DNA of 64,000 nt, taken from assembly GCF_024643285.1 (NCBI RefSeq), contig NZ_JAMSLW010000001.1:124001-188000 (forward strand), in the 5' to 3' direction. This document shows, piece after piece, positions 1 to 64,000 of this stretch (position 1 is its first letter; the number at the start of each line of letters is the position of its first letter). The DNA is from Parapedobacter lycopersici (GTDB lineage Bacteria; Bacteroidota; Bacteroidia; Sphingobacteriales; Sphingobacteriaceae). The position numbers and the translations under genes were made by a program. The notes beneath the pieces are model-generated. The model worked only from the letters and a program-made list of their open reading frames with translations. It was not told where the DNA came from and did no database searches.

Positions 1-458
1 GCGCCTGCTTCGATCAGCATTTTGGCAATGTTTTCAAACCCCGAACCAATGGCCGTATGAAGGGGATACACCTGATAGCCATTCTGCGAGTAGGTATTGG
101 TGTCAGCTCCTTTTGTCAATAAAAACCGCACCATATCCTCATTCCCGAAATGAGTGGCAATGCCCAGCGGTGTAAATCCATGATCCGAAACCCGGTCCAG
201 TAAATCAGGCATATCTTCAATCATGGCCTGCACCTGTTCCAGCTCATTCGCGGCGGCAGCTTCATGGATGGTCAGCTCATCCATATGGCGGAGCAATACT
301 TTGATGATTTGAGGTTTATTATAATAACAGGCCAGCAGCAGGGGAGATATATCATGGCTGGTTCGTTGTTTGCACAAACTTGGATTTTCATTCAGTAGAT
401 TGTCAATCGCCAGACTATTGCCCGCTTCAATATATTCTTCTAATAAACTAAGACTCAT
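1..458 (-). CDS. Ankyrin-repeat protein, C-terminus cut by window edge
   Basis: The reverse strand reads openly from an ATG at 458 down to the window edge, giving 152 residues without a stop. The translation begins MSLSLLEEYIEAGN and shows ankyrin-type helices: 'DISPLLLACYYNKPQIIKVLL', then 'HGFTPLGIATHFGNEDMVRFLL', then 'QVYPLHTAIGSGFENIAKMLI'. These match the ankyrin pattern (G-x-TPLHxAA-x-x-G-x-x-x-x-VxxLL). There is no signal peptide, so it is probably a cytosolic protein-protein interaction module. It is divergent from ubiX across about 134 bp. The partner is unknown. The missing C-terminus could hold more repeats or another domain. Confidence 0.8.
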   Translation of the reverse strand, partial: MSLSLLEEYIEAGNSLAIDNLLNENPSLCKQRTSHDISPLLLACYYNKPQIIKVLLRHMDELTIHEAAAANELEQVQAMIEDMPDLLDRVSDHGFTPLGIATHFGNEDMVRFLLTKGADTNTYSQNGYQVYPLHTAIGSGFENIAKMLIEAG

Positions 459-592
459 GTGGTTTTTCGGATACTGTTTTAAGTTATACAACACGAAATA
501 ACTAAAAAAATATGAAATGACGCTTACAATTACTTTTTTTATGCCAACCCCCCGGGGCTTTTTCATAGCTTTGATGGGAAAATTCCGATATC

Positions 593-1159
593 ATGTCAAG
601 AAAAATCATCGTTTCCATCACCGGCGCAAGCGGTGCCATCTATGCCAAGGTATTGTTGGATAAGCTATTGACGATCCGTGACCAATGGGATGCTGTCGGT
701 GTCGTCATGTCGGATAATGCAAAAGACGTATGGCAGTATGAGTTGAAAAACGACGACTACCGCCATTACCCGTTTACCTTTTACGAAAAAAATGACTTCT
801 ATGCGCCGTTTGCATCGGGATCAGCGAAGTTTGACACCATGATTGTATGTCCATGCTCCATGGGGACACTCGCACGGATTGCGCAGGGAATCTCGTCCGA
901 TTTAACCTCGCGGGCGGCCGACGTGATCCTGAAGGAAAAGCGGAAACTGATTCTCGTGCCCCGGGAAACACCACTAAGCCTGATCCACCTCCGCAACTTG
1001 CAGACCATTGCCGAAGCCGGCGCCATTATCTGTCCCGCAAGCCCTTCGTTTTATAGCCTGCCACCTGATTTTGAAGCGCTGGCCGCTACGGTGGTCGACC
1101 GGGTTCTGGGGCTGGCCGGACTTGAGGTAGATGGCTACGAGTGGGGGAAACCCGCATAG
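593..1159 (+). CDS. ubiX: Flavin prenyltransferase UbiX
   Basis: 188 residues, the usual length of UbiX/Pad1. UbiX attaches a dimethylallyl group to FMN to make prenylated FMN, the cofactor of UbiD-type decarboxylases. The N-terminal flavodoxin-like motif 'SITGASGAIYAKVLL' (residues 8-22) and the C-terminal signature 'LVPRETPLSLIHLRNL' with 'ITGASG' and 'PCSMGTLARIAQGISSDL' are classic for the family. It is probably cytosolic and used for ubiquinone/menaquinone-type or aromatic acid decarboxylation. No ubiD is in the window. The gene stands alone: an ankyrin gene diverges upstream and a separate promoter lies downstream. Confidence 0.95.
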   Translation: MSRKIIVSITGASGAIYAKVLLDKLLTIRDQWDAVGVVMSDNAKDVWQYELKNDDYRHYPFTFYEKNDFYAPFASGSAKFDTMIVCPCSMGTLARIAQGISSDLTSRAADVILKEKRKLILVPRETPLSLIHLRNLQTIAEAGAIICPASPSFYSLPPDFEALAATVVDRVLGLAGLEVDGYEWGKPA

Positions 1160-1202
1160 TATGGGTAGTATTGGGCACCGGTCGTTAAATGTTAAAATAA
1201 GG

Positions 1203-1232
1203 TTTGCCATTGCGATGGATTTTGTACTTTTG
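1203..1232 (+). promoter_or_regulatory. Bacteroidota-type promoter for the dihydroorotase-like operon
   Basis: TTTG at 1203-1206, an 18-bp spacer and TACTTTTG at 1225-1232 match the sigma-A consensus of Bacteroidota (TTTG, 17-23 bp, TAnnTTTG). It lies between ubiX and the gene starting at 1368, giving a leader of about 130 nt. Inferred from the motif only. Confidence 0.6.
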
Positions 1233-1367
1233 TTCTTTAATGAACGCACTTATAGCAATAAATCCGTTAAAAGTCAGCTTTCCGGTCTTTTTCAGCACGT
1301 TATTTTATTTGCTTATCTGGTCTGTTTCATTGCCTAATCGAAAATCTGCAACCCCATTATTACATTC

Positions 1368-2633
1368 ATGAATACGCTACTTATCAAGTCAGTCAATGTC
1401 GCCTTTCCCGGTCACCCTTTTCATAACAGGAAAGCAGACATTTTGATAGCGAAAGGTAAAATTGCCCGTATAGCATCCGAAATAACGACTGAGGTTGATG
1501 GAGTAAAGGTTATCGATGCCGGAGATCAGTTTATTGCCCCCGGTTTTTTTGACTTAAATGCCAACTTCGGGGAACCGGGCCTCGAAACCAAAGAGGACAT
1601 CATCACCGGCAGTGCAGCCGCCCTGGCAGGAGGTTTTACCGGCGTCGCGGTGCACCCGAATACCCAGCCTCCGGTCGACAGCCATGCCGAGGTAGCACTC
1701 ATTGTCAATCGTGCAAAAACACTTCCTGTCGATGTGTATCCGATAGGTACCATCAGCAAAAAAAGGGCCGGGGAAGAACTGGCAGAACTTTATGATATGA
1801 AGCTGGCAGGTGCCATTGCTTTTGGCGATGGCAATAAGCCCGTGCAGCAAGCCGGCTTAATGAGCAGGGCGCTGCTTTACAGCAAGGGTTTTGACGGACT
1901 GATTTTTTCGTATGCAGACGATACTTCGGTATCTGGCGGGGCAAAGATGAATGAGGGGATTACCAGCACGTACCTGGGCATGAAAGGAAACCCGAACCTG
2001 GCCGAAACATTGATGATCGCCCGCGATCTGTACCTGGCCGAGTATCACGACGCAGCAATACACTTCACCACCGTAAGCACGGCACAGGGCGTGGATCTCA
2101 TCCGTCGGGCGAAGGAACGCGGCATCCGGGTCAGCTGCGATGTGGCCGCCCATCACCTGGTGTTAACAGACGACCTGGTTGCGGGTTTCGACAGCAATTA
2201 TAAGGTCAATCCACCGCTGCGCACTGAACAGGATGTGACGGCACTGCTCAAAGGACTGGCAGACGGCACCATTGATGCCATTGTTTCACAGCATACCCCG
2301 CATGAAGTAGAATTTAAGAATGTAGAATATGAGATTGCGGCTTATGGAATCATAGGCTTGCAAACCGTGCTGCCGTTGGCGCTGCGAGCGGGACTTACAC
2401 CGCATCAGCTTGTCGAAAAACTAGCAGTTAACCCACGGAAGATCTTAGGGCTGGGCATTCCAGCGCTTGATGAAGGGGCTGAGGCAAATTTCGTGCTGTT
2501 TAATCCCCGGGAAAAATGGATGTTTACTTCACAGCGCAATCGTTCCAAATCAGCGAATAGTCCGCTGCTGGGAACTGAACTCACTGGAAAGGTCACCTTG
2601 GTTGCAAATAACCGGCAATTGATAACGATATGA
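1368..2633 (+). CDS. Dihydroorotase-like protein lacking metal ligands
   Basis: 421 residues with the amidohydrolase fold of type I dihydroorotase (TIGR00857-like). The N-terminal beta-sandwich strand ('DILIAKGKIARIA'), 'VAAHHLVLTDD' and 'NPPLRTEQD' are conserved. However, the catalytic motifs are altered. The usual DLHxHxREPG reads DLNANFGEPG (residues 62-71), so both histidines are asparagine. The usual HxxHVST reads HFTTVST (232-238). The usual SDHAPH reads SQHTPH (307-312), which lacks the catalytic aspartate. Non-catalytic dihydroorotase homologues are known, for example Pseudomonas PyrC', which supports aspartate transcarbamoylase assembly. I infer a structural or altered-activity role. 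The next gene overlaps its stop by 4 bp, so they are co-transcribed. Confidence 0.8.
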   Translation: MNTLLIKSVNVAFPGHPFHNRKADILIAKGKIARIASEITTEVDGVKVIDAGDQFIAPGFFDLNANFGEPGLETKEDIITGSAAALAGGFTGVAVHPNTQPPVDSHAEVALIVNRAKTLPVDVYPIGTISKKRAGEELAELYDMKLAGAIAFGDGNKPVQQAGLMSRALLYSKGFDGLIFSYADDTSVSGGAKMNEGITSTYLGMKGNPNLAETLMIARDLYLAEYHDAAIHFTTVSTAQGVDLIRRAKERGIRVSCDVAAHHLVLTDDLVAGFDSNYKVNPPLRTEQDVTALLKGLADGTIDAIVSQHTPHEVEFKNVEYEIAAYGIIGLQTVLPLALRAGLTPHQLVEKLAVNPRKILGLGIPALDEGAEANFVLFNPREKWMFTSQRNRSKSANSPLLGTELTGKVTLVANNRQLITI

Positions 2634-3301
2634 TGAACCCGCATGTACAACAGGCGCTGGAAGCAGCCCTCCACACTTATGCAAAAATTGAGACGCTGGA
2701 TGCAGCTGTAATCTCGGCCCGGCTCAGCTCGGTATTCAATGCCGACCTGCCTTACATGGAAAAGGTAGCGGGCATGGATGCTGCATTTGATGACAGTCCC
2801 CGGTTTGAAGCACTTCGCGAACCCGTGTTTGACCTATTGCTGATTAACTTTTTTGCTGCCGACGTAAACAAACTGGAAGCAGATTACCTTGAGTCGGAAG
2901 AATGGGAAGCCATTGAGGACCAGACAATCGACCGGGGTACTGAGCTGCTTAACCTGTTGCTTTATTTACGTGAATGCGCTGACGAAGACATTGATCCGTA
3001 CCTGGGCGATTACCTTAAGGAATTCCTATTGGTGGATGAAGATGAGTTCCAGGACGAACACCGGATTTATGAGCCGGTAATCGCAAATCAATTGCTTGTC
3101 GACAGTTCATATGAAGCCATTGCACAGGCGGCCCATCAGCTGCCGGAAGACCAGGAGCTGGCGGAATTATTCTATCCCCTGATGGGATTTTTCTGCGAAC
3201 CCAATCCGTCGGAACAAGATTGGGCAGCCTATGTGAAAGCCAGTAAAAACCCGGCATTTGATGCCGCCATGTATAAATTGATTACCCAATACAATCATTA
3301 A
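2630..3301 (+). CDS. Conserved acidic hypothetical protein
   Basis: 223 residues, rich in Asp, Glu and Leu, with no signal peptide or membrane segment. It appears to be all-helical, with stretches such as 'FDLLLINFFAADVNKLEADY' and 'ELLNLLLYLRECADEDIDPY'. I do not recognise a named domain. The start codon overlaps the stop of the dihydroorotase-like gene (ATGA), and the DUF4199 gene begins 11 bp after its stop, so it is an operon member and likely translationally coupled. Its function is unknown. The next-door membrane protein and glycosyltransferases hint at an envelope or regulatory task, but that is only context. Confidence 0.75.
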   Translation: MMNPHVQQALEAALHTYAKIETLDAAVISARLSSVFNADLPYMEKVAGMDAAFDDSPRFEALREPVFDLLLINFFAADVNKLEADYLESEEWEAIEDQTIDRGTELLNLLLYLRECADEDIDPYLGDYLKEFLLVDEDEFQDEHRIYEPVIANQLLVDSSYEAIAQAAHQLPEDQELAELFYPLMGFFCEPNPSEQDWAAYVKASKNPAFDAAMYKLITQYNH

Positions 3302-3312
3302 ATCTAAAGATT

Positions 3313-3912
3313 ATGACAATTAACCCAAACGCAGAGGCAACGGCACCTAATGCCAAGCGGGCCGCCATCAACAATGCATTGATCTGGGCGGCAATCAACA
3401 TCATTATTTTTTTGTTGATTTATTACGCAGCACCCTCATTAATGGGCAATTTTGCCTATGGTCTTATTCAGCTGGCCATTGGGATCGGACTCGCCATTTA
3501 TTTTACACTTGATTTACGCAGAAAGGCCGGCGGTTATTGGTCGTTCCGCGAAGCGCTGAGCAATATTTTTATCATGTTCATCGTTCAGGTAGTTGTTGTC
3601 ACGCTGTTTACCACGGCATTTGCAAAATGGATTGAACCGTCATATGCGGACACCATGCGTGAAATTTCGCTGAATGCGACAACCCGGATGGCGGAAACGT
3701 TATCCTCTGATCAGGACCAGATTGATAAAATCATCGAGGAAGCGGAAAAAAGCATTGAAAAGCAGGTTAATCCCGGCTTTATGGATGTCGTGCAAGGGTT
3801 GGCCATTGCGGCTATTTTCTATTTTGTCGGTGCACTGATCTTTGCCGCTATTTTCAAGCGCGAGCGCCCGGTATTTGCACCGGTAACAGAAGAAGGTGAA
3901 GAAGAAGTTTAA
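3313..3912 (+). CDS. DUF4199 family membrane protein
   Basis: 199 residues with four predicted membrane segments: about residues 18-36, 42-60, 78-100 and 157-178. A soluble helical, charged loop ('SDQDQIDKIIEEAEKSIEKQ') lies before the last segment. The layout and the 'GYWSFREALSNIF' stretch match DUF4199, a Bacteroidota inner-membrane family of unknown function. It is placed between the acidic hypothetical gene and a polyprenol-phosphate-type glycosyltransferase (42 bp to the preferred start). This arrangement suggests an envelope-related operon. The acidic C-terminal tail (EEGEEEV) is cytosolic if the N-terminus is inside. Confidence 0.85.
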   Translation: MTINPNAEATAPNAKRAAINNALIWAAINIIIFLLIYYAAPSLMGNFAYGLIQLAIGIGLAIYFTLDLRRKAGGYWSFREALSNIFIMFIVQVVVVTLFTTAFAKWIEPSYADTMREISLNATTRMAETLSSDQDQIDKIIEEAEKSIEKQVNPGFMDVVQGLAIAAIFYFVGALIFAAIFKRERPVFAPVTEEGEEEV

Positions 3913-3954
3913 TGCCGGCGTGATGCAATGATTGACAGTTCCTGTAACCATACT

Positions 3955-4905
3955 ATGGATATTTCAGTAGTCATTCCTTTATATAACGAAGCCGAATCCT
4001 TGCCGGAACTGACGGCCTGGATTAAGCGGGTGATGGACGACCACCGGTTCAGTTATGAAATCATTCTGATCGACGACGGCAGTACAGACGGGTCGTGGAT
4101 GATCATCGAGGCACTGAAAGCGAAAAACCCAAAGGTAACCGCGGTGAAGTTCCGTCGGAATTACGGCAAATCGGCCGCACTCAATGTCGGGTTTACAGTT
4201 GCCCAGGGGGATGTGGTAATTACGATGGACGCGGATTTACAGGACAGTCCGGATGAGATTCCTGAATTGTACCGGCGGATTACCCAGGAAGATTTTGACC
4301 TGGTTTCGGGGTGGAAGCAGAAGCGCCACGATCCGCCTTCGAAGACCGTGCCTACCAAGCTGTTTAATTCCGTTACGCGGAGCATGTCGGGAATACACAA
4401 CCTGCATGATTTCAATTGCGGGTTAAAGGCCTATAAAAAGGACGTGGTAAAAAGTATCGAGGTGTACGGCGAGATGCACCGCTATATTCCGGTAATCGCC
4501 AAGTGGGCCGGGTTTACGCGCATTGGTGAGCAGGTGGTACTGCACTATCCAAGAAAATACGGCAAAACAAAATTCGGGCCCGGCAGGTTCGTTAAGGGGT
4601 TTCTGGACCTGTTGTCGATTTTCTTCGTCGGTAAATTCGGTAAACGGCCAATGCATTTTTTCGGTGCGATGGGCGTGCTTAGCTTTCTGGCAGGGTTCAT
4701 CATTGCCATCTGGCTGATTGTAGAAAAGCTGATCAGTATATCCAACCATACGCCATACCGGAATGCCACGGACCAGCCGTTGTTTTTTTTCGCGCTGATT
4801 GCGATTATCATCGGCACGCAATTATTCCTGACCGGATTCATCGCGGAGCTGATTTCCCGCAATGGATCTGAGCGCAACAGCTACCAGATTGAAAAAGTGA
4901 TATAA
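3955..4905 (+). CDS. Family 2 glycosyltransferase, GtrB/DPM1-like with C-terminal membrane anchor
   Basis: 316 residues from the ATG at 3955, chosen because 'MDISVVIPLYNEAESL' is the usual family start; an in-frame ATG at 3928 adds nine residues. The GT-A fold shows 'IILIDDGSTDGSW', the DxD-type motif 'VVITMDADLQDSP' and 'NCGLKAYKKDV'. Two hydrophobic segments at the C-terminus (about 233-256 and 273-300) match undecaprenyl- or dolichyl-phosphate sugar transferases such as GtrB and ArnC, which load a sugar on polyprenyl phosphate at the inner membrane. The sugar is unknown. It is the fourth gene of the operon that starts at 1368; a second glycosyltransferase follows 36 bp later. Confidence 0.9.
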   Translation: MDISVVIPLYNEAESLPELTAWIKRVMDDHRFSYEIILIDDGSTDGSWMIIEALKAKNPKVTAVKFRRNYGKSAALNVGFTVAQGDVVITMDADLQDSPDEIPELYRRITQEDFDLVSGWKQKRHDPPSKTVPTKLFNSVTRSMSGIHNLHDFNCGLKAYKKDVVKSIEVYGEMHRYIPVIAKWAGFTRIGEQVVLHYPRKYGKTKFGPGRFVKGFLDLLSIFFVGKFGKRPMHFFGAMGVLSFLAGFIIAIWLIVEKLISISNHTPYRNATDQPLFFFALIAIIIGTQLFLTGFIAELISRNGSERNSYQIEKVI

Positions 4906-4941
4906 GTCGGCCGGTAAATTAAGCACCGCAGATCCTGATCC

Positions 4942-5946
4942 ATGTTTTTTTCCATTATCATCCCGCTATACAACAGGCCACAGGAGATCGATGAGCTGTT
5001 GCATTCGTTACTGCAGCAGCAATACACGCAGTTTGAGGTACTGGTCATTGAAGACGGTTCCACCCGTGACGCGCGCGCGATTGTGGAAGGCTACAAAGGA
5101 CAGTTGGATATACATTACTACGCAAAGCCAAATGAGGGGCAGGGCTTTACCCGCAATTACGGTTTCCAGCGGGCCAAAGGCGACTATTTTGTCATATTTG
5201 ATTCCGATTGCCTGATTCCGCCCAACTACCTGTCCAACGTAAAGGCTTTTCTGGATAAAACACCACTGGATGCCTACGGCGGTCCCGATGCGGCCCATGA
5301 GTCCTTCACGCCCGTTCAGAAAGCGATCAGCTATGCAATGACATCGCCCTTTACCACGGGCGGAATCCGCGGCAATAAAAAACATATCGGTGTATTCCAC
5401 CCCCGAAGCTTCAATATGGGTGTGTCGAGAAAAGCCTGGGAGCAGGTGGGGGACTTTAAGCTGACTCGGCTGGGTGAAGATATTGAGTACAGCATCCGGA
5501 TCCACACCGCGGGGCTAAAAATAGGCCTGATCCCCGAAGCAGTGGTATATCATAAACGGCGCACCGATTTTAGGCAGTTTTATAGGCAGCTGCATTTTTT
5601 TGGCAGGGCACGGATCAATATTTACAAGCATTTTCCCGCCGAGCTCAAACCCGTTCACTTTTTTCCCGCATTGTTCGTCGTGTGTTTGGCCCTGCTGGTC
5701 GTGCTGAACTTATACCGGGCGATGGCAGCCCCTGATGGTATACAATTGCTGTTTGTCCTCTGCGGGCTCGGCAACCTACTCCTTACCGGCTATACTGTAC
5801 TTCTCTTTCTCCATGCGTTATGGCGCGTCCGGAGTGCCTACATTGCCGTACTGAGCGTAATCGCGGCTTATATCCAGCTGACGGCCTATGGGCTGGGTTT
5901 TATACAGGATTTTTTCCGGCGTGTCATATTCCGGCAATGTGGATAA
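4942..5946 (+). CDS. Family 2 glycosyltransferase with C-terminal membrane segments
   Basis: 334 residues. The GT-A signature is at the N-terminus ('FFSIIIPLYNRPQEIDELL', 'VLVIEDGST') and the metal-binding DxD-like motif is 'YFVIFDSDCLIP'. The acceptor loop 'RLGEDIEYSIRIHTAGLKIG' with ED is typical of GT2 enzymes acting on lipid-linked or polymeric acceptors. Three hydrophobic segments follow at about 240-262, 271-294 and 300-320. Probably an inner-membrane enzyme of surface-polysaccharide or glycolipid synthesis. It follows the GtrB-like gene on the same strand. Donor and acceptor cannot be read from the sequence. Confidence 0.88.
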   Translation: MFFSIIIPLYNRPQEIDELLHSLLQQQYTQFEVLVIEDGSTRDARAIVEGYKGQLDIHYYAKPNEGQGFTRNYGFQRAKGDYFVIFDSDCLIPPNYLSNVKAFLDKTPLDAYGGPDAAHESFTPVQKAISYAMTSPFTTGGIRGNKKHIGVFHPRSFNMGVSRKAWEQVGDFKLTRLGEDIEYSIRIHTAGLKIGLIPEAVVYHKRRTDFRQFYRQLHFFGRARINIYKHFPAELKPVHFFPALFVVCLALLVVLNLYRAMAAPDGIQLLFVLCGLGNLLLTGYTVLLFLHALWRVRSAYIAVLSVIAAYIQLTAYGLGFIQDFFRRVIFRQCG

Positions 5947-6005
5947 AACACTTTGGGAATTTAGGAGATGTATCGTAATTTGCCGCATTGATTTAATATA
6001 AACCA

Positions 6006-6278
6006 TTGCTTCCGAACACACAACATAGCCTGGATAAGCTCGAATCGCTGCTGCGCGATCTCGGATACCGGGTGCGGTATGAAAAAGGGAATTTTAGAAC
6101 CGGTGCCTGCATGCTGCAGGCCAATAAAATGGTAGTGGTTAACCGATTCTCCAACCTGGAGATGAAAATAAATGCGCTAACCGGGCTTTTACAGGGAATA
6201 AATACGGAGAGCGATGCCCTCAGCGATAAGCAAAAGCAGTTTTTACGAAGCATCAAACAAACGAAACTAACAATTTGA
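6006..6278 (+). CDS. Small hypothetical protein upstream of MBL-fold gene
   Basis: 90 residues, starting at TTG because an in-frame stop lies just upstream (5994) and no earlier ATG is available. The protein is basic and compact: 'LDKLESLLRDLGYRVRYEKG', 'FRTGACMLQANKMVVVNRF' and a helical C-terminus. No named domain is recognised. Its last four bases overlap the TTG start of the MBL-fold gene (TTGA), so the two are translationally coupled and probably work together or are at least co-regulated. The pair seems to be a conserved arrangement, but I cannot verify that here. Confidence 0.7.
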   Translation: MLPNTQHSLDKLESLLRDLGYRVRYEKGNFRTGACMLQANKMVVVNRFSNLEMKINALTGLLQGINTESDALSDKQKQFLRSIKQTKLTI

Positions 6279-7045
6279 CAGTTAAATTTTTAGGTACAGG
6301 TACTTCCCAGGGGGTCCCGGTGATTGCATGCGACTGCAGGGTATGTACCTCGCCGGATCCAAAAGATAAGCGACTGCGCTCATCCATCCTGGTTGAGCTG
6401 AACAACCGGAACATTGTCATTGATACCGGGCCTGATTTCCGTTACCAGATGCTGCGGGAACAGGTAACCCGGCTGGACGCTATTCTCTTTACTCATTCAC
6501 ATAAGGACCATGTTGCCGGATTGGACGACGTGCGCGCCTTCAATAGGCAAAAAGGGGGAGCTATCGATATTTATGGTAGCACGGAGGTGCACGAGGCGCT
6601 GGAACGGGAGTTTTACTATGCCTTTTCCGCAAAAAAATACCCCGGGGTTCCCCAGCTGGAGCTGCATCAGATTACCACGGCGGCGTTCCCATTATTCGGC
6701 GCTATGATACAACCCATTGAAGTGATGCACTACATGATGCCGGTACTGGGCTTCCGCATTGGGGATTTTACGTATATCACCGATGCCAAGACGGTCGCCG
6801 AACCGGAAGTAGCGAAAATAAAGGGGACAAAAATACTCGTGGTCAATGCCTTGCAGCGCGACCCGCATATCTCCCACTTCACGCTGGATGAGGCGGTGGC
6901 GTTTGCACAGCAAGTGGGTGCCGAGCAGACTTATTTTACCCACATCAGCCACCGGCTGGGGCGGCACGAAGAAGTGCAGCGCGAATTGCCAAGCAGTATC
7001 TCCCTCGCGTACGATGGCTTGATGCTAACCGGATTGCACGCGTAA
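6275..7045 (+). CDS. MBL-fold metallo-hydrolase, PhnP-like
   Basis: 256 residues from a TTG start overlapping the previous stop. The N-terminus 'VKFLGTGTSQGVPVIACDC' and two-cysteine segment 'CDCRVC' are as in PhnP-type phosphodiesterases. The metal-binding motif is 'LFTHSHKDHVAGLDD' (HxHxDH), with a second histidine in 'HISHRLGRH' near residues 230-240. PhnP cleaves cyclic ribose phosphates or phosphodiesters. Since there is no C-P lyase cluster here, the substrate is open and a nucleotide or RNA-type phosphodiester is likely. Cytosolic; no signal peptide. Confidence 0.88.
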   Translation: MTVKFLGTGTSQGVPVIACDCRVCTSPDPKDKRLRSSILVELNNRNIVIDTGPDFRYQMLREQVTRLDAILFTHSHKDHVAGLDDVRAFNRQKGGAIDIYGSTEVHEALEREFYYAFSAKKYPGVPQLELHQITTAAFPLFGAMIQPIEVMHYMMPVLGFRIGDFTYITDAKTVAEPEVAKIKGTKILVVNALQRDPHISHFTLDEAVAFAQQVGAEQTYFTHISHRLGRHEEVQRELPSSISLAYDGLMLTGLHA

Positions 7046-7122
7046 TCCAATACCATACACCAAACATTTTTCCCATATGTCTGTTGATAAAGGTGATTAT
7101 TAATCATTAACCTTATAATGCT

Positions 7123-7275
7123 ATGGGAAATTTATTGTATTTCATTGCGATCATCCTGGTTATCGCCTGGGCGATCAGTTATTTTGGCGGGTATTACACC
7201 GGCGGCATCATCCACGTATTGTTGGTTATCGCAATAATAGCGATTCTACTGCGCGTAATCCGGGGAGCTGCCTGA
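7123..7275 (+). CDS. lmo0937/DUF5670-type tiny membrane protein
   Basis: A 50-residue gene with two hydrophobic helices split by a short glycine turn: 'MGNLLYFIAIILVIAWAISY', then 'FGGYYTGGIIHVLLVIAIIA', ending ILLRVIRGAA. This is the typical pattern of the lmo0937 family of small inner-membrane proteins (DUF5670), often induced under stress; function unknown. The ATG at 7123 has no strong Shine-Dalgarno. The last 30 bases overlap, on the opposite strand, the 3' end of ispD. Confidence 0.8.
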   Translation: MGNLLYFIAIILVIAWAISYFGGYYTGGIIHVLLVIAIIAILLRVIRGAA

Positions 7276-7971
7276 CCGGCGGCTGGTCAATAACCGTTCG
7301 GCTACCAGCAGGTCATCCGGAAAGGTGATTTTGATATTGCAGGTATCCCCAGGCACCAGGGTGATGGGGATGCCTGTTTTTTCTACCACCGAGGCATCGT
7401 CGGTGCAGGTGTTGTCTTCGGGCTGTTCATAAGCATGAAAAAGATCCGCAGCCCTGAAGGTCTGCGGAGTCTGCATCAGGTAAACCTTTTCCCTTGGGTA
7501 GGAGAACGTCCCTGCACCGTCCAATTGTTCAATCCGGACGGAGTTGCTGCTCGGTACTGCCAGTGCCGCATTTCCGGAACGCGCGGCCTCCGCATACGAC
7601 AAATCAATTAAATCGGGGTTAATCAGTGGCCTTACGGCATCATGAACGGCAATAAGCACCCCGGGAGCCTGTCCGTCCGTCAACCTGATCTCTTCCAGCC
7701 CGCTTCTCACGCTCTCGAACCGGCTCTCGCCGCCAACAACAAGTTTATGCGGCACCTGAAAATGATGGGCGTTACAGAGTAAGCGCCATTGCTCCTGCAT
7801 TGATGGGTGGAGCACGAGCACCAGATGCGGGGCACACTTGCTTCGCTGAAAAGCCAATAATGTATGCATCATTACCGGAAGCCCGTTAAGCAGCATAAAT
7901 TGCTTGGGAACATCGGAACCCATACGGCTTCCCGTTCCCCCCGCAACGATTATGGCATAATGAATGGTCAT
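7246..7971 (-). CDS. ispD: 2-C-methyl-D-erythritol 4-phosphate cytidylyltransferase IspD
   Basis: 241 residues. The N-terminal nucleotide-binding motif 'YAIIVAGGTGSRMGSDVPKQ' (Gly-rich, R and K contacting CTP) and 'VLIAVHDAVRPLI' are signatures of IspD, the third step of the MEP isoprenoid pathway, which makes CDP-methylerythritol. 'VYLMQTPQTFRAADLFHAY' and 'CTDDASVVEKTG' complete the active site. It lies 63 bp downstream of queA on the same strand, so the two may share a transcript. The 3' end overlaps the convergent tiny membrane gene by 30 bp. Confidence 0.95.
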   Translation of the reverse strand: MTIHYAIIVAGGTGSRMGSDVPKQFMLLNGLPVMMHTLLAFQRSKCAPHLVLVLHPSMQEQWRLLCNAHHFQVPHKLVVGGESRFESVRSGLEEIRLTDGQAPGVLIAVHDAVRPLINPDLIDLSYAEAARSGNAALAVPSSNSVRIEQLDGAGTFSYPREKVYLMQTPQTFRAADLFHAYEQPEDNTCTDDASVVEKTGIPITLVPGDTCNIKITFPDDLLVAERLLTSRRSGSSPDYAQ

Positions 7972-8034
7972 CTTCGAACGCGAGCACTGCGCAACGCAGG
8001 ATCAGTTAAAGTGCTGTAATTCCCAGTCCTGTAT

Positions 8035-9084
8035 TTAGATAATCAGCATGGCATCTCCGTAACTGTAGAACCGGTATTTCTCCTTAACAGCTACTTCGTA
8101 CGCATGCATTACATGTTCATAACCACCAAAGGCAGCAATCATAACCAGCAGCGTAGACTCCGGCGTATGGAAGTTGGTAATCATGCTGTCGGCAATACTG
8201 AAATCATAGGGAGGATAAATAAATTTACTTGTCCACTCGTTAGCCGGTTTCAGGTGCCTGTCGGCCGATACAGAAGACTCAATGGCACGCATGGAAGTCG
8301 TACCTACAGCGCACACCCGCTTTTTCGTGTCTATCGCCCGGTTTACCGTATTGGCTGCTTCCGGTGTGATGATAAACTGCTCCGAGTCCATTTTATGTTT
8401 GGTAAGGTCTTCCACCTCTACCGTGCGGAATGTTCCCAGTCCAACATGTAACGTAATTTCGGCAAAATCCACACCCTTAAGCTCAAAACGCTTCATCAGC
8501 TCCCGGCTGAAGTGCAATCCTGCGGTAGGGGCCGCCACGGCACCCTCATGCTTGGCAAAAATGGTCTGGTAACGGAATTTATCTTCCGGCGTGGCCTTGC
8601 GCTTAATGTATTTCGGAAGCGGGGTTTCCCCCAGAACTTCGATGTTCCGGCGGAATTCTTCATCGCTGCCGTCAAACAAAAACCGGATGGTACGGCCGCG
8701 GGAAGTGGTGTTGTCCACTACTTCGGCAACCAGCAGGTCGTCCTCGCCAAAATAAAGCTTGTTGCCCACCCGGATTTTCCGCGCCGGGTCTACCAATACA
8801 TCCCACAGGCGGAGCTCCTTATTCAGTTCACGCAATAAAAACACTTCAATCGTTGCCCCTGTTTTCTCTTTATTGCCATACATGCGGGCCGGAAAAACTT
8901 TCGTGTTATTCAGGATCAAAACGTCCTTATCGTCGAAATAGTTCAGGACATCCTTGAATATTTTGTGTTCTATTTTCCCGGTTTTCCGGTCGAGGACCAT
9001 CAAGCGCGACTCATCCCGGCTTTCGCTGGGTTCGTTTGCAATGAGTGATTCGGGGAGATTGAATTTAAATTGAGATAGCTTCAT
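8035..9084 (-). CDS. queA: S-adenosylmethionine:tRNA ribosyltransferase-isomerase QueA
   Basis: 349 residues, the family length. QueA transfers the ribosyl part of SAM to preQ1 in tRNA to make epoxyqueuosine. The N-terminus '[20 protein letters not shown]' (YDLPxxLIAxxPxxxRDxSRLL family), '[16 protein letters not shown]', '[13 protein letters not shown]', '[13 protein letters not shown]' and '[14 protein letters not shown]' are all diagnostic. Cytosolic. A -7-like TAAATTTG occurs on this strand at 9184-9191, about 100 bp before the start. ispD follows. Confidence 0.97.
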
Positions 9085-9294
9085 TGTTGATGCAGTTATA
9101 TAGGAGGCTGTCCGATGCCGTGTGCCGTTTCAGTAGGATACCCTGAGGAACCCCTTTCGGACAATACCAATTAAATTAGCGCGCAAATTTATGAAATTAT
9201 TTTGGTAATATGATGAGGGTTTCGCAGTTTTATAGCCGGTGACGGCACCCCATTTTTTTATGTAACTTTTGATGATCCTATACGTCTATAGAAC

Positions 9295-10539
9295 ATGTTG
9301 TTTCTGAAGCTAATCGGTGAGAGTTTTGGTTTCGCGTTTTCCGCCCTGCGCGAAAACCGTACCCGGACGTTGTTATCCCTGCTGGGTGTGACCATCGGGA
9401 TCTTGATTATTATCGGCGTATTCTCCGCGGTGGACACCCTGCGGGCGAATCTCGAAAGCAGCGTTGAGAAACTGGGGAGTAAAACCATCTACGTGATGAA
9501 ATGGCCATGGGACGGCGGACCTGACTTTCCCTGGTGGCAGTATGTCAACCGGCCCGAGCCGGACCTGCGGGATTACGAGGCGCTGAAGGAACGGATGACC
9601 ACCGCGGAAGCCGTTTCGTTTTCCATTGATATCGGGAACCGTACCGTCCAGTACTTCAATAACAACGTGTCGGGTGTTACCGTTACGGCTACTTCGCACG
9701 AACTCTATGACATCCGGAACCTGGAAATCCAGGACGGAAGGTATTTTACCGAAATCGAATCCAGCCGGGGCAGTACCGTGGCCGTGATCGGCGCAACCAT
9801 TGCCGAGGGATTGTTTCCCAATGCGGACCCGATTGGCAAGGAAGTTTCAGTGCTGGGCCGGAGAATAACGGTCATCGGTATTTTCAAAAAGGAAGGAGAG
9901 GGGATGATCTTCGACGTTTCCATGGATAACGTGGTGATGATTCCACTTAATCTTGGCCGTAATCTCGTAAATATCAGGCGTTACAGTCCGGCTATCATGG
10001 TGAGCGCCCGTCCCGCTATCGCACTGGAAGAAACGGAGAGCGAATTACGGGGTGTCATGCGGTCCATTCATCGGCTAAGCCCGCAGCAGCAGGACGACTT
10101 CTCCCTGAATAAAACAACGGTGATTACCGCGCAGCTGGATTCCATGTTTAAGGTAATCAACCTGGCCGGTGGGTTTATCGGTATCTTCTCCATCCTGGTA
10201 GGCGGATTTGGCATCGCAAACATCATGTTCGTGTCGGTGAAGGAGCGGACCCACATCATCGGCATACAAAAGTCACTGGGTGCAAAAAATTATTTTATCC
10301 TCTCCCAGTTTCTCATCGAAGCCATTGCGCTGTGTGTAATCGGCGGGTTTATGGGGTTATCCATCGTCTATCTGCTAGCCTTCCTGGTCAAGCTGGTCTT
10401 TGGTTTGGGTATAGTCGTGAATTTGGGGATGGTTATGCTTACGGTCTTGCTGTCTACCCTGATCGGGCTGGTAGCAGGTATCGTGCCTGCAGCCATGGCT
10501 GCCCGGCTTAACCCGGTAGAGGCGATCCGAAGCAAGTAA
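9295..10539 (+). CDS. ABC transporter permease, MacB/FtsX family
   Basis: 414 residues. One N-terminal membrane segment ('LLSLLGVTIGILIIIGVFSA', about 23-46) precedes a periplasmic MacB-type core domain (about 50-250, with 'AVIGATIAEGLFPNADPIGK'). Three C-terminal membrane segments form the FtsX domain (about 283-307, 335-360, 376-400). The ending 'AGIVPAAMAARLNPVEAIRS' is characteristic of this permease superfamily. The ATPase subunit is not adjacent, so it must be encoded elsewhere. MacB-type permeases drive lipoprotein, peptide or drug efflux by mechanotransmission. A TAACTTTTG near 9263 is a promoter-like element just upstream. Confidence 0.9.
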   Translation: MLFLKLIGESFGFAFSALRENRTRTLLSLLGVTIGILIIIGVFSAVDTLRANLESSVEKLGSKTIYVMKWPWDGGPDFPWWQYVNRPEPDLRDYEALKERMTTAEAVSFSIDIGNRTVQYFNNNVSGVTVTATSHELYDIRNLEIQDGRYFTEIESSRGSTVAVIGATIAEGLFPNADPIGKEVSVLGRRITVIGIFKKEGEGMIFDVSMDNVVMIPLNLGRNLVNIRRYSPAIMVSARPAIALEETESELRGVMRSIHRLSPQQQDDFSLNKTTVITAQLDSMFKVINLAGGFIGIFSILVGGFGIANIMFVSVKERTHIIGIQKSLGAKNYFILSQFLIEAIALCVIGGFMGLSIVYLLAFLVKLVFGLGIVVNLGMVMLTVLLSTLIGLVAGIVPAAMAARLNPVEAIRSK

Positions 10540-10588
10540 CTTCCGGATCGCCGTAATAATATAAAAACCTGTGCGGGCCGTTGTTCCC

Positions 10589-11794
10589 TTAGCTCAGTTT
10601 AGCCAGGCCTTCTTTAATGCGCCGCAACGCTTCTTTCAGATTTTCGTCCGATGCTGCATAGGACAACCGGATGTAATTATTATTCCCAAAGGAGTCGCCA
10701 CCCACGGTAGCCACATGGGCCTCATTTAAGAGATAAAGCGCCAGGTCACTCGAATCTTTGATGATATTCCCCTGAGGGTCCTTTTTTCCGAAAAACGAAC
10801 TGATGTCCGGGAAAAAGTAAAACGCACCTTCCGGCAGGTTCGTCTTCACGCCCGGAATTTCCTTCAACAGGTTGTATACCAGGTCCCTGCGGCGCTCAAA
10901 CGCTTCTTTCATCTTCAATACGCTGTCCAAGCCCTGTGCATAGGCAGCAATGCCTGCCCGCTGGGCAATAGAACAGGTTCCTGATGTGGTTTGTCCCTGC
11001 AGTTTGTCATTAGCTGCCGCTATTTCTTTACTGGCTGCCAGGTAGCCCAGGCGCCAGCCCGTCATCGCAAAAGCCTTGGAAAAGCCATTGATCAGGATTA
11101 CGCGGTCTTTAATGCTGTCGAACTGCGCAATGGATTCATGCTGTCCGATGAAATTGATGTGCTCATAAATCTCGTCGGAAATAATATAAATGTCGGGATG
11201 TTTCTCAAATACCCGCACAAGCCCTTCCAGCTCCGCTTTGCTGTATACGCTGCCCGTGGGATTGCACGGTGAAGAAAACATGAAAAGCTTGCTTTTCGAT
11301 GTAATCGCAGCTTCCAGTTCTTCGGGTGTGATCTTAAAATCGCTCTCGATGGTTGTATTAATGAATACCGACTTGCCTTCCGCAAGTGTTACCATCTCCG
11401 AATAGGATACCCAGTAGGGCGTGGGGATGATGACCTCATCGCCCGGATTGATCAGGGTCAGTATCGCATTGGAAAGCGATTGTTTGGCCCCGGTCGATAC
11501 CACGATCTGCGAGGCATCATAGTCCAGGTTGTTTTCTTCCTTTAGCTTCTTCACGATAGCCTTGCGGAGATCCGGATACCCCGGTACAGGGGAATAGCGG
11601 GTGTAGTTTTCATCCAGCGCCTGCTTGGCTGCGGCCTTTACATGGTCCGGGGTGTGAAAATCAGGTTCACCCACGCTGAGGCTAATGACGTGAACGCCTT
11701 TTTCCGCGAGTTCACGGCCAAGTTTGGTCATTTTTAAGGTGGCCGATTCGGACAGATTATTTATCCTATCGGAAAGAATAGAAGATGTGCTCAT
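10589..11794 (-). CDS. Aspartate-type aminotransferase (class I/II, PLP)
   Basis: 401 residues from the ATG at 11794. The reading frame extends 27 residues further upstream, but that N-terminus is not family-like and lies beyond the promoter. 'MSTSSILSDRINNLSESATL' is the usual start for Bacteroidota AspC-like enzymes. PLP contacts are visible: 'NPCNPTGSV' region, 'IISDEIYEHI', and the Schiff-base lysine in 'NGFSKAFAMTGWRLGY'; the C-terminal arginine is in 'NNYIRLSYAASDE'. It should transfer the amino group between aspartate (or other amino acids) and 2-oxoglutarate in the cytosol. A TTG-N17-TAATTTTG promoter sits only six bases before the ATG. Confidence 0.93.
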   Translation of the reverse strand: MSTSSILSDRINNLSESATLKMTKLGRELAEKGVHVISLSVGEPDFHTPDHVKAAAKQALDENYTRYSPVPGYPDLRKAIVKKLKEENNLDYDASQIVVSTGAKQSLSNAILTLINPGDEVIIPTPYWVSYSEMVTLAEGKSVFINTTIESDFKITPEELEAAITSKSKLFMFSSPCNPTGSVYSKAELEGLVRVFEKHPDIYIISDEIYEHINFIGQHESIAQFDSIKDRVILINGFSKAFAMTGWRLGYLAASKEIAAANDKLQGQTTSGTCSIAQRAGIAAYAQGLDSVLKMKEAFERRRDLVYNLLKEIPGVKTNLPEGAFYFFPDISSFFGKKDPQGNIIKDSSDLALYLLNEAHVATVGGDSFGNNNYIRLSYAASDENLKEALRRIKEGLAKLS

Positions 11795-11800
11795 GGTGGA

Positions 11801-11828
11801 CAAAATTAGACAAAACTGGCGATTCCAA
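11801..11828 (-). promoter_or_regulatory. Promoter abutting the aminotransferase start
   Basis: On the reverse strand TTG (11828-11826), a 17-bp spacer and TAATTTTG (11808-11801) match the Bacteroidota promoter consensus. Only six bases separate the -7 element from the ATG at 11794. Transcription would begin near the A of the start codon, suggesting a leaderless mRNA. Confidence 0.5.
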
Positions 11829-11908
11829 CAACAATTATTATTTGTCGGGAATGCGGATTTCCCGGGTGTTGCCACATTGTTTTATATGTGGGTGTGCGCG
11901 GCATTCGT

Positions 11909-11916
11909 TATCTTTG
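11909..11916 (+). promoter_or_regulatory. -7 element candidate for the cation efflux gene
   Basis: TATCTTTG matches TAnnTTTG, 69 bp before the TTG start of the cation diffusion facilitator gene. No good -33 TTTG is found at the right distance, so this is a weak call. Confidence 0.35.
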
Positions 11917-11984
11917 CCTTCCAACGTTCGAACGATTGTTTTGTGTAAATAGAAAAACATATTTGGTAAGCAGAAAAATATATT

Positions 11985-12965
11985 TTGAATAAACAGAAAA
12001 ATATAATCCGACTCGCACTGGCTGCCGGTATTCTGCTGATGCTGATAAAATTCGGCGCTTATTTATTAACGAACTCCAACGCGGTCCTCACCGACGCCAT
12101 GGAAAGCATCGTCAATGTCGTGGCCTCCGGATTTGCTTTTTACAGCATCCACCTGGCAGCCCGGCCGCGCGATCAGAACCATCCGTACGGCCACGGTAAG
12201 GTGGAATTTTTTTCGGTATTCCTTGAAGGTGGATTAATTTTTATTGCCGGGATGCTGATCCTGGCCAAGGCAGTATATAACATCTTTTTTCCGGAAACGG
12301 TGGGTAACCTGATCGGGGGCATGGGACTGCTGGCGTTTACCGGGGTGGTCAATTTTGTACTGGGTACATACATGGTCACCCAGAGTAAATCGCTCAATTC
12401 GCTGACGCTGCTTGCCGATGGCAAGCACTTACAGACCGATGCGTACAGTACGGTCGGACTTTTGGTGGGACTGTTCCTGATGTATATCACCGGATTCGGG
12501 TGGATCGATATCGTACTGTCACTGGGGCTGGGCACGTATATCCTGATCAGCGGATATAAGCTCCTGCGGCGGTCTATCGCCGGACTGATGGATGAATCGG
12601 ACATGAAACTACTGGGGAAGGTAGCCAATATATTACAACGGCACCGGAAAGACGATTGGATTGATGTGCACAACCTGCGTGTCCAGCGTTATGGGCATGA
12701 GCTGCATATCGATTGCCATGTAACCTTGCCCAACTATTACGATCTCAACAAGGTGCACGACGAGGTGTCGCTCATCGATACCGTGATTAACAGTAACTTG
12801 CACAGCAATACCGAATTATTTATCCATGCAGACCCCTGTATACCGGCATGCTGCAAGTATTGCCGGGTTAAAAATTGCCCTATCCGCTCGGAAGCACAGC
12901 AGGTGGATCATGTGTGGGACGAGGAGCGACTGGGTAAAAATGAAAAGCATTTTGAAAACGGCTAA
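11985..12965 (+). CDS. Cation diffusion facilitator (CDF) transporter with Cys-rich tail
   Basis: 326 residues from TTG; no in-frame ATG is nearby. Six membrane segments fill residues 7-190, with the CDF metal-site patterns 'NSNAVLTDAMES' (xxxxD) and 'HPYGHGKVEFF' and, in the fifth segment, a second site near 'LADGKHLQTDAYS' (HxxxD). The C-terminal cytoplasmic domain has 'DVHNLRVQRYGHELHIDCHV'. It should export Zn2+, Fe2+ or a similar divalent metal in exchange for protons. Unusual is a tail with a cluster of cysteines: 'PCIPACCKYCRVKNCPI' at about residues 285-301, a likely soft-metal binding patch. Confidence 0.9.
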   Translation: MNKQKNIIRLALAAGILLMLIKFGAYLLTNSNAVLTDAMESIVNVVASGFAFYSIHLAARPRDQNHPYGHGKVEFFSVFLEGGLIFIAGMLILAKAVYNIFFPETVGNLIGGMGLLAFTGVVNFVLGTYMVTQSKSLNSLTLLADGKHLQTDAYSTVGLLVGLFLMYITGFGWIDIVLSLGLGTYILISGYKLLRRSIAGLMDESDMKLLGKVANILQRHRKDDWIDVHNLRVQRYGHELHIDCHVTLPNYYDLNKVHDEVSLIDTVINSNLHSNTELFIHADPCIPACCKYCRVKNCPIRSEAQQVDHVWDEERLGKNEKHFENG

Positions 12966-13036
12966 CCGCGCATTGATGGCCGAATTTTAACATTTTTGAT
13001 AGCCGCATTGCAAAAACAATTCTTCATCTTTACCTG

Positions 13037-15430
13037 ATGTTTAAAGAAATACGGAACAAATATTTACGATATACCCTGATCGTTGGCTATGCTATCGTCA
13101 TCTTCATCTGTGCCGTCGAAATTAATTTCCTGTGGCTGTTCGGATATTCCCCCACGTCCCGCGATATCAACATGCCGGCGCAGCACGTGGCTTCGGAACT
13201 TTACACGGCCGACAGTGTGCTGATCGGGCGCTATTTCAAGGAAGACCGCTCGCCGGTGCCCTATGACAGCATTTCGCCCAACGTGACCAACGCGCTGATC
13301 GCAACCGAGGACATCCGGTTTTTCCAGCACCACGGCGTGGATTTCCGGGCCGTATTTTCCAGTTTGCTGTCCACGGCACAGGGTGATCGGAGAGGAGCAA
13401 GCACCATCACCCAGCAGCTGGCGAAAAACCTATACCGTACCCGTTATGACCAGGCTGAGGGACTCCTGGGTCGTATACCCGGCATCGGACTGGTCATCAA
13501 TAAATTCAAGGAATGGGTCACGGCCTATAAACTGGAAAGTAAGTACAGTAAGGAATCGATCATTACGATGTACCTGAATACGGTTTCCTTCAGCAACAAC
13601 GCATACGGCATAAAAACGGTGGCTAAGCGCTATTTCAACAAACAGCCGTCGGACCTGACGGCTGCGGAAGCAGCCGTGCTCATCGGCATGCTTAAAGGGA
13701 CTACGTTATATAACCCGGTGCGCAACCCGGACCGATCTGTTGAGCGGCGTAATATCGTGCTCAGCCAGATGCAGAAAGCCGGATTCCTTTCAGCTGAAGC
13801 CTATCAGGAGGCCCGGGCAACACCGCTCCGGTTGAGTTTCGGCACGGAAGAGGAAGCCGCCCGGGAAGACTCCTACCTGCGTGCTGCTGTTGAAAAATGG
13901 CTGGAGGCCTGGTGCGCCGAAAATGGATATGACATCTACGAGGACGGGTTGAAGATTTATACCACCATTGATTCCCGCATGCAGCGCCACGCCGAGGAAA
14001 CGGTCGCTGAGCAGATGAAAACCCTCCAGCGCCGACTGGAAAATGCGTGGCAGGGCGAGATCCCATGGCGCAATTCCAATGGGGAAGTGATCGATGGTTT
14101 TCTGGAAAACCTGGCCTCGCGCACCAGCTACTATCGCCAGTTAAATGAACGCTATAAAGGCAATAAAGACAGCATATTCCATTACCTCAACCAGCCCAAG
14201 ACCATGCAGGTGTTCACCTGGGACGGGCCCCGGGAGGTGCAGTATTCCAGTATGGATTCGCTGGCCCATTATGCCATGATGCTGAATGCCGGAATGATGT
14301 CCATGGATCCGTATAATGGCGAAATAAAAGTATGGGTGGGCGGAATAAACCACCAGTATTACCAGTACGACCACGTATTCCAGGCGAAACGCCAGGCGGG
14401 CTCTACATTCAAGCCCTTTGCCTACCTTGCCGCCCTGGAGGCGGGCATGTCTCCGTGTGATAAATATGTGGATAAGGCGGTACGGATTACGTATACGGAG
14501 AAAGGGGAAGAAAAAGTATGGGAGCCGAAAAATGCCGACTGGGTGTTCAGTGGCCGCGACATGTCGCTGCGCTGGGCCATGGGGAAATCGGTAAACTCCA
14601 TTACAGCGCAGATCACGGAAGAGGTCGGCTGGGACAAGGTCGTGGATGCAGCCAAACGCAGCGGCATCACCAGCCCGCTGGCTTCCGTGCCCTCGGTTAG
14701 CCTGGGCTCCAATGATGTCAGCGTCTTCGAAATGGTCAACGCATACGCAACCTTTATGAATAAGGGCCGGCGCGTCGACCCGATACTGGTATCCCGGATT
14801 GTCGCAATGGATGGCCGTACGGTCGCCACGTTTAAACCCCGGGACACCCAGGTGATCAGCGAGGAAGTCGCCTGGCTGATGACCTACATGCTCCGGGGAA
14901 GCATGGAAGAGCCGGAAGGTACCTCGCAGGCCCTATGGGAATGGGATCTATGGAAAGAAAATAATCAGATTGGCGGAAAAACAGGCACCTCGTCCGATTA
15001 CGTGGATGGCTGGTATATGGGGGTAACCAAAGACCTGGTGACCGGCGTTTGGGTGGGATGCGACGAACGCAGCATTCATTTTAAGAACTCCCAGACCGGT
15101 GAAGGTTCACGTACGGCATTGCCTATTTTTGGTAAATACATGGAGAAACTATACCATGATAATGCTCTGGGATATACCTACGGCCCGTTTCCGGAAGCCG
15201 GTGTGCCGATAAACCGGCAATACAATTGTCCCAGCCCACGCATCATCCACCGCGACAGTACACAGACTGACAGCATTTCGCCGCTGCGACTGCCCGACTC
15301 ACCGGCGCTGGAGGAACCACTTGATATGGAGGAACTGAAGCGACAGCTTGATGGTAGCCGGCAGATCACATCCGTGGACAAAACCAAAGGGGAAGCAACG
15401 GAATGGTACCGGCCGGCACGCAAAGGCTAA
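13037..15430 (+). CDS. Class A penicillin-binding protein (transglycosylase/transpeptidase)
   Basis: 797 residues. An N-terminal signal anchor lies at residues 11-38. The GT51 transglycosylase domain (about 70-260) shows 'ATEDIRFFQHHGVDFRAVFS' with the catalytic Glu and 'GASTITQQLAKNLY'. The transpeptidase domain (about 400-720) has the three penicillin-binding motifs: S456-T-F-K459 in 'AGSTFKPFAYLAALE', SVN in 'MGKSVNSIT', and KTGT in 'QIGGKTGTSSDYVDGWY'. It polymerises and crosslinks peptidoglycan on the outer face of the inner membrane. It resembles PBP1A/mrcA. It stands alone between the CDF and the following outer-membrane gene. Confidence 0.95.
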   Translation: MFKEIRNKYLRYTLIVGYAIVIFICAVEINFLWLFGYSPTSRDINMPAQHVASELYTADSVLIGRYFKEDRSPVPYDSISPNVTNALIATEDIRFFQHHGVDFRAVFSSLLSTAQGDRRGASTITQQLAKNLYRTRYDQAEGLLGRIPGIGLVINKFKEWVTAYKLESKYSKESIITMYLNTVSFSNNAYGIKTVAKRYFNKQPSDLTAAEAAVLIGMLKGTTLYNPVRNPDRSVERRNIVLSQMQKAGFLSAEAYQEARATPLRLSFGTEEEAAREDSYLRAAVEKWLEAWCAENGYDIYEDGLKIYTTIDSRMQRHAEETVAEQMKTLQRRLENAWQGEIPWRNSNGEVIDGFLENLASRTSYYRQLNERYKGNKDSIFHYLNQPKTMQVFTWDGPREVQYSSMDSLAHYAMMLNAGMMSMDPYNGEIKVWVGGINHQYYQYDHVFQAKRQAGSTFKPFAYLAALEAGMSPCDKYVDKAVRITYTEKGEEKVWEPKNADWVFSGRDMSLRWAMGKSVNSITAQITEEVGWDKVVDAAKRSGITSPLASVPSVSLGSNDVSVFEMVNAYATFMNKGRRVDPILVSRIVAMDGRTVATFKPRDTQVISEEVAWLMTYMLRGSMEEPEGTSQALWEWDLWKENNQIGGKTGTSSDYVDGWYMGVTKDLVTGVWVGCDERSIHFKNSQTGEGSRTALPIFGKYMEKLYHDNALGYTYGPFPEAGVPINRQYNCPSPRIIHRDSTQTDSISPLRLPDSPALEEPLDMEELKRQLDGSRQITSVDKTKGEATEWYRPARKG

Positions 15431-15518
15431 CCGAAAACAAATAGCATGATGATTATTAAACCATTTTACCGATATTCGTTCTAACTTTACGTTCAAAAAC
15501 TATCTCAGCTGACGTTCC

Positions 15519-18500
15519 ATGACACATTTTCGTATCAACAGACCTTTTTATTTCCAAGTGCTGATCGGTATGGCGCTCTGCCTTTTTGCCCTGGGCGCAC
15601 AGGCGCAATATTTCGGACAGAACAAAATGCGGTATAAGCAACTGGATTTTAAGGTATATGAAACGCCCCATTTTAACCTACATTACTATGTGCAAAACGA
15701 CTCACTGATCCGGTGGCTCGCCAAGGAAAGTGAGGTCTGGTACGAATTGCATCAACAGGTATTCCGGGATACTTTTCTCCGGAAGAACCCCATCATTCTG
15801 TATGCTAACCACCCTGAGTTCCAGCAAACCACAACTATACAGGGCGAAATCGGGGTAGGTACCGGCGGGGTAACCGAAGCACTGAAGACTCGCGTGGTCA
15901 TGCCGGTCATGCTCATTAACCAGCAAACCCGCCACGTACTCGGCCACGAGCTGGTGCATGCCTTCCAGTACCGGGTGCTGATGGAAGGGGGCGATACAAC
16001 ACGGCTTGAGAATATCGGTAATATTCCGCTTTGGATGGTTGAGGGGATGGCGGAGTACTTTTCTGTCGGGAAAAAGGATGCCTTCACAGCCATGTGGATG
16101 CGGGATGCTTACCTGAATAATGATATTCCCTCGCTGCGGGCAATGACGGAAAACCAGAACCGGTATTTTCCGTACCGGTTCGGGCAGGCCTTCTGGTCAT
16201 ATGTCGGGTCTACTTACGGTGATACGGTCATTATGCCCTTATTCAAAGCCACCGCCATGTACGGTTATGAAATGGGGATCAGGCGGGTATTCGGGTATGA
16301 TTCCGAAACACTGTCCAACCTATGGAAAAACAGCATGATCAATGCCTACCGCAGCCTACCCATCGATACTTCCAGGGCGCCTGTGGGACGGTCCATCCTC
16401 AATCGGCAGAATTCCGGGGGGAGCATGAACGTTTCGCCGGCCATTTCACCCGATGGCAAATACGTGGCTTTCCTGTCGGAACGCGACCTGTTCAGTATTG
16501 ATCTTTTCCTGGCCGATGCACAGAGCGGCGAAATTATACGAAAGCTGAGCAGCCGGCTTACCAATACCGATATTGATGAATTCAGTTTCCTGGAGTCGGC
16601 GGGGGCTTTTTCCCCCGATAGCCGGAAATTTGCGTTCAGTGTATTCAGTCGGGGCCGGAGCAAACTGATGGCCGTGGACGTGAACAATGGCCGTACGCTG
16701 TTCCTGGAAGCCATGGGTGACGTCACGGAATTCGGTAACATCGCCTGGTCACCAGATGGCGAAACCCTCGCGTTCTCGGGCCTGAAAAACGGGGTCAGTG
16801 ATTTATACCTCTATCATCTTGGTACGAAAAAATTGACCCAGCTGACCAACGATGCTTATTCCGACTTCCAGCCCAGTTTCTCCTGGGATGGCCAGAAAAT
16901 TGTATTCAGCACCGACCGGGTAGCCTGGCAGAAGCGTTCGCGGGATGTCAACATCCCCATGAACCTCGCGGTGTTTGACCTGGCTACCGGCGAAATCAGT
17001 AACATCGACGTATTCCCCGGGGCCAACAACCTGAATCCGCAGTTCTCTGCCGATAACAGCCAACTCTATTTCCTGTCGAACAGCGATGGCTTCCGGAACA
17101 TGTTCCGGTATACGCTGAGCGATGGAACGACGGAGCGGATGACGGAATATTTTACCGGTATCAGCGGCATCACGGAGTATTCACCGGCATTAAGCCTGTC
17201 GGCAAATAACGATGTCGTTTATTCGTATTACCGACGGAATGAATACAGCGTATATAATGCAAAAGTGGCTGACTTTGAGCCGGTAAAAGTAGATCCGTTA
17301 ACGGTCAACTTCAACGCCGCCATGCTGCCGCCGCCGGAAAATCTTGGCGTCGATGTAGTGAATGCCAACCTCAGCAATTTCAATTTATTTCAGCGGATTG
17401 CCGATAACCAGATAGACTCTGTAGGCTACCGGCCGAATTTCAAACTGGATTACCTCGCAAACAGCGGGATGGGTATGGCCGTCGGCAGCCGTTACGGTGC
17501 CGGTATCTCCAGCGGTATCCAGGGTATGTTTTCGGATATCCTCGGCCAGAACCAGATTTTTGCGGCCCTTTCCATCAATGGCGAGATCTATGACTTCGGC
17601 GGACAGGTTGCTTATATCAACCAGAAAAGCCGGATCAATTGGGGTGGGGCCATTTCGCACATCCCGTACATGTCCGGATTTTCGGCATACGGTACACGTC
17701 CGGCTTACGACCAGAATGGCGATATCATCCAGGTACCCAGTTTTGAAACCTATATTATCCGTACATTCCAGCAGCAGGTAGAAGCTTTTGGCGCCTATCC
17801 GTTCTCCAAGCATCACCGCTTTGAGCTTGGCGGGGCGCTTGCCCGGTACAGCTACCGGGTAGATAACTGGTGGCAGGATTATATCGGCAGGGGTGGCCGG
17901 GATAAGATAACCAATGAACAGGCCAGCGCGATTTTCGGAGGCAACTTCAATGCGTTTACCATCCAGCAGGCCAATGCGTCTTTCGTGGGCGATAATGCCG
18001 TGTTTGGCATTGCTGCCCCGCTGCAGGGATTCCGTTACCGGCTCGGCATGGAAAAATATTTCGGAGATTACAACTTTTCGGCTTATACCTTTGACCTGCG
18101 TAAATACAGCCGGTTTAAACCGATTACGATCGCAGCACGTGCATACACATACATGCGCGCGGGTAAAGACGAGAATGCGCTGTACCCGCTGTTCCTGGGC
18201 TACCCGCACCTGATCCGCGGATATGAAAGCGCATCGTTCCGGAATAATTCCAGCGTGTTTAATTTCAATAGCATGATGGGTACGCGTATCGCCGTTTTCA
18301 ATTTTGAAATCCGGCTGCCTTTTACCGGTCCGGAACGGCTGGCGGCTATCCCGTCAAGCCTGCTTTTCTCGGACCTTAACCTGTTTTTTGATGCGGGGCT
18401 TGCCTGGAACAGCGATTCCAAGGTAGCTTTCCGAAGCACCCCGCGCCTGGTAGGTACCCGGCCGAACCCGCTTGATCCGACACAACCAATTGAAGTATAT

Positions 18501-18647
18501 GAACGCATTCCTGCGTTAAGCGCGGGCGTGTCCCTGCGGGTTAACCTGTTCGGTGCCCTGGTATTAGAACCGTATTATGCATTTCCGTTTCAGCGGACTG
18601 ATCTTGAATTCGGTACATTCGGGTTAAATTTCGCTCCGGGCTGGTAG
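15519..18647 (+). CDS. Peptidase-MA / beta-propeller / outer-membrane barrel fusion protein
   Basis: 1042 residues with a signal peptide ending around 'LGAQAQ' (residue 29). The N-terminal part (about 40-240) is gluzincin-like: H143-E-L-V-H147 and the downstream 'LWMVEGMAEYF' with its third ligand Glu. The middle (about 300-590) has several PD40/TolB propeller blades ('NVSPAISPDGKYVAFLSER', 'AWSPDGETLAFSG', 'SFSWDGQKIVFSTDR'). The C-terminal third (about 650-1042) is rich in aromatic alternating beta-strands and ends in 'FGTFGLNFAPGW', like a BamA/surface-antigen barrel. I infer an outer-membrane protein with periplasmic or surface protease and propeller domains. Substrate and role are unknown. 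Confidence 0.8.
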   Translation: MTHFRINRPFYFQVLIGMALCLFALGAQAQYFGQNKMRYKQLDFKVYETPHFNLHYYVQNDSLIRWLAKESEVWYELHQQVFRDTFLRKNPIILYANHPEFQQTTTIQGEIGVGTGGVTEALKTRVVMPVMLINQQTRHVLGHELVHAFQYRVLMEGGDTTRLENIGNIPLWMVEGMAEYFSVGKKDAFTAMWMRDAYLNNDIPSLRAMTENQNRYFPYRFGQAFWSYVGSTYGDTVIMPLFKATAMYGYEMGIRRVFGYDSETLSNLWKNSMINAYRSLPIDTSRAPVGRSILNRQNSGGSMNVSPAISPDGKYVAFLSERDLFSIDLFLADAQSGEIIRKLSSRLTNTDIDEFSFLESAGAFSPDSRKFAFSVFSRGRSKLMAVDVNNGRTLFLEAMGDVTEFGNIAWSPDGETLAFSGLKNGVSDLYLYHLGTKKLTQLTNDAYSDFQPSFSWDGQKIVFSTDRVAWQKRSRDVNIPMNLAVFDLATGEISNIDVFPGANNLNPQFSADNSQLYFLSNSDGFRNMFRYTLSDGTTERMTEYFTGISGITEYSPALSLSANNDVVYSYYRRNEYSVYNAKVADFEPVKVDPLTVNFNAAMLPPPENLGVDVVNANLSNFNLFQRIADNQIDSVGYRPNFKLDYLANSGMGMAVGSRYGAGISSGIQGMFSDILGQNQIFAALSINGEIYDFGGQVAYINQKSRINWGGAISHIPYMSGFSAYGTRPAYDQNGDIIQVPSFETYIIRTFQQQVEAFGAYPFSKHHRFELGGALARYSYRVDNWWQDYIGRGGRDKITNEQASAIFGGNFNAFTIQQANASFVGDNAVFGIAAPLQGFRYRLGMEKYFGDYNFSAYTFDLRKYSRFKPITIAARAYTYMRAGKDENALYPLFLGYPHLIRGYESASFRNNSSVFNFNSMMGTRIAVFNFEIRLPFTGPERLAAIPSSLLFSDLNLFFDAGLAWNSDSKVAFRSTPRLVGTRPNPLDPTQPIEVYERIPALSAGVSLRVNLFGALVLEPYYAFPFQRTDLEFGTFGLNFAPGW

Positions 18648-18685
18648 GATAAAAAGGGAAAACGGGGTCTTCTTATTAGTGTAGA

Positions 18686-18704
18686 CGCGGCAGTTAAAGC
18701 CGCG
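18686..18704. repeat. Short inverted repeat after the barrel gene
   Basis: CGCGGC - seven bases - GCCGCG forms a 6-bp stem 39 bp after the stop at 18647. There is no T-tract, so it is at best a weak terminator. It lies in the 103-bp gap before the amidohydrolase gene, which otherwise contains an AT-rich leader. Confidence 0.35.
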
Positions 18705-18750
18705 ATCACTTGTTTAATCGTTTAAATAACTAACCTTAAATTAAAACCAT

Positions 18751-20025
18751 ATGATGAAAAGAACAGGCTATTACCTATTTGTTGCTATTTTTTGTTTCGC
18801 GGTGCTGCAGGTGCGGGCACAGCAATACGACCTGCTGTTAAAGGGAGGGCACGTCATCGACCCGAAAAACGGGATCGACGGTGTGATGGACGTTGCCATC
18901 GGCAATGGAAAGATTGCCGCAGTGTCCCCGGACATCAATGCCTCACAGGCGAAGAAAGTCGTCGACGCCAAAGGCCTGTATGTAACCCCGGGGTTAATCG
19001 ACCTGCATGGCCATCACTTCTGGGGCACGGTTCCCGACCGGTACCTGAGCAACAGCTTTACTGCGCTGCCGCCTGACGGCTTTACGTTCCGTGCGGGTGT
19101 AACGACCGTTGCCGATGCGGGAGGCGCCGGCTGGAAGAACTTCAATCTCTTTAAGGAACAGGTGATCGACCGCTCGCAGACCCGGGTGCTGGCTTTCCTC
19201 AATATTGTGGGCGAGGGCATGCGGGGTGTGGTTCCCTATGAGCAGAACCTCTTTGATATGGATCCGAAGATGACCACGATGGTTGCCAAAGCGCACCCCG
19301 AGATCATCGGCATTAAAATAGCCCATTACCAGGGCCTGGAATGGGAGCCTTATGAAAAGGCAGCTGAAGTGGGAAGGAATGCCGGTATTCCGGTGATGGT
19401 CGACCTCGGCGGCGCCGGCGCCAGCGATTCCCCGCTGCCGCTCGAAAAGCTGTTTACCGAGGTGCTGCGGCCGGGGGATATCTTGACCCATATGTATGGC
19501 GGTGACCACTCCGGTCACGGTCCGAAGGAGGGAATACTGGACGCAAACGGCCGGGTAAAGCCCTATTGGGTGACCGCACAGAAGAACGGGCTTATCTTTG
19601 ACGTGGGGCATGGCGGCGGAAGTTTCTTTTACCGGGTGGCCGTACCTGCCACCCAGCAGGGATTCTGGCCGAATACCATCAGTACTGACCTGCACACGGG
19701 CAGTATGAACGCCGGTATGAAGGATATGCTTAATGTGGTGTCCAAAATGCTGGATCTCGGTATGCCGCTCGGCGCAGCTATTGAAGCATCCACCTGGAAA
19801 CCTGCGCAGGTGATCCACCGCGAAGAGCTCGGTAACCTCGATGTAGGCGCCGAGGCGGACGTCGCCGTGTTCAGTCTACAGCAGGGCAGGATCGGCTTCC
19901 TGGATTCGTCATTGAATAAAAAGGAAGGCGACAGCAAGCTGCAGGCCGAGTTAACCATCCGGGCCGGACGCGTTGTCTGGGACCTCAACGGTATTGCGTC
20001 GGCCACATGGAATGCGAACCAATAG
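18751..20025 (+). CDS. Exported amidohydrolase/deacetylase (EF_0837/AHA_3915-like)
   Basis: 424 residues with a Sec signal peptide ('LFVAIFCFAVLQVRAQQ', cleavage near residue 24). Amidohydrolase superfamily: 'LLLKGGHVIDPKNGIDGVMD', the metal motif 'PGLIDLHGHHFWG' (HxH-type), a possible bridging Lys in 'EIIGIKIAHYQG', 'DILTHMYGG' and 'ISTDLHTGSM' with the catalytic Asp. The nearest named group is the amidohydrolase/deacetylase family of TIGR03583 type, often linked with SelA-like PLP enzymes in amino-sugar or D-amino-acid catabolism. Exported to the periplasm. It is followed, 10 bp on, by the lipoprotein dehydrogenase, so they form an operon. Confidence 0.85.
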   Translation: MMKRTGYYLFVAIFCFAVLQVRAQQYDLLLKGGHVIDPKNGIDGVMDVAIGNGKIAAVSPDINASQAKKVVDAKGLYVTPGLIDLHGHHFWGTVPDRYLSNSFTALPPDGFTFRAGVTTVADAGGAGWKNFNLFKEQVIDRSQTRVLAFLNIVGEGMRGVVPYEQNLFDMDPKMTTMVAKAHPEIIGIKIAHYQGLEWEPYEKAAEVGRNAGIPVMVDLGGAGASDSPLPLEKLFTEVLRPGDILTHMYGGDHSGHGPKEGILDANGRVKPYWVTAQKNGLIFDVGHGGGSFFYRVAVPATQQGFWPNTISTDLHTGSMNAGMKDMLNVVSKMLDLGMPLGAAIEASTWKPAQVIHREELGNLDVGAEADVAVFSLQQGRIGFLDSSLNKKEGDSKLQAELTIRAGRVVWDLNGIASATWNANQ

Positions 20026-20035
20026 TACTGCCGTT

Positions 20036-21778
20036 ATGAGAACATTACCTTTTTTTCTTATCCTGGTCTTCTTTTGCTGCGTCGGGTGTACACGCATGGC
20101 GGATACACTCCCCCCGGGCGACGCCGACAATGGCGGATTAATTCTCCCCGGTGGATTCGAGGCGGTTACCGTGGTTGACAGCCTGGGGAAAGCCAGGCAC
20201 CTGGCGGTGACTGCCAACGGAGATATGTACGTAAAACTGCGTGACGCACAGCCAAACGCCGGAAATGTAGCCCTGCGGGATACGGATGGCGACGGCAAAG
20301 CCGATAGCATCGTGTTTTTCGGCGACTATGAAGTAACGCCGGGGTATGGCCCGACCGGCATGCGGATTTATAACGATTACCTCTATTTCAGTTCGGCAGG
20401 GGCGGTTTACCGCACCAAGCTGACACCCGGCCAGCTGGTCCCGGAAGGCGAAACGGAGACCATCCTCGTGGACGATTATAAAAATGACGTCCATGGATAC
20501 GAGCACATGGCAAAACCCCTTGCATTTGATAATGAGGGACACCTGTATGTTTCCTTCGGCGCGCCAAGTGATATCTGCCAGCTGGGCGGACGCGTGCCCG
20601 GTGCGCCGGGGCAATTCCCCTGCCCGGAGCTGGAAGACCACGGCGGAATATGGCAGTTTGATGCCAATAAGACCAACCAGACACAGCGCGATGGCAAGCG
20701 GTACGTTACCGGCCTGCGGAGCGTAGTGGGGATGAGCTGGAATTCCGAAAGCAATGCGCTGTATGCCCTCCAGCACGGCCGTGATTACCTCAATACTTCA
20801 TGGCCCGAGTATTACAATGCATGGGACAGCGGCATGCTTCCGTCCGAAGAGTTCTTCCGGCTGGAGGAAGGGGATAATGCCGGATGGCCTTATTATTATT
20901 ACGATCAGCTGCAGGGCAAAAAGCTGCTGAATCCCGAATACGGTGGTGACGGAAAGAAGACGGGGGGCGCCGACAGCATTGCACAGCCATTGATCGGTTT
21001 CCCGGGGCATTGGGCCCCGAACGACCTGCTGTTTTACACCGGCGACCAGTTTCCTGCACGCTATAAAAACGGGGCATTCATCGCATTCCATGGGTCGACC
21101 ATACGTACCCCGTATCCGCAGTCGGGATACTTTGTCTGCTTCGTGCCGTTCCGTGACGGAAAGCCCTCAGGCCCCTGGGAGGTGTTTGCGGACGGTTTCG
21201 CGCAGCAGGACACGATTGTGAATACCAGCGATGCCGCCCACCGGCCCGTCGGGCTGGCCATGGGTCCTGACGGCTCGTTGTATATCAGCGACAGCGTAAA
21301 AGGCACAATATGGCGGGTCATGTTCAAGGGCGACAAAAATGCGTTTGGCGCGACCGAGCTGCAGGCCATGGAAGAACGGAAAATGCGGTCCAATATCAAG
21401 GATCCGGATCCCGTTGCCGATCACCTGGACCGCGGACAGGCGAACGTGGGTGCAACGCTGTATAACAGTTACTGTGCCTCCTGCCACCAGCGGAACGGCC
21501 AGGGCGACAGCAACCGTTTTCCACCGCTGAACGGATCGGAATGGGTTAATGGGGATAAGCGGAAACTGATTGAGTTGACGTTGCAGGGACTGGAAGGGCC
21601 GATTACCGTGAAAGGCCAGTCTTTTAACGGCGTGATGCCGCCCCATGGTTTTCTGGCCGACGATGAACTCGCGAAAATACTGACTTACATCCGATTGAAT
21701 TTCGACAATAACTCCAGCGCGATAAGCGCGGCGGATGTGGCGCGCTCCCGTAAGGCAATTGCGGACAGAACGGAATAG
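20036..21778 (+). CDS. Lipoprotein sorbosone-dehydrogenase-like propeller fused to cytochrome c
   Basis: 580 residues from the ATG at 20036; an in-frame upstream start (19973) lies inside the previous gene. The lipoprotein signal 'MRTLPFFLILVFFCCVGC' gives a lipidated Cys18. Residues about 40-440 form a PQQ-type soluble glucose/sorbosone dehydrogenase propeller ('GLRSVVGMSWNSESNALYAL', 'HRPVGLAMGPDGSLYISD'). A C-terminal monohaem cytochrome c domain has C480-A-S-C-H484 and an axial Met in 'GVMPPHGFLADDELAKI'. It should oxidise a sugar or alcohol in the periplasm and pass electrons on. Operon with the amidohydrolase; its substrate may be the hydrolase product. Confidence 0.88.
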   Translation: MRTLPFFLILVFFCCVGCTRMADTLPPGDADNGGLILPGGFEAVTVVDSLGKARHLAVTANGDMYVKLRDAQPNAGNVALRDTDGDGKADSIVFFGDYEVTPGYGPTGMRIYNDYLYFSSAGAVYRTKLTPGQLVPEGETETILVDDYKNDVHGYEHMAKPLAFDNEGHLYVSFGAPSDICQLGGRVPGAPGQFPCPELEDHGGIWQFDANKTNQTQRDGKRYVTGLRSVVGMSWNSESNALYALQHGRDYLNTSWPEYYNAWDSGMLPSEEFFRLEEGDNAGWPYYYYDQLQGKKLLNPEYGGDGKKTGGADSIAQPLIGFPGHWAPNDLLFYTGDQFPARYKNGAFIAFHGSTIRTPYPQSGYFVCFVPFRDGKPSGPWEVFADGFAQQDTIVNTSDAAHRPVGLAMGPDGSLYISDSVKGTIWRVMFKGDKNAFGATELQAMEERKMRSNIKDPDPVADHLDRGQANVGATLYNSYCASCHQRNGQGDSNRFPPLNGSEWVNGDKRKLIELTLQGLEGPITVKGQSFNGVMPPHGFLADDELAKILTYIRLNFDNNSSAISAADVARSRKAIADRTE

Positions 21779-21781
21779 TAA

Positions 21782-22102
21782 TTAGCCGGCGACGGCACAG
21801 TGCCGGCGGGTCACGGAGAACGTGGCCGTGCGGGACAGGCTGATCCAGTTCGGGTTATACCGGCGGATCAGCCTTTCTTTTTGCATACGGGTATACCGGC
21901 TCAATTCATTGAAACGGGCCAGGGCTGCCGTTTCCGTTGGATGTGCCTCGTGGTACACCAGCCGGGAAACGGTTGACCCGGTATCGGAAAACAAGGCTGT
22001 CAGCTCACGATAGGCCGCGGCGGCCTGGCATAGGTCGGCTGTCATGCCCACATGCAGGCATTTCCGGTTGCTGTCTGTCAGGATATAAACATAAGTGCTC
22101 AT
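21782..22102 (-). CDS. GIY-YIG domain protein
   Basis: 106 residues. The N-terminal 'MSTYVYILTDSNRKCLHVGM' resembles the GIY-YIG nuclease core, with YVYIL in place of GIY and HVGMT in place of YIG. The conserved Arg/Glu of the family may lie in 'AAAAYRELTALF' and 'AHPTETAALARFNELS'. The C-terminus 'RLIRRYNPNWISLS' is like the small single-domain GIY-YIG proteins of Bacteroidota (UPF0213-like). It is probably a structure-specific nuclease or its relative. The gene diverges from the S24 repressor gene 110 bp away and could be controlled by it. Confidence 0.8.
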   Translation of the reverse strand: MSTYVYILTDSNRKCLHVGMTADLCQAAAAYRELTALFSDTGSTVSRLVYHEAHPTETAALARFNELSRYTRMQKERLIRRYNPNWISLSRTATFSVTRRHCAVAG

Positions 22103-22173
22103 CTGTTGAAAAATTATTTTCGGCTAAATTTTGCCATTTAAATTATTGTTGCTAATTTTATTGGCACAATAAT

Positions 22174-22188
22174 ACTAATTTATTTAGT
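22174..22188. promoter_or_regulatory. Candidate operator between GIY-YIG and S24 genes
   Basis: ACTAA - five bases - TTAGT is a perfect 5-5-5 inverted repeat in the AT-rich divergent intergenic region, 25 bp before the S24 repressor ATG. Autoregulatory operators of HTH/S24 repressors often sit here. Only the symmetry supports it. Confidence 0.35.
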
Positions 22189-22212
22189 TAATCAAAATTA
22201 ATTTTCAATTTT

Positions 22213-22986
22213 ATGTCCAACATTGCCAAAAATCTTAAGTACTTACGGAAGAAAAAAGGCCTTACCCAACAGCAGTTTGCGGATGAAATGGGGATAAAGC
22301 GCGCTTCTGTGGGTGCCTATGAAGAGGAACGTGCAGACCCCAAATACGATTTGCTAAAGAAAATCGCTTCGTTCTATGGGCTTACCATGGATGAACTGGC
22401 CAATGACACCATTAATGATAAATGGAAACCGACCCCCCGGGGCAATGCAGCCAACGTACGGGTATTAAGTATTACGGTAGACGGGGAAGACCGGGAGAAT
22501 ATCGAACTGGTTCCGGTCAAAGCCAGTGCGGGCTACCTGAACGGTTATGCCGATCCGGAATACGTTGCTGAGCTTCCCAAATTCAGCCTGCCCATGTTCA
22601 GGCAGGGGACTTACCGCGCGTTCGAGATCAAGGGCGACTCCATGCTGCCGCTGCAGCCCGGAAGCATTGTAATCGCGGAATATGTGGAAAACTGGGTGGA
22701 AATAAAACCCGGCCAGACCTATATAATCATTTCCCGGTCGGATGGTGTGGTATATAAACGTATTGCATTTAAATATAAGGAGGACAAGGGCCTGAAACTG
22801 CTTTCCGATAATAAGAATTATGAGCCGTATTGGGTGGAAGCTGCAGATATACTGGAAGTTTGGCAGGCAAAAGCCTACATCAGCACGCAGCTGCCCGAAC
22901 CCAGTCCGGAACCCACAATGGAAACGCTGACGGCAATGATGGCACAGATGCAGAAAACGATCAGCACGGTGGTTGAAAAGCGTTAG
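22213..22986 (+). CDS. HTH-XRE / S24 peptidase-like repressor (LexA/CI type)
   Basis: 257 residues. An N-terminal XRE helix-turn-helix (about 5-62) reads 'LKYLRKKKGLTQQQFADEMG' then 'KRASVGAYEEERADP'. The C-terminal S24 domain has catalytic Ser143 in 'EIKGDSMLPL' and Lys182 in 'VVYKRIAF'. A possible self-cleavage Ala106-Gly107 lies between them in 'VKASAGYLNGY'. This is the layout of LexA- and phage CI-like repressors that cut themselves after DNA damage. In Bacteroidota such genes often stand in for LexA and control mutagenic repair genes. A Gln- and Met-rich helical tail ends the protein ('TLTAMMAQMQKTISTVV'). Confidence 0.9.
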   Translation: MSNIAKNLKYLRKKKGLTQQQFADEMGIKRASVGAYEEERADPKYDLLKKIASFYGLTMDELANDTINDKWKPTPRGNAANVRVLSITVDGEDRENIELVPVKASAGYLNGYADPEYVAELPKFSLPMFRQGTYRAFEIKGDSMLPLQPGSIVIAEYVENWVEIKPGQTYIIISRSDGVVYKRIAFKYKEDKGLKLLSDNKNYEPYWVEAADILEVWQAKAYISTQLPEPSPEPTMETLTAMMAQMQKTISTVVEKR

Positions 22987-23062
22987 GTTGTGGTTTCCGC
23001 GGCCTGATAAGGAAATCGGAAGCACGCGCGTCGGAATTATCTGACCCGGGCATTTAGTGCAC

Positions 23063-23183
23063 TTCGACGTTTCTTCGACTGTGCTTCGAGTGTTGTTCGG
23101 GTCTTCTTCGAGTGTTGTTCGAGTCTGCTTCGGGACTTGTTCGACCGGGCTTCGACTTCGCTTCGAGTGCGCTTCGAGGCTGC
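23063..23183 (+). repeat. Array of eleven degenerate 11-bp TTCGR repeats
   Basis: TTCG followed by A or G occurs at 23063, 23074, 23085, 23096, 23107, 23118, 23129, 23140, 23151, 23162 and 23173, exactly 11 bp apart without a break. The last base of every unit is C or G; the middle bases vary. Two units are identical (TTCGAGTGTTG at 23085 and 23107). The period is not a multiple of three, so this is not protein-coding repeat drift. It lies after the S24 gene and before rimP. Confidence 0.85.
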
Positions 23184-23206
23184 TCGGCACGCAATCCGTT
23201 GCGTTA

Positions 23207-23275
23207 CGAAGTGCCTCGAACGGACATCGAAGAAGTCCCGGAGAAGGGTCGAACCAACCCCGAACAAGTCCCGCA
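23207..23275 (-). repeat. Inverted partner array of the same 11-bp repeat
   Basis: The reverse motif YCGAA (or variants CGGA, CGCA) appears at 23207, 23217, 23228, 23239, 23250, 23261 and 23272, spacing 10 then 11 bp. The unit CAAGTCCCGCA (23265-23275) is almost the reverse complement of the left-array unit at 23129. The two arrays face each other across about 23 bp, so an imperfect hairpin or cruciform is possible. Confidence 0.7.
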
Positions 23276-23367
23276 GGAAAGCCAACGCCCTGCCATCCGG
23301 CCGGGTCAGTTGTCCGATGTATTTTTATTAACGTAAAACACGGCTTTTTAAAATATAAAAAAATTAT

Positions 23368-23418
23368 TATCTTTGCATCATCTTGAGAAAGAGGGGACAC
23401 TTGATCGTCCCCTTTTTT
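23368..23418 (+). promoter_or_regulatory. rimP-nusA promoter and attenuator-like hairpin
   Basis: TATCTTTG (23368-23375) is a good -7 element in an AT-rich stretch. About 18 bp later GGGGAC (23393-23398), an 8-base loop and GTCCCC (23407-23412) form a stem followed by six T (23413-23418), the form of an intrinsic terminator. It lies before rimP (ATG 23442), so it could terminate early transcripts of the rimP-nusA-infB operon. Confidence 0.6.
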
Positions 23419-23441
23419 AATGCACGTTAATCCCAAAAGGC

Positions 23442-23906
23442 ATGGAAGTAGAAGCTCGGGTTATCGAATTGATCAATGCGAAGATTGCAGATCGGGAAGA
23501 CCTTTTTTTAGTGGGGGTCAAGATGCATTCCAGCGGAAAATTGGAGGTGCTGGTCGACGGTGACCAGGGGATCAGCATCCAGGATTGCGCGGCAATCAGC
23601 CGCCACGTGGGATTCCACCTGGAAGAAGAGGGGCTTATCCATCACGCGTATCGGCTGGAGGTTTCCTCGCCGGGGGTGGATGCACCGCTCACCTCGGTCA
23701 GGCAGTACCGGAAGAATATCGGCCGGAATGTACAGCTGAAATTGCATGATGGCCGGATACGGGAGGGCGCATTACGCGAAGTGACCGATACCGGCATTAC
23801 CATCGAAGAAAAAATAAAGGAAAAAGGGAAGAAAGCGGTTGTTCAGCAAAACACGGTTCCCTTTGATGATATCATAACAACAAAGGTGTTAATTTCATTT
23901 AGGTAA
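23442..23906 (+). CDS. rimP: Ribosome maturation factor RimP
   Basis: 154 residues. N-terminal alpha-beta domain: 'LEVLVDGDQGISIQDCAAIS' and 'YRLEVSSPGVDAPL' (the family SSPGxxRPL signature, here SSPGVDAPL). C-terminal SH3-like domain: 'GRNVQLKLHDGRIREGALRE'. RimP helps mature the 30S subunit. It is the first gene of the usual rimP-nusA-infB order, and nusA begins one base after its stop. Confidence 0.95.
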   Translation: MEVEARVIELINAKIADREDLFLVGVKMHSSGKLEVLVDGDQGISIQDCAAISRHVGFHLEEEGLIHHAYRLEVSSPGVDAPLTSVRQYRKNIGRNVQLKLHDGRIREGALREVTDTGITIEEKIKEKGKKAVVQQNTVPFDDIITTKVLISFR

Positions 23907-23907
23907 A

Positions 23908-25146
23908 ATGAGCAATAATATCAATTTAATTGACTCTTTTCAGGAATTTAAAGAGTTCAAAAACATCGACCGCCCTACGGTCATCAGCGTGCTGGAGGAA
24001 GTCTTCCGGAGCATGATCCGGAGGAAATACGGCACAGATGAAAATTGCGACGTCATCGTGAACCCGGACAATGGCGACTTGGAGATCTGGCGGACAAGGG
24101 TGGTCGTGGAAGATGAATTTTCGGAAGATGACGACCTGGAAATTGAACTGTCAGCAGCGCATAAGTTTGACCCCGATCTGGAAGTAGGTGACGATTATAT
24201 TGAGGAAATCACACTCGAAAGTTTTGGTCGCCGGGCCATTCTGGCTGCCCGTCAGACACTGGTTTCCAAAATTCTGGAGTTGGAGAAGGACGAGGTATTC
24301 AAAAAATACAAGGACCGGGAAGGGGAGCTGATCACAGGTGAAGTATACCAGATATGGAAGAAAGAGACCCTGGTGCTCGACGATGACGGTAATGAATTGA
24401 TTTTGCCAAAAACCGAACAGATACCGGCAGATTATTTTAAAAAGGGCGATAGCATCCGCGCCGTGGTACATAAGGTGGAGATGGTAAACAGTAATCCCAG
24501 GATTATTATTTCCCGTACGGCACCGGAGTTTCTGCAGCGGCTGTTTGAGCTGGAAGTACCCGAAATATTCGATGGTTTGATTACCATCCGTAAAATTGTG
24601 CGGGAACCGGGTGAACGGGCGAAGGTAGCGGTGGAATCTTATGACGACCGCATCGATCCCGTAGGTGCCTGCGTCGGTATGAAAGGGTCGCGGATCCACG
24701 GCATCGTCCGGGAACTGCGCAACGAGAATATCGATGTTATTAACTACACGAACAATAATTCGCTGTATATTCAGCGGGCATTGAGCCCGGCACGGATCGG
24801 TTCCATTAAACTGGACGATGAGAATAAAACGGCTGCCGTATACCTCAAATCGGACCAGGTTTCCCTGGCCATCGGGCGTGGCGGACATAATATTAAGCTT
24901 GCCGGAAAGCTCACCGGTTACGAAATCGATGTATACCGGGAAGCAGATGAAGTGGAGGAAGATGTGGATATTGAAGAATTCGCAGATGAAATTGACAGCT
25001 GGATCATTGATGAATTGAAGCGCGTGGGATTGGATACGGCGAAGTCCGTACTGGCGCTTTCGATAGATGATCTGGTAAAGCGGACTGATTTAGAAGAGAA
25101 TACAATCCAGGAGATTATCCAGGTGTTGCAAGCGGAATTTGAATAA
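23908..25146 (+). CDS. nusA: Transcription elongation/termination factor NusA
   Basis: 412 residues, shorter than E. coli NusA (about 495), lacking the C-terminal acidic repeats as is usual for Bacteroidota. Order: N-terminal RNA-polymerase-binding domain (1-125), S1 domain (about 130-205, 'GEVYQIWKKETLVLDDDGNE'), KH1 and KH2 (about 215-345; 'VGACVGMKGSRIHGIVREL' and 'LAIGRGGHNIKLAGKLTGYE'). It modulates pausing, termination and antitermination. It shares an operon with rimP and infB. Confidence 0.96.
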   Translation: MSNNINLIDSFQEFKEFKNIDRPTVISVLEEVFRSMIRRKYGTDENCDVIVNPDNGDLEIWRTRVVVEDEFSEDDDLEIELSAAHKFDPDLEVGDDYIEEITLESFGRRAILAARQTLVSKILELEKDEVFKKYKDREGELITGEVYQIWKKETLVLDDDGNELILPKTEQIPADYFKKGDSIRAVVHKVEMVNSNPRIIISRTAPEFLQRLFELEVPEIFDGLITIRKIVREPGERAKVAVESYDDRIDPVGACVGMKGSRIHGIVRELRNENIDVINYTNNNSLYIQRALSPARIGSIKLDDENKTAAVYLKSDQVSLAIGRGGHNIKLAGKLTGYEIDVYREADEVEEDVDIEEFADEIDSWIIDELKRVGLDTAKSVLALSIDDLVKRTDLEENTIQEIIQVLQAEFE

Positions 25147-25195
25147 CGCTGCCACCGGTAACGCCTCGTGCCTGTCTTTTTTATTTCTTGTTGAA

Positions 25196-25229
25196 TTTGC
25201 CAATAAACATATAAAAAAATATATTTTTG
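25196..25229 (+). promoter_or_regulatory. Internal promoter upstream of infB
   Basis: TTTG at 25196-25199, a 22-bp spacer and TATTTTTG at 25222-25229 fit the Bacteroidota consensus, 34 bp before the infB ATG. AGGAG at 25245-25249 is a clear Shine-Dalgarno, rare in this window. infB may therefore be expressed beyond the operon transcript. Confidence 0.5.
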
Positions 25230-25262
25230 TATCAGCACAAAAAAAGGAGCTAGATAAATTAG

Positions 25263-28130
25263 ATGTCAGAAGGTAAAAGCATAACACTGCTGAAAGCAGC
25301 AAAGGAACTGAACATTGGTATCGGTACTGCGGTCGATTTTTTGGCCAAGAATGGCTATGAAGTTGAATCCAAACCAAATACAAAGCTGGACAGTGATACC
25401 TATCATGTGCTCTTGCAGGAGTTTCAGGGGGATAAAATCGTAAAGGAAGAGGCCAACCAGATTATCATTGGCAAAATCCGCCGCGAAGAAACCCCTGCCG
25501 AACCTGTTGTGCCCAAAAAACCAAAAGATAGCGATGGCGAAGAGATCCTGATTAAAGATACGGGAGCACTTACAACAGCAGATAAAAGCACGGAAGCTCC
25601 GGTAACGGAAAGCCGGCAGCATGAGCCGGAGGAACCCCAGCAAACCGAAAAGCCGCATACTTCGGGCATGAAGATCGTCGGAAAAATCGATCTGGATAGC
25701 CTGAAACGCGGAAAACCGGCCAAGGAAGCACCTAAAGCAGCCGAAAAGGAGGAAGTCGTTATACCTGAAGCCAAGGCGGAAGAACCGAAGGTAGAGGAAA
25801 AGGCCCCGGCCGAAACACAACCCCCGGCCCCGGAAGCCACCAAGCAACCGGAAGAAAAACCGCAGCAGGAAACGAAACCCCAGGAGCAGCCACGCGATAA
25901 AGCGCCGGAAAACAGACCCGGCGGCGAAGGCGTGATCCGTGCCCGTGCGCAACGGCTTGCCGGACCGCATGTGGTCGGCCGCATTGACCTGGCTGCACAC
26001 CAGCCCAAAGACAAGCCGGTTGCATCGTCGTCCAGCGCGACGGGTGTATCGGCGCATGACCATAAACGGAAACGCAAACGGAAGGATCGTCCGGGTGGCG
26101 GAGGTGGCGGCGGACAGCGTCCGGGCGGAAACGCACCGAACCAGTCGGCCGACGGTAAGGGAAGGCACGATTTTAAAGGAAAACCAAGACATACCACCGA
26201 GCATAAAGAGGAACCTTCGGAAAAAGAAATCCAGGATCAGATCAAGGCTACGCTTGCCCGGCTCAGTGGAGCGGGTAAGTCGGGAAAATTTGCACAACGG
26301 GCAAAACTCCGCCGTCAGAAGCGGGATGATATAGCCCACTCGGCGGAAGAAGCAGCACTGGAACAGGAAATGATGTCCAAAGTGCTGAAAGTAACGGAGT
26401 TCGTAACGGCAAATGACCTGGCCAGTATGATGGGGGTGCCTGTAACACAGGTTATTGGTACCTGTATGAGCCTGGGATTATTTGTGTCAATCAACCAGCG
26501 GCTAGATGCGGAGACAATTGCCATCGTGGCCGATGAATTCGGTTACGAAATTGAATTCGTGAAGCCGGATGACGAGGAACACACCGAACTGGAAGAACCC
26601 GACAATCCGGATAACCTGCTGCCCCGTGCGCCGATAGTGACCGTTATGGGACACGTAGACCACGGTAAAACATCACTGCTCGATTACGTGCGCAAATCCA
26701 ATGTCATTGCCGGTGAGGCAGGTGGAATCACGCAGCACATCGGTGCGTATGAGGTGACGCTTGAGGACGGAAGGAAAATGACATTCCTTGATACACCGGG
26801 TCACGAAGCATTTACCGCCATGCGTGCGCGGGGTGCTAAAATCACGGACATCGCCATCATCGTGATTGCGGCTGATGACAGTGTGATGCCCCAGACCCGG
26901 GAAGCCATCAACCACGCGCAGGCCGCGGGTGTGCCGATTGTGTTTGCCTTTACCAAGATTGACAAACCCGGAGCCAATGCCGATAAAATACGCGAGCAGC
27001 TGGCCACCATGAATATTTTAGTGGAAGACTGGGGCGGTAAATACCAGTGCCAGGAAATATCGGGTAAAACAGGGCAAAATGTAGACCTCTTGCTTGATAA
27101 AGTACTTTTGGAAGCTGAGCTGCTTGAACTCCGCGCCGATCCGAAAAAACGGGCAGTTGGCTCCGTCATCGAAGCCAGCCTGGATAAGGGCCGGGGAATC
27201 GTGGCTACCGTACTGATCCAGTCGGGAACGCTGCGGGTGGGTGCGCCGATTCTGGCGGGATCCTATAGCGGCAAGGTAAAAGCATTGCATAACGAACGCG
27301 GACAAAAAGTAACGGAAGCGGGGCCGGCTACACCGGTGCAGATACTGGGTATGTCGGGTGCACCGACGGCGGGCGATAAGTTCTATGAGATGGAAAGCGA
27401 GTCCGATGCCCGTCAGGTAGCTAATAAACGCCTTCAGTTGCAGCGTGAGCAGGGGATGCGTACCCAGAAACACATTACGCTGGATGAAATCGGGCGGCGC
27501 CTGGCCATCGGTAACTTTAAGGAACTCAATATCATTGTCAAAGGTGATGTGGACGGTTCGATCGAGGCCCTGTCCGACTCCCTGTTGAAGCTTTCCACAG
27601 AGGAAATCCAGGTGAATATCATACACAAATCCGTCGGGCAGATCTCCGAATCGGATGTGTTGCTTGCCTCGGCCTCGGATGCGATTATTATCGGTTTCCA
27701 GGTGCGGCCATCCACCGGTGCGCGCAGACTGGCTGAACAGGAACAGATCGATATCCGGCTGTACTCCATTATCTATGATGCAATCGAAGAAGTGACAGCG
27801 GCGATGGAAGGCATGCTGGCACCGAAACTGGAAGAGAAGATCGTGGCCAACGTGGAAATCCGGGAAACGTTCAAGATCAGCAAGGTGGGCACCATTGCCG
27901 GCTGTATGGTACTGGACGGAAAAATTAACCGGAACCATGATATACGGGTAATCCGCGACGGCGTAGTGGTCTATACCGGACACCTTGCTTCACTGAAGCG
28001 GTTTAAGGACGATGTAAAAGAAGTGTCCAGCGGCTATGAATGTGGTCTGAATATCCAGAATTTCAACGACATCAAAGTGGGCGATATCATTGAAGCCTAC
28101 GAGCAGGTGGAAGTGAAGCGCAAGCTGTAG
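25263..28130 (+). CDS. infB: Translation initiation factor IF-2
   Basis: 955 residues. The N-terminal IF2 domain begins '[20 protein letters not shown]'. A long charged, Pro/Glu/Lys-rich linker spans residues about 85-330, with a Lys/Arg patch ('[20 protein letters not shown]'). The G domain carries G463-H-V-D-H-G-K469 and '[18 protein letters not shown]', NKxD as 'TKID'. Domains II to IV follow, ending '[16 protein letters not shown]'. It delivers fMet-tRNA to the 30S subunit. A terminator follows the stop. The gene ends the rimP-nusA-infB series. Confidence 0.98.
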
Positions 28131-28153
28131 CTTGCCGAAAATATAGCATATCA

Positions 28154-28185
28154 AAGCCGGACACCATCTGTGTCCGGCTTTTTTT
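28154..28185 (+). terminator. Intrinsic terminator after infB
   Basis: A perfect 11-bp stem, AAGCCGGACAC (28154-28164) with GTGTCCGGCTT (28170-28180), a 5-base loop and a T-tract to 28185. It begins 24 bp after the infB stop. Confidence 0.92.
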
Positions 28186-28302
28186 ATGGGTTAGCGCCAC
28201 CGCCTGCGGTGGCCGGGTATCGTGTACCTTTTACACCAATATATTTTGTATTTCGCCAAAAAGACCCTAAATTCAACCCACCGATTATCCAAAAGAATAC
28301 AC

Positions 28303-29283
28303 ATGTTTATAGACCGTTCCCTCTTTTTGGGCAGCCTGATGCTACTGACTGGCTTCATACCGAATGATGCGGCTGCCCAGCAGGGCTTCGATCCGTATGT
28401 GCAGGAGATCCCCGGCATTAACCTTCGGTTTGCCATGCAGCCTATTCCGGCCGGCACTTACCAACAGGGAAGCGATAGCGGAAACCCCGACGAGCGGCCG
28501 GTTCACGAGGTTACGGTCGATGCCTTCTGGATGGGCACTTACGAGGTAACCTGGGACCTCTATGAACCTTTTGTATATAAGGACCTGGAAACGATGAAGT
28601 CGGACGGGACGGTAACCCCGGCGGTGGACGCGGTAACCCGGCCTACCAAACCCTACCTGGACATGACCTTTGGCATGGGTAAGGAGGGCCATCCGGCACT
28701 TGCAATGACCCAATACAATGCCATTCAGTTTTGCAAATGGCTGTATGTTCGCACCGGTGTGTTTTATCGACTTCCTACGGAAGCTGAGTGGGAATACGCC
28801 TGCCGCGCGGGAAGCGACACAGAGTACAGTTTCGGAGACGACCCGTCGATGCTGGGTGAATATGGATGGTTCGTGACTAACAGTGACGGCACCACGCACG
28901 CGGTGGGGCAGAAGAAACCGAACGGCTGGGGGCTATACGATATGCATGGCAATGTTGCGGAATGGACGTACGATCAGTACGATGCCGGCGCTTATGGAAA
29001 ATTTATGAACGGACCGGTGGAAAATCCGGTTATGAAACCCGACCAGCTGTATCCCCACAGTATCCGGGGCGGGTCATTCGAGGACGATGCCGGTGCCTTG
29101 CGCTCGGCTGCCCGGCTGCCTTCCGATCCGGAGTGGAAGCAGCTCGACCCGCAGATACCCAAAAGCAACTGGTGGTTCCCCGAGGCGCCGTTTATCGGGA
29201 TCCGCCTGGTACGGCCGGTGCAACCGCCTACGGAAGCTGAAATCGGGGCTTATTACGATAAGGCACCTATTGCCGATTACTAA
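28303..29283 (+). CDS. SUMF1/FGE-type exported protein
   Basis: 326 residues from the ATG at 28303; the frame is open upstream but the signal peptide starts here (cleavage near 'NDAAAQQ'). The SUMF1 fold is clear: 'IPAGTYQQGSDSGNPDERPV', 'WMGTYEVTWDLYEPF', 'RLPTEAEWEYACRAGSD', 'GWGLYDMHGNVAEWTYD' and 'RGGSFEDDAGALRSA'. The paired active-site cysteines of true formylglycine-generating enzymes are not evident, so it is more likely a structural or other oxidoreductase-type member than a sulfatase activator. It opens a cluster of exported sugar-oxidation genes; the next starts 18 bp later. Confidence 0.82.
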   Translation: MFIDRSLFLGSLMLLTGFIPNDAAAQQGFDPYVQEIPGINLRFAMQPIPAGTYQQGSDSGNPDERPVHEVTVDAFWMGTYEVTWDLYEPFVYKDLETMKSDGTVTPAVDAVTRPTKPYLDMTFGMGKEGHPALAMTQYNAIQFCKWLYVRTGVFYRLPTEAEWEYACRAGSDTEYSFGDDPSMLGEYGWFVTNSDGTTHAVGQKKPNGWGLYDMHGNVAEWTYDQYDAGAYGKFMNGPVENPVMKPDQLYPHSIRGGSFEDDAGALRSAARLPSDPEWKQLDPQIPKSNWWFPEAPFIGIRLVRPVQPPTEAEIGAYYDKAPIADY

Positions 29284-29300
29284 AACATAACCATTTATCC

Positions 29301-30626
29301 ATGATGAATAACAGCAGAAATGACAAACAGCGCCGCGAATTTTTGAAAACTTCTGCATTACTGGCGGGAGGGACGATGCTCAGCGGCATTCCCCTTGCCG
29401 GGGCCTATGCCGGTGGCGATGACACCATTAAGGTGGCCGTCATCGGTTGTGGTGGTCGCGGCACGGGTGCAGCATTCAATGCGCTGAGTACCGATGCCAA
29501 CATCAAAATCATTGCGTTGGCCGACACGTTCCGCGACCGGCTCGATGAGGCATATACGAAGCTGGCCGAACGCCACGCGAAAAAGATTGATATCCCGGAA
29601 GAGCGGAAATTCGTCGGGTTTGACGCATACCGGCAGGCCATACCGCTGGCCGACGTTGTCATTCTCGCCACGCCGCCCGGTTTCCGCCCGGTGCATTTTG
29701 AGGAAGCCGTGCGTGCTGGTAAGCACATTTTTATGGAAAAACCCGTGGCCGTGGACGTGCCCGGCGTACGGCGGGTGCTGGCGGCTGCGGAGGAAGCCAA
29801 GCGCAGGAAACTGAATGTAGTGGTAGGGCTCCAGCGGCATTACCAGGCGAGCTACCGGGAAGGCATGAAACGCATACAGGATGGCGCCATTGGTGATGTC
29901 GTATCCGGCCAGGTGTATTGGAACAGCGGCGGGGTATGGGTACACCCCCGGAAACCGGAACAGACGGAAATGGAGTACCAGCTGCGCAACTGGTATTATT
30001 TTAACTGGCTCTGCGGCGATCACATTGTGGAACAGCATGTGCATAATATTGACGTAGCGAACTGGGTAAAAGGCAGCTATCCGGTTTCCATACAGGGTAC
30101 GGGAAGCAGGGCATGGCGCACTGGGGTTGACTACGGTGAAATTTACGATAACCATGCCGTGGAACTTACCTACGCCGACGGTTCGGTCATTTACAGCCAA
30201 TGCCGGCACTTTGAGGGCACCTCAAACCGGGTGGATGAAACGTTTCAGGGTACCCGGGGACGGGTGTTCTTCAATGCGGGCGGTAACCAGGCTGTGCTTT
30301 GGGACAGCAAGGGAAATGAGCTTTACAATCACCCCCGGCGCGGGAACCCCAATCCATACGACCATGAGCATGTGGAATTCTTTGACGCAGTAGGTAAAGG
30401 CGAATACCGATTTGCCGATGCGGAAAACGGGGCGTACAGTACGCTGACGGGTATTATCGGCCGGCTGGCCACCTATTCGGGACAGGTAATCAAGTGGGAG
30501 GATGCCCTCCAGTCCAATGTCGACCTGATGCCCGAACGGCTTGCCTGGGATGCCATGCCAAAGGTACTGCCCGATGCGCAGGGACTTTATCCATACGCCA
30601 TTCCGGGTAAAACAGTAGTTTTATAA
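29301..30626 (+). CDS. Tat-exported Gfo/Idh/MocA family oxidoreductase
   Basis: 441 residues. Tat-type leader 'KQRREFLKTSALLAGGTMLS' (twin Arg, FLK). The mature protein has the NAD(P) Rossmann motif 'KVAVIGCGGRGTGAAF', the family signature 'IFMEKPVAVDVPGVRRVL' (EKP) and a C-terminal dimerisation domain ('LCGDHIVEQHVHNIDVANWV', with catalytic-type His). Tat export fits a folded enzyme carrying a tightly held nucleotide, as in Zymomonas glucose-fructose oxidoreductase. It may act on keto- or free sugars in the periplasm. It shares the cluster with the FGE-like gene and the ApbE gene 14 bp on. Confidence 0.9.
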   Translation: MMNNSRNDKQRREFLKTSALLAGGTMLSGIPLAGAYAGGDDTIKVAVIGCGGRGTGAAFNALSTDANIKIIALADTFRDRLDEAYTKLAERHAKKIDIPEERKFVGFDAYRQAIPLADVVILATPPGFRPVHFEEAVRAGKHIFMEKPVAVDVPGVRRVLAAAEEAKRRKLNVVVGLQRHYQASYREGMKRIQDGAIGDVVSGQVYWNSGGVWVHPRKPEQTEMEYQLRNWYYFNWLCGDHIVEQHVHNIDVANWVKGSYPVSIQGTGSRAWRTGVDYGEIYDNHAVELTYADGSVIYSQCRHFEGTSNRVDETFQGTRGRVFFNAGGNQAVLWDSKGNELYNHPRRGNPNPYDHEHVEFFDAVGKGEYRFADAENGAYSTLTGIIGRLATYSGQVIKWEDALQSNVDLMPERLAWDAMPKVLPDAQGLYPYAIPGKTVVL

Positions 30627-30640
30627 CCTGAACGGTGACG

Positions 30641-31651
30641 ATGCGTAAACTGTTTCCCTGGACATTCCCGTTGATCATCCTGTTGTGCGCCATGAAAGCG
30701 GATGGGGTGTGGCATACGTACGCCATCCATGGTTATGCACAGGGGACAACTTATACAATTACGTACTATGCACAGGATAGCCTGGTTTTGCGGGGAGAAG
30801 TGGAGCAGGTATTGGCGATGATCGACAGTTCCATGTCGCTGTATAAACCATATTCCCTGATCAACAAAATAAATAACGGCGAAGGCACCTTTCGGGTAGA
30901 TCCCCATTTCGGAAGGGTGGTGCGAAAGTCATTTGAAATCTACCGTCGCAGCGGCGGCCTTTTCGACGTGACCGTAGCGCCGCTGGTCCGGCTGTGGGGG
31001 TTCGGTGCCGAACGGATAGACCACCTGCCCGACAGCGCAGCGGTACAGCGGGCCCGCGCCTGCGTGGGGATGAACCGGATACGGCTAAGGGGCACGCAGC
31101 TGAAGAAAATGCAACCGTGCGTTCAGCTCGACCTGAACGGTATTGCGCAGGGCTACAGCGTGGACGTGCTGGCGGGCCTGCTGGAAAGCAAAGGGATTGG
31201 CCATTACCTGGTGGAACTGGGCGGTGAACTGCGTGTGAGCGGACCGAAACCCGATGGTACACCCATGCGCATCGGAATAGAACGCCCGCCGAAAGATGAT
31301 GCCCGATACCCGGTGATCAGCGAGGTGCTTGAGCTGCGGAACGGGGCCGTTACCACAGCCGGGAATTACCGGAAATTCGTGATGGACGGTGAGCGGCGGA
31401 TTTCACATCACATTAACCCCGAAACAGGCTATCCGTTTCATACCGGCGTTATCAGCGCCACCGTGTATGCCCCGGATGCGATGACCGCGGATGGTTATGA
31501 TAATGTTTTCATCGCCATGCCGCCGGCAGCCGCAGTAGCCTTGGCTAACCGGACGGCAAATGTGGAAGTGTACCTGATTTACCAGGACGATCATGGGATA
31601 ACCAGGGACACCATGAGCTCGGGATTTGGCCGGCTGATCAGCAATCTTTGA
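30641..31651 (+). CDS. apbE: FAD:protein FMN transferase (ApbE family)
   Basis: 336 residues from the ATG at 30641; a GTG two codons earlier is also possible. A signal peptide or anchor precedes the domain ('LFPWTFPLIILLCAMKADG'). ApbE features: 'IDSSMSLYKPYSLINKINNG', 'GGLFDVTVAPLVRLWGFG', 'QLDLNGIAQGYSVDVLAGLL', 'YLVELGGELRVSG', 'HHINPETGYPF' and the metal site in 'DAMTADGYDNVF'. ApbE attaches FMN to a Thr of Rnf/Nqr or other exported flavoproteins. It sits between the Tat-exported oxidoreductase and isomerase-like genes, so a neighbouring exported redox protein could be the target. Confidence 0.9.
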   Translation: MRKLFPWTFPLIILLCAMKADGVWHTYAIHGYAQGTTYTITYYAQDSLVLRGEVEQVLAMIDSSMSLYKPYSLINKINNGEGTFRVDPHFGRVVRKSFEIYRRSGGLFDVTVAPLVRLWGFGAERIDHLPDSAAVQRARACVGMNRIRLRGTQLKKMQPCVQLDLNGIAQGYSVDVLAGLLESKGIGHYLVELGGELRVSGPKPDGTPMRIGIERPPKDDARYPVISEVLELRNGAVTTAGNYRKFVMDGERRISHHINPETGYPFHTGVISATVYAPDAMTADGYDNVFIAMPPAAAVALANRTANVEVYLIYQDDHGITRDTMSSGFGRLISNL

Positions 31652-31683
31652 ATATCAGAACAGCAAACATAAACGATATACCG

Positions 31684-32598
31684 ATGAAAAGAAGTCAATT
31701 TATCCGGAAGAGCCTATTGGCTACGGGAACCATCGCCGGCGGCGCGTTGACTGCCATGGCCGGCAACAGCAGGCAGGACGGCAAACCGTTTAACCTCAAT
31801 TACGGTCCGCATCAGGGGCTGTTTGAACACCATGCAGGGAAGAACATCATTGACGAGATCCAGTTTGCCTATGACCGGGGATTCCGGAGCATCGAAGACA
31901 ACGGTTTTTCCGGCCGTCCGGTAGCCGAGCAGGAACGTATCGGCGCAACGCTCGCCAAACTCGGGATGGCCATGGGGGTATTCGTATTGGATAAAGGCGG
32001 TAATGGGGCCAATACGCTGGCGGCCGGCAAGCCGGAGCATGTGGATATTTTTCTGAAGGGGTGCAGGCAGGCCGTTGAGCTGGCTAAGCGGTCAGGCGGT
32101 AAATTCACGACCGTGGTACCGGGTGATTTTGAACGGCGCCTGCCGATGGATATCCAGACGGCCAATGTCATCGAGGCCCTGAGGCGCGGGGCGGAAATCC
32201 TCGAACCCCATGGAATCGTGATGGTGCTGGAGCCGCTGAGTGATACGCCGGACCTCTTTTTGCGCACGGCTTCCCAAACTTACCTGATCTGCAAGGGGGT
32301 GAACAGTCCGTCTTGCAAAATACTGTACGATGTATATCATATGCAGCGGAATGAGGGCGACCTCCTGGCGAATATCGACCGTTGCTGGGATGAGATTGCA
32401 TACTTCCAGGTAGGGGATAACCCGGGCCGGAAGGAACCGACTACCGGAGAGATTAACTACAGGAACCTGTTCAGGCATATTTATGATAAAGGGTACCGGG
32501 GGGTAGTGGGCATGGAGCATGGAAAATCAACAGCAGGCCGGGAAGGTGAGGAAAAACTGATTGCCGCCTACCGCGAGGTGGATGATTTTTTGGGCTAA
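31684..32598 (+). CDS. Exported sugar isomerase/epimerase-like TIM barrel
   Basis: 304 residues from the ATG at 31684, chosen because the leader 'MKRSQFIRKSLLATGTIAGG' is Tat-like (KR variant) and the ORF extension is non-coding in character. The domain is AP-endonuclease-2/hydroxypyruvate isomerase-like: 'EIQFAYDRGFRSIEDNGFSG', 'VMVLEPLSDTPD', 'LYDVYHMQRNEGDLLANIDR', 'GEINYRNLFRHIYDKGYRG' and 'GMEHGKS' at the C-terminus. Conserved Glu/His/Asp metal residues are present. It should isomerise or epimerise a sugar or act on its keto form in the periplasm. It belongs to the exported sugar-oxidation cluster. Confidence 0.82.
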   Translation: MKRSQFIRKSLLATGTIAGGALTAMAGNSRQDGKPFNLNYGPHQGLFEHHAGKNIIDEIQFAYDRGFRSIEDNGFSGRPVAEQERIGATLAKLGMAMGVFVLDKGGNGANTLAAGKPEHVDIFLKGCRQAVELAKRSGGKFTTVVPGDFERRLPMDIQTANVIEALRRGAEILEPHGIVMVLEPLSDTPDLFLRTASQTYLICKGVNSPSCKILYDVYHMQRNEGDLLANIDRCWDEIAYFQVGDNPGRKEPTTGEINYRNLFRHIYDKGYRGVVGMEHGKSTAGREGEEKLIAAYREVDDFLG

Positions 32599-32676
32599 AC
32601 CGTTAAAATTGTTGCGGTAATCCCGAATATATCCCATATTAGCTATACAAAATTGTAAACTTCAATCGCAGATTAT

Positions 32677-33909
32677 ATGAATGCAAGCATAAGAATCAAA
32701 CTGTCTTCCATGATGTTCCTCGAATTTTTTATCTGGGGAACGTGGTTCGTTACCCTCGGGACCTTCCTGAGCCAGAACCTGGGTGCGACCGGACTGGAAA
32801 TGGCCAATGTGTTTTCCACCCAGTCGTGGGGAGCAATCATTGCCCCGTTTATTATCGGCCTGATTGCCGACAAATATTTCAACGCTGAACGGATCCTCGG
32901 GGTCTTGCACCTCGTCGGGGCTTTCCTGATGTATCAGCTGTATAACGCGCCGAACGTAGGGGTATTCTATCCTTATGTACTGGCGTATATGATTTTATAC
33001 ATGCCTACGCTTTCACTCGCTAACTCCGTGTCATTCCGGCAGCTGAAAAATCCGGAAAAGGAATTTTCCGCCATACGTGTCTGGGGAACCATCGGATGGA
33101 TCGTAGCCGGACTGGCGATCAGCTACGTGTTTAAATGGGATGAAGGTGAAGGGCTGTTACGCAATACGTTTATGATGGCTTCTATAGCCTCGCTGGTGCT
33201 CGGACTGTTTAGCTTTACGCTGCCGAAGACACCGCCGATAAAAAGTGAAACCACCGGAAAACGCAGTGTATCCGAAATTCTGGGCCTGGATGCCATCCGG
33301 CTACTCAGCAATAAAAACTTTCTGGTGTTTTTTGTTTCCTCCGTGCTGATCTGTATCCCGCTGGCGTTTTATTACCAGAATGCGAATCTGTTCCTGACGG
33401 AGATTGGTCTGGAAAACCCTACGGGCAAAATGACGATCGGCCAGTTCTCGGAAGCTTTTTTCCTGCTGTTGCTGCCGGTCTTCTTCTCGCGCTTCGGATT
33501 TAAGCAGACGATTATGGTGGGTATGTTAGCCTGGGCCATCCGCTACCTGCTGTTTGCTTACGGCAATGCGGGGGAAATGGCATATATGCTGATCCTTGGC
33601 ATCGCGCTGCACGGAATATGCTACGACTTTTTCTTTGTGTCCGGGCAGATTTATACGGATGCCAAAGCCGGTGAGCGGTATAAAAGCTCGGCTCAGGGGT
33701 TGATTACATTGGCTACGTATGGCGTGGGGCAGCTGATCGGATTCTGGGTGGCCGGATTCGTGAGCGAATATTACAAGAACAATCCGACAAACGACCCGTT
33801 CTGGCAGAATGTGTGGCTGGTTCCGGCGGGCATTGCTGCGGTGGTGCTGTTCCTGTTCATGCTGTTTTTCAAAAATGAAAAAAAAGAACCACAGGCTGCC
33901 GGGCAATAA
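32677..33909 (+). CDS. MFS transporter, NupG-like nucleoside permease
   Basis: 410 residues with twelve predicted membrane helices. The N-terminus 'MMFLEFFIWGTWFVTLGTFL' and the 'IAPFIIGLIADKYFNAERIL' loop are typical of the nucleoside:H+ symporter branch (NupG/XapB) of MFS transporters. Other conserved spots are 'FSAIRVWGTIGWIVAGL' and 'GQIYTDAKAGERYKSSAQGL'. In Bacteroidota this branch occurs with sugar-oxidation genes and may carry sugars or keto-sugars rather than nucleosides. It sits 54 bp before the GMC oxidoreductase gene. Confidence 0.87.
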   Translation: MNASIRIKLSSMMFLEFFIWGTWFVTLGTFLSQNLGATGLEMANVFSTQSWGAIIAPFIIGLIADKYFNAERILGVLHLVGAFLMYQLYNAPNVGVFYPYVLAYMILYMPTLSLANSVSFRQLKNPEKEFSAIRVWGTIGWIVAGLAISYVFKWDEGEGLLRNTFMMASIASLVLGLFSFTLPKTPPIKSETTGKRSVSEILGLDAIRLLSNKNFLVFFVSSVLICIPLAFYYQNANLFLTEIGLENPTGKMTIGQFSEAFFLLLLPVFFSRFGFKQTIMVGMLAWAIRYLLFAYGNAGEMAYMLILGIALHGICYDFFFVSGQIYTDAKAGERYKSSAQGLITLATYGVGQLIGFWVAGFVSEYYKNNPTNDPFWQNVWLVPAGIAAVVLFLFMLFFKNEKKEPQAAGQ

Positions 33910-33963
33910 AAGCCCGGTTAGTGACGTAAAAAATGAAAAGCTAAACAACAAAATAAAACGACT

Positions 33964-35643
33964 ATGGCAGCTAATGTGTATGATGCGATTGTGATCGGGT
34001 CGGGTATAAGCGGTGGGTGGGCCGCTAAGGAACTCACCCAAAAGGGACTGAAAACCATCATGCTGGAGCGCGGGCGGAATGTGGAACACGTGAAGGACTA
34101 TGTGAGCGCTACAAAACACCCCTGGGAATTCCCGCATCGCGGCGGACGAACGCAGCAGATGATCGAGGAATATCCCGTACTCAGCCGGGACTATCCGCTC
34201 AACGAGAAGAACCTTGACTTTTGGGTAAACGAAAAGGAAAGCCCGTATGTGGAAGTCAAGCGGTTCGACTGGTACCGCGGCTACCAGGTCGGTGGACGCT
34301 CCCTCACCTGGGGGCGGCAGAGCTACCGGCATAGCGACCTGGACTTCGGGGCAAACCTCAAAGACGGGATTGCGGTTGACTGGCCGATCCGGTACCGGGA
34401 TATTGCTCCCTGGTACAGTTACGCAGAAAACTGGGCGGGCATCAGTGGAAACCGCGATGGCCTGGACGTGCTGCCCGACGGTGATTTTCTGCCGGCGATA
34501 CCCATGAATGTGGTGGAAAAGGACCTCGCCGCACGCATGAAAGCGCATTATAAAGGTAAACGCCCGTTGATTAACGCCCGGGTGGCAAACATATCCGTTC
34601 CTCATCAGGGGCGCGTCAATTGCCAGTTTCAGAACCAATGCTGGCTGGGTTGCAATTTCGGAGCGTATTTTAGTACCCAATCGTCTACGCTGCCTGCTGC
34701 CGTGGCAACGGGTAACCTGACGTTGCGCCCTTTTTCCATCGTTACGCAGATTCTTTACGATAAGGATACCAAGAAAGCAAAAGGGGTGGAGGTACTGGAT
34801 GCCGAAACCAACCAGACGTATGAATTTTTTGCCAAGGTTATTTTCGTATGTGCCTCCGCGTTCAATTCAACCTGGGTATTGATGAACTCGGCTACGGATG
34901 TCTGGGAAGGCGGACTGGGCAGTAGCAGCGGCGAACTTGGACACAATGCGATGGACCATCATTTCCGTTGCGGTGCCGGCGGCCGGATTGAAGGTTATGA
35001 AGACAAATATTACTACGGCCGGCGGCCAGGCGGGCTATACATACCGCGGTTCCGCAATGTCGGCGATGATAAGCGGGATTACATCCGGGGGTTCGGTTAC
35101 CAGGGTGCCGCGAGCAGGGGGCGATGGAGTGGGGAAATTGCTGAACTGAGTATCGGCGGCGAATGGAAAGATGCCCTGTGCGAACCCGGCGAATGGTCGG
35201 TGGGCTTTACCGCATTCGGTGAAATATTGCCGTATCACGAAAACCGGATATTCCTGGACAAGGAGGTAAAGGATAAATGGGGATTGCCCGTGCTGGCCAT
35301 GGATATGGAAATCAAGGAAAATGAGCTGAAGATGCGGAAAGATATGATGGAAGACGGTAAGGAGATGCTGGAAGCCGCAGGGGTAAAGGATGTATATACC
35401 TTTGACAGCGGCTATGGGTTTGGGCAGGGGATCCATGAGATGGGGACCGCCCGGATGGGACTCGATCCGAAGACATCGGTGCTGAACGGCAATAATCAGG
35501 TATGGGATGCCATGAATGTCTTTGTCACGGATGGTGCCTGCATGACATCAGCAAGTTGTGTCAACCCATCGTTGACTTACATGGCGCTTACTGCCCGTGC
35601 GGTGGATTTTGCGGTTGGGGAGTTAAAAAAGGGAAATTTGTAG
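33964..35643 (+). CDS. GMC-family FAD oxidoreductase
   Basis: 559 residues. N-terminal FAD-binding motif 'YDAIVIGSGISGGWAAKELT' (GxGxxG) and ADP-ribose 'MLERGRNV'; 'VGGRSLTWGRQSYRHSD' is the GMC substrate-side loop; the C-terminus has 'IHEMGTARMGLDPKTSVLNG' and 'FVTDGACMTSASCVNPSLTY', the catalytic His/Asn region. No signal peptide is evident, but the next gene is a Tat-lipoprotein small subunit that could carry it across by hitch-hiking. GMC/subunit-3 pairs are known to oxidise sugars, including 3-keto formation on glycosides. Probable periplasmic partner pair. Confidence 0.92.
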   Translation: MAANVYDAIVIGSGISGGWAAKELTQKGLKTIMLERGRNVEHVKDYVSATKHPWEFPHRGGRTQQMIEEYPVLSRDYPLNEKNLDFWVNEKESPYVEVKRFDWYRGYQVGGRSLTWGRQSYRHSDLDFGANLKDGIAVDWPIRYRDIAPWYSYAENWAGISGNRDGLDVLPDGDFLPAIPMNVVEKDLAARMKAHYKGKRPLINARVANISVPHQGRVNCQFQNQCWLGCNFGAYFSTQSSTLPAAVATGNLTLRPFSIVTQILYDKDTKKAKGVEVLDAETNQTYEFFAKVIFVCASAFNSTWVLMNSATDVWEGGLGSSSGELGHNAMDHHFRCGAGGRIEGYEDKYYYGRRPGGLYIPRFRNVGDDKRDYIRGFGYQGAASRGRWSGEIAELSIGGEWKDALCEPGEWSVGFTAFGEILPYHENRIFLDKEVKDKWGLPVLAMDMEIKENELKMRKDMMEDGKEMLEAAGVKDVYTFDSGYGFGQGIHEMGTARMGLDPKTSVLNGNNQVWDAMNVFVTDGACMTSASCVNPSLTYMALTARAVDFAVGELKKGNL

Positions 35644-35720
35644 TATGAACGGTCAATCAGGGGCCGGCGGCTATCCATTTTCAGCCAATGGCCGGCAGTT
35701 GATCGCTAAAACACAATAAA

Positions 35721-36290
35721 ATGAACAGAAGAGAAGCATTGACCAGGGTTGCCTGGATTATGGGTGGAACCGTTATCGGGGCCAACCTATTTTTGGAAGG
35801 ATGTACCCGTAAGGCTACGGGCAGCGTGGAAAGCCTGTTTGAACCGGAGACCATCGATTTACTGGGGAATATTGCTGACACGATATTACCGCCGACGGGA
35901 AGTCCCGGTGCAAAAGAAGCCGGCGTAGGATCATTTATCCCCGTGATGGTCCGTGATTGCTATACCCCGGAGGACCAACAGGTGTTCCTGGATGGACTCC
36001 GGCAGCTGGATAAGGTGTCTAACGATCAGTTTGGCCGTAAATTTCAGAAATTGACTGCAGATGAACGGACGGAATTGCTGATTGCGGCGGACAGGGAAGC
36101 GAAAGCACACCAGACACAGAAGACCGAGAATGATCCCAATCATTATTTCCATTTGGTTAAACAGCTGACGTTGCTTGGCTATTTTACCTCTGAACTGGGC
36201 GCTACCAAGGCGCTGCGCTATGTGCAGGTCCCGGGTAAGTATGACGGGGATTTTCCGTACAAAAAGGGCGACAAGGCCTGGGCGATATAA
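35721..36290 (+). CDS. Gluconate 2-dehydrogenase subunit 3-like Tat lipoprotein
   Basis: 189 residues. The leader 'MNRREALTRVAWIMGGTVIG' is Tat-like and ends in a lipobox, 'LFLEGC', with Cys28. The mature helical domain ('TIDLLGNIADTILPPTGSPG', 'GYFTSELGATKALRYVQVPG') matches the Gluconate_2-dh3 family. These subunits pair with GMC dehydrogenases, aiding export and electron transfer. It begins 78 bp after the GMC gene. Its Tat signal probably serves the GMC protein too. Confidence 0.9.
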   Translation: MNRREALTRVAWIMGGTVIGANLFLEGCTRKATGSVESLFEPETIDLLGNIADTILPPTGSPGAKEAGVGSFIPVMVRDCYTPEDQQVFLDGLRQLDKVSNDQFGRKFQKLTADERTELLIAADREAKAHQTQKTENDPNHYFHLVKQLTLLGYFTSELGATKALRYVQVPGKYDGDFPYKKGDKAWAI

Positions 36291-36320
36291 ATTCGTTCGC
36301 TGGCCATAATGTAATCCGTG

Positions 36321-36776
36321 ATGCCAAAGGAAAGTGCAGGAATCCTCCTATTCCGCCGGAATCCCGATATACAGGTTTTTCTGGTACATCCGGGAGGTCC
36401 GTATTTTGCACGGAAAGATTTGGGCAGCTGGACGATACCCAAGGGCGAGTTTCTCCCGTCAGAAGAGGCATTGGAGGCCGCGAAGCGTGAGTTTCTGGAA
36501 GAAACCGGTTTTCCCGTGGATGGGAAGTTTATCCGTCTCCCGTCGATAAGACAAAAGGGAGGAAAACAGGTTCACGCATGGGCATTGGAGGGAGACATCG
36601 ACCCGCAGGCGATCCGGAGCAATACGTTTACGATACCCTGGCCACCCCGGTCGGGTAAACTACAGACATTCCCTGAAATTGACCGGGCCGAATGGTTTGG
36701 AATTGCGGAAGCCCGCGAGAAAATTAATCCGGCGCAGGCGGAATGGCTGACCGGGGAAGTAATAGCTAATTTATAG
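36321..36776 (+). CDS. NUDIX hydrolase
   Basis: 151 residues from the ATG at 36321. The Nudix box is intact: 'GEFLPSEEALEAAKREFLEE' followed by TGF (Gx5Ex7REUxEExGU). The N-terminus 'SAGILLFRRNPDIQVFLVHP' and 'GSWTIPKGEF' are as in DR1025/MutT-like and DATIN-type small Nudix enzymes. It should hydrolyse a nucleoside diphosphate linked to another moiety. No signal peptide. It is in the same direction as its neighbours, with 5 bp to the next gene. Confidence 0.9.
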   Translation: MPKESAGILLFRRNPDIQVFLVHPGGPYFARKDLGSWTIPKGEFLPSEEALEAAKREFLEETGFPVDGKFIRLPSIRQKGGKQVHAWALEGDIDPQAIRSNTFTIPWPPRSGKLQTFPEIDRAEWFGIAEAREKINPAQAEWLTGEVIANL

Positions 36777-36781
36777 TCGAT

Positions 36782-37174
36782 ATGAAATTTAAATCACTGA
36801 CCGTATGCCTGCTGCTTTCCGCCGTTTACATCGGACTTGCACAGCCTGCTGACCCGATCCAGCGGAAAAAAGAAGACAGGCACCCGATCAGCGGCCACTT
36901 TGAAGGCACTGAACCGTTCTGGGACATGGAAGTCCGGGATAATGTGATTATCCTGAACATCGTAAACGATACAGTACAGGATACGTTATTTCTGTCCAGA
37001 AAGCAGACACACACCGAAACCTACGCCTTTCGGGGCGGGCATGTCTTCGGAATTATCAGGCAATCTTCGGGCGAAGGCTGCCAGCTTGATATTACGGAAA
37101 CGCCAAACCCCACGCACGAAATTTATTTCAGTTATAAGGACGTGACCTACATGGGATGCGGTAAACTGAATTAA
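36782..37174 (+). CDS. Small exported protein, COG3650-like C-terminal domain
   Basis: 130 residues with a signal peptide ('LTVCLLLSAVYIGLAQP', cleavage near residue 20). The mature part has 'FEGTEPFWDMEVRDNVIILN' and 'GEGCQLDITETPNPTHEIYF', ending 'VTYMGCGKLN'. The GTEPFW and YxGCG signatures with paired cysteines resemble the COG3650 uncharacterised membrane-anchored family. Its role is not known; it probably forms one disulfide between the two Cys. It is 5 bp after the NUDIX gene. Confidence 0.65.
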   Translation: MKFKSLTVCLLLSAVYIGLAQPADPIQRKKEDRHPISGHFEGTEPFWDMEVRDNVIILNIVNDTVQDTLFLSRKQTHTETYAFRGGHVFGIIRQSSGEGCQLDITETPNPTHEIYFSYKDVTYMGCGKLN

Positions 37175-37322
37175 GCACACCTCCCGCGCATAAGCACTAT
37201 ACTGCGTTGCTGCGATCAGGTTACTCCATCCTGATGCAGAAATAATACTTATTTAAAAAAATTTATATATTTACCATACAATGTCCGTGTGCCGTTGATA
37301 CCAATGTTAATCGCTAAATTTC

Positions 37323-37886
37323 TTGAAGCACCCCAGTTTACATAATGAACCGGAACTTTTACGGTTAATTGTTGAAGAAAGTGACGAAACTGCCTTCCGC
37401 AAGCTATTTGATCATTATGCAGACAGGTTATATGGATACGCTTGTAAAATTGTCAAAAGCGAGGAAATAGCCGAGGAAATTGTGATGAACGTATTTATGA
37501 AAATCTGGCTGAATCATCATAAGCTGCTCTCTATTGCCCGTTTTGACGCCTATTTATATTCGATTGTCCGAAATCAGTCGTTGAATGTCATCAAACGCGC
37601 CGAACAGGAACTCCGCATCATCCGGGAGCTGAGCCAGGTAAATGCCAGGCATGCAGAGTCGACGGAGGAAACGGTGATCTACAACGATTATAAACAGCTT
37701 TTGCATCAGACGGTGGACCGGCTACCGCCACAGCAAAAACGGATTTACCTGCTGAGCAGGGAAGAAGGTCTGAAATATGACGAAATAGCCGTCAATTTAA
37801 GTTTGTCTAAAAACACGGTAAAATCCCATTTAAAAAAAGCGATCAGCACGCTGCGTAACGTGCTTAGCCACAATTTGTTATTTTGA
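37323..37886 (+). CDS. ECF RNA polymerase sigma factor (module 1)
   Basis: 187 residues from TTG; no in-frame ATG is placed to give the region-2 start. Region 2: 'FRKLFDHYADRLYGYACKIV' to 'EEIVMNVFMKIWLNHHK'. Region 4: 'QQKRIYLLSREEGLKYDEIA' and 'NLSLSKNTVKSHLKKAISTL'. It belongs to the Bacteroidota ECF group tied to FecR/SusC (sigma-70 family, RpoE-like). It is followed by fecR-like (132 bp gap), SusC and SusD genes, the standard regulatory order in which outer-membrane substrate binding releases sigma from FecR. Confidence 0.9.
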   Translation: MKHPSLHNEPELLRLIVEESDETAFRKLFDHYADRLYGYACKIVKSEEIAEEIVMNVFMKIWLNHHKLLSIARFDAYLYSIVRNQSLNVIKRAEQELRIIRELSQVNARHAESTEETVIYNDYKQLLHQTVDRLPPQQKRIYLLSREEGLKYDEIAVNLSLSKNTVKSHLKKAISTLRNVLSHNLLF

Positions 37887-38018
37887 CACGCTAACCGGCT
37901 TGCCACCGGTACCGTCAAAATAATTCACATATCACTAACCCCCTTTTTCCTGCCGATTGTCTCTTATTACAAAGGGCATGGTGGATGTTCATGCGTTGTG
38001 CCCGACTAACTGGCCAAT

Positions 38019-39032
38019 ATGTCTACGCATCGGTTTAATCATCTTTTTCAACAGTACATCAATGAAACGGCCACGCCGGAAGAGGTTGCGGAATTTCTGT
38101 CAATGGTCAGGCAGGAACAATACAGGGAGATTGTTCAGGATCACATGGACAGCCTGTGGGAATCGCCGTTTACGTTTGCGTCGTTAAGCGCTAAAAAGAA
38201 AGCAACGATGTTTAATGACATCGTGAGCGTGGCGGATAATAGCCGATCGGCGGCCCCGGCTGCTAGGCGGCATTGGTTCAGTATTGCTGCTGCCATCCTC
38301 ATCATCAGCTCCTTTTTATTTTTTTATAGCCGGAAATATGGGCGATCCGACCGGATGCCGGTCGATGCTGCGACAAGCAGGGTTGTGCAGTCAACCGATA
38401 ACGAGCTGCGGTTCATAACGCTGTCGGATGGCAGTTCGGTCGTGCTGAACCAGCGCAGTACGCTGGAAATCAGTGAAACATTCGATACGGGTAAGGTGCG
38501 TGCAGTGTACCTGACGGAGGGTGAAGCCTTTTTTGAAGTGACCCATAATGCAACCCGGCCGTTCATTGTGTATACGGGTAAATTGCGTACGACGGTGCTC
38601 GGAACCGCTTTCAGCATAAAGGCAAGCCCGGGAGCCAGTATGGTAACGGTGACCGTCACCAAGGGAAAAGTGAAGGTGGGGGATGATTCCCGGACGTTTG
38701 ATGTGCTCGATCCGGACGAACAAGCCATCTACCAGCATGATCGCTCCTCCATAAAAAAACAGGTTGATGCTAAGCAGGCTATCGCCTGGAAAAATGAGGA
38801 TATCTTTTTTGATAACGTAAACCTGAAAAGCGTGAGCGATGAATTGCATGACCGCTTTGGCGTAACCTTTGTTTTTGCCAACGAGACGATAAAGACATGC
38901 CGTTTCAGCGCTACGTTCCTTAAAAGTCAGTCGTTGGAGCAGATACTTACCGTAATCGCTGAATTTAATAATATCAAGTACCGGTTTTTGGATAAGAAGA
39001 CGATAGAACTGGATGGAACAGGATGTGTGTGA
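38019..39032 (+). CDS. FecR-family anti-sigma factor (module 1)
   Basis: 337 residues. A cytosolic N-terminal sigma-binding part (1-84), one transmembrane helix at about 86-104 ('WFSIAAAILIISSFLFFYSR'), then the periplasmic FecR domain ('TLSDGSSVVLNQRSTLEIS', 'VYLTEGEAFFEVTHNATRPF', 'VLGTAFSIKASPGASMVTV'). The C-terminal DUF4974/STN-like domain has 'NLKSVSDELHDRFGVTFVFA'. It senses SusC state in the periplasm and holds the ECF sigma factor at 37323. The FecR-SusC gap (194 bp) holds paired hairpins. Confidence 0.92.
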   Translation: MSTHRFNHLFQQYINETATPEEVAEFLSMVRQEQYREIVQDHMDSLWESPFTFASLSAKKKATMFNDIVSVADNSRSAAPAARRHWFSIAAAILIISSFLFFYSRKYGRSDRMPVDAATSRVVQSTDNELRFITLSDGSSVVLNQRSTLEISETFDTGKVRAVYLTEGEAFFEVTHNATRPFIVYTGKLRTTVLGTAFSIKASPGASMVTVTVTKGKVKVGDDSRTFDVLDPDEQAIYQHDRSSIKKQVDAKQAIAWKNEDIFFDNVNLKSVSDELHDRFGVTFVFANETIKTCRFSATFLKSQSLEQILTVIAEFNNIKYRFLDKKTIELDGTGCV

Positions 39033-39103
39033 GCGACGGCGGGGATACACCCGGTGCACAAAATAAAAAAAATGAAAAACGCCTTACCACCTTAAAAAAA
39101 CAG

Positions 39104-39162
39104 CCCTCTATGACTTCAGGGCAATGAAGAAAAGAGGGTTGTTCGATCCTGGTATAGACCAG
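39104..39162 (+). promoter_or_regulatory. Two adjacent hairpins in the first FecR-SusC gap
   Basis: Stem 1 is nested: CCCTCT (39104-39109) pairs with AGAGGG (39133-39138) and inside it CTTCA (39114-39118) with TGAAG (39125-39129). Stem 2 is CTGGT (39149-39153) with ACCAG (39158-39162). They lie 65-123 bp before the SusC ATG. They could terminate the sigma-FecR transcript, form a 5' leader or be RNA targets. Confidence 0.5.
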
Positions 39163-39226
39163 AATTCCAGCTAAATTAATCACATCCGGCCAAGGATATT
39201 AACTAATTTAAACTTGCTGTAAATAT

Positions 39227-42200
39227 ATGAAATATTTTACACGGCGGATAACGGGAGCCATCTCTTTGAATTACCGTCCGGAAGATCATCACCGAAAGGA
39301 AATTTTTATACAGCTTATGCGTGTCGGCTTCATTCTTATGGCGATTGTGCTTATTTCCTTGCAGCTACTGCTTGCTACACCAGTCAAAAGCCAAAAAATA
39401 ACGCAGGTAGAGATCACGTTCGGTCTGAAGCATGAATCGCTGTTGGCAGCCCTAAAGGAGATTGAACAGCAGACCCCGTTCCGTTTTGTATACCGCATGG
39501 AAGACCTCAGTGCCGTTTCTTCCAAGGGAATCGGAGCGTCAACCTATACCGTTAAGCGGGCACTCGATCTCCTGCTCGGCAGCAGTGGTTTTTCTTATAA
39601 GCAAATGGGTAATAATATACTCATCAAAGCAACCGGGGAAAAGCTGGCTGTCCGGGCGCTGCATAGCCCGGCAGCGGATAATACAGTTGCCGACATTACG
39701 ATAAAGGGCCGCGTCTCCGATTCGACGGGCAGGGCACTGGCAGGCGTCAGTATCAAGGTCAAAGGCACGCCAACGGAAGTGACAACCGATCAGCAGGGAC
39801 AATTTACCATTAGCGTCCCCGGTAACAGCAGCTCCTTGATTTTTAGTTATATCGGCTACAACACCAAGGAAGTTGCGGTGAATAACCAGACGGTTATTGA
39901 CGTGGTGCTGGAAACGGCTAATACCGCGCTAAACGAGGTTGTGGTCACCGCCCTGGGAATCTCCCGCGAGCGGAAGGCCCTGGCCTATGCCGTCTCAGAA
40001 GTAAAAGGAGAAGAGTTTACACGGGCGCGGGAGAATAACATCGCCAATGCGCTAACGGGAAAAATTGCCGGTGTGAACGCCACGGGTATGGCATCGGGCC
40101 CCGGTGGTTCGAGCCGGGTCATCATCCGGGGAAACGGGTCGCTCAGCGGAAACAATCAGCCACTTTATGTGATAAACGGCATGCCCATGAATAACGTCCA
40201 CCGCGAGCAGGCGCAGGGGGAAGGTTCCACCCTGCTGGACAGGGGCGACGGGATTGCCGCCATCAACCCGGATGATATTGAGAGCATTAACGTATTGAAA
40301 GGCGGACCGGCTGCTGCGTTATACGGCAGCCAGGCCGCGAATGGGGTTATACTGATCACGACGAAAAAAGGCGCAATAAGACAAGGTGTGGGGGTGGAGG
40401 TCAACAGTAATTTTGTGGTTGGGTCCCCTTCCATGTATCCCGAATTCCAGTATATCTACGGACAGGGACTGGATGGCAGGAAGCCGGAGACGCAGGCCGA
40501 GGCAATCAGTTCCGGGCGGTTGTCGTTTGGCGCCCGGATAGATGGAGCGCCCTACATGCAGTTTGATGGCGTTATGCGACCGTATTCGGCCGTCCAGGTA
40601 AAGGATAACTGGAAAAACTTTTACCGCCCCAGCACAAACTTTACGAATACCATCGCATTTTCGGGAGGGAGTTCGTCAGCACTGGTCTACCGGCTGTCGC
40701 TTTCAGACTTGGAAGCGCAGGCATTGGAGCCGGGCTCCCACTATAACAGGCGGACGGCCAACCTGAATCTGCAATCGGTGCTTGGTGAACGGATCACCGT
40801 TGAGGCTACTTTCCAGTATAATTTTGAAGGGGGGAAAAACAGGCCCGGTAATGGTTACGCCGACAATACAACCTCCTGGGCAACGAATTTGCTGGCAAAT
40901 ACAGTGGATATCAGGTCGCTTGCTCCCGGATATGATGAGCATTTCAATGAAGTGCAATGGCAACAGGTTCCAGAGGCACAGAATCCCTATTTCGTAATTA
41001 ATCGGATGGGAAACAAAGATTCGAAAAACCGATTCATTGGACAGGGGAGCATTCAATACAATGTCGCCGATAATTTATTCCTGAAAGTAAGCGGCATGCG
41101 GGATATCGATCGGTTTGAATCGATGGACTACATGCCCATCGGCACGGCGAAAAGACCACGAGGGCTGTTTAATTCGGGGACATCGTTTGTTACGAAGACG
41201 ACCGGCCAGTTGCTGCTTAATTATAACACCGAATTGCTTCGAAACGTGGATCTCAACCTGATGGTCGGTGGAAATATGGAACGTAACACCACGGAATCAG
41301 CAAATCACAACGGATCGGAGTTCATTGTTCCCGATTTTATCAGTTTCTCAAACCTGGCCATCCAGTCGACTACCGTGGGTTTTAGCCAGTACGGCCAAAA
41401 CTCGTTGTTCGGGTCGGCCGACCTCGGTTACAAAGGGATGCTGTACCTTACCTTTACCGGAAGACAGGACTGGTTTTCCACGCTGAATCCGGGTAATAAT
41501 TCCATTTTCTATCCTTCGGTGGGTACAAGCTTCGTCCTGTCGGATGCATTTACCCTCCCCAAGGCAATCAGCTTTGCCAAGCTTCGGCTTTCGTGGGCAC
41601 AGGTTGGCGGTGCAACCGTAAACCCTTACCAGATCAACCAGCTATACACATTTGAACAGGGAGGGCATCTGGGCCGGCCGGTCTTAAATACCTCGAGTGC
41701 ATTGTCAAACCCGGACCTGAGGCCACTCACATCAACGACCTATGAAGGGGGGATAGACATACAGTTTTTGAATAACCGGCTGGGGTTGGACTTTACCTAC
41801 TACAACCGGAAAACAACGGATGATATTCTCAGTACCAGTATTGCCGCATCGTCCGGGTATACGACGGCATTGATGAATGTCGGAGAACTGAGCAATAGGG
41901 GAATCGAGCTGCTGGTTTCCGGTCAGCCCGTTCGATCGGAGCGGTTCACCTGGGATGTAAGCTATAACATGGCTTACAATAAAAGCGAGATACTTAAGCT
42001 GGCCCCGGGGCTTTCCACGGTTGGGGGCGCCGGTGTAGGCAGCCCCTACAACACCCTGCGGGGGCGCACATACCTAACCAACGAAAGCGGACAACGGGTG
42101 TACAATAAATTAAGCGGCTATGAAGTCCAGGGTCCGGAAATCGAATACGGTACCGGTGTCCCTCCCTATACTATGGGATTCACGAATAACTTCCGGTACG

Positions 42201-42688
42201 GAAATTTTTCGCTGAACATACTCATCGACGGCAAGTTCGGCAATATCGTACAATCGGGCCTCAGCCGCTATATGTACCGGTTCGGTCTCTCGAAAGCGAC
42301 GCTGCCAGGACGGGAAGGGGGGCTGACCGTAAGCGGCGTCGACGAAGATGGGGCGCCTTTTACGAAGACATGGCCCGTGGAACAGCTGGATACATATTAT
42401 AATAACCAGGCCAGTATCAGCCCCCTGACGACGTCGGTGTTTGACGGTAGTTTCATCAAACTGCGCAGTGCTGTGCTGACTTACCGGCTGCCGGCCGATA
42501 AACTCCGGTTTTTAAAGGCACAGACCATTGATTTTTCGATCGTTGCGAGAAACCTGGCAATTCTTTATAAGAAAATTACGGATTTTGATCCGGAGTCTTC
42601 TTATACGGTAGGTAATGACCAAGGCCATTCGTCGAATACCATACCCCGGACCCGCGAAATCGGGCTGAATTTAATCGTTAAATTTTAA
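39227..42688 (+). CDS. SusC/RagA-type TonB-dependent receptor with STN domain (module 1)
   Basis: 1153 residues. The long N-terminus ends in a hydrophobic segment (about 33-52, 'FILMAIVLISLQLLLATPVK'). An STN domain (about 62-125) follows, the part that contacts FecR. Then a carboxypeptidase-regulatory-like domain ('GRVSDSTGRALAGVSIKVKG'), a TonB box near 'NEVVVTALGISR', a plug ('SSRVIIRGNGSLSGNNQPLY' region) and a 22-strand-type barrel ending 'REIGLNLIVKF'. It should import a bound substrate with TonB energy. The SusD gene overlaps its stop by one base. STN plus ECF/FecR neighbours means it also signals. Confidence 0.95.
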   Translation: MKYFTRRITGAISLNYRPEDHHRKEIFIQLMRVGFILMAIVLISLQLLLATPVKSQKITQVEITFGLKHESLLAALKEIEQQTPFRFVYRMEDLSAVSSKGIGASTYTVKRALDLLLGSSGFSYKQMGNNILIKATGEKLAVRALHSPAADNTVADITIKGRVSDSTGRALAGVSIKVKGTPTEVTTDQQGQFTISVPGNSSSLIFSYIGYNTKEVAVNNQTVIDVVLETANTALNEVVVTALGISRERKALAYAVSEVKGEEFTRARENNIANALTGKIAGVNATGMASGPGGSSRVIIRGNGSLSGNNQPLYVINGMPMNNVHREQAQGEGSTLLDRGDGIAAINPDDIESINVLKGGPAAALYGSQAANGVILITTKKGAIRQGVGVEVNSNFVVGSPSMYPEFQYIYGQGLDGRKPETQAEAISSGRLSFGARIDGAPYMQFDGVMRPYSAVQVKDNWKNFYRPSTNFTNTIAFSGGSSSALVYRLSLSDLEAQALEPGSHYNRRTANLNLQSVLGERITVEATFQYNFEGGKNRPGNGYADNTTSWATNLLANTVDIRSLAPGYDEHFNEVQWQQVPEAQNPYFVINRMGNKDSKNRFIGQGSIQYNVADNLFLKVSGMRDIDRFESMDYMPIGTAKRPRGLFNSGTSFVTKTTGQLLLNYNTELLRNVDLNLMVGGNMERNTTESANHNGSEFIVPDFISFSNLAIQSTTVGFSQYGQNSLFGSADLGYKGMLYLTFTGRQDWFSTLNPGNNSIFYPSVGTSFVLSDAFTLPKAISFAKLRLSWAQVGGATVNPYQINQLYTFEQGGHLGRPVLNTSSALSNPDLRPLTSTTYEGGIDIQFLNNRLGLDFTYYNRKTTDDILSTSIAASSGYTTALMNVGELSNRGIELLVSGQPVRSERFTWDVSYNMAYNKSEILKLAPGLSTVGGAGVGSPYNTLRGRTYLTNESGQRVYNKLSGYEVQGPEIEYGTGVPPYTMGFTNNFRYGNFSLNILIDGKFGNIVQSGLSRYMYRFGLSKATLPGREGGLTVSGVDEDGAPFTKTWPVEQLDTYYNNQASISPLTTSVFDGSFIKLRSAVLTYRLPADKLRFLKAQTIDFSIVARNLAILYKKITDFDPESSYTVGNDQGHSSNTIPRTREIGLNLIVKF

Positions 42689-42705
42689 TGCTGAATAACT
42701 GCGCT

Positions 42706-44253
42706 ATGAAAAGAACTTATTACATATCATTTGGTGTATTCATGGTCATTTTGCTGCTGGCCTCATGTACTGAGGAACTGGCCAAACTCAACAAAAATCC
42801 AAACGCCTATGAAACAGTTAATGCCGATTTCCTGTTTACAAAAGCACAATTGGGCGCCGTTAGCGTAAGTCCCAGGGCCAATCGCTTTAATATCATGCAG
42901 CAGCTGCAACAGGAGGCCACATACAGTGAAGTGACAGCCCCGGGCGACAAATATTTCGCGGAGGGGTATGTCCGGGACAACTGGGGTGCCTATTCAGGCT
43001 GCCTCAACCAGATCCAGCTGGTTATCCAGCATGTTCAGGAGCCGGACCTGATAAATAAGCGCTCGGCGGCCCGGATATGGCGGGTGTATATCTTTCATCA
43101 CCTTACTGATTTATATGGGGATGTGCCTTATTTTGAGGCTGGTCAGGGTGAAACGGGCAACTACCAGCCGAAATATGATTCCCAGGAAACCATTTATCAA
43201 GATATGCTGAAAGAGTTGGATGAAGCGGCCAATGCTTTTGACCTGTCAAAACCTACATTTGAAGCAGCCGACTTATTTTACAATGGGAATCCCGATCAAT
43301 GGAAACGGTTGGCGTATTCCCTGATGTTACGGCTGGGCATGCGTTTAACCGAGGTAGCACCGGACCTGGCTAAGCAATGGGTGGAACGGGCGATTGCCGG
43401 CGGTCCGGTTTTGGAAGACGGGGATATCGCACAGATACCGTATGCAGACAGCGGATTGCTAAGCAACCGGAACCCGTTCTCCGAACAGATGCGCGTGCTG
43501 GATTATGCCGATGGCCAGAACCCCAATAACGTACAGGGCTCCAAGCTTTCGAAGCGGTTTATCGACCAGCTGAAGGGAAACGGGACAACAACGAGGGACC
43601 CTCGGCTGAATGTCATCGCGGTGTTGTGGGTGAAGCAACCGTCAGGGACATACGTGACCGACACGGCAACGGCACTTCAAAAGGGAATGCAAAATGCCCA
43701 GTATAATGCGTATCCACCTGATTTTGAAACGTATTCGGAGCCCAACCCCAATACGGTAATGCGCTATGATGCACCGGTGCTAGTGATGACGCCGGCGGAA
43801 AGCTATTTTCTGCTAGCGGAAGCCGCCATCCGGAACTGGTATAGCGGAAACGCAGGGGAAGCTTATGAAAATGGGGTGCGGGCAGCGATGCGGCAATGGT
43901 CGCTATACGGTTCAGCTGCTGAAATTTCGCCGGAACAGATCGCTTACTATGTGGCAAACAACCCATTTAAACTGACCGGTACGTTTGAGGAGCAGCTGGA
44001 ACAGATCTCCACACAGAAATGGCTATTGTTTTACCTCGACCAGATTGAAAATTTCGCGAATTGGAGGCGAACCGGCTACCCGGATTTAATCCCCACGAAC
44101 TATCCAGGGAACATAACAGGTGGCCAGATTCCAAGGCGGTTTATTGTCCCGGAATCTGAAGAGACATTGAACAGGGACAACTTTCTGGCGGCGAAAGAAC
44201 GTCAAAGCGGAAATAACACCCTGCTGAGCCGCGTCTGGTGGGATACGGAATAA
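42706..44253 (+). CDS. SusD/RagB-like surface lipoprotein (module 1)
   Basis: 515 residues from the ATG at 42706, which gives a proper lipoprotein signal ending 'MVILLLASC' (Cys21). The open frame starts 18 bases earlier, overlapping the SusC stop. Body: 'LNKNPNAYETVNADFLFTKA', 'ARIWRVYIFHHLTDLYGDVP', 'AESYFLLAEAAIRNWYSGNA' and 'QISTQKWLLFYLDQIENFAN' match the SusD-like_2 family. SusD proteins cap SusC and bind the nutrient at the cell surface. Because the downstream genes process nitrogenous compounds, the ligand may not be a glycan. Confidence 0.92.
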   Translation: MKRTYYISFGVFMVILLLASCTEELAKLNKNPNAYETVNADFLFTKAQLGAVSVSPRANRFNIMQQLQQEATYSEVTAPGDKYFAEGYVRDNWGAYSGCLNQIQLVIQHVQEPDLINKRSAARIWRVYIFHHLTDLYGDVPYFEAGQGETGNYQPKYDSQETIYQDMLKELDEAANAFDLSKPTFEAADLFYNGNPDQWKRLAYSLMLRLGMRLTEVAPDLAKQWVERAIAGGPVLEDGDIAQIPYADSGLLSNRNPFSEQMRVLDYADGQNPNNVQGSKLSKRFIDQLKGNGTTTRDPRLNVIAVLWVKQPSGTYVTDTATALQKGMQNAQYNAYPPDFETYSEPNPNTVMRYDAPVLVMTPAESYFLLAEAAIRNWYSGNAGEAYENGVRAAMRQWSLYGSAAEISPEQIAYYVANNPFKLTGTFEEQLEQISTQKWLLFYLDQIENFANWRRTGYPDLIPTNYPGNITGGQIPRRFIVPESEETLNRDNFLAAKERQSGNNTLLSRVWWDTE

Positions 44254-44322
44254 CCGGCGGCGCTCCTCCGCAGGCGGTAATCATGCGGTGTGTCATTTAC
44301 TAACCTATATACGTAACGAATT

Positions 44323-45522
44323 ATGAAACGCAGAGAAGTACTGAAAACATTGGCTGCCCTACCCTTGTCTGGGGCCGTTGCCCCGACTGCCTTGCTGGCT
44401 GAACTCCCGGTTCCGGGCAAGCGGAATCTCTTTAAAGAATTAGGACTCCGTACATTTATCAATGCAGCGGGTGTTTACACGTCCATGTCTGCTTCGCTGA
44501 TGCCGGAAGAGGTGCTTGACGCCATTACGGCGGGTGCCGGGGAATATGTCATGCTTGACGATGTCCAGGATAAAGTCGGTGAAAAAATAGCCGAATTGTG
44601 CCACGCGGAAGCCGCTATGGTGACCGCCGGTTGCTGGTCGGCCCTGGTACTCGGCATGGCGGGCGTGTTAACAGGCAGGGACATGAAAAAAGTGGCTCAG
44701 TTGCCTTTTTTGTCAGGTACAGGGATGAAATCCAAGGTGATTCTCCAAAAAAGCCATGCAACGGGTTATCACCACGCGCTGAGCAATGCCGGCGTTTCCT
44801 TTGTGACGGCCGAAACCAGAGGGGAAGTGGAAAATGCCATCGATGAGGATACCGCCATGATGTGGTTTTTGAATCGGGAAGCACCGTCTGGAGCGATTCA
44901 GCACGAGGAGTGGGTTGAGATCGCCCGGAAGCACGGGATACCGACGATGATTGATATCGCATCCGACGTGCCGCCGGTTGAAAACCTATGGAAGTATAAC
45001 GACATGGGATTCGACCTGGTTGCCATTTCCGGTGGGAAGGCCATGCGGGGCCCGCAAAGTGCGGGTATCCTGATGGGAAAACGTGACCTTATTGCTGCGG
45101 CACGTTTAAACGCGCCACCAAGGAGCGGCATCGCGCGGGGGCAGAAGGTAAATAAGGAAGAAATACTGGGGATGTACGTGACCGTGGAACGGTACATCAA
45201 CCTGGACCATAAAAAGGAATGGCAGCTGTGGGAAGACCAGGTTGCTTTGATTGAGCATACGGCTAAAGGGATAGATGGGGTGATGACCACTGTCTTTGTG
45301 CCGCCCGTCGCTAACCATACCCCAACCCTCAACATCTACTGGGCCAAAGACAAGATTGGTATGTCAGGGAATGACCTTTGTGAACGATTAAGGGACGGGA
45401 ACCCCTCCATTGAGGTGAGAAACGGCGAGAATGACGGCATTGAGTTAACTGTTTTTATGCTGAAGCCCGGCCAGGAGCGGATTGTAGCCCAGCGGATCAG
45501 TGAAGAGTTACGGTCGGTGTAG
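44323..45522 (+). CDS. Tat-exported SelA-like PLP enzyme
   Basis: 399 residues. Leader 'MKRREVLKTLAALPLSGAVA' is twin-Arg-like with a hydrophobic stretch. The mature part is a fold-type I PLP enzyme of the SelA (selenocysteine synthase)-like/DgaE group: 'TFINAAGVYTSMSASLMPEE', 'HAEAAMVTAGCWSALVLGMA', 'GIPTMIDIASDVPPVENLWK' and the Schiff-base lysine K239 in 'SGGKAMRGPQSAG'. Relatives include D-glucosaminate-6-phosphate ammonia-lyases, which release ammonia by dehydration. Not a true SelA; no tRNA-Sec is seen. An exported PLP enzyme is uncommon. RidA downstream suits an enamine product. Confidence 0.85.
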   Translation: MKRREVLKTLAALPLSGAVAPTALLAELPVPGKRNLFKELGLRTFINAAGVYTSMSASLMPEEVLDAITAGAGEYVMLDDVQDKVGEKIAELCHAEAAMVTAGCWSALVLGMAGVLTGRDMKKVAQLPFLSGTGMKSKVILQKSHATGYHHALSNAGVSFVTAETRGEVENAIDEDTAMMWFLNREAPSGAIQHEEWVEIARKHGIPTMIDIASDVPPVENLWKYNDMGFDLVAISGGKAMRGPQSAGILMGKRDLIAAARLNAPPRSGIARGQKVNKEEILGMYVTVERYINLDHKKEWQLWEDQVALIEHTAKGIDGVMTTVFVPPVANHTPTLNIYWAKDKIGMSGNDLCERLRDGNPSIEVRNGENDGIELTVFMLKPGQERIVAQRISEELRSV

Positions 45523-45569
45523 TACAATTGAATTGATCAGGGTCCTATTAATATAACCTAATTTATGAA

Positions 45570-46679
45570 ATGAGTAAGCGTCATTATAAAACACTGCTCG
45601 GGCTGGCTATTACCTGCCTGGTAATTGCGATTACGATGGCGGCAGCAGGCTACATGCACAGCGCCGGCCCGTTTTTAATTGCCTTTTTTCTCGGACTGTC
45701 CTTTGCGGTCAAAGGTTTTCCACCGGTGAAAGGCCTTTCTTTTACCATCCTGATCCTCGCTGTGGTTACCACGGCGATGTATTATCCCCATTTATTCGTT
45801 GAAATCGGGGGATTTGAACTCGCCATACTGATCACCCCGCTGGTGCAGGTCATTATGTTCGGGATGGGATCGTCTATGGGATTGAAGGATTTTATCGAGC
45901 TGGCTAAACGCCCGCGTGCGGTATTCATCGGTGTACTGGCCCAGTTTACGATTATGCCGGCACTGGCTTATGCCTTGGCGTTAATCAGTAATTTTCCACC
46001 TGAGATTTCGGCCGGACTGATTTTGCTGGGCTGCGCACCGACATCGGTTACCGCGAGCCTCTTTTCCTACCTGGCAAAAGCGAATGTGGCATTGGCCATT
46101 ACCGTTACCTCATTGACAACATTGCTGGCCCCCCTTTTACTTCCTCTGCTGATGAAATTGTTTGCCGGAAACTTCGTGGAAATAGCGGTATTGGCCATGA
46201 TGTGGGATATGGCGCAGATTGTGCTTATTCCGATCGGTGTAGGGCTGCTCTTCAACCATTTTCTGAGTGGCCGAGCCAAATGGCTGGATGCGGCCATGCC
46301 CAAAGTTTCGATGGCGGGTGTTGCACTGATTGTTGCGATTATCATCGCGGCAGGGCGTGAAAGCCTGTTAAATATCGGCTTTCTTTTATTGTTTATGGTA
46401 TTGGCCCATAACGTATTGGGTTACTTCTTTGGTTACTGGATGGCCCGCCTGTTCAAGATGGATGAACGGGATTGCCGCACGATTGCCATTGCCACGGGCA
46501 TGCAGAATGCCGGACTTGTTTCCGGAATCGCGAAGACCATGGGGAAGATCGCGACGATTGGGCTGGCATCTGCGGTATGCGGTCCGATCATGGGCTTTAC
46601 GGCGTCCATCATTGCCTCGCACTGGAGTAACGCGGGGTCCAAGGCAAGTGTCCGTCATAATGAAAATAAAGAATTGTAA
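45570..46679 (+). CDS. BASS-family (bile acid:Na+ symporter-like) transporter
   Basis: 369 residues with about ten membrane helices. Family marks: 'LVQVIMFGMGSSMGLKDFIE', 'PEISAGLILLGCAPTSVTAS' and 'LAKANVALAITVTSLTTLLA', the crossover regions of the SBF/BASS fold. Members move organic anions such as bile acids, pyruvate or pantoate with Na+. In this locus it likely carries a periplasmic product of the pathway across the inner membrane. It starts 47 bp after the PLP gene and is followed by the M81 gene after 29 bp. Confidence 0.9.
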   Translation: MSKRHYKTLLGLAITCLVIAITMAAAGYMHSAGPFLIAFFLGLSFAVKGFPPVKGLSFTILILAVVTTAMYYPHLFVEIGGFELAILITPLVQVIMFGMGSSMGLKDFIELAKRPRAVFIGVLAQFTIMPALAYALALISNFPPEISAGLILLGCAPTSVTASLFSYLAKANVALAITVTSLTTLLAPLLLPLLMKLFAGNFVEIAVLAMMWDMAQIVLIPIGVGLLFNHFLSGRAKWLDAAMPKVSMAGVALIVAIIIAAGRESLLNIGFLLLFMVLAHNVLGYFFGYWMARLFKMDERDCRTIAIATGMQNAGLVSGIAKTMGKIATIGLASAVCGPIMGFTASIIASHWSNAGSKASVRHNENKEL

Positions 46680-46708
46680 CGTAAATAGTTGTGTAAATCA
46701 GATAAGCT

Positions 46709-48175
46709 ATGGCTTTAAAAGTTGCGCTATTGGGCATATACCACGAATCCAATACGTTTGTCGAGCGTCCCACCACATTGGATAACTTCCGGAACGGGCG
46801 TTATTTAAAGGGGGATGACATCCGAAGGGAATACCGGGACGCGCACCATGAAATCGGTGGGATGCTGGAGGTGCTGGACCAGCATCAGATTACGGTCATT
46901 CCCCTGTTTTATGCCGAAGCGACTCCCGGCGGCACGATTACGGCGGAAGCCTATCGGACCCTGCTGGATGATATGATGGAGGAGGTCGATCAGGTGTCAC
47001 CGGTGGATGCATTCCTGGTGGTGCCTCATGGTGCGGGAGTGAGTGAGGCAATTGCAGATATGGACGGCCATTGGCTGGGTAAATTGCGGGAAAAGGCCGG
47101 ACCCGGTGTCCCCATCGTGGGTACACTGGATCTCCACGCGAATGTGAGCCCGCTTATGGTTGCATCAACCGATGCATTGGTGTCCTATAAGCAAAACCCG
47201 CACGTTGACCAACGCCAGCGCGGAAAGGAGGCAGCCACACTGCTTGTTCATTTACTGCAGGGGAAAGCCAGCCTTTCGCAACAACTGGTACAGGTACCTG
47301 TTGCCATTAGCATTGAACAGCAATTTACCGAACAGGAACCCTGCAAAAGCCTGTATGCCTATGCCCGGGAACTGGAACAGCGGGAAGGCGTACTGTCGAT
47401 CAGCATCCAGCTGGGTTTCCCTTATGCGGATGTCGATGAGATGGGCACGTCAGTCATCGTGGTTTCCGACGGTGATCCGGAACTGGCTCTGGTAACAGCG
47501 AAAGAACTGGAAGCCTACATCGTGGAGCACAGGGAGCGTTTTGTGGGCCGGAAAAACAGTGTGGCGGAATCAATCGCGTTAATTGAGCACCGCGAAAAGC
47601 CGGTGTTGCTGCTGGATATGGGCGATAATATCGGTGGGGGCAGCCCGGGCAACAACTGTTGCCTGCTGGAAGCACTGGAAGCGGAACAGCAATATAGCTA
47701 TTTTGTCTGTATTTGCGATCCACAGGCTGTTGTGCAGGCATCCGGACACCAACCCGGCGATCGTTTTCACCTGCTCATCGATGGTATTGGACCGGAAGGG
47801 GAAAAGCAATACACCCTAGAGGTCAGCTTGCTCCAGGTCAATGACGGGAATTTTCAGGAGGACAGGCCGCGGCACGGCGGACAGGTTAATTATAAAATGG
47901 GAAAAACGGCAATTGTGACGACCAATGTCGGGGGCGTGATCATGCTGACTTCCCTACGGGTTCCACCGTTTAGCCTGAGGCAATTGACCGCTTTCGGCAT
48001 CGACCCGAAAGCGGTTGATGCCGTGGTTGCAAAGGGTGTCAATGCACCCATTGCGGCTTATGCACCGGTATGTCCGACCATTATTCAGGTTAATACGCCG
48101 GGTGTTACCCAGGCTGATATGACGCGGTTCACTTTCCGCCGCAGGCGAAAACCGCTGTTTCCTTTTGAACGGTAA
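46709..48175 (+). CDS. M81 family metallopeptidase (MlrC-like)
   Basis: 488 residues, cytosolic. N-terminal MlrC domain: 'VALLGIYHESNTFVERPTTL', 'EIGGMLEVLDQHQITVIPLF', the zinc ligands in 'IVGTLDLHANVSPLM' (DxH) and 'SYKQNPHVDQRQRGKEAA' (His). C-terminal MlrC_C domain: 'LLLDMGDNIGGGSPGNNCCL'. MlrC cleaves the linear tetrapeptide of microcystin, and the wider family lies in amine and amidated-compound loci with unknown substrates. Here it sits between the BASS symporter and exported RidA, so a small imported peptide or amide is the likely substrate. Confidence 0.88.
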   Translation: MALKVALLGIYHESNTFVERPTTLDNFRNGRYLKGDDIRREYRDAHHEIGGMLEVLDQHQITVIPLFYAEATPGGTITAEAYRTLLDDMMEEVDQVSPVDAFLVVPHGAGVSEAIADMDGHWLGKLREKAGPGVPIVGTLDLHANVSPLMVASTDALVSYKQNPHVDQRQRGKEAATLLVHLLQGKASLSQQLVQVPVAISIEQQFTEQEPCKSLYAYARELEQREGVLSISIQLGFPYADVDEMGTSVIVVSDGDPELALVTAKELEAYIVEHRERFVGRKNSVAESIALIEHREKPVLLLDMGDNIGGGSPGNNCCLLEALEAEQQYSYFVCICDPQAVVQASGHQPGDRFHLLIDGIGPEGEKQYTLEVSLLQVNDGNFQEDRPRHGGQVNYKMGKTAIVTTNVGGVIMLTSLRVPPFSLRQLTAFGIDPKAVDAVVAKGVNAPIAAYAPVCPTIIQVNTPGVTQADMTRFTFRRRRKPLFPFER

Positions 48176-48225
48176 TCATAACGAGGCTTTTAAATTACCA
48201 TTACTAATCACCAAATCAATTAAAC

Positions 48226-48756
48226 ATGAGATTTATACCTGTCATTGTCATTGCTTTTTTTATGTCGGTTTGCTGTCCGTTTAGTTTACAGGCACAAAAT
48301 CCGGAAGCCCGGCTAAAGGAACTGGGGATTGAATTGCGGATTCCGACGGAACCGGCCAATATCAAACTGGCAAGCCGTGTGGGCCAGGTGGTTTACCTTT
48401 CGGGCCAGGGACCGCTGTTGCCCAATGGCGAATTGATGATCGGTAAAGTGGGCGAGGAGGTGGATGTGGAACAGGCAAAGGAAGCCGCCCGGTTAACGGC
48501 TATTGCATTGCTGGCAGCGCTTAAGGGCGAGATCGGCGATCTGAATAAAGTGAAGAAAATAGTCAAGGTACTCGGCATGGTCAACGCGGTACCCTCCTTT
48601 ACCGAGCACATACCGGTAATGAATGCGTTTTCGGAAGTAATGGTCGAGGTATTCGGTCCGGAAGGTAAACATGCCCGGTCCGCCATTGGCCTGGGTTCGC
48701 TGCCCCGGAACATTCCGATTGAAATCGAGATGATCGTTGAACTGAAAGCGGAATAG
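48226..48756 (+). CDS. Exported RidA-family enamine/imine deaminase
   Basis: 176 residues. Signal peptide 'FIPVIVIAFFMSVCCPFSLQ' with cleavage near 'LQAQ' (residue 24). The mature YjgF/YER057c/UK114 domain has 'RVGQVVYLSGQGPLLPNGEL', 'LKGEIGDLNKVKKIVKVLGM' and the conserved Arg in 'HARSAIGLGSLPRNIPIEIE', which binds the carboxylate. RidA hydrolyses reactive enamines and imines released by PLP enzymes. Export of a RidA beside an exported PLP enzyme (44323) and before the GGT gene points to a shared periplasmic job. Confidence 0.9.
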   Translation: MRFIPVIVIAFFMSVCCPFSLQAQNPEARLKELGIELRIPTEPANIKLASRVGQVVYLSGQGPLLPNGELMIGKVGEEVDVEQAKEAARLTAIALLAALKGEIGDLNKVKKIVKVLGMVNAVPSFTEHIPVMNAFSEVMVEVFGPEGKHARSAIGLGSLPRNIPIEIEMIVELKAE

Positions 48757-48793
48757 CTGACGTCTACTATTAACTGAACAAAAACAATATGTG

Positions 48794-50593
48794 ATGATAC
48801 ATAATACTCTAATTGTGAAAAGAATAAAATCAATATTTATGTTAACACTGCTTTTCCTGACGTGGTATACATTACCCGCAGGTGCACAGGCATCCAAGGA
48901 AAACCTGAGACCCGCGGCATTAGGGAAACAGGGCATGGTGGCAACCGCCAATCCGCTGGCTACACTGGCAGGACAGAAAATACTGGTGAAAGGCGGCAAT
49001 GCCATTGATGCCATTGTTGCCGCGGCGGCTACGTTGAACGCCGTTGAACCGTACATGTCAGGAACAGGCGGCGTAGGTTACATGTTGTTTTATTCGGCTA
49101 AGGAAAACCGGGTACGGTCCCTGATCTTCGGTGGGTGGGTTCCCGAACACTTTGATGCCCGGGCAATGGCCGGCGACGATAAATATGCTGACGGTGCGGG
49201 GCATGGTGGGGTAATGGAAACCGTTGGACCCAGAACAGTAGCCGTTCCCGGAAACCTCGCGGGATGGAACAGGGCGCTGGAAGATTACGGCACGATGTCA
49301 CTGGCGGAGGTTTTTGAGAGCGCCATCGACTACCTTGAAACCGGCATCCCGATTACGGAAATGGACCAGGCAATGTGGGCAGCAACGGTCGACCGTGTCA
49401 TCAATTATCCGGAATCAGCAGCCATTTTTCTGAAAAATGGCAAAGATCCATATGTGATTGGTGATGTTTTCACCAATAAACCGCTTGCACGGACCATGCG
49501 GCGTATCGCGGAGGAAGGTATTGATGTCTTTTACAGGGGAGATATTGCCAGGCAGATTGCTGCTGCTTTTCAGCGCGACGGCGGTTTTATTTCCGAAGCC
49601 GATCTTGCGGCGGTTCCTGACCGGGTGAATTGGGTAGATCCCATATCCATCCAATACCGCGACTATACAGTTTATAATAATCCGCCGCCGGGAATGGGCA
49701 TCCAGCAATTGCAGGTACTGAAAATCATGGAAGGTTTTGACCTGAAGGCGTTAGGGCACAACAGCGTCGACTACCTTGCCTATTTACTGGAAGCCATTCA
49801 CCTGAGCCGGACCGACACCGATACGTATATCGGTGACCCGGCCTTCGTTCCTGTGCCGGTGGACCGGCTACTATCCGACGACTATATTGCGCAGCAACGT
49901 CAAAAAGTGATTGAGCGGGTAAAGCAGCGGAAAGTGAAGATGCAGGAAGCAGCGCTTTCGGACGTGCCTTTCCCGATTCCAATGGATGATGCCCGCAATC
50001 CGAGGTATACTTTTGCAACCACCAGCCTGTCGGCTGTGGATCAATGGGGCAATGCCGTGGTCATCATCCAAACCCACGGAGGTGGCTTTGGATCGGGTTA
50101 TGTTGCCGGTAAAACCGGACTGGTGTTTAACAGTGCGATGGACTGGATGACGCTTGAGCCGGGTAAAGCCAACAGCGTTGCACCGGGTAAGGCGGTAGGT
50201 TGGTGCATTGGTGGGATGATGCAGTTCCACCGCAATGGAAAGCCGGAGCTGATCGTCGGGTCGCCGGGAAGCTTTGGTATTCTCCAGTCCGTTCCACAGG
50301 TGGCAATGAATGTAGTGGATTTCGGTATGAACATCCAGGACGCCATCAGCGCCGCACGGTTCCGGTGGAAAGATGAACTGGGCAGTGTGCCGGCAACCGA
50401 ACTCATCATGGAAACACGTGTTCCGGCGGAAGTCCGCAAAACACTCCAGGCCATGGGCTATGTATTGGATACCAGTCTGGGCGACTGGACCATGACCGTT
50501 GGCGGGGTGCAGGGTGTGGCCATTGACCGCAGTACCGGCTGGCTCATAGGCGGAGCTGATCCGCGGCGGAATGGTTACGCGATGGGCTGGTAA
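48794..50593 (+). CDS. Exported gamma-glutamyltransferase-like protein
   Basis: 599 residues from the ATG at 48794; the in-frame GTG one codon earlier and an ATG at 48839 are alternatives. Signal peptide to 'LPAGAQA'. GGT fold: 'GMVATANPLATLAGQKILVK', 'GGNAIDAIVAAAATLNAVEP', the autoprocessing Thr region 'TFATTSLSAVDQWGNAVV' (usual TTHYSVVD) and 'IVGSPGSFGILQSVPQVAMN', where the usual SPGG reads SPGS, altering the oxyanion loop. It might act on gamma-glutamyl or N-acyl compounds, or have lost transferase activity. It lies 37 bp after RidA. Confidence 0.88.
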   Translation: MIHNTLIVKRIKSIFMLTLLFLTWYTLPAGAQASKENLRPAALGKQGMVATANPLATLAGQKILVKGGNAIDAIVAAAATLNAVEPYMSGTGGVGYMLFYSAKENRVRSLIFGGWVPEHFDARAMAGDDKYADGAGHGGVMETVGPRTVAVPGNLAGWNRALEDYGTMSLAEVFESAIDYLETGIPITEMDQAMWAATVDRVINYPESAAIFLKNGKDPYVIGDVFTNKPLARTMRRIAEEGIDVFYRGDIARQIAAAFQRDGGFISEADLAAVPDRVNWVDPISIQYRDYTVYNNPPPGMGIQQLQVLKIMEGFDLKALGHNSVDYLAYLLEAIHLSRTDTDTYIGDPAFVPVPVDRLLSDDYIAQQRQKVIERVKQRKVKMQEAALSDVPFPIPMDDARNPRYTFATTSLSAVDQWGNAVVIIQTHGGGFGSGYVAGKTGLVFNSAMDWMTLEPGKANSVAPGKAVGWCIGGMMQFHRNGKPELIVGSPGSFGILQSVPQVAMNVVDFGMNIQDAISAARFRWKDELGSVPATELIMETRVPAEVRKTLQAMGYVLDTSLGDWTMTVGGVQGVAIDRSTGWLIGGADPRRNGYAMGW

Positions 50594-50649
50594 TTTATTT
50601 AATGTTCGTGTTTATATACATTTAATAACTAGTTTAAAATTTTGTAGTT

Positions 50650-52008
50650 ATGAGTTTAGAATCCAATCATCCCCGGCGTAGTTTCCTTAAGCAGTCGGCC
50701 ATCGCCGTGGCCAGCATGTCGCTCTTTCCTGAATGGGTAGCTGGCGCACAGGCACAGCCGGCAGGGCCACATCCCGTTCGGCAGGAACCCAAAAAAATCG
50801 CACTGATTGCCAATATCTACCGCAACAGCGCCCACGCCGATGTGATCGGGACGAAACTCTTTGCCGGGATACCGACCGACGAGGGCATCGTAGCACCGGA
50901 GGTGCGGATTGTTTCGGTATGGATCGACCAGATCGGTGCTAATGATACCGGTGTGCGCATCGCCAAAATGAATAATGCAACTGTATATGATACGATCGCG
51001 GATGCCCTTACACTCGGCGGCGACCGGCTTGCGGTTGACGGGGTAATCTATGTCGGCGAACATGGCGAATACCCGAGCAGCCGCTACGGGGTAAAAATGT
51101 ACCCGCGGATGAACTATTTGGAACAGATATTCCGCGTCTTTGACGCTTCCGATAAATCGGTGCCGCTTTTTAGCGATAAGCACCTGTCCTATAGCTGGCT
51201 GGACAGTAAATGGGTGTACGATCGCGCGAAAGAGCTGCGTGTACCGATGATGGCCGGTTCCTCGCTGCCCGTTTGTTGGCGCGACCCGGGACTGGAACAC
51301 CCGATCGGTACAAAAATTACCGATGCCGTGGCCATTGGCTATGCATCGCTTGACGCTTATGGGTTTCATGTGGCCGAGATACTGCAGTGCATGGTTGAAC
51401 GGCGTGCCGGTGGCGAAACAGGCGTGGCCAGCGTTCAGGGATTACTTGGCGATGCCGTGTGGAAAGCCATGGATGAGGGGAAAATCTCCGAAGAACTGGT
51501 TGATGCGGCGTGCAACAGCATCAGGGGCAGGGCAAGCGGGTCGTACCGGGAACTGGTAAAAGAGCCCAAGGCCGTGCTCATCAACTATAATGACGGCCTG
51601 ACGGGCGCCATTCTGATGCTGGATGAATATGTCAATTCCGGTTGGGCTTATGCGGCCAGGGCAGACGACCGGGTAGTCGCCACGGAATTTGTGCTCGATA
51701 ACAGCATGAGCTATTCGCATTTCAGTTACCTCACGCTGAATATCCAAAAGCTGATGGTTACCGGAAAGCCGACCACTCCGGTTGAACGGACGCTGTTAAC
51801 CAGCGGTATCATGGATATGGCGATCCGTTCGGCGGTGGAGGGCGGAAAAGTCAGGGAAACCCCATTCCTGAATATCCGCTACTCAGCGGAGGGTTACGAA
51901 CCGATCCGTCCGACCAGTCCACGGCCCACGGGAAAAGACATGGAAAACTGGCCGCCCAAAGGATACGAGTTTATTATCCCGGAGAAGTTTAAACCCAAAG
52001 CATCTTAA
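50650..52008 (+). CDS. Tat-exported protein of unknown function
   Basis: 452 residues with a strong Tat leader 'HPRRSFLKQSAIAVASMSLF' and cleavage near 'AGAQAQ'. The mature body looks like a Rossmann-type alpha/beta fold: 'KKIALIANIYRNSAHADVIG', 'PEVRIVSVWIDQIGANDTGV', 'VDGVIYVGEHGEYPSSRYGV' and 'VPMMAGSSLPVCWRDPGLEH'. I know no named family for it. It lies between the GGT-like and aminotransferase-like genes with 56 and 33 bp gaps. It could be a nucleotide-using enzyme of the same pathway. Function unknown. Confidence 0.75.
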   Translation: MSLESNHPRRSFLKQSAIAVASMSLFPEWVAGAQAQPAGPHPVRQEPKKIALIANIYRNSAHADVIGTKLFAGIPTDEGIVAPEVRIVSVWIDQIGANDTGVRIAKMNNATVYDTIADALTLGGDRLAVDGVIYVGEHGEYPSSRYGVKMYPRMNYLEQIFRVFDASDKSVPLFSDKHLSYSWLDSKWVYDRAKELRVPMMAGSSLPVCWRDPGLEHPIGTKITDAVAIGYASLDAYGFHVAEILQCMVERRAGGETGVASVQGLLGDAVWKAMDEGKISEELVDAACNSIRGRASGSYRELVKEPKAVLINYNDGLTGAILMLDEYVNSGWAYAARADDRVVATEFVLDNSMSYSHFSYLTLNIQKLMVTGKPTTPVERTLLTSGIMDMAIRSAVEGGKVRETPFLNIRYSAEGYEPIRPTSPRPTGKDMENWPPKGYEFIIPEKFKPKAS

Positions 52009-52041
52009 TTATTTAACAAATTACTAATTAACCAATTAGTT

Positions 52042-53352
52042 ATGCCTAACTTTAGTTATGATAAATCTGCTGCCTTACTGGAACGGGCAAAAAAAGTAAT
52101 GGCCGGCGGTGTTTCTTCTGAGTTCCGGAAATACAATCACCCGCACGCGATTTTCTATACACACGGCAGGGGAAGCCGGATTGTGGATGTCGACGGTAAT
52201 GAATACATTGACTTTACGTTAAGCCAGGGACCCCTGATTCTCGGGCATTCCCATCCGCATGTGCTGAAATCGGTGTCGGATTATTCAAGGGACGGACAAC
52301 TGTTTGCCGGCCAGCATCTGCGGGAAATCGAACTGGCGGAAAAACTCCAGCAGCTGATTCCTTCGGCGGAACGGCTGCGTTTCTGCCTGGATGGTTCCGA
52401 GGCTGTACAGACTGCTTTCCGGATTGCCCGCGCGAAAACGGGCAGGTCAAAATTCCTGCGTTTTGAAGGGCATTACCACGGGTGGCTCGATAACGTAAGC
52501 TGGGGGATATCCACGCCTTCCGTGGATGCGCTTGGCAGTCGCGAACATCCGAATGTATTCCCCTGGTCGGAAGGACTGCCCGACCGGTCGAAGGACGAAT
52601 TTATTACGTTGCCATGGAATGACCTCGACCTGGTCAGGCAGACACTGGCTGAATCAGCAGCCGATATTGCGGCCATTATCACGGAGCCGGTCATGTGCAA
52701 CAACGGTTGTATTCCGCCTGCTGCCGGGTTTCTCGAAGGACTTCGGGCCTTATGCGACCAATACGGCATCGTGCTTATTTTTGACGAAGTGATTACCGGT
52801 TTCCGTCTTTCCCTGGGCGGTGCACAGCAACATTTCGGGGTTACGCCCGACCTATCCATATTCGCCAAGGCACTGGCGAGTGGTTATCCGATCAGCGCTG
52901 TTGTGGGTAAACAATCCTGGATGGATGCGATCGAACAGGCCCGTGTAATTCACGCCGGGACCATGAATGCCGGTAACCCGACCGTAGCTGCGGCGCTTGC
53001 CACAATTGAAGTGCTGGAACAGGAGCATCCCTATCCCCGGATGTTCCAGCTTGGACAGGAATTGATGGAGGGACTGCGGAATGCTGCCCACGATGCCGGT
53101 ATTCCGGTCCTGGTGCAGGGCATGGGACCGATGTTCCATATCAGTTTTACGACTAAAAAAGCCCTGACGGACTACCGGGATACGCTGACAGTAGACCGTA
53201 CGAGGCTAAACGAATTCATTGAGGGTATGCACGATGAGGGAATCCGCATTATCGGCCGGGGACTGTTTTACATCAGTGCCGCTCATACACCGGCAGACAT
53301 CAGCCGGGCTATTGAGGCGTCTCGCGCTGTAATGAAAGGGATCAGCGGGTAA
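52042..53352 (+). CDS. Class III PLP aminotransferase, glutamate-1-semialdehyde aminomutase-like
   Basis: 436 residues, cytosolic. It resembles HemL: 'AKKVMAGGVSSEFRKYNHPH', 'FTLSQGPLILGHSHPHVLKS', 'LRFCLDGSEAVQTAFRIARA' (SxxAVxxAxRxAR), 'LIFDEVITGFRLSLGGAQQH' and the PLP lysine K276 in 'IFAKALASGYPISAVVG'. It is not the heme-pathway gene by context: it is in a SusCD locus and sits next to an unknown exported protein. I infer an omega-amine or beta-amino acid aminotransferase of the pathway that uses the M81 and SelA-like genes. It ends 44 bp before the second sigma gene. Confidence 0.85.
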   Translation: MPNFSYDKSAALLERAKKVMAGGVSSEFRKYNHPHAIFYTHGRGSRIVDVDGNEYIDFTLSQGPLILGHSHPHVLKSVSDYSRDGQLFAGQHLREIELAEKLQQLIPSAERLRFCLDGSEAVQTAFRIARAKTGRSKFLRFEGHYHGWLDNVSWGISTPSVDALGSREHPNVFPWSEGLPDRSKDEFITLPWNDLDLVRQTLAESAADIAAIITEPVMCNNGCIPPAAGFLEGLRALCDQYGIVLIFDEVITGFRLSLGGAQQHFGVTPDLSIFAKALASGYPISAVVGKQSWMDAIEQARVIHAGTMNAGNPTVAAALATIEVLEQEHPYPRMFQLGQELMEGLRNAAHDAGIPVLVQGMGPMFHISFTTKKALTDYRDTLTVDRTRLNEFIEGMHDEGIRIIGRGLFYISAAHTPADISRAIEASRAVMKGISG

Positions 53353-53396
53353 TCACTTAAATGCCCATCGGGTAGGCCTTATTTAATTGTTTGCGC

Positions 53397-54053
53397 ATGA
53401 ATCCGACAAAAAACGGCAGGGACCTGAAGACCGCATGGGATGCATTTATCAGCGATGCAAATGAACAGGCATTCTATTGTCTTTATGGACATTATTATGA
53501 TTATTTTAGTTTTTTAGGCGGTAAGAGAAACCAGCGTGCCGACCGGGTAGCAGATAGTATTAACGACCTATTTCTCTATGTATACGAAAATCGGAGCAGG
53601 CTGTTGAATGTGAGGGACCATCATAATTACTTGGTTACTGCTTTTATCCGGAAATTATTCCGCAAAGTACCCGTAGAACGCGAGCTGTCCGGATGGTTAT
53701 CGGAAGAGCACGTTTACCCGTCGCCGGAAGTGCAGCTGATTCAGCAAAGCATGGATGACGAACTGAAGTGCGCATTGAAAAAGCTGATTGGCCAATTGCC
53801 TGCAAAACAGCACCGGATGATCTACCAGAAATTTTACCTAGGCATGTCGTACCGGGAGATTTCGCTAAGCAACCGGGTATCAGAGAAGACGGCCTACAAC
53901 ACCATTTACATCGCCGTGGATAAGCTGCGTAACCTGTTGGGTAAAACGGTACATTATATTCTTTCGTTTATTGCACTTTATTTACCTTTATACATGCTGA
54001 TGCTGATTGCCGAAGGGGTTTCGGCCGTTGCATCCCAATTTGAAAACCAGTAA
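53397..54053 (+). CDS. ECF sigma factor with hydrophobic C-terminal tail (module 2)
   Basis: 218 residues from the ATG at 53397; a TTG two codons earlier is possible. Region 2 spans about 20-75 ('DRVADSINDLFLYVYENRSR'); region 4 'LPAKQHRMIYQKFYLGMSYR' and 'EISLSNRVSEKTAYNTIYIA' ends near residue 180. After it comes an unusual hydrophobic segment ('YILSFIALYLPLYMLMLIAE', residues 187-206), long enough to cross or sit in the membrane. ECF factors normally end after region 4. Downstream are a CBM9 gene, FecR, SusC and SusD, so it is the sigma of the second module. Confidence 0.85.
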   Translation: MNPTKNGRDLKTAWDAFISDANEQAFYCLYGHYYDYFSFLGGKRNQRADRVADSINDLFLYVYENRSRLLNVRDHHNYLVTAFIRKLFRKVPVERELSGWLSEEHVYPSPEVQLIQQSMDDELKCALKKLIGQLPAKQHRMIYQKFYLGMSYREISLSNRVSEKTAYNTIYIAVDKLRNLLGKTVHYILSFIALYLPLYMLMLIAEGVSAVASQFENQ

Positions 54054-54061
54054 ACTATCCT

Positions 54062-54829
54062 ATGAAATTAGCACACAACTACGGCATTCTCCTGATCAGT
54101 TATTTCCTTTGTATTACTTCTGTAATGGCCCGTCAGCCGAGCGAAGCTGTGGCAGCGGAACGGCCGAAAGAAACCTACCGGATACAACGGTTAACTGGCG
54201 ATCTACCCATCAATGCCGAATGGAATAAGCCGCAATGGCAGGACGTTCCATCCATTAAACTAAGCAATTACATGGGGAAAGCACCGGGGTTCTGGCCCGA
54301 AACCGAAGTGAAAATGATGTATGATGACACTAATGTTTACGTTATTTTCCATGTCAAAGACCATTACGTCCGCAGCACTGTCCGGGAATATAATGGCAGT
54401 GTTTCGCAGGATGCCTGTGTGGAGTTCTTTTTCGCCCCCGATTCGGCTTCGCCGGAAAAGTATTTTAACCTGGAAATCAATGCCGGGGGCACCCCGTTGT
54501 TATATTACGTTACGGAACCATGGACAACATTCACTAAACTGGATTCGACGGATATTAAGCGTGTCGAAATTGCTCATTCTTTGCCCAGTGTGATCGACCC
54601 TGAGATTACGGAGCCGACAGACTGGACAATCGAATACCGGATTCCCCTCGCCGTACTCGGCGCATTTTCCAATGTAACCCAACCGGGCCCGGGTGCTATA
54701 TGGCACGCTAATTTTTATAAAACGGCAAGCAAAAGCATCAATCCTCACTGGATTACCTGGTCACCTGTCGATTACCCCAAGCCTAATTTCCATCTCCCGC
54801 AGTTTTTTGGTACGTTGATTTTTCAGTAA
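54062..54829 (+). CDS. Exported CBM9-like carbohydrate-binding protein
   Basis: 255 residues. Signal peptide 'ILLISYFLCITSVMARQP'. The domain matches the carbohydrate-binding family 9-like group: 'LPINAEWNKPQWQDVPSIKL', 'VKMMYDDTNVYVIFHVKDHY', 'VSQDACVEFFFAPDSASPEK' and 'FNLEINAGGTPLLYYV'. Such proteins bind glycans on the cell surface or in the periplasm. It begins 8 bp after the sigma gene and before FecR, an odd place: sigma and FecR are usually adjacent. It may help sense or present the substrate. Confidence 0.87.
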   Translation: MKLAHNYGILLISYFLCITSVMARQPSEAVAAERPKETYRIQRLTGDLPINAEWNKPQWQDVPSIKLSNYMGKAPGFWPETEVKMMYDDTNVYVIFHVKDHYVRSTVREYNGSVSQDACVEFFFAPDSASPEKYFNLEINAGGTPLLYYVTEPWTTFTKLDSTDIKRVEIAHSLPSVIDPEITEPTDWTIEYRIPLAVLGAFSNVTQPGPGAIWHANFYKTASKSINPHWITWSPVDYPKPNFHLPQFFGTLIFQ

Positions 54830-54898
54830 ACTTTTACAGCCGCTTTCCGACGGAACACCGGGCCGCGTAGGTTATTTTATACCGCTCCCGATAATAAA

Positions 54899-54924
54899 CT
54901 GATTTTTTCATTGGGAAAAATCAG
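54899..54924 (+). repeat. Inverted repeat before the second FecR gene
   Basis: CTGATTTTT (54899-54907) and AAAAATCAG (54916-54924) form a perfect 9-bp inverted repeat with an 8-base loop, 33 bp before the likely ATG of fecR-like. It may be an operator or an RNA stem that limits FecR translation. Sequence symmetry only. Confidence 0.5.
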
Positions 54925-54957
54925 CAACTCCTGCTCTATTCCCTAAAATTGGACGAG

Positions 54958-56118
54958 ATGCAGGAAAAGGAACTTTCGGCACTGTTGAACGATGAACGTT
55001 TTCTGAATTATTGCCTGGGCCGCAATGCAGCAGATGTGTCGTTCTGGGAAAGCAAACTCCAGTTCGATCCGGACCTTGCCGACCAGATTGAGCCGGTCCG
55101 GCAGGCGGTTGTTTTCCTCGCACACGAAAGCAGCATGCGGGAAAAGGAACGGGCCTATGAACTACTCCGGCAAAAAATCAGCGCCGCAAATGCCGCTTCT
55201 TTACAGCGGCGGCGACTGTACCGGACCATTGGCTATTCGGCAGCGATCATGCTCCTTGCACTGCTTTCGGGATATTATTTTTATCTCGACCGGGGCGGTG
55301 CCAACACCATTCAACCCGGCGGAAATGCGGCAATGCTCACATTGGCTGACGGACGCCGGGTGCAGCTGAGTGATGAACAGGAGGGGGTCGTCGCGCAGGG
55401 AGATAAAATGATGTACAGCGACGGCACTCCAGTTGCCGGCCCGGGCCCTGGCATCCGGTCTACAACCAATACCATCGAAACGCCTAGGGGCGGACAATAT
55501 CACATTGTATTGGAAGACGGTTCAAAAATATGGCTTAACGCAGCGAGTAAACTTATATACCCCACTCATTTCCAGCACAATATACGAATGGTTGAGCTAG
55601 TTGGAGAAGCCTATTTCGAGGTGGCGGAGGACCGGACACGCCCGTTCCGGATACGTGCAGGTAGACAGGAAATTACAGTGTTGGGAACGGCCTTCGGTGT
55701 TTCGGCGTATAGTGACGAACCGGCCATACGGACTACCCTGGTCAGTGGCAAGGTACGCATAGATTATCGGAAGAAACCGGATTCGGACCGTCTTTTCCGT
55801 GATTCCGTCTTTCTTCAGCCGGACCAGCAAAGTATCCTTCGCGGCGACAGCATTGTCATCCATCCGGTGGACGCCGCTAAAGTAACGGCCTGGGTGAAGG
55901 GGATATTTTCATTTGACAACGAATCCCTGGAAAGCATCATGCAAAAAATATCCCGCTGGTATGACGTAGAGGTCGTGTTCGCCGGAGCAGATAAAAACAG
56001 CCGGTTCTGGGGAGGCGTATCGCGGTATGAAAGCGTGGATGAGGTATTGCGGCGCCTGCAGGCAACCGGGGACGTACAGTTTAAGATAGAAGGAAGGAGG
56101 GTTATGGCGACGAAGTAA
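54958..56118 (+). CDS. FecR-family anti-sigma factor (module 2)
   Basis: 386 residues from the ATG at 54958; an in-frame TTG at 54949 adds three. Sigma-binding N-terminal part, transmembrane helix near 90-109 ('TIGYSAAIMLLALLSGYYFY'), FecR domain ('TPRGGQYHIVLEDGSKIWLN', 'MVELVGEAYFEVAEDRTRPF', 'VLGTAFGVSAYSDEPAIRTT') and a C-terminal STN-like DUF4974 ('SFDNESLESIMQKISRWYDV', 'RRLQATGDVQFKIEGRRVMA'). It should gate the sigma factor at 53397 in response to the SusC at 56290. The CBM9 gene separates it from that sigma gene. Confidence 0.92.
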   Translation: MQEKELSALLNDERFLNYCLGRNAADVSFWESKLQFDPDLADQIEPVRQAVVFLAHESSMREKERAYELLRQKISAANAASLQRRRLYRTIGYSAAIMLLALLSGYYFYLDRGGANTIQPGGNAAMLTLADGRRVQLSDEQEGVVAQGDKMMYSDGTPVAGPGPGIRSTTNTIETPRGGQYHIVLEDGSKIWLNAASKLIYPTHFQHNIRMVELVGEAYFEVAEDRTRPFRIRAGRQEITVLGTAFGVSAYSDEPAIRTTLVSGKVRIDYRKKPDSDRLFRDSVFLQPDQQSILRGDSIVIHPVDAAKVTAWVKGIFSFDNESLESIMQKISRWYDVEVVFAGADKNSRFWGGVSRYESVDEVLRRLQATGDVQFKIEGRRVMATK

Positions 56119-56137
56119 GGCGGTTACCCAGCTGCGC

Positions 56138-56267
56138 TGCCGGCAGGTTCCGGCACCAGAAAAGTAATAACCGGAAGCAGCTGCTCCCGGTTCAGGTCTT
56201 GATTGTTCAGCGATCATATTGAGCTTTTATCCGGATAGTCTGGAGCGACAAACTTACAGGCTATCCG
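56138..56267. promoter_or_regulatory. Three inverted repeats in the second FecR-SusC gap
   Basis: TGCCGG/CCGGCA (56138-56143 and 56150-56155). A 24-bp near-perfect palindrome AACCGG...CCGGTT at 56169-56192 with AGCAGCTGCT at its centre (one mismatched pair). CGGATAG/CTATCCG (56232-56238 and 56261-56267). All lie before the SusC ATG at 56290. They may be an operator, a terminator or a leader RNA. Confidence 0.5.
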
Positions 56268-56289
56268 TTAACCAAAACATGTATTGCAA

Positions 56290-59200
56290 ATGTATACAAT
56301 ATGGAAGAACCGCCAAAGTAAAGGCTTACTTTGGTGGCTGCAATTCAAACGGATTGCAATGGTATTTTCTTTTAGTATGGCGATTCTGCAGGTGGAGACA
56401 GCAGTGGCAAACCAGACGCAGTTGATTACGCTGAAGCGGAGCAAGGCAGATCTTCGGGAGATCCTGGAAGAGATCAATCAGCAAACGGGCTACCTGACAC
56501 TGGCTAACGCTAGGTTTCTGGATAATGCCAAGCCGGTTGATGTAGATTTTGTACGGACACCGCTCGACGTGGCCCTGGATAAGATACTGGAAGGGCAGAA
56601 GCTGAGTTTTGAGATTGAAGGAAAGGAAATTATCCTCAAACCCGTGCGGGATGAGGAACAGCGCGATCCACCGTCATCCCGGCAGGGTACCGTCCCTGCA
56701 GCCCGGCAGAATGGTGTAAGCGGGCGCGTAACGGATAGTTTGGGTAACCCGATATCAGGTGTTACGGTACGCGTGACCGATGGCCCCCAGGGTACTACTA
56801 CGGATAATAACGGCATGTATTCCCTTGAACTGCCGACAACCGTAAAACAGCTGGAGTTTTCTTACCTGGGTTACGTTACCCAGGTTGCTACCATACAATC
56901 GGGTACGCTGAACATCACCCTTGCCGCTTACAGCCAACAACTCGAAAGCGCAGTGGTAACCGCCTTAGGTATTGTCCGCCAGGCGAAATCGCTTACCTAT
57001 TCCGCACAGGTGATTGATGGTTCCAGTATGGATGAGGCACGGGAAACCAATATGATCAATTCCTTGCAGGGAAAAGTGGCCGGGGTGGTTATTTCCCGCA
57101 GTGCGACAGGGCCGGGGGGATCGTCTAAGGTACTGCTGCGGGGCAGCCGCTCGATAACTGGCAATAACGAGCCATTATACATTATCGACGGCGTACCGCT
57201 GAACTCGGGTAGCCGTGCTTCCGGTGGAACCAGTTTCGGCGGTCGCGACGGTGGTGGGGGAATAAGCATGCTGAACCCGGATAATATTGAAAGCATGACC
57301 GTGTTAAAAGGTGCATCAGCGGCCGCACTGTATGGGAGTCTGGGCCAGAATGGCGCCATCATAATCACAACCAAGAGCGGTAAAAGTGGTAAAATCACAG
57401 TCGACTATAACGGTGGAATGACCCTGGACCAGGCCGTTGCACTTCCGGAATTCCAATATGTATATGGTCAGGGCGACGGAGGCGTTTATTCACCGAATTC
57501 CGAGCGGAGCTATGGCCCGAAGGCCGATGGGCAGGAAGTAACGTTATGGAACGGCAATGTGGTGCCTTATGTGGGTCACCCCGATAACGTAAAGAATTTT
57601 CTGAGAACAGCAAAAACGGTGACCAACTCCGTCAGTGCCAGCGGGGGGAATGAGCGGATGAGAACGTTTTTCTCCTATGGCAATGTTGTGGCGGAAGGTA
57701 TCCTCAGGAACAACGATATGGTCCGCCACAATATCGATTTGAAACTGGATAACACCATTTCCGACCGACTTTCCTTTACGACGAAAATCTCTTACATCTA
57801 TTCCGAAATTGATAATATGCCACATACGGGTGAACGGGGGTATGCATTGTCTTCCATATTACGTGCACCGGTTTCCATTCCGTTGGATCAGATGAAGGAT
57901 TTTGCCTATATAGATGAGGAAGGTGTGGAGCGTCAAAGTTACTGGAATCCGGGCTCTTCTATTTTGTCAAATCCATACTGGAACCTGAACCGTGAAATTT
58001 TCCACGAAAAGAAAGACCGGGTGCTTGGGCTGTTTTCTGCAAGGTATCGGTTCAACGACTGGATAGATCTTCTGGTGCGCGGAAGCATCGATAAAACCAT
58101 GGAGAAAACGGAGAACAAAATATACAACGATACCTATACCACCTATGGACTGGGATCGAACTACATAACCGGTGATTATTCCAGACAAAGTACCAACGTA
58201 GATGCATTACTTTCCCTGCAGCGCGATTTGACACCGTCCATTAACCTGAGTGCGAATCTGGGTGCTTCCCTGCAGCAGGGCAGTGCCACCAGTATGTCGG
58301 TGGACGCTAATGGGTTGAATAAGCAAAATTATTTCTTTCTGGTTAATGCACGCAGTCCGCTGACAGACAATAATTTTGTTCAAAGTCCGCAGGTGCAGTC
58401 GGTTTATGCTACCGCTACCTTGTCTTATAACGATTACCTGTTTTTGGATGTTACCGCCCGTAACGACTGGTCATCGGCATTGCCGCCGGGTAATCAGTCG
58501 TACTTTTACCCTTCGGTGGGATTATCCGGCATTTTGACCGATATGCTATCGTTCCCTTCGTGGGTGACCTATGGGAAAGTCCGGCTCTCACTGGCCTATT
58601 CCGGCTCGGGAGGCTCGGCTTACCGCGACCGGAATTACTACGCCGTGGCACGCGGCGGATTAGTCAGCACCCCGTCAACCCGGTCGCTTCCAACCTACAA
58701 GCCCGAATTGACCTCGGCATTTGAGATCGGGGCGGAATGGCGTTTTTTCAACAGCCGGTTTGGGTTTGATTTTACGTATTATAACACCGACACAAAAAAC
58801 CAGCTGATCACGATATCAACACCTGCAGCCTCATTATTTGCAAACCAGTACATCAATGCAGGACTGATCAATAACCACGGAGTAGAGGCGACGGTGAATG
58901 TGGTGCCCATCCGCACCGGTGAATTCTCCTGGGATGCCACGCTTAACTTCTCCAAGAATGTCAATAAGGTGGAGCGGTTAACTGACGAAGTAACCCGCGC
59001 TATTATTGTTGATGACAGACAGGTACTTATAGATGCTGCAGTTGGGGGTAGTTATGGTGATATGTGGGGGATGGGCTGGCAGCGGGACGAACAGGGAAGA
59101 CCATTGGTTTCAGATCAGGGGCTACCGTTGCTGACAGCAGGTAAAACAGTATACTTGGGTAATTATAACCCGAACTATAACCTTGGGTTTAACAATAGCC

Positions 59201-59688
59201 TGGCATACAAAGAGCTTTCGTTGAGCTTTTTGATTGATTATCGAAACGGGGGTACGGTAATCGCCGGAACCCAGGCATTACTGGATGCCGACGGGCATTC
59301 CAAGGCATCGTTGTGGGGCCGTGAGGAGGGAATTATATTGGATGCATATACCGTGGAAGGAGAGAAAAATACAACGAGTATCACCCCGCAGAGTTATTTC
59401 GGTACGGTCGGCGAGCGGTATCCGGCGGGCGAATTTTATGCCTATTCGGGATCTAGTATCAGACTGCGGGAAGTGGTGCTGGGTTATCGGCTTACCGGCC
59501 TGATCAGCCAAAACGGATGGGTAAAAGATGCGAAGATCTCATTAATTGGCAGAAACCTGTTTTTCTTTAGCAGGGAAGCCCCCTTTGATCCCGAGCTCGT
59601 ATCCGGAACCGGAAATTATGGCGGTATTGAATATAACTCGCTGCCGGCTACCCGGAATATCGGCTTGAACGTAAAGTTAACATTTTAA
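56290..59688 (+). CDS. SusC/RagA-type TonB-dependent receptor with STN domain (module 2)
   Basis: 1132 residues from the ATG at 56290; a TTG two codons earlier is possible. The signal peptide region ends near 'VETAVANQT'. STN domain 'TLKRSKADLREILEEINQQT' to about residue 115, a carboxypeptidase-regulatory-like domain ('GRVTDSLGNPISGVTVRVTD'), TonB box region 'ESAVVTALGIVRQAK', plug ('SSKVLLRGSRSITGNNEPLY') and barrel ending 'NIGLNVKLTF'. It should import the second substrate and signal to FecR. SusD follows 33 bp later. Confidence 0.95.
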   Translation: MYTIWKNRQSKGLLWWLQFKRIAMVFSFSMAILQVETAVANQTQLITLKRSKADLREILEEINQQTGYLTLANARFLDNAKPVDVDFVRTPLDVALDKILEGQKLSFEIEGKEIILKPVRDEEQRDPPSSRQGTVPAARQNGVSGRVTDSLGNPISGVTVRVTDGPQGTTTDNNGMYSLELPTTVKQLEFSYLGYVTQVATIQSGTLNITLAAYSQQLESAVVTALGIVRQAKSLTYSAQVIDGSSMDEARETNMINSLQGKVAGVVISRSATGPGGSSKVLLRGSRSITGNNEPLYIIDGVPLNSGSRASGGTSFGGRDGGGGISMLNPDNIESMTVLKGASAAALYGSLGQNGAIIITTKSGKSGKITVDYNGGMTLDQAVALPEFQYVYGQGDGGVYSPNSERSYGPKADGQEVTLWNGNVVPYVGHPDNVKNFLRTAKTVTNSVSASGGNERMRTFFSYGNVVAEGILRNNDMVRHNIDLKLDNTISDRLSFTTKISYIYSEIDNMPHTGERGYALSSILRAPVSIPLDQMKDFAYIDEEGVERQSYWNPGSSILSNPYWNLNREIFHEKKDRVLGLFSARYRFNDWIDLLVRGSIDKTMEKTENKIYNDTYTTYGLGSNYITGDYSRQSTNVDALLSLQRDLTPSINLSANLGASLQQGSATSMSVDANGLNKQNYFFLVNARSPLTDNNFVQSPQVQSVYATATLSYNDYLFLDVTARNDWSSALPPGNQSYFYPSVGLSGILTDMLSFPSWVTYGKVRLSLAYSGSGGSAYRDRNYYAVARGGLVSTPSTRSLPTYKPELTSAFEIGAEWRFFNSRFGFDFTYYNTDTKNQLITISTPAASLFANQYINAGLINNHGVEATVNVVPIRTGEFSWDATLNFSKNVNKVERLTDEVTRAIIVDDRQVLIDAAVGGSYGDMWGMGWQRDEQGRPLVSDQGLPLLTAGKTVYLGNYNPNYNLGFNNSLAYKELSLSFLIDYRNGGTVIAGTQALLDADGHSKASLWGREEGIILDAYTVEGEKNTTSITPQSYFGTVGERYPAGEFYAYSGSSIRLREVVLGYRLTGLISQNGWVKDAKISLIGRNLFFFSREAPFDPELVSGTGNYGGIEYNSLPATRNIGLNVKLTF

Positions 59689-59721
59689 CCGAAGGCAATT
59701 GCTATCTTAAATTTAGCTAAC

Positions 59722-61281
59722 ATGAAATACGGGAAATCTAATTACATGACGATGATGGCCGGCCTGGCATTGTCGCTGTTCATGGGCTTGACAGGCTGTA
59801 CCAAGAATTTTGAAGACAGGAATACAAGTCCATCCGGTTTAGAATCACTAAATGCCGAGGATTTAAAATCATTGTTTCCGAACGCCTTATACAGGGGCTG
59901 GAATCAAGGAAGCTACCAGACCGGGCAAAACCTGACCGGCGACATGTACAGCCAGTTGTTTGCCTGTACACAACCTGCATTTGCCTCGCACCGCTACGTA
60001 ATCAATCAGATGTGGATGCAGGGATTCTGGACGGGGACGTATGTCCAGACGATGCCCTCATTGGTGACGATTATCAAAGAGTCCGGCGATCTTCCGGTGA
60101 TCAATGCGATAGCGAGGATATGGAAGGTTTTTATCATGAACCGTACGACTGATTATTTCGGTCCGATTCCTTATTCTAAAATGGGGGAATATGAAGAAGG
60201 CGAAGGCGTAGCCTACGATGCGCAGAAAGATATTTACTATGATTTTTTCAAGGAACTCGATGAGGCGGCTACCTTATTGAAAAATAACCTGGATCAGCCG
60301 TCTTACGGAGAAAAGGACCTGATCTATTACGGCGATAATGCCAAATGGCTGAAGTTCTGTAATTCGCTGCGGTTGCGGCTGGCGCTCCGGATTTCGTTCG
60401 TTGAGCCGGAAAAGGCACAGGCCGAAGCAATGGCGGCACTGGCTGGCGGTGTAATGGAATCGACAGCAGATGATGCGTTCATTGAATCATCTGCTGCTAA
60501 CTTTAATGGCCTGAACCGGATATCTGGATGGAATGAGTTCAGGATGAGTGCAAATATGGAGAGCCTGCTTGTGGGCTATAATGATCCCCGGCTGAGCATT
60601 TACTTTCAGCCCGCAGCGGCAGATGGCAAATGGCGAGGGGCCCGGAATGGGATGGTTCCGGGGGAACAGACCATCGGTTACAATACTTATGACTTTACGT
60701 CCGATGTAGGTGTCCGGTTTAAACCCGAAAACCAGTCGACCAACCCCATGACCGTAATGTATGCAGCGGAAACTTATTTTCTGCTTGCCGAAGGTGCATT
60801 AAACGGCTGGAATATGGGAGGAACAGCCGCAGAATTTTATAATAAGGGCATCGAACTTTCGCTCCGCACCTGGGGGATTGATGACCCGGCCGTGATCGAT
60901 GCTTACATTAACGGAACCAGCCTGCCGATTGCCCCGGCACCGGAAAACGGCTGGAATACACCGCCGCTGACCGATATTCCGGTGAAATTTGCCGCCGATC
61001 CGGAAAAGCAGCGTGAGCAGATCGGTACCCAGAAATGGCTGGCTTTATATCCCAATGGCATGGAAGCCTGGGCTGAAATGAGGCGGACAGGCTACCCGAA
61101 AATGTATCCGCTGATTCACTCCGATAACCCTGATATGCCCGGAAATCAAATGATCCGGCGGATCGTGTTTACGGATTTGGATTGGCAGACGAATAGAAAA
61201 GCCGTAGAGGCAGCTGTTCCCCTACTGGGAGAGGGTGGCGATAAGGTCAGTACCCGGCTTTGGTGGGACGTAAAACCTTAG
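59722..61281 (+). CDS. SusD/RagB-like surface lipoprotein (module 2)
   Basis: 519 residues with a lipoprotein signal ending 'LFMGLTGC' (Cys26). Helical SusD body: 'INAIARIWKVFIMNRTTDYF', 'DIYYDFFKELDEAATLLKNN', 'AAETYFLLAEGALNGWNMGG' and 'EQIGTQKWLALYPNGMEAWA'. It is the SusC partner and binds substrate at the outer face. The SusD_like_2 family is the same as in module 1, but the two differ strongly in sequence, so the ligands probably differ. A DUF1080 gene follows, which suggests a glycoside ligand for this module. Confidence 0.93.
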   Translation: MKYGKSNYMTMMAGLALSLFMGLTGCTKNFEDRNTSPSGLESLNAEDLKSLFPNALYRGWNQGSYQTGQNLTGDMYSQLFACTQPAFASHRYVINQMWMQGFWTGTYVQTMPSLVTIIKESGDLPVINAIARIWKVFIMNRTTDYFGPIPYSKMGEYEEGEGVAYDAQKDIYYDFFKELDEAATLLKNNLDQPSYGEKDLIYYGDNAKWLKFCNSLRLRLALRISFVEPEKAQAEAMAALAGGVMESTADDAFIESSAANFNGLNRISGWNEFRMSANMESLLVGYNDPRLSIYFQPAAADGKWRGARNGMVPGEQTIGYNTYDFTSDVGVRFKPENQSTNPMTVMYAAETYFLLAEGALNGWNMGGTAAEFYNKGIELSLRTWGIDDPAVIDAYINGTSLPIAPAPENGWNTPPLTDIPVKFAADPEKQREQIGTQKWLALYPNGMEAWAEMRRTGYPKMYPLIHSDNPDMPGNQMIRRIVFTDLDWQTNRKAVEAAVPLLGEGGDKVSTRLWWDVKP

Positions 61282-61361
61282 CAAAAACCCGCTGAACTGC
61301 AACATCGCCGGGCAATATGACTTTAGGTTCATGTAGCGTCGTTAAAACTGCGTTATTTTTA

Positions 61362-61369
61362 TAAATTTG
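61362..61369 (+). promoter_or_regulatory. -7 element candidate upstream of the DUF1080 gene
   Basis: TAAATTTG matches TAnnTTTG and lies 37 bp before the ATG at 61407. No clear -33 TTTG accompanies it. The gap of 125 bp after the SusD gene otherwise shows nothing. Confidence 0.35.
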
Positions 61370-61406
61370 TTTATTGCGTAATAACCAGCAGCTAAACACA
61401 ATTAAG

Positions 61407-62393
61407 ATGAAAAGAACACAATTGATGACCTCAGCTTTTTGGTGCCTGGCGATGTTGATCGTGATCGGCGTTGATATTAACCCCGCATCCGGCCAGGTTG
61501 CGCCGGTACAGGCAGCAACCGTCAGTGGTGGCAATCTGGTGGGTCGCTGGAATATCACCATGGATGTAAATGGCCAACCCAGGCCTTCATGGCTGGAAGT
61601 GGAACTTTCCGGATTAAAGACGTTGGTAGGCCGGTTTGTAGGCTCGGGAGGAAGCGCGCGCCCGGTTTCAGAAGTTAATTTCGATAACGGCAAATTCGGA
61701 TTTGCCATTCCGCCGCAGTGGGAGTCGTCTGACCGTGACCTTGTACTGGAAGGTGTCCTTTCGGGTGAGACCATCAGCGGTACTATTCAGACCAGTGACG
61801 GACAGCGCCATGATTTTAAGGGCGTAAAGGCTCCTTACCTTACCCGTACAGCCGAGCCGGTATGGGGAGAACCCATCGCCTTATTTAACGGAAGGGACCT
61901 GACAGGATGGAAGGCCACCGGAACTACTAACCCGTGGACGGTCAGGGATGGTATCCTCACCAGTCCGGGATCCGGGTCGAACCTGGTTTCGGAACGTACT
62001 TTCGAGGATTTTAAGCTTCATGTCGAATTCAGGTACAATGAAAACAGCAACAGCGGCATTTACCTTCGCGGTCGGTATGAACTGCAGATTATCGATAATC
62101 CGAAAACCGACCACCCCAACAGCCATTTGTTTGGTGGAATATACGGATTCCTTGTTCCCAGTGAAATGGCGGTACTCGGACCGGGTGAGTGGCAGACATT
62201 TGACATCACGCTGGTTGGTCGTATGATTACTGTTGTGGCCAACGGGAAAACCATTATCTGCAACCAGGAAATCCCCGGTATCACCGGAGGGGCACTCAAC
62301 AGCAATGAGGATCAGCCGGGACCGATTTATATACAGGGAGACCATGGACCGGTTGAGATCCGTAAGCTGCTCATCACACCAGCTACCTATTGA
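61407..62393 (+). CDS. DUF1080 / 3-keto-disaccharide hydrolase family protein
   Basis: 328 residues from the ATG at 61407; the frame is open 33 bases further up but that part is not a leader. Signal peptide ends near 'NPASGQ'. Residues about 40-135 form a small beta domain ('VGRWNITMDVNGQPRPSWLE'), and about 160-328 the jelly-roll DUF1080 domain: 'PIALFNGRDLTGWKATGTTN', 'SERTFEDFKLHVEFRYNENS', 'NSGIYLRGRYELQIIDN' and 'PIYIQGDHGPVEIRKL'. The family (Pfam 3-keto-disaccharide hydrolase) cleaves 3-keto-glycosides made by GMC/Gfo-type oxidases. Such oxidase genes lie at 29.3-36.3 kb, 25 kb away. Confidence 0.9.
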   Translation: MKRTQLMTSAFWCLAMLIVIGVDINPASGQVAPVQAATVSGGNLVGRWNITMDVNGQPRPSWLEVELSGLKTLVGRFVGSGGSARPVSEVNFDNGKFGFAIPPQWESSDRDLVLEGVLSGETISGTIQTSDGQRHDFKGVKAPYLTRTAEPVWGEPIALFNGRDLTGWKATGTTNPWTVRDGILTSPGSGSNLVSERTFEDFKLHVEFRYNENSNSGIYLRGRYELQIIDNPKTDHPNSHLFGGIYGFLVPSEMAVLGPGEWQTFDITLVGRMITVVANGKTIICNQEIPGITGGALNSNEDQPGPIYIQGDHGPVEIRKLLITPATY

Positions 62394-62496
62394 TGTGATA
62401 AACTTAATACAGATAAAACCGGGCATAAGCTGCCGCTAAATTGGGTGTGCTTAAAAAGCATACAAGCTTCATCGCCGTTGAAAATGAATTCTGCTA

Positions 62497-63273
62497 ATGA
62501 AAATTGCCACATATAACGTAAATGGAGTGAATGGACGGTTGCCGGTATTGCTGCGCTGGCTACACGAATCCGCACCGGATATCGTATGCCTGCAGGAATT
62601 AAAGGCACCGCAGGAAAAATTCCCATTGGAAGCCATCAACGATGCCGGCTATGAAGCCATATGGCACGGACAAAAAAGCTGGAATGGGGTAGCGATACTT
62701 TCCAAAAAGGGACAGATTGCCGAAGTCCGGCGGGCGCTACCCGGTGACCCCGATGATGTGCATAGCCGCTATATTGAAGCACGCATTAACGGACTGCTGA
62801 TCGGATGCCTTTACCTGCCGAATGGTAATCCGGCCCCGGGACCCAAATTTGATTATAAACTCAATTGGTTTAAGCGCTTGATTCAACACGGCCAGGAATT
62901 GCTGGCCCTGAAAGAACCGGTGATACTGACCGGTGACTTTAATGTGATCCCGACCGAATTTGATGTGTATAAACCGGAACGTTGGGTCGACGATGCATTG
63001 TTCCGGCCGGAGACCCGGTCGGCTTTTCAGGATTTAATGGCGCAGGGCTGGGGAGACGCGCTGCGAAAACTGTATCCGAATGAGCAGATTTATACCTTCT
63101 GGGACTATTTCCGTAATGCGTATGGCCGTAACGCCGGATTGCGCATCGATCATTTTTTGCTAAGCCCACAGCTGGATAACCGCCTGCAATCGGCAGGGGT
63201 GGACCGCCACGTTCGGGGATGGGAAAAAACAAGTGACCATGCGCCGGTATGGATAACCCTGGCGGACCAATAA
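62497..63273 (+). CDS. xth: Exodeoxyribonuclease III
   Basis: 258 residues, cytosolic. EEP superfamily: 'MKIATYNVNGVNGRLPVLLR', 'DIVCLQELKAPQEKFP' (catalytic Glu), 'VILTGDFNVIPTEFDVY' (Asp/Asn), 'GLRIDHFLLSPQL' and 'KTSDHAPVWITL' (Asp/His). It cleaves at abasic sites and degrades 3' ends in base excision repair. It has no clear operon partner; the copper-storage-like gene converges from the other side. Confidence 0.95.
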   Translation: MKIATYNVNGVNGRLPVLLRWLHESAPDIVCLQELKAPQEKFPLEAINDAGYEAIWHGQKSWNGVAILSKKGQIAEVRRALPGDPDDVHSRYIEARINGLLIGCLYLPNGNPAPGPKFDYKLNWFKRLIQHGQELLALKEPVILTGDFNVIPTEFDVYKPERWVDDALFRPETRSAFQDLMAQGWGDALRKLYPNEQIYTFWDYFRNAYGRNAGLRIDHFLLSPQLDNRLQSAGVDRHVRGWEKTSDHAPVWITLADQ

Positions 63274-63301
63274 GTCAACCCCGGGGGCAATTTCGGTTAA
63301 A

Positions 63302-63646
63302 TCAGGCTGCCATTTTACGGCACGCTTCTGCACAATCCCGGCATGCTGCTGCACAGGCCCTGCAATGATCGGCATCGTGTTTCTCACATGCTGCAGCGCA
63401 GTCGTCGCATACCTGGGCACACAGCGTACACAGCTGGTTTACATACCCTTCGTGACCGACTCCGCTGGTCTTTGCCATAAATGAGGCGGCCATGCGGCAA
63501 ATTTCTGCACAAAAACGATCCAGGTGAATGCAGGTAGCCATGGCGCCTATGTGTTCTTCCATAAGGCATGCTGTTGCACAGTGATCGCATGCATCGGCAC
63601 AGGTATAACAAGCGGCGATGCAATCTTTATATTTTTCCTGTATCAT
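63302..63646 (-). CDS. Four-helix-bundle copper-storage-like protein (Csp/DUF326 type)
   Basis: 114 residues with many cysteines in helical CxxxC/CxxxxxxC spacing: 'CIAACYTCADACDHCATACL', 'CIHLDRFCAEICRMAASF', 'LCTLCAQVCDDCAAACE', 'CRACAAACRDCAEACRKMAA'. This is the pattern of cytosolic Csp3-like copper-storage proteins, in which Cys line the core of a four-helix bundle and bind many Cu(I). No signal peptide, so cytosolic. It points to copper buffering. It converges on exodeoxyribonuclease III with a 28-bp gap. Confidence 0.88.
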   Translation of the reverse strand: MIQEKYKDCIAACYTCADACDHCATACLMEEHIGAMATCIHLDRFCAEICRMAASFMAKTSGVGHEGYVNQLCTLCAQVCDDCAAACEKHDADHCRACAAACRDCAEACRKMAA

Positions 63647-63744
63647 AGCAAATTCGGATATGGTGTGTCATCAATGCTAACACCTGTAGTGCCGTATTGT
63701 TTAATCCGGAGTCTGCATGAATTTGCGGGATAGGCGAGATTTCC

Positions 63745-64000
63745 CTACGGAGTAACCGGTTCGCGCTCCATGGACTTTGTTTTGATCAGGCTGGGATTGT
63801 GGTCTATTTTCTCCATTACATCCAATATGGTTAGTACCGACTGGTAAAAGAAATCGGGCTGGATATTTTCAAATGTATCGCCCGGTGTGTGGTAGTCCGG
63901 ATGATCCTCGACGCCAAAATAAATAAATGGGATGTGTTTTGCGTGGAAAGCTGCATGATCACTTTGTGTGGTCCAGTCGGCTGGTCCGGAGCCCGGAATA
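63745..64000 (-). CDS. M28-family peptidase, C-terminal part (cut by window edge)
   Basis: The reverse strand from 63999 to the stop at 63745-63747 encodes 84 residues: 'QSDHAAFHAKHIPFIYFGVE' followed by 'DHPDYHTPGDTFENIQPDFF'. The SDHxxFxxxxIPxxxF and HTPxDT motifs hold zinc and catalytic residues of M28 aminopeptidases. Only the last part of the gene is in the window, so its N-terminus and localisation are not visible. Confidence 0.85.
   Translation of the reverse strand, partial: IPGSGPADWTTQSDHAAFHAKHIPFIYFGVEDHPDYHTPGDTFENIQPDFFYQSVLTILDVMEKIDHNPSLIKTKSMEREPVTP

Follow-up and report, generated by a model that had tools for sequence, protein, structure and literature searches.

The nearest known analogue of the element described here is the R1 parC/ParR (ParMRC) system, whose ParR needs at least two 11-bp repeats (PMC9426499) and has two five-repeat sets as its binding sites (PMC4949242). 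REPs, 20-40 bp palindromes of high copy number, are treated in PMC3733652, where one passage deals with CGTC repeats in Bacteroidetes and another with other palindromes. The GTAG- or CGTC-tagged palindromes of the REP/BIME type resemble the present element in being dispersed, extragenic and palindromic. MITEs in general are multi-copy, short, intergenic sequences with terminal inverted repeats and target-site duplication, while DnaA-box or iteron arrays are made up of short sites that are ordered and oriented and lie in phase with the helix.

The array of Parapedobacter lycopersici shares with parC the presence of several 10-11-bp direct repeats, side-by-side binding being the feature of ParR. 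Unlike in parC, however, both TTCG arms face a dyad, the chromosome carries copies at many separate places and the unit is nearly free outside TTCG. Compared to REP/BIME, the TTCG element is longer, at about 200-260 bp, and is phased to the helix, while the spacers of its outer arms do not pair; by eye, no GTAG or CGTC tag is seen where arm or core is strongly conserved. Like MITEs, it is multi-copy, short, intergenic and of shared ancestry, but terminal repeats or a target duplication were not recognised by eye, and after a duplication its TTCG has changed less than the flank. DnaA-box and iteron arrays differ in their word and from the 23 dispersed copies found here. The earlier note knew of no description of such arrays, and our search likewise found none in the full-text literature covered, although most subscription journals lie outside that search and absence from print is thus unproved. 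The letters TTCGACTCCGC led to one fungal transcriptome paper and to no description of the arrays; searched by terms, PMC2267715 yielded none of them and PMC7500135, on Parapedobacter, yielded just CRISPR and the word "repeat" in unrelated senses.

The window, i.e. the whole stretch of 64,000 nucleotides that was analysed, belongs to the 3.62 Mb genome of P. lycopersici (the home genome), and the studied array at 23063-23275 is one copy of a dispersed element (Table 1). The eleven TTCGR units reported earlier at an exact 11-bp step are borne out by the TTCG positions. The base following TTCG is A or G in all eleven, and one extra TTCG at 23157 is off the register. For the right arm, the complementary motif had been described at 10-11-bp spacing, which holds for three of the CGAA steps, but the remaining one, of 22 bp, skips a unit; the register places 23239 and 23272 are decayed units. 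The blocks lie at about 13.5, 23.5, 34.5 and 45.5 bp from the dyad on either side, and so onward. CTGACCCGG (window 23041-23049) and its complement CCGGGTCAG (23301-23309) flank the array asymmetrically about its dyad, perhaps by chance, perhaps as element ends. Pfam agrees with the placement of the array between an S24 repressor gene and rimP, which is followed by nusA- and infB-like genes (open frames, named by eye).

Table 1. Features of the array and its surroundings; positions are those of the window.
Feature	Position	Strand	Description	Basis or remark
HTH + S24 peptidase-like repressor gene	22213..22986	+	upstream neighbour	Pfam
Left arm	23063..23183	+	eleven TTCGR units, exact 11-bp step; TTCG at 23063, 23074, 23085, 23096, 23107, 23118, 23129, 23140, 23151, 23162, 23173	register common to 19 paralogues
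Innermost left block CTCGG	23183..23187	+	10 bp past last TTCG	dyad mirror of CGAA 23207-23210
Core palindrome GCAATCCGTTGC	23191..23202	.	dyad between 23196/23197	
Right arm, CGAA	23207..23275	-	CGAA at 23207, 23217, 23228, 23250, 23261; steps 10, 11, 22, 11	mirror register with left arm
rimP leader with ATCTTTGCAT and GGGGAC..GTCCCC stretch	23320..23441	+	context	by eye
rimP	23442..23906	+	downstream neighbour	Pfam

At step 11, TTCG runs on for as many as 11 units in the window, as against a maximum of 3 in 200 first-order Markov sequences of the window, which speaks against chance. At the other steps from 6 to 24 the chain does not exceed 2 in the window, except for 6 at step 22, because a step of 11 implies 22. 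Tandem Repeats Finder also reports the array. The period of 11 had been taken to exclude a coding repeat, a weak argument given that 33 bp make 11 codons, and it is the separate tests that leave coding unsupported. Open frames across the elements are unusually numerous (mean 3.6 of 6 versus 1.2 with the spacer letters shuffled), which speaks for a coding repeat; however, the left-arm value (5.79/6) is fully explained by the column composition of the units (5.80/6), and spacer identity by codon phase (0.534, 0.555, 0.533) reveals no codon-phase constraint, and the coding repeat was rejected on these grounds. Together with chance, and with a functionless product of tandem duplication, which alone would not hold TTCG while spacers diverge, it is an extremely improbable origin for the array.

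Pattern searches of the home genome located 23 dispersed arrays of at least five units, in agreement with the spreading repeat that had been listed among the possibilities. Two patterns, one consisting of one TTCG, the core and one CGAA, the other of two arms, led to 22 places, 19 of which (19 of the 23 copies) have the GCAA-N4-TTGC core and three of which do not (C12:89230, C16:530010 and C18:85570); C17:410219, a chance match to the core pattern with no arrays, was dropped. Five-unit matches on the two strands number 67 and 67 in the 22 loci versus 77 and 67 genome-wide, a difference explained by a 14-unit arm without the core at C18:316522-316668, the 23rd array, which was found by an eight-unit search. 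Smaller decayed arrays may exist beyond the 23. The elements are intergenic, and their arms are often very unequal. In pairwise comparison of the 22 loci the alignment covers the element and scarcely anything further, with the exception of L027 with L034, and the order of units is common to many copies. Because the alignments end near the element and the unit order is common, the home copies derive, as judged from these comparisons, from one another and not from independent origins.

The 19 cored copies were aligned on the core alone, leaving the outer units free of any requirement. The register holds for 189 of 195 TTCG in left arms and for 83 of 97 CGAA in right arms. In the core-based alignment, pairwise identity of the left-arm TTCG is 0.96-1.0 as opposed to 0.37-0.50 at unit positions 7-9, and over 171 pairs, which are non-independent, TTCG differs in 125 of 6156 cells (2%) and the spacers in 4634 of 10773 (43%). 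These values accord with the proposal that selection keeps TTCG and its spacing in phase with the helix. They do not accord with the other proposal, that a copying process maintains the phase, since copying would homogenise the spacers too. The right arm is less well kept than the left: its CGAA is complete in 32-79% of the copies at +26 to +103 and never at +114. Mutual information inside the units was set aside, as it may reflect shared descent.

L027 (C16:364900-370900) and L034 (C19:11800-17800) are related by a 553-bp duplication that includes the flanks, and differ at 1/44 TTCG, 11/77 spacer and 50/289 flank positions (Fisher test, block versus flank p=0.006; block versus spacer p=0.054, borderline). 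Their right arm, with 24/115 differences, is kept no better than the flank. The left flank of the pair holds a stem-loop in near-identical surroundings, the stem of which differs compensatorily (CCTGTGTA..TTACACAGG versus TCTTTGCAATG..CATTGCAAAGA). Seven further pairs were compared in congeners, at loci picked via their arrays, which biases the sample toward intact arrays; six of them show 0/36 or 0/40 TTCG differences and one, the cross-species pair L229/L231, shows 2/44 (spacer 5/77, flank 51/439; p=0.21 against the flank), with no clear difference between TTCG and spacer. For L230/L233 the difference between TTCG and flank is non-significant (p=0.098), while in L236/L237 and L238/L239 the flank is largely non-homologous and the small p-values carry little weight; three of the pairs have loci in common (L230, L233 and L236). 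Another cross-species pair among the seven, at the HTH locus described below, differs at 0/36 TTCG, 24/63 spacer and 112/435 flank positions. Taken together, TTCG seems to be retained by purifying selection as the spacers drift.

Two opposed arms may also be imagined to pair with each other, as a large hairpin RNA, a cruciform or a REP/BIME-like structure. Folded as RNA, the window stretch is more stable than shuffled versions of it (z -4.6 on the + and -3.0 on the - strand), which is expected from the fixed TTCG/CGAA scaffold, and some distant elements (L149, L150 and L173) are near-perfect hairpins made of few unit types. In the 19 home copies, however, spacer pairing between the arms of one element is no better than that between arms of different elements, either by Watson-Crick pairs (0.314 versus 0.331) or with G-U allowed (0.444 versus 0.454). 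Relatives, with their copies oriented alike, gave no excess either for spacers 2-6: 0.542 within versus 0.560 between in G198 (n=9), 0.414 versus 0.460 in G183 (n=4) and 0.457 versus 0.455 in G090 with G171 (n=8), the G015 group being left out, as elements with a 9-bp core number fewer than four in it. The innermost spacer covaries between the arms in G198 (0.889 versus 0.788, p=0.004), less clearly in the other two groups (p=0.34 and 0.10); the core region thus possibly forms a genuine palindrome or a small stem, and a stem may matter in G198 and in the near-perfect hairpins just named. Without the spacers, only 4-bp blocks split by 7-nt loops are left to pair. Rfam assigned no family at the element: a search at 20 of the 23 loci gave a single tRNA, about 900 bp from the element, and all matches on the window stretch are far under the gathering scores. 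The long hairpin RNA that the earlier note had considered was rejected for the outer arms, and pairing of the arms in any of these forms is, as the arms are also often unequal, quite improbable as the basis of the element.

A Pfam scan of 36 proteins beside the home copies (4 of the 36 without a family), which with the rimP locus covers 21 of the 23 loci on one or both sides, identified as neighbours, besides rimP, Hsp70, a class I tRNA synthetase (read as ileS), a leucyl-tRNA synthetase, a six-S1-domain protein, ribosomal protein L3, an EF-Tu-like GTPase, a glutamate-type dehydrogenase, homoserine O-succinyltransferase and SusC/SusD-like proteins; clear neighbour genes were not found at L027 and L034. 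Neither partition nor transposase families are present among the 36 scanned proteins, the lone MreB_Mbl match lying inside the Hsp70 protein. As adjacent partition genes, which are defining in the R1 system, were not found, the array is not classed as a ParR/parC-type centromere.

Many home copies sit shortly past a gene end, and the flanking gene pairs mostly look co-oriented by gene calls too rough for a conclusion. Positions past a gene end, and the convergent orientation of the arms, would suit a bidirectional Rho-dependent terminator, in which a transcript on either strand first meets a regular, pyrimidine-containing UUCG. At least one copy, however, lies between divergent genes (L030, between YjbR and Hsp70), and the arm is about equally rich in G and C. 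The spacing is exactly 11 with few exceptions, whereas rut sites, being single-strand signals, would tolerate looser spacing. Steps this regular are more readily explained by helical phasing on duplex DNA than by a signal read in single strands, and we judge the terminator to be highly improbable.

Within contigs, the home copies are 42 to 309 kb apart. When 23 positions were placed at random (20000 trials), a minimum gap so large occurred in 0.08% and a coefficient of variation so low in 1.9% of the trials, in an evenness test that is post hoc, as it was devised after seeing the positions, and that ignores gene locations and draws on six unordered contigs. Since the copies are more evenly spaced than random by this post hoc measure, a role in chromosome organisation is possible. 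No replication polarity was seen, the orientation matching the sign of the local GC skew (noisy, over at most 6 kb) in 12 of 20 copies.

Outside the home genome the distribution is patchy. A five-unit array is present in 30 of 201 family genomes and in 6 of 9 of the genus, the home genome counted, and in at least one of these 30, G085, the array resembles a simple tandem repeat of a different type. The other 171 of the 201 family genomes have no five-unit array, and because of this the function must be dispensable at large. In the S24-rimP spacer the array is absent from all eight other genus members (8/8), so that its occurrence next to the S24 repressor and the rimP promoter seems to be incidental; RimP is 68-73% identical to that of the congeners, and the spacers there are too diverged to place the element ends. 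The ATCTTTGCAT and GGGGAC..GTCCCC stretch of the rimP leader recur, by eye, in these array-free congeners. One of them (L053; G057 C27:34779-38234) carries another insertion of a few hundred bp in the S24-rimP spacer, without a TTCG array, parts of which recur by eye in the flanks of L229 and L231.

The convergent pattern occurs in 8 of 395 phylum genomes (home included) and the divergent one in 0 of 395. All of eight array-rich family genomes, selected for having arrays, have the convergent form. Genomes have their own flavours of the array, e.g. TTCGTCTGCCG, TTCGGTGTCGC, TTCGCCTCCGC, or TTCGG with an A-rich core, hence the base after TTCG is variable across genera. What is kept across genera, in the sequences compared, is TTCG, the 11-bp step and the convergent orientation, while spacers and cores differ. 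A scan of named genomes yielded at least 116 stretches; among the 116 listed, 22 are convergent by the chain test, all of them from Bacteroidota, and include Daejeonella, Leeuwenhoekiella, Sphingobacterium, Olivibacter, Chryseobacterium, Breznakibacter and uncultured Bacteroidales. Three of the listed stretches are divergent: L136 and L184, runs with overlapping TTCG and CGAA that also count as convergent, and L153, a cyanobacterial record. The remaining listed stretches, from many phyla, are one-sided by the chain test and may be unrelated. A viral origin was rejected, none of 52 viral stretches with five-unit arrays being convergent by the chain test. Four of the nine Sphingobacterium-type arrays of G198 (L273, L276, L280 and L281) lie near a contig end, which implies that assemblies may break at such arrays and that copy numbers in drafts may be too low.

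A locus encoding an HTH protein deserves separate mention. A search with this protein found 10 places in 7 of 9 genomes, independently of arrays, five of them strong (E below 1e-30), and an array lies 78-111 bp behind the HTH gene in all five strong homologues. The protein was nevertheless rejected as a general array binder: the home genome, with 23 arrays, has a single weak homologue (35% identity) with no array behind the gene, and G068 has an array without a homologue.

Other features were observed at congener loci. A recurring module in which the array occurs (L238:250-3618, L233:247-2898) consists of a LytTR-like (L238) or histidine-kinase-like (L233) gene, the HTH gene, the TTCG array and DUF6266 or similar, with DUF5675 in addition in L238. 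In L230, L233, L234, L236 and L237 a second opposed array, of TTGGCA at about 10-bp steps, stands by the TTCG array; its spacers look complementary, and compensated between loci, by eye. At L227, L228, L229, L231 and L232 arrays lie directly upstream of a recurring N-terminal signal-peptide-like segment, with near-identical leaders in several copies; the gene downstream of the L232 array has CarboxypepD_reg and thioredoxin-like domains.

Several of the findings above would also be expected of a non-autonomous MITE-like element, the arms of which would be transposase or recombinase sites, with TTCG surviving because a copy needs intact arms to spread and not for any use to the host. The home copies have unit order and core in common and, over the 22 loci compared, cease to align close to where the element ends, the distribution is patchy with an empty rimP site in 8/8 congeners, and G424 has several similar copies on different contigs. 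On the other hand, TTCG outlasts the flank after the L027/L034 duplication, and the arrays of the HTH locus persist in several species despite strongly diverged spacers. Moreover, neither a target-site duplication nor a terminal repeat was recognised (by eye, in diverged rimP spacers), and a transposase family is absent from the 36 neighbour proteins (21/23 loci, one or both sides). We therefore consider mobility of this kind unlikely to be the explanation.

The reading that we favour, and hold to be probable with some reserve, is that of a dispersed, dyad-symmetric, helically phased putative DNA-binding array under purifying selection. Of the options raised earlier, the protein-binding array is thus the one that explains the data best, with binding itself being what we infer. 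We propose that the element would act as a multi-site platform on duplex DNA for a protein that reads roughly STTCGR. The TTCG of the arms, one per 11 bp, point toward the central dyad, and copies of the protein would sit side by side on one helix face, ordered by the dyad, and may thereby form a cooperative nucleoprotein complex. Exact 11-bp steps, near-free spacers and dyad-pointing sites are what side-by-side binding on one face of the duplex would need. A step of 11 rather than 10.5 bp would let the line of sites drift slowly round the helix, a course that would suit wrapping or a solenoidal complex. The complex might serve chromosome organisation, local regulation or the upkeep of the element itself. 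A bolder version, which we put forward as a speculative and rather doubtful one, is a chromosome-organising system of Bacteroidota, in which about two dozen convergent platforms would each load a polar DNA-binding protein toward the dyad, in a centromere-like manner but many times per chromosome.

In several genera of Bacteroidota, the TTCG arrays appear to form a class of intergenic element that is under selection and has so far gone undescribed. The putative DNA-binding array predicts one protein family reading TTCG on one face of the helix. To our knowledge, few nucleoid factors are known in Bacteroidota, and finding such a protein could bring to light a system of chromosome organisation, regulation or mobility in this phylum.
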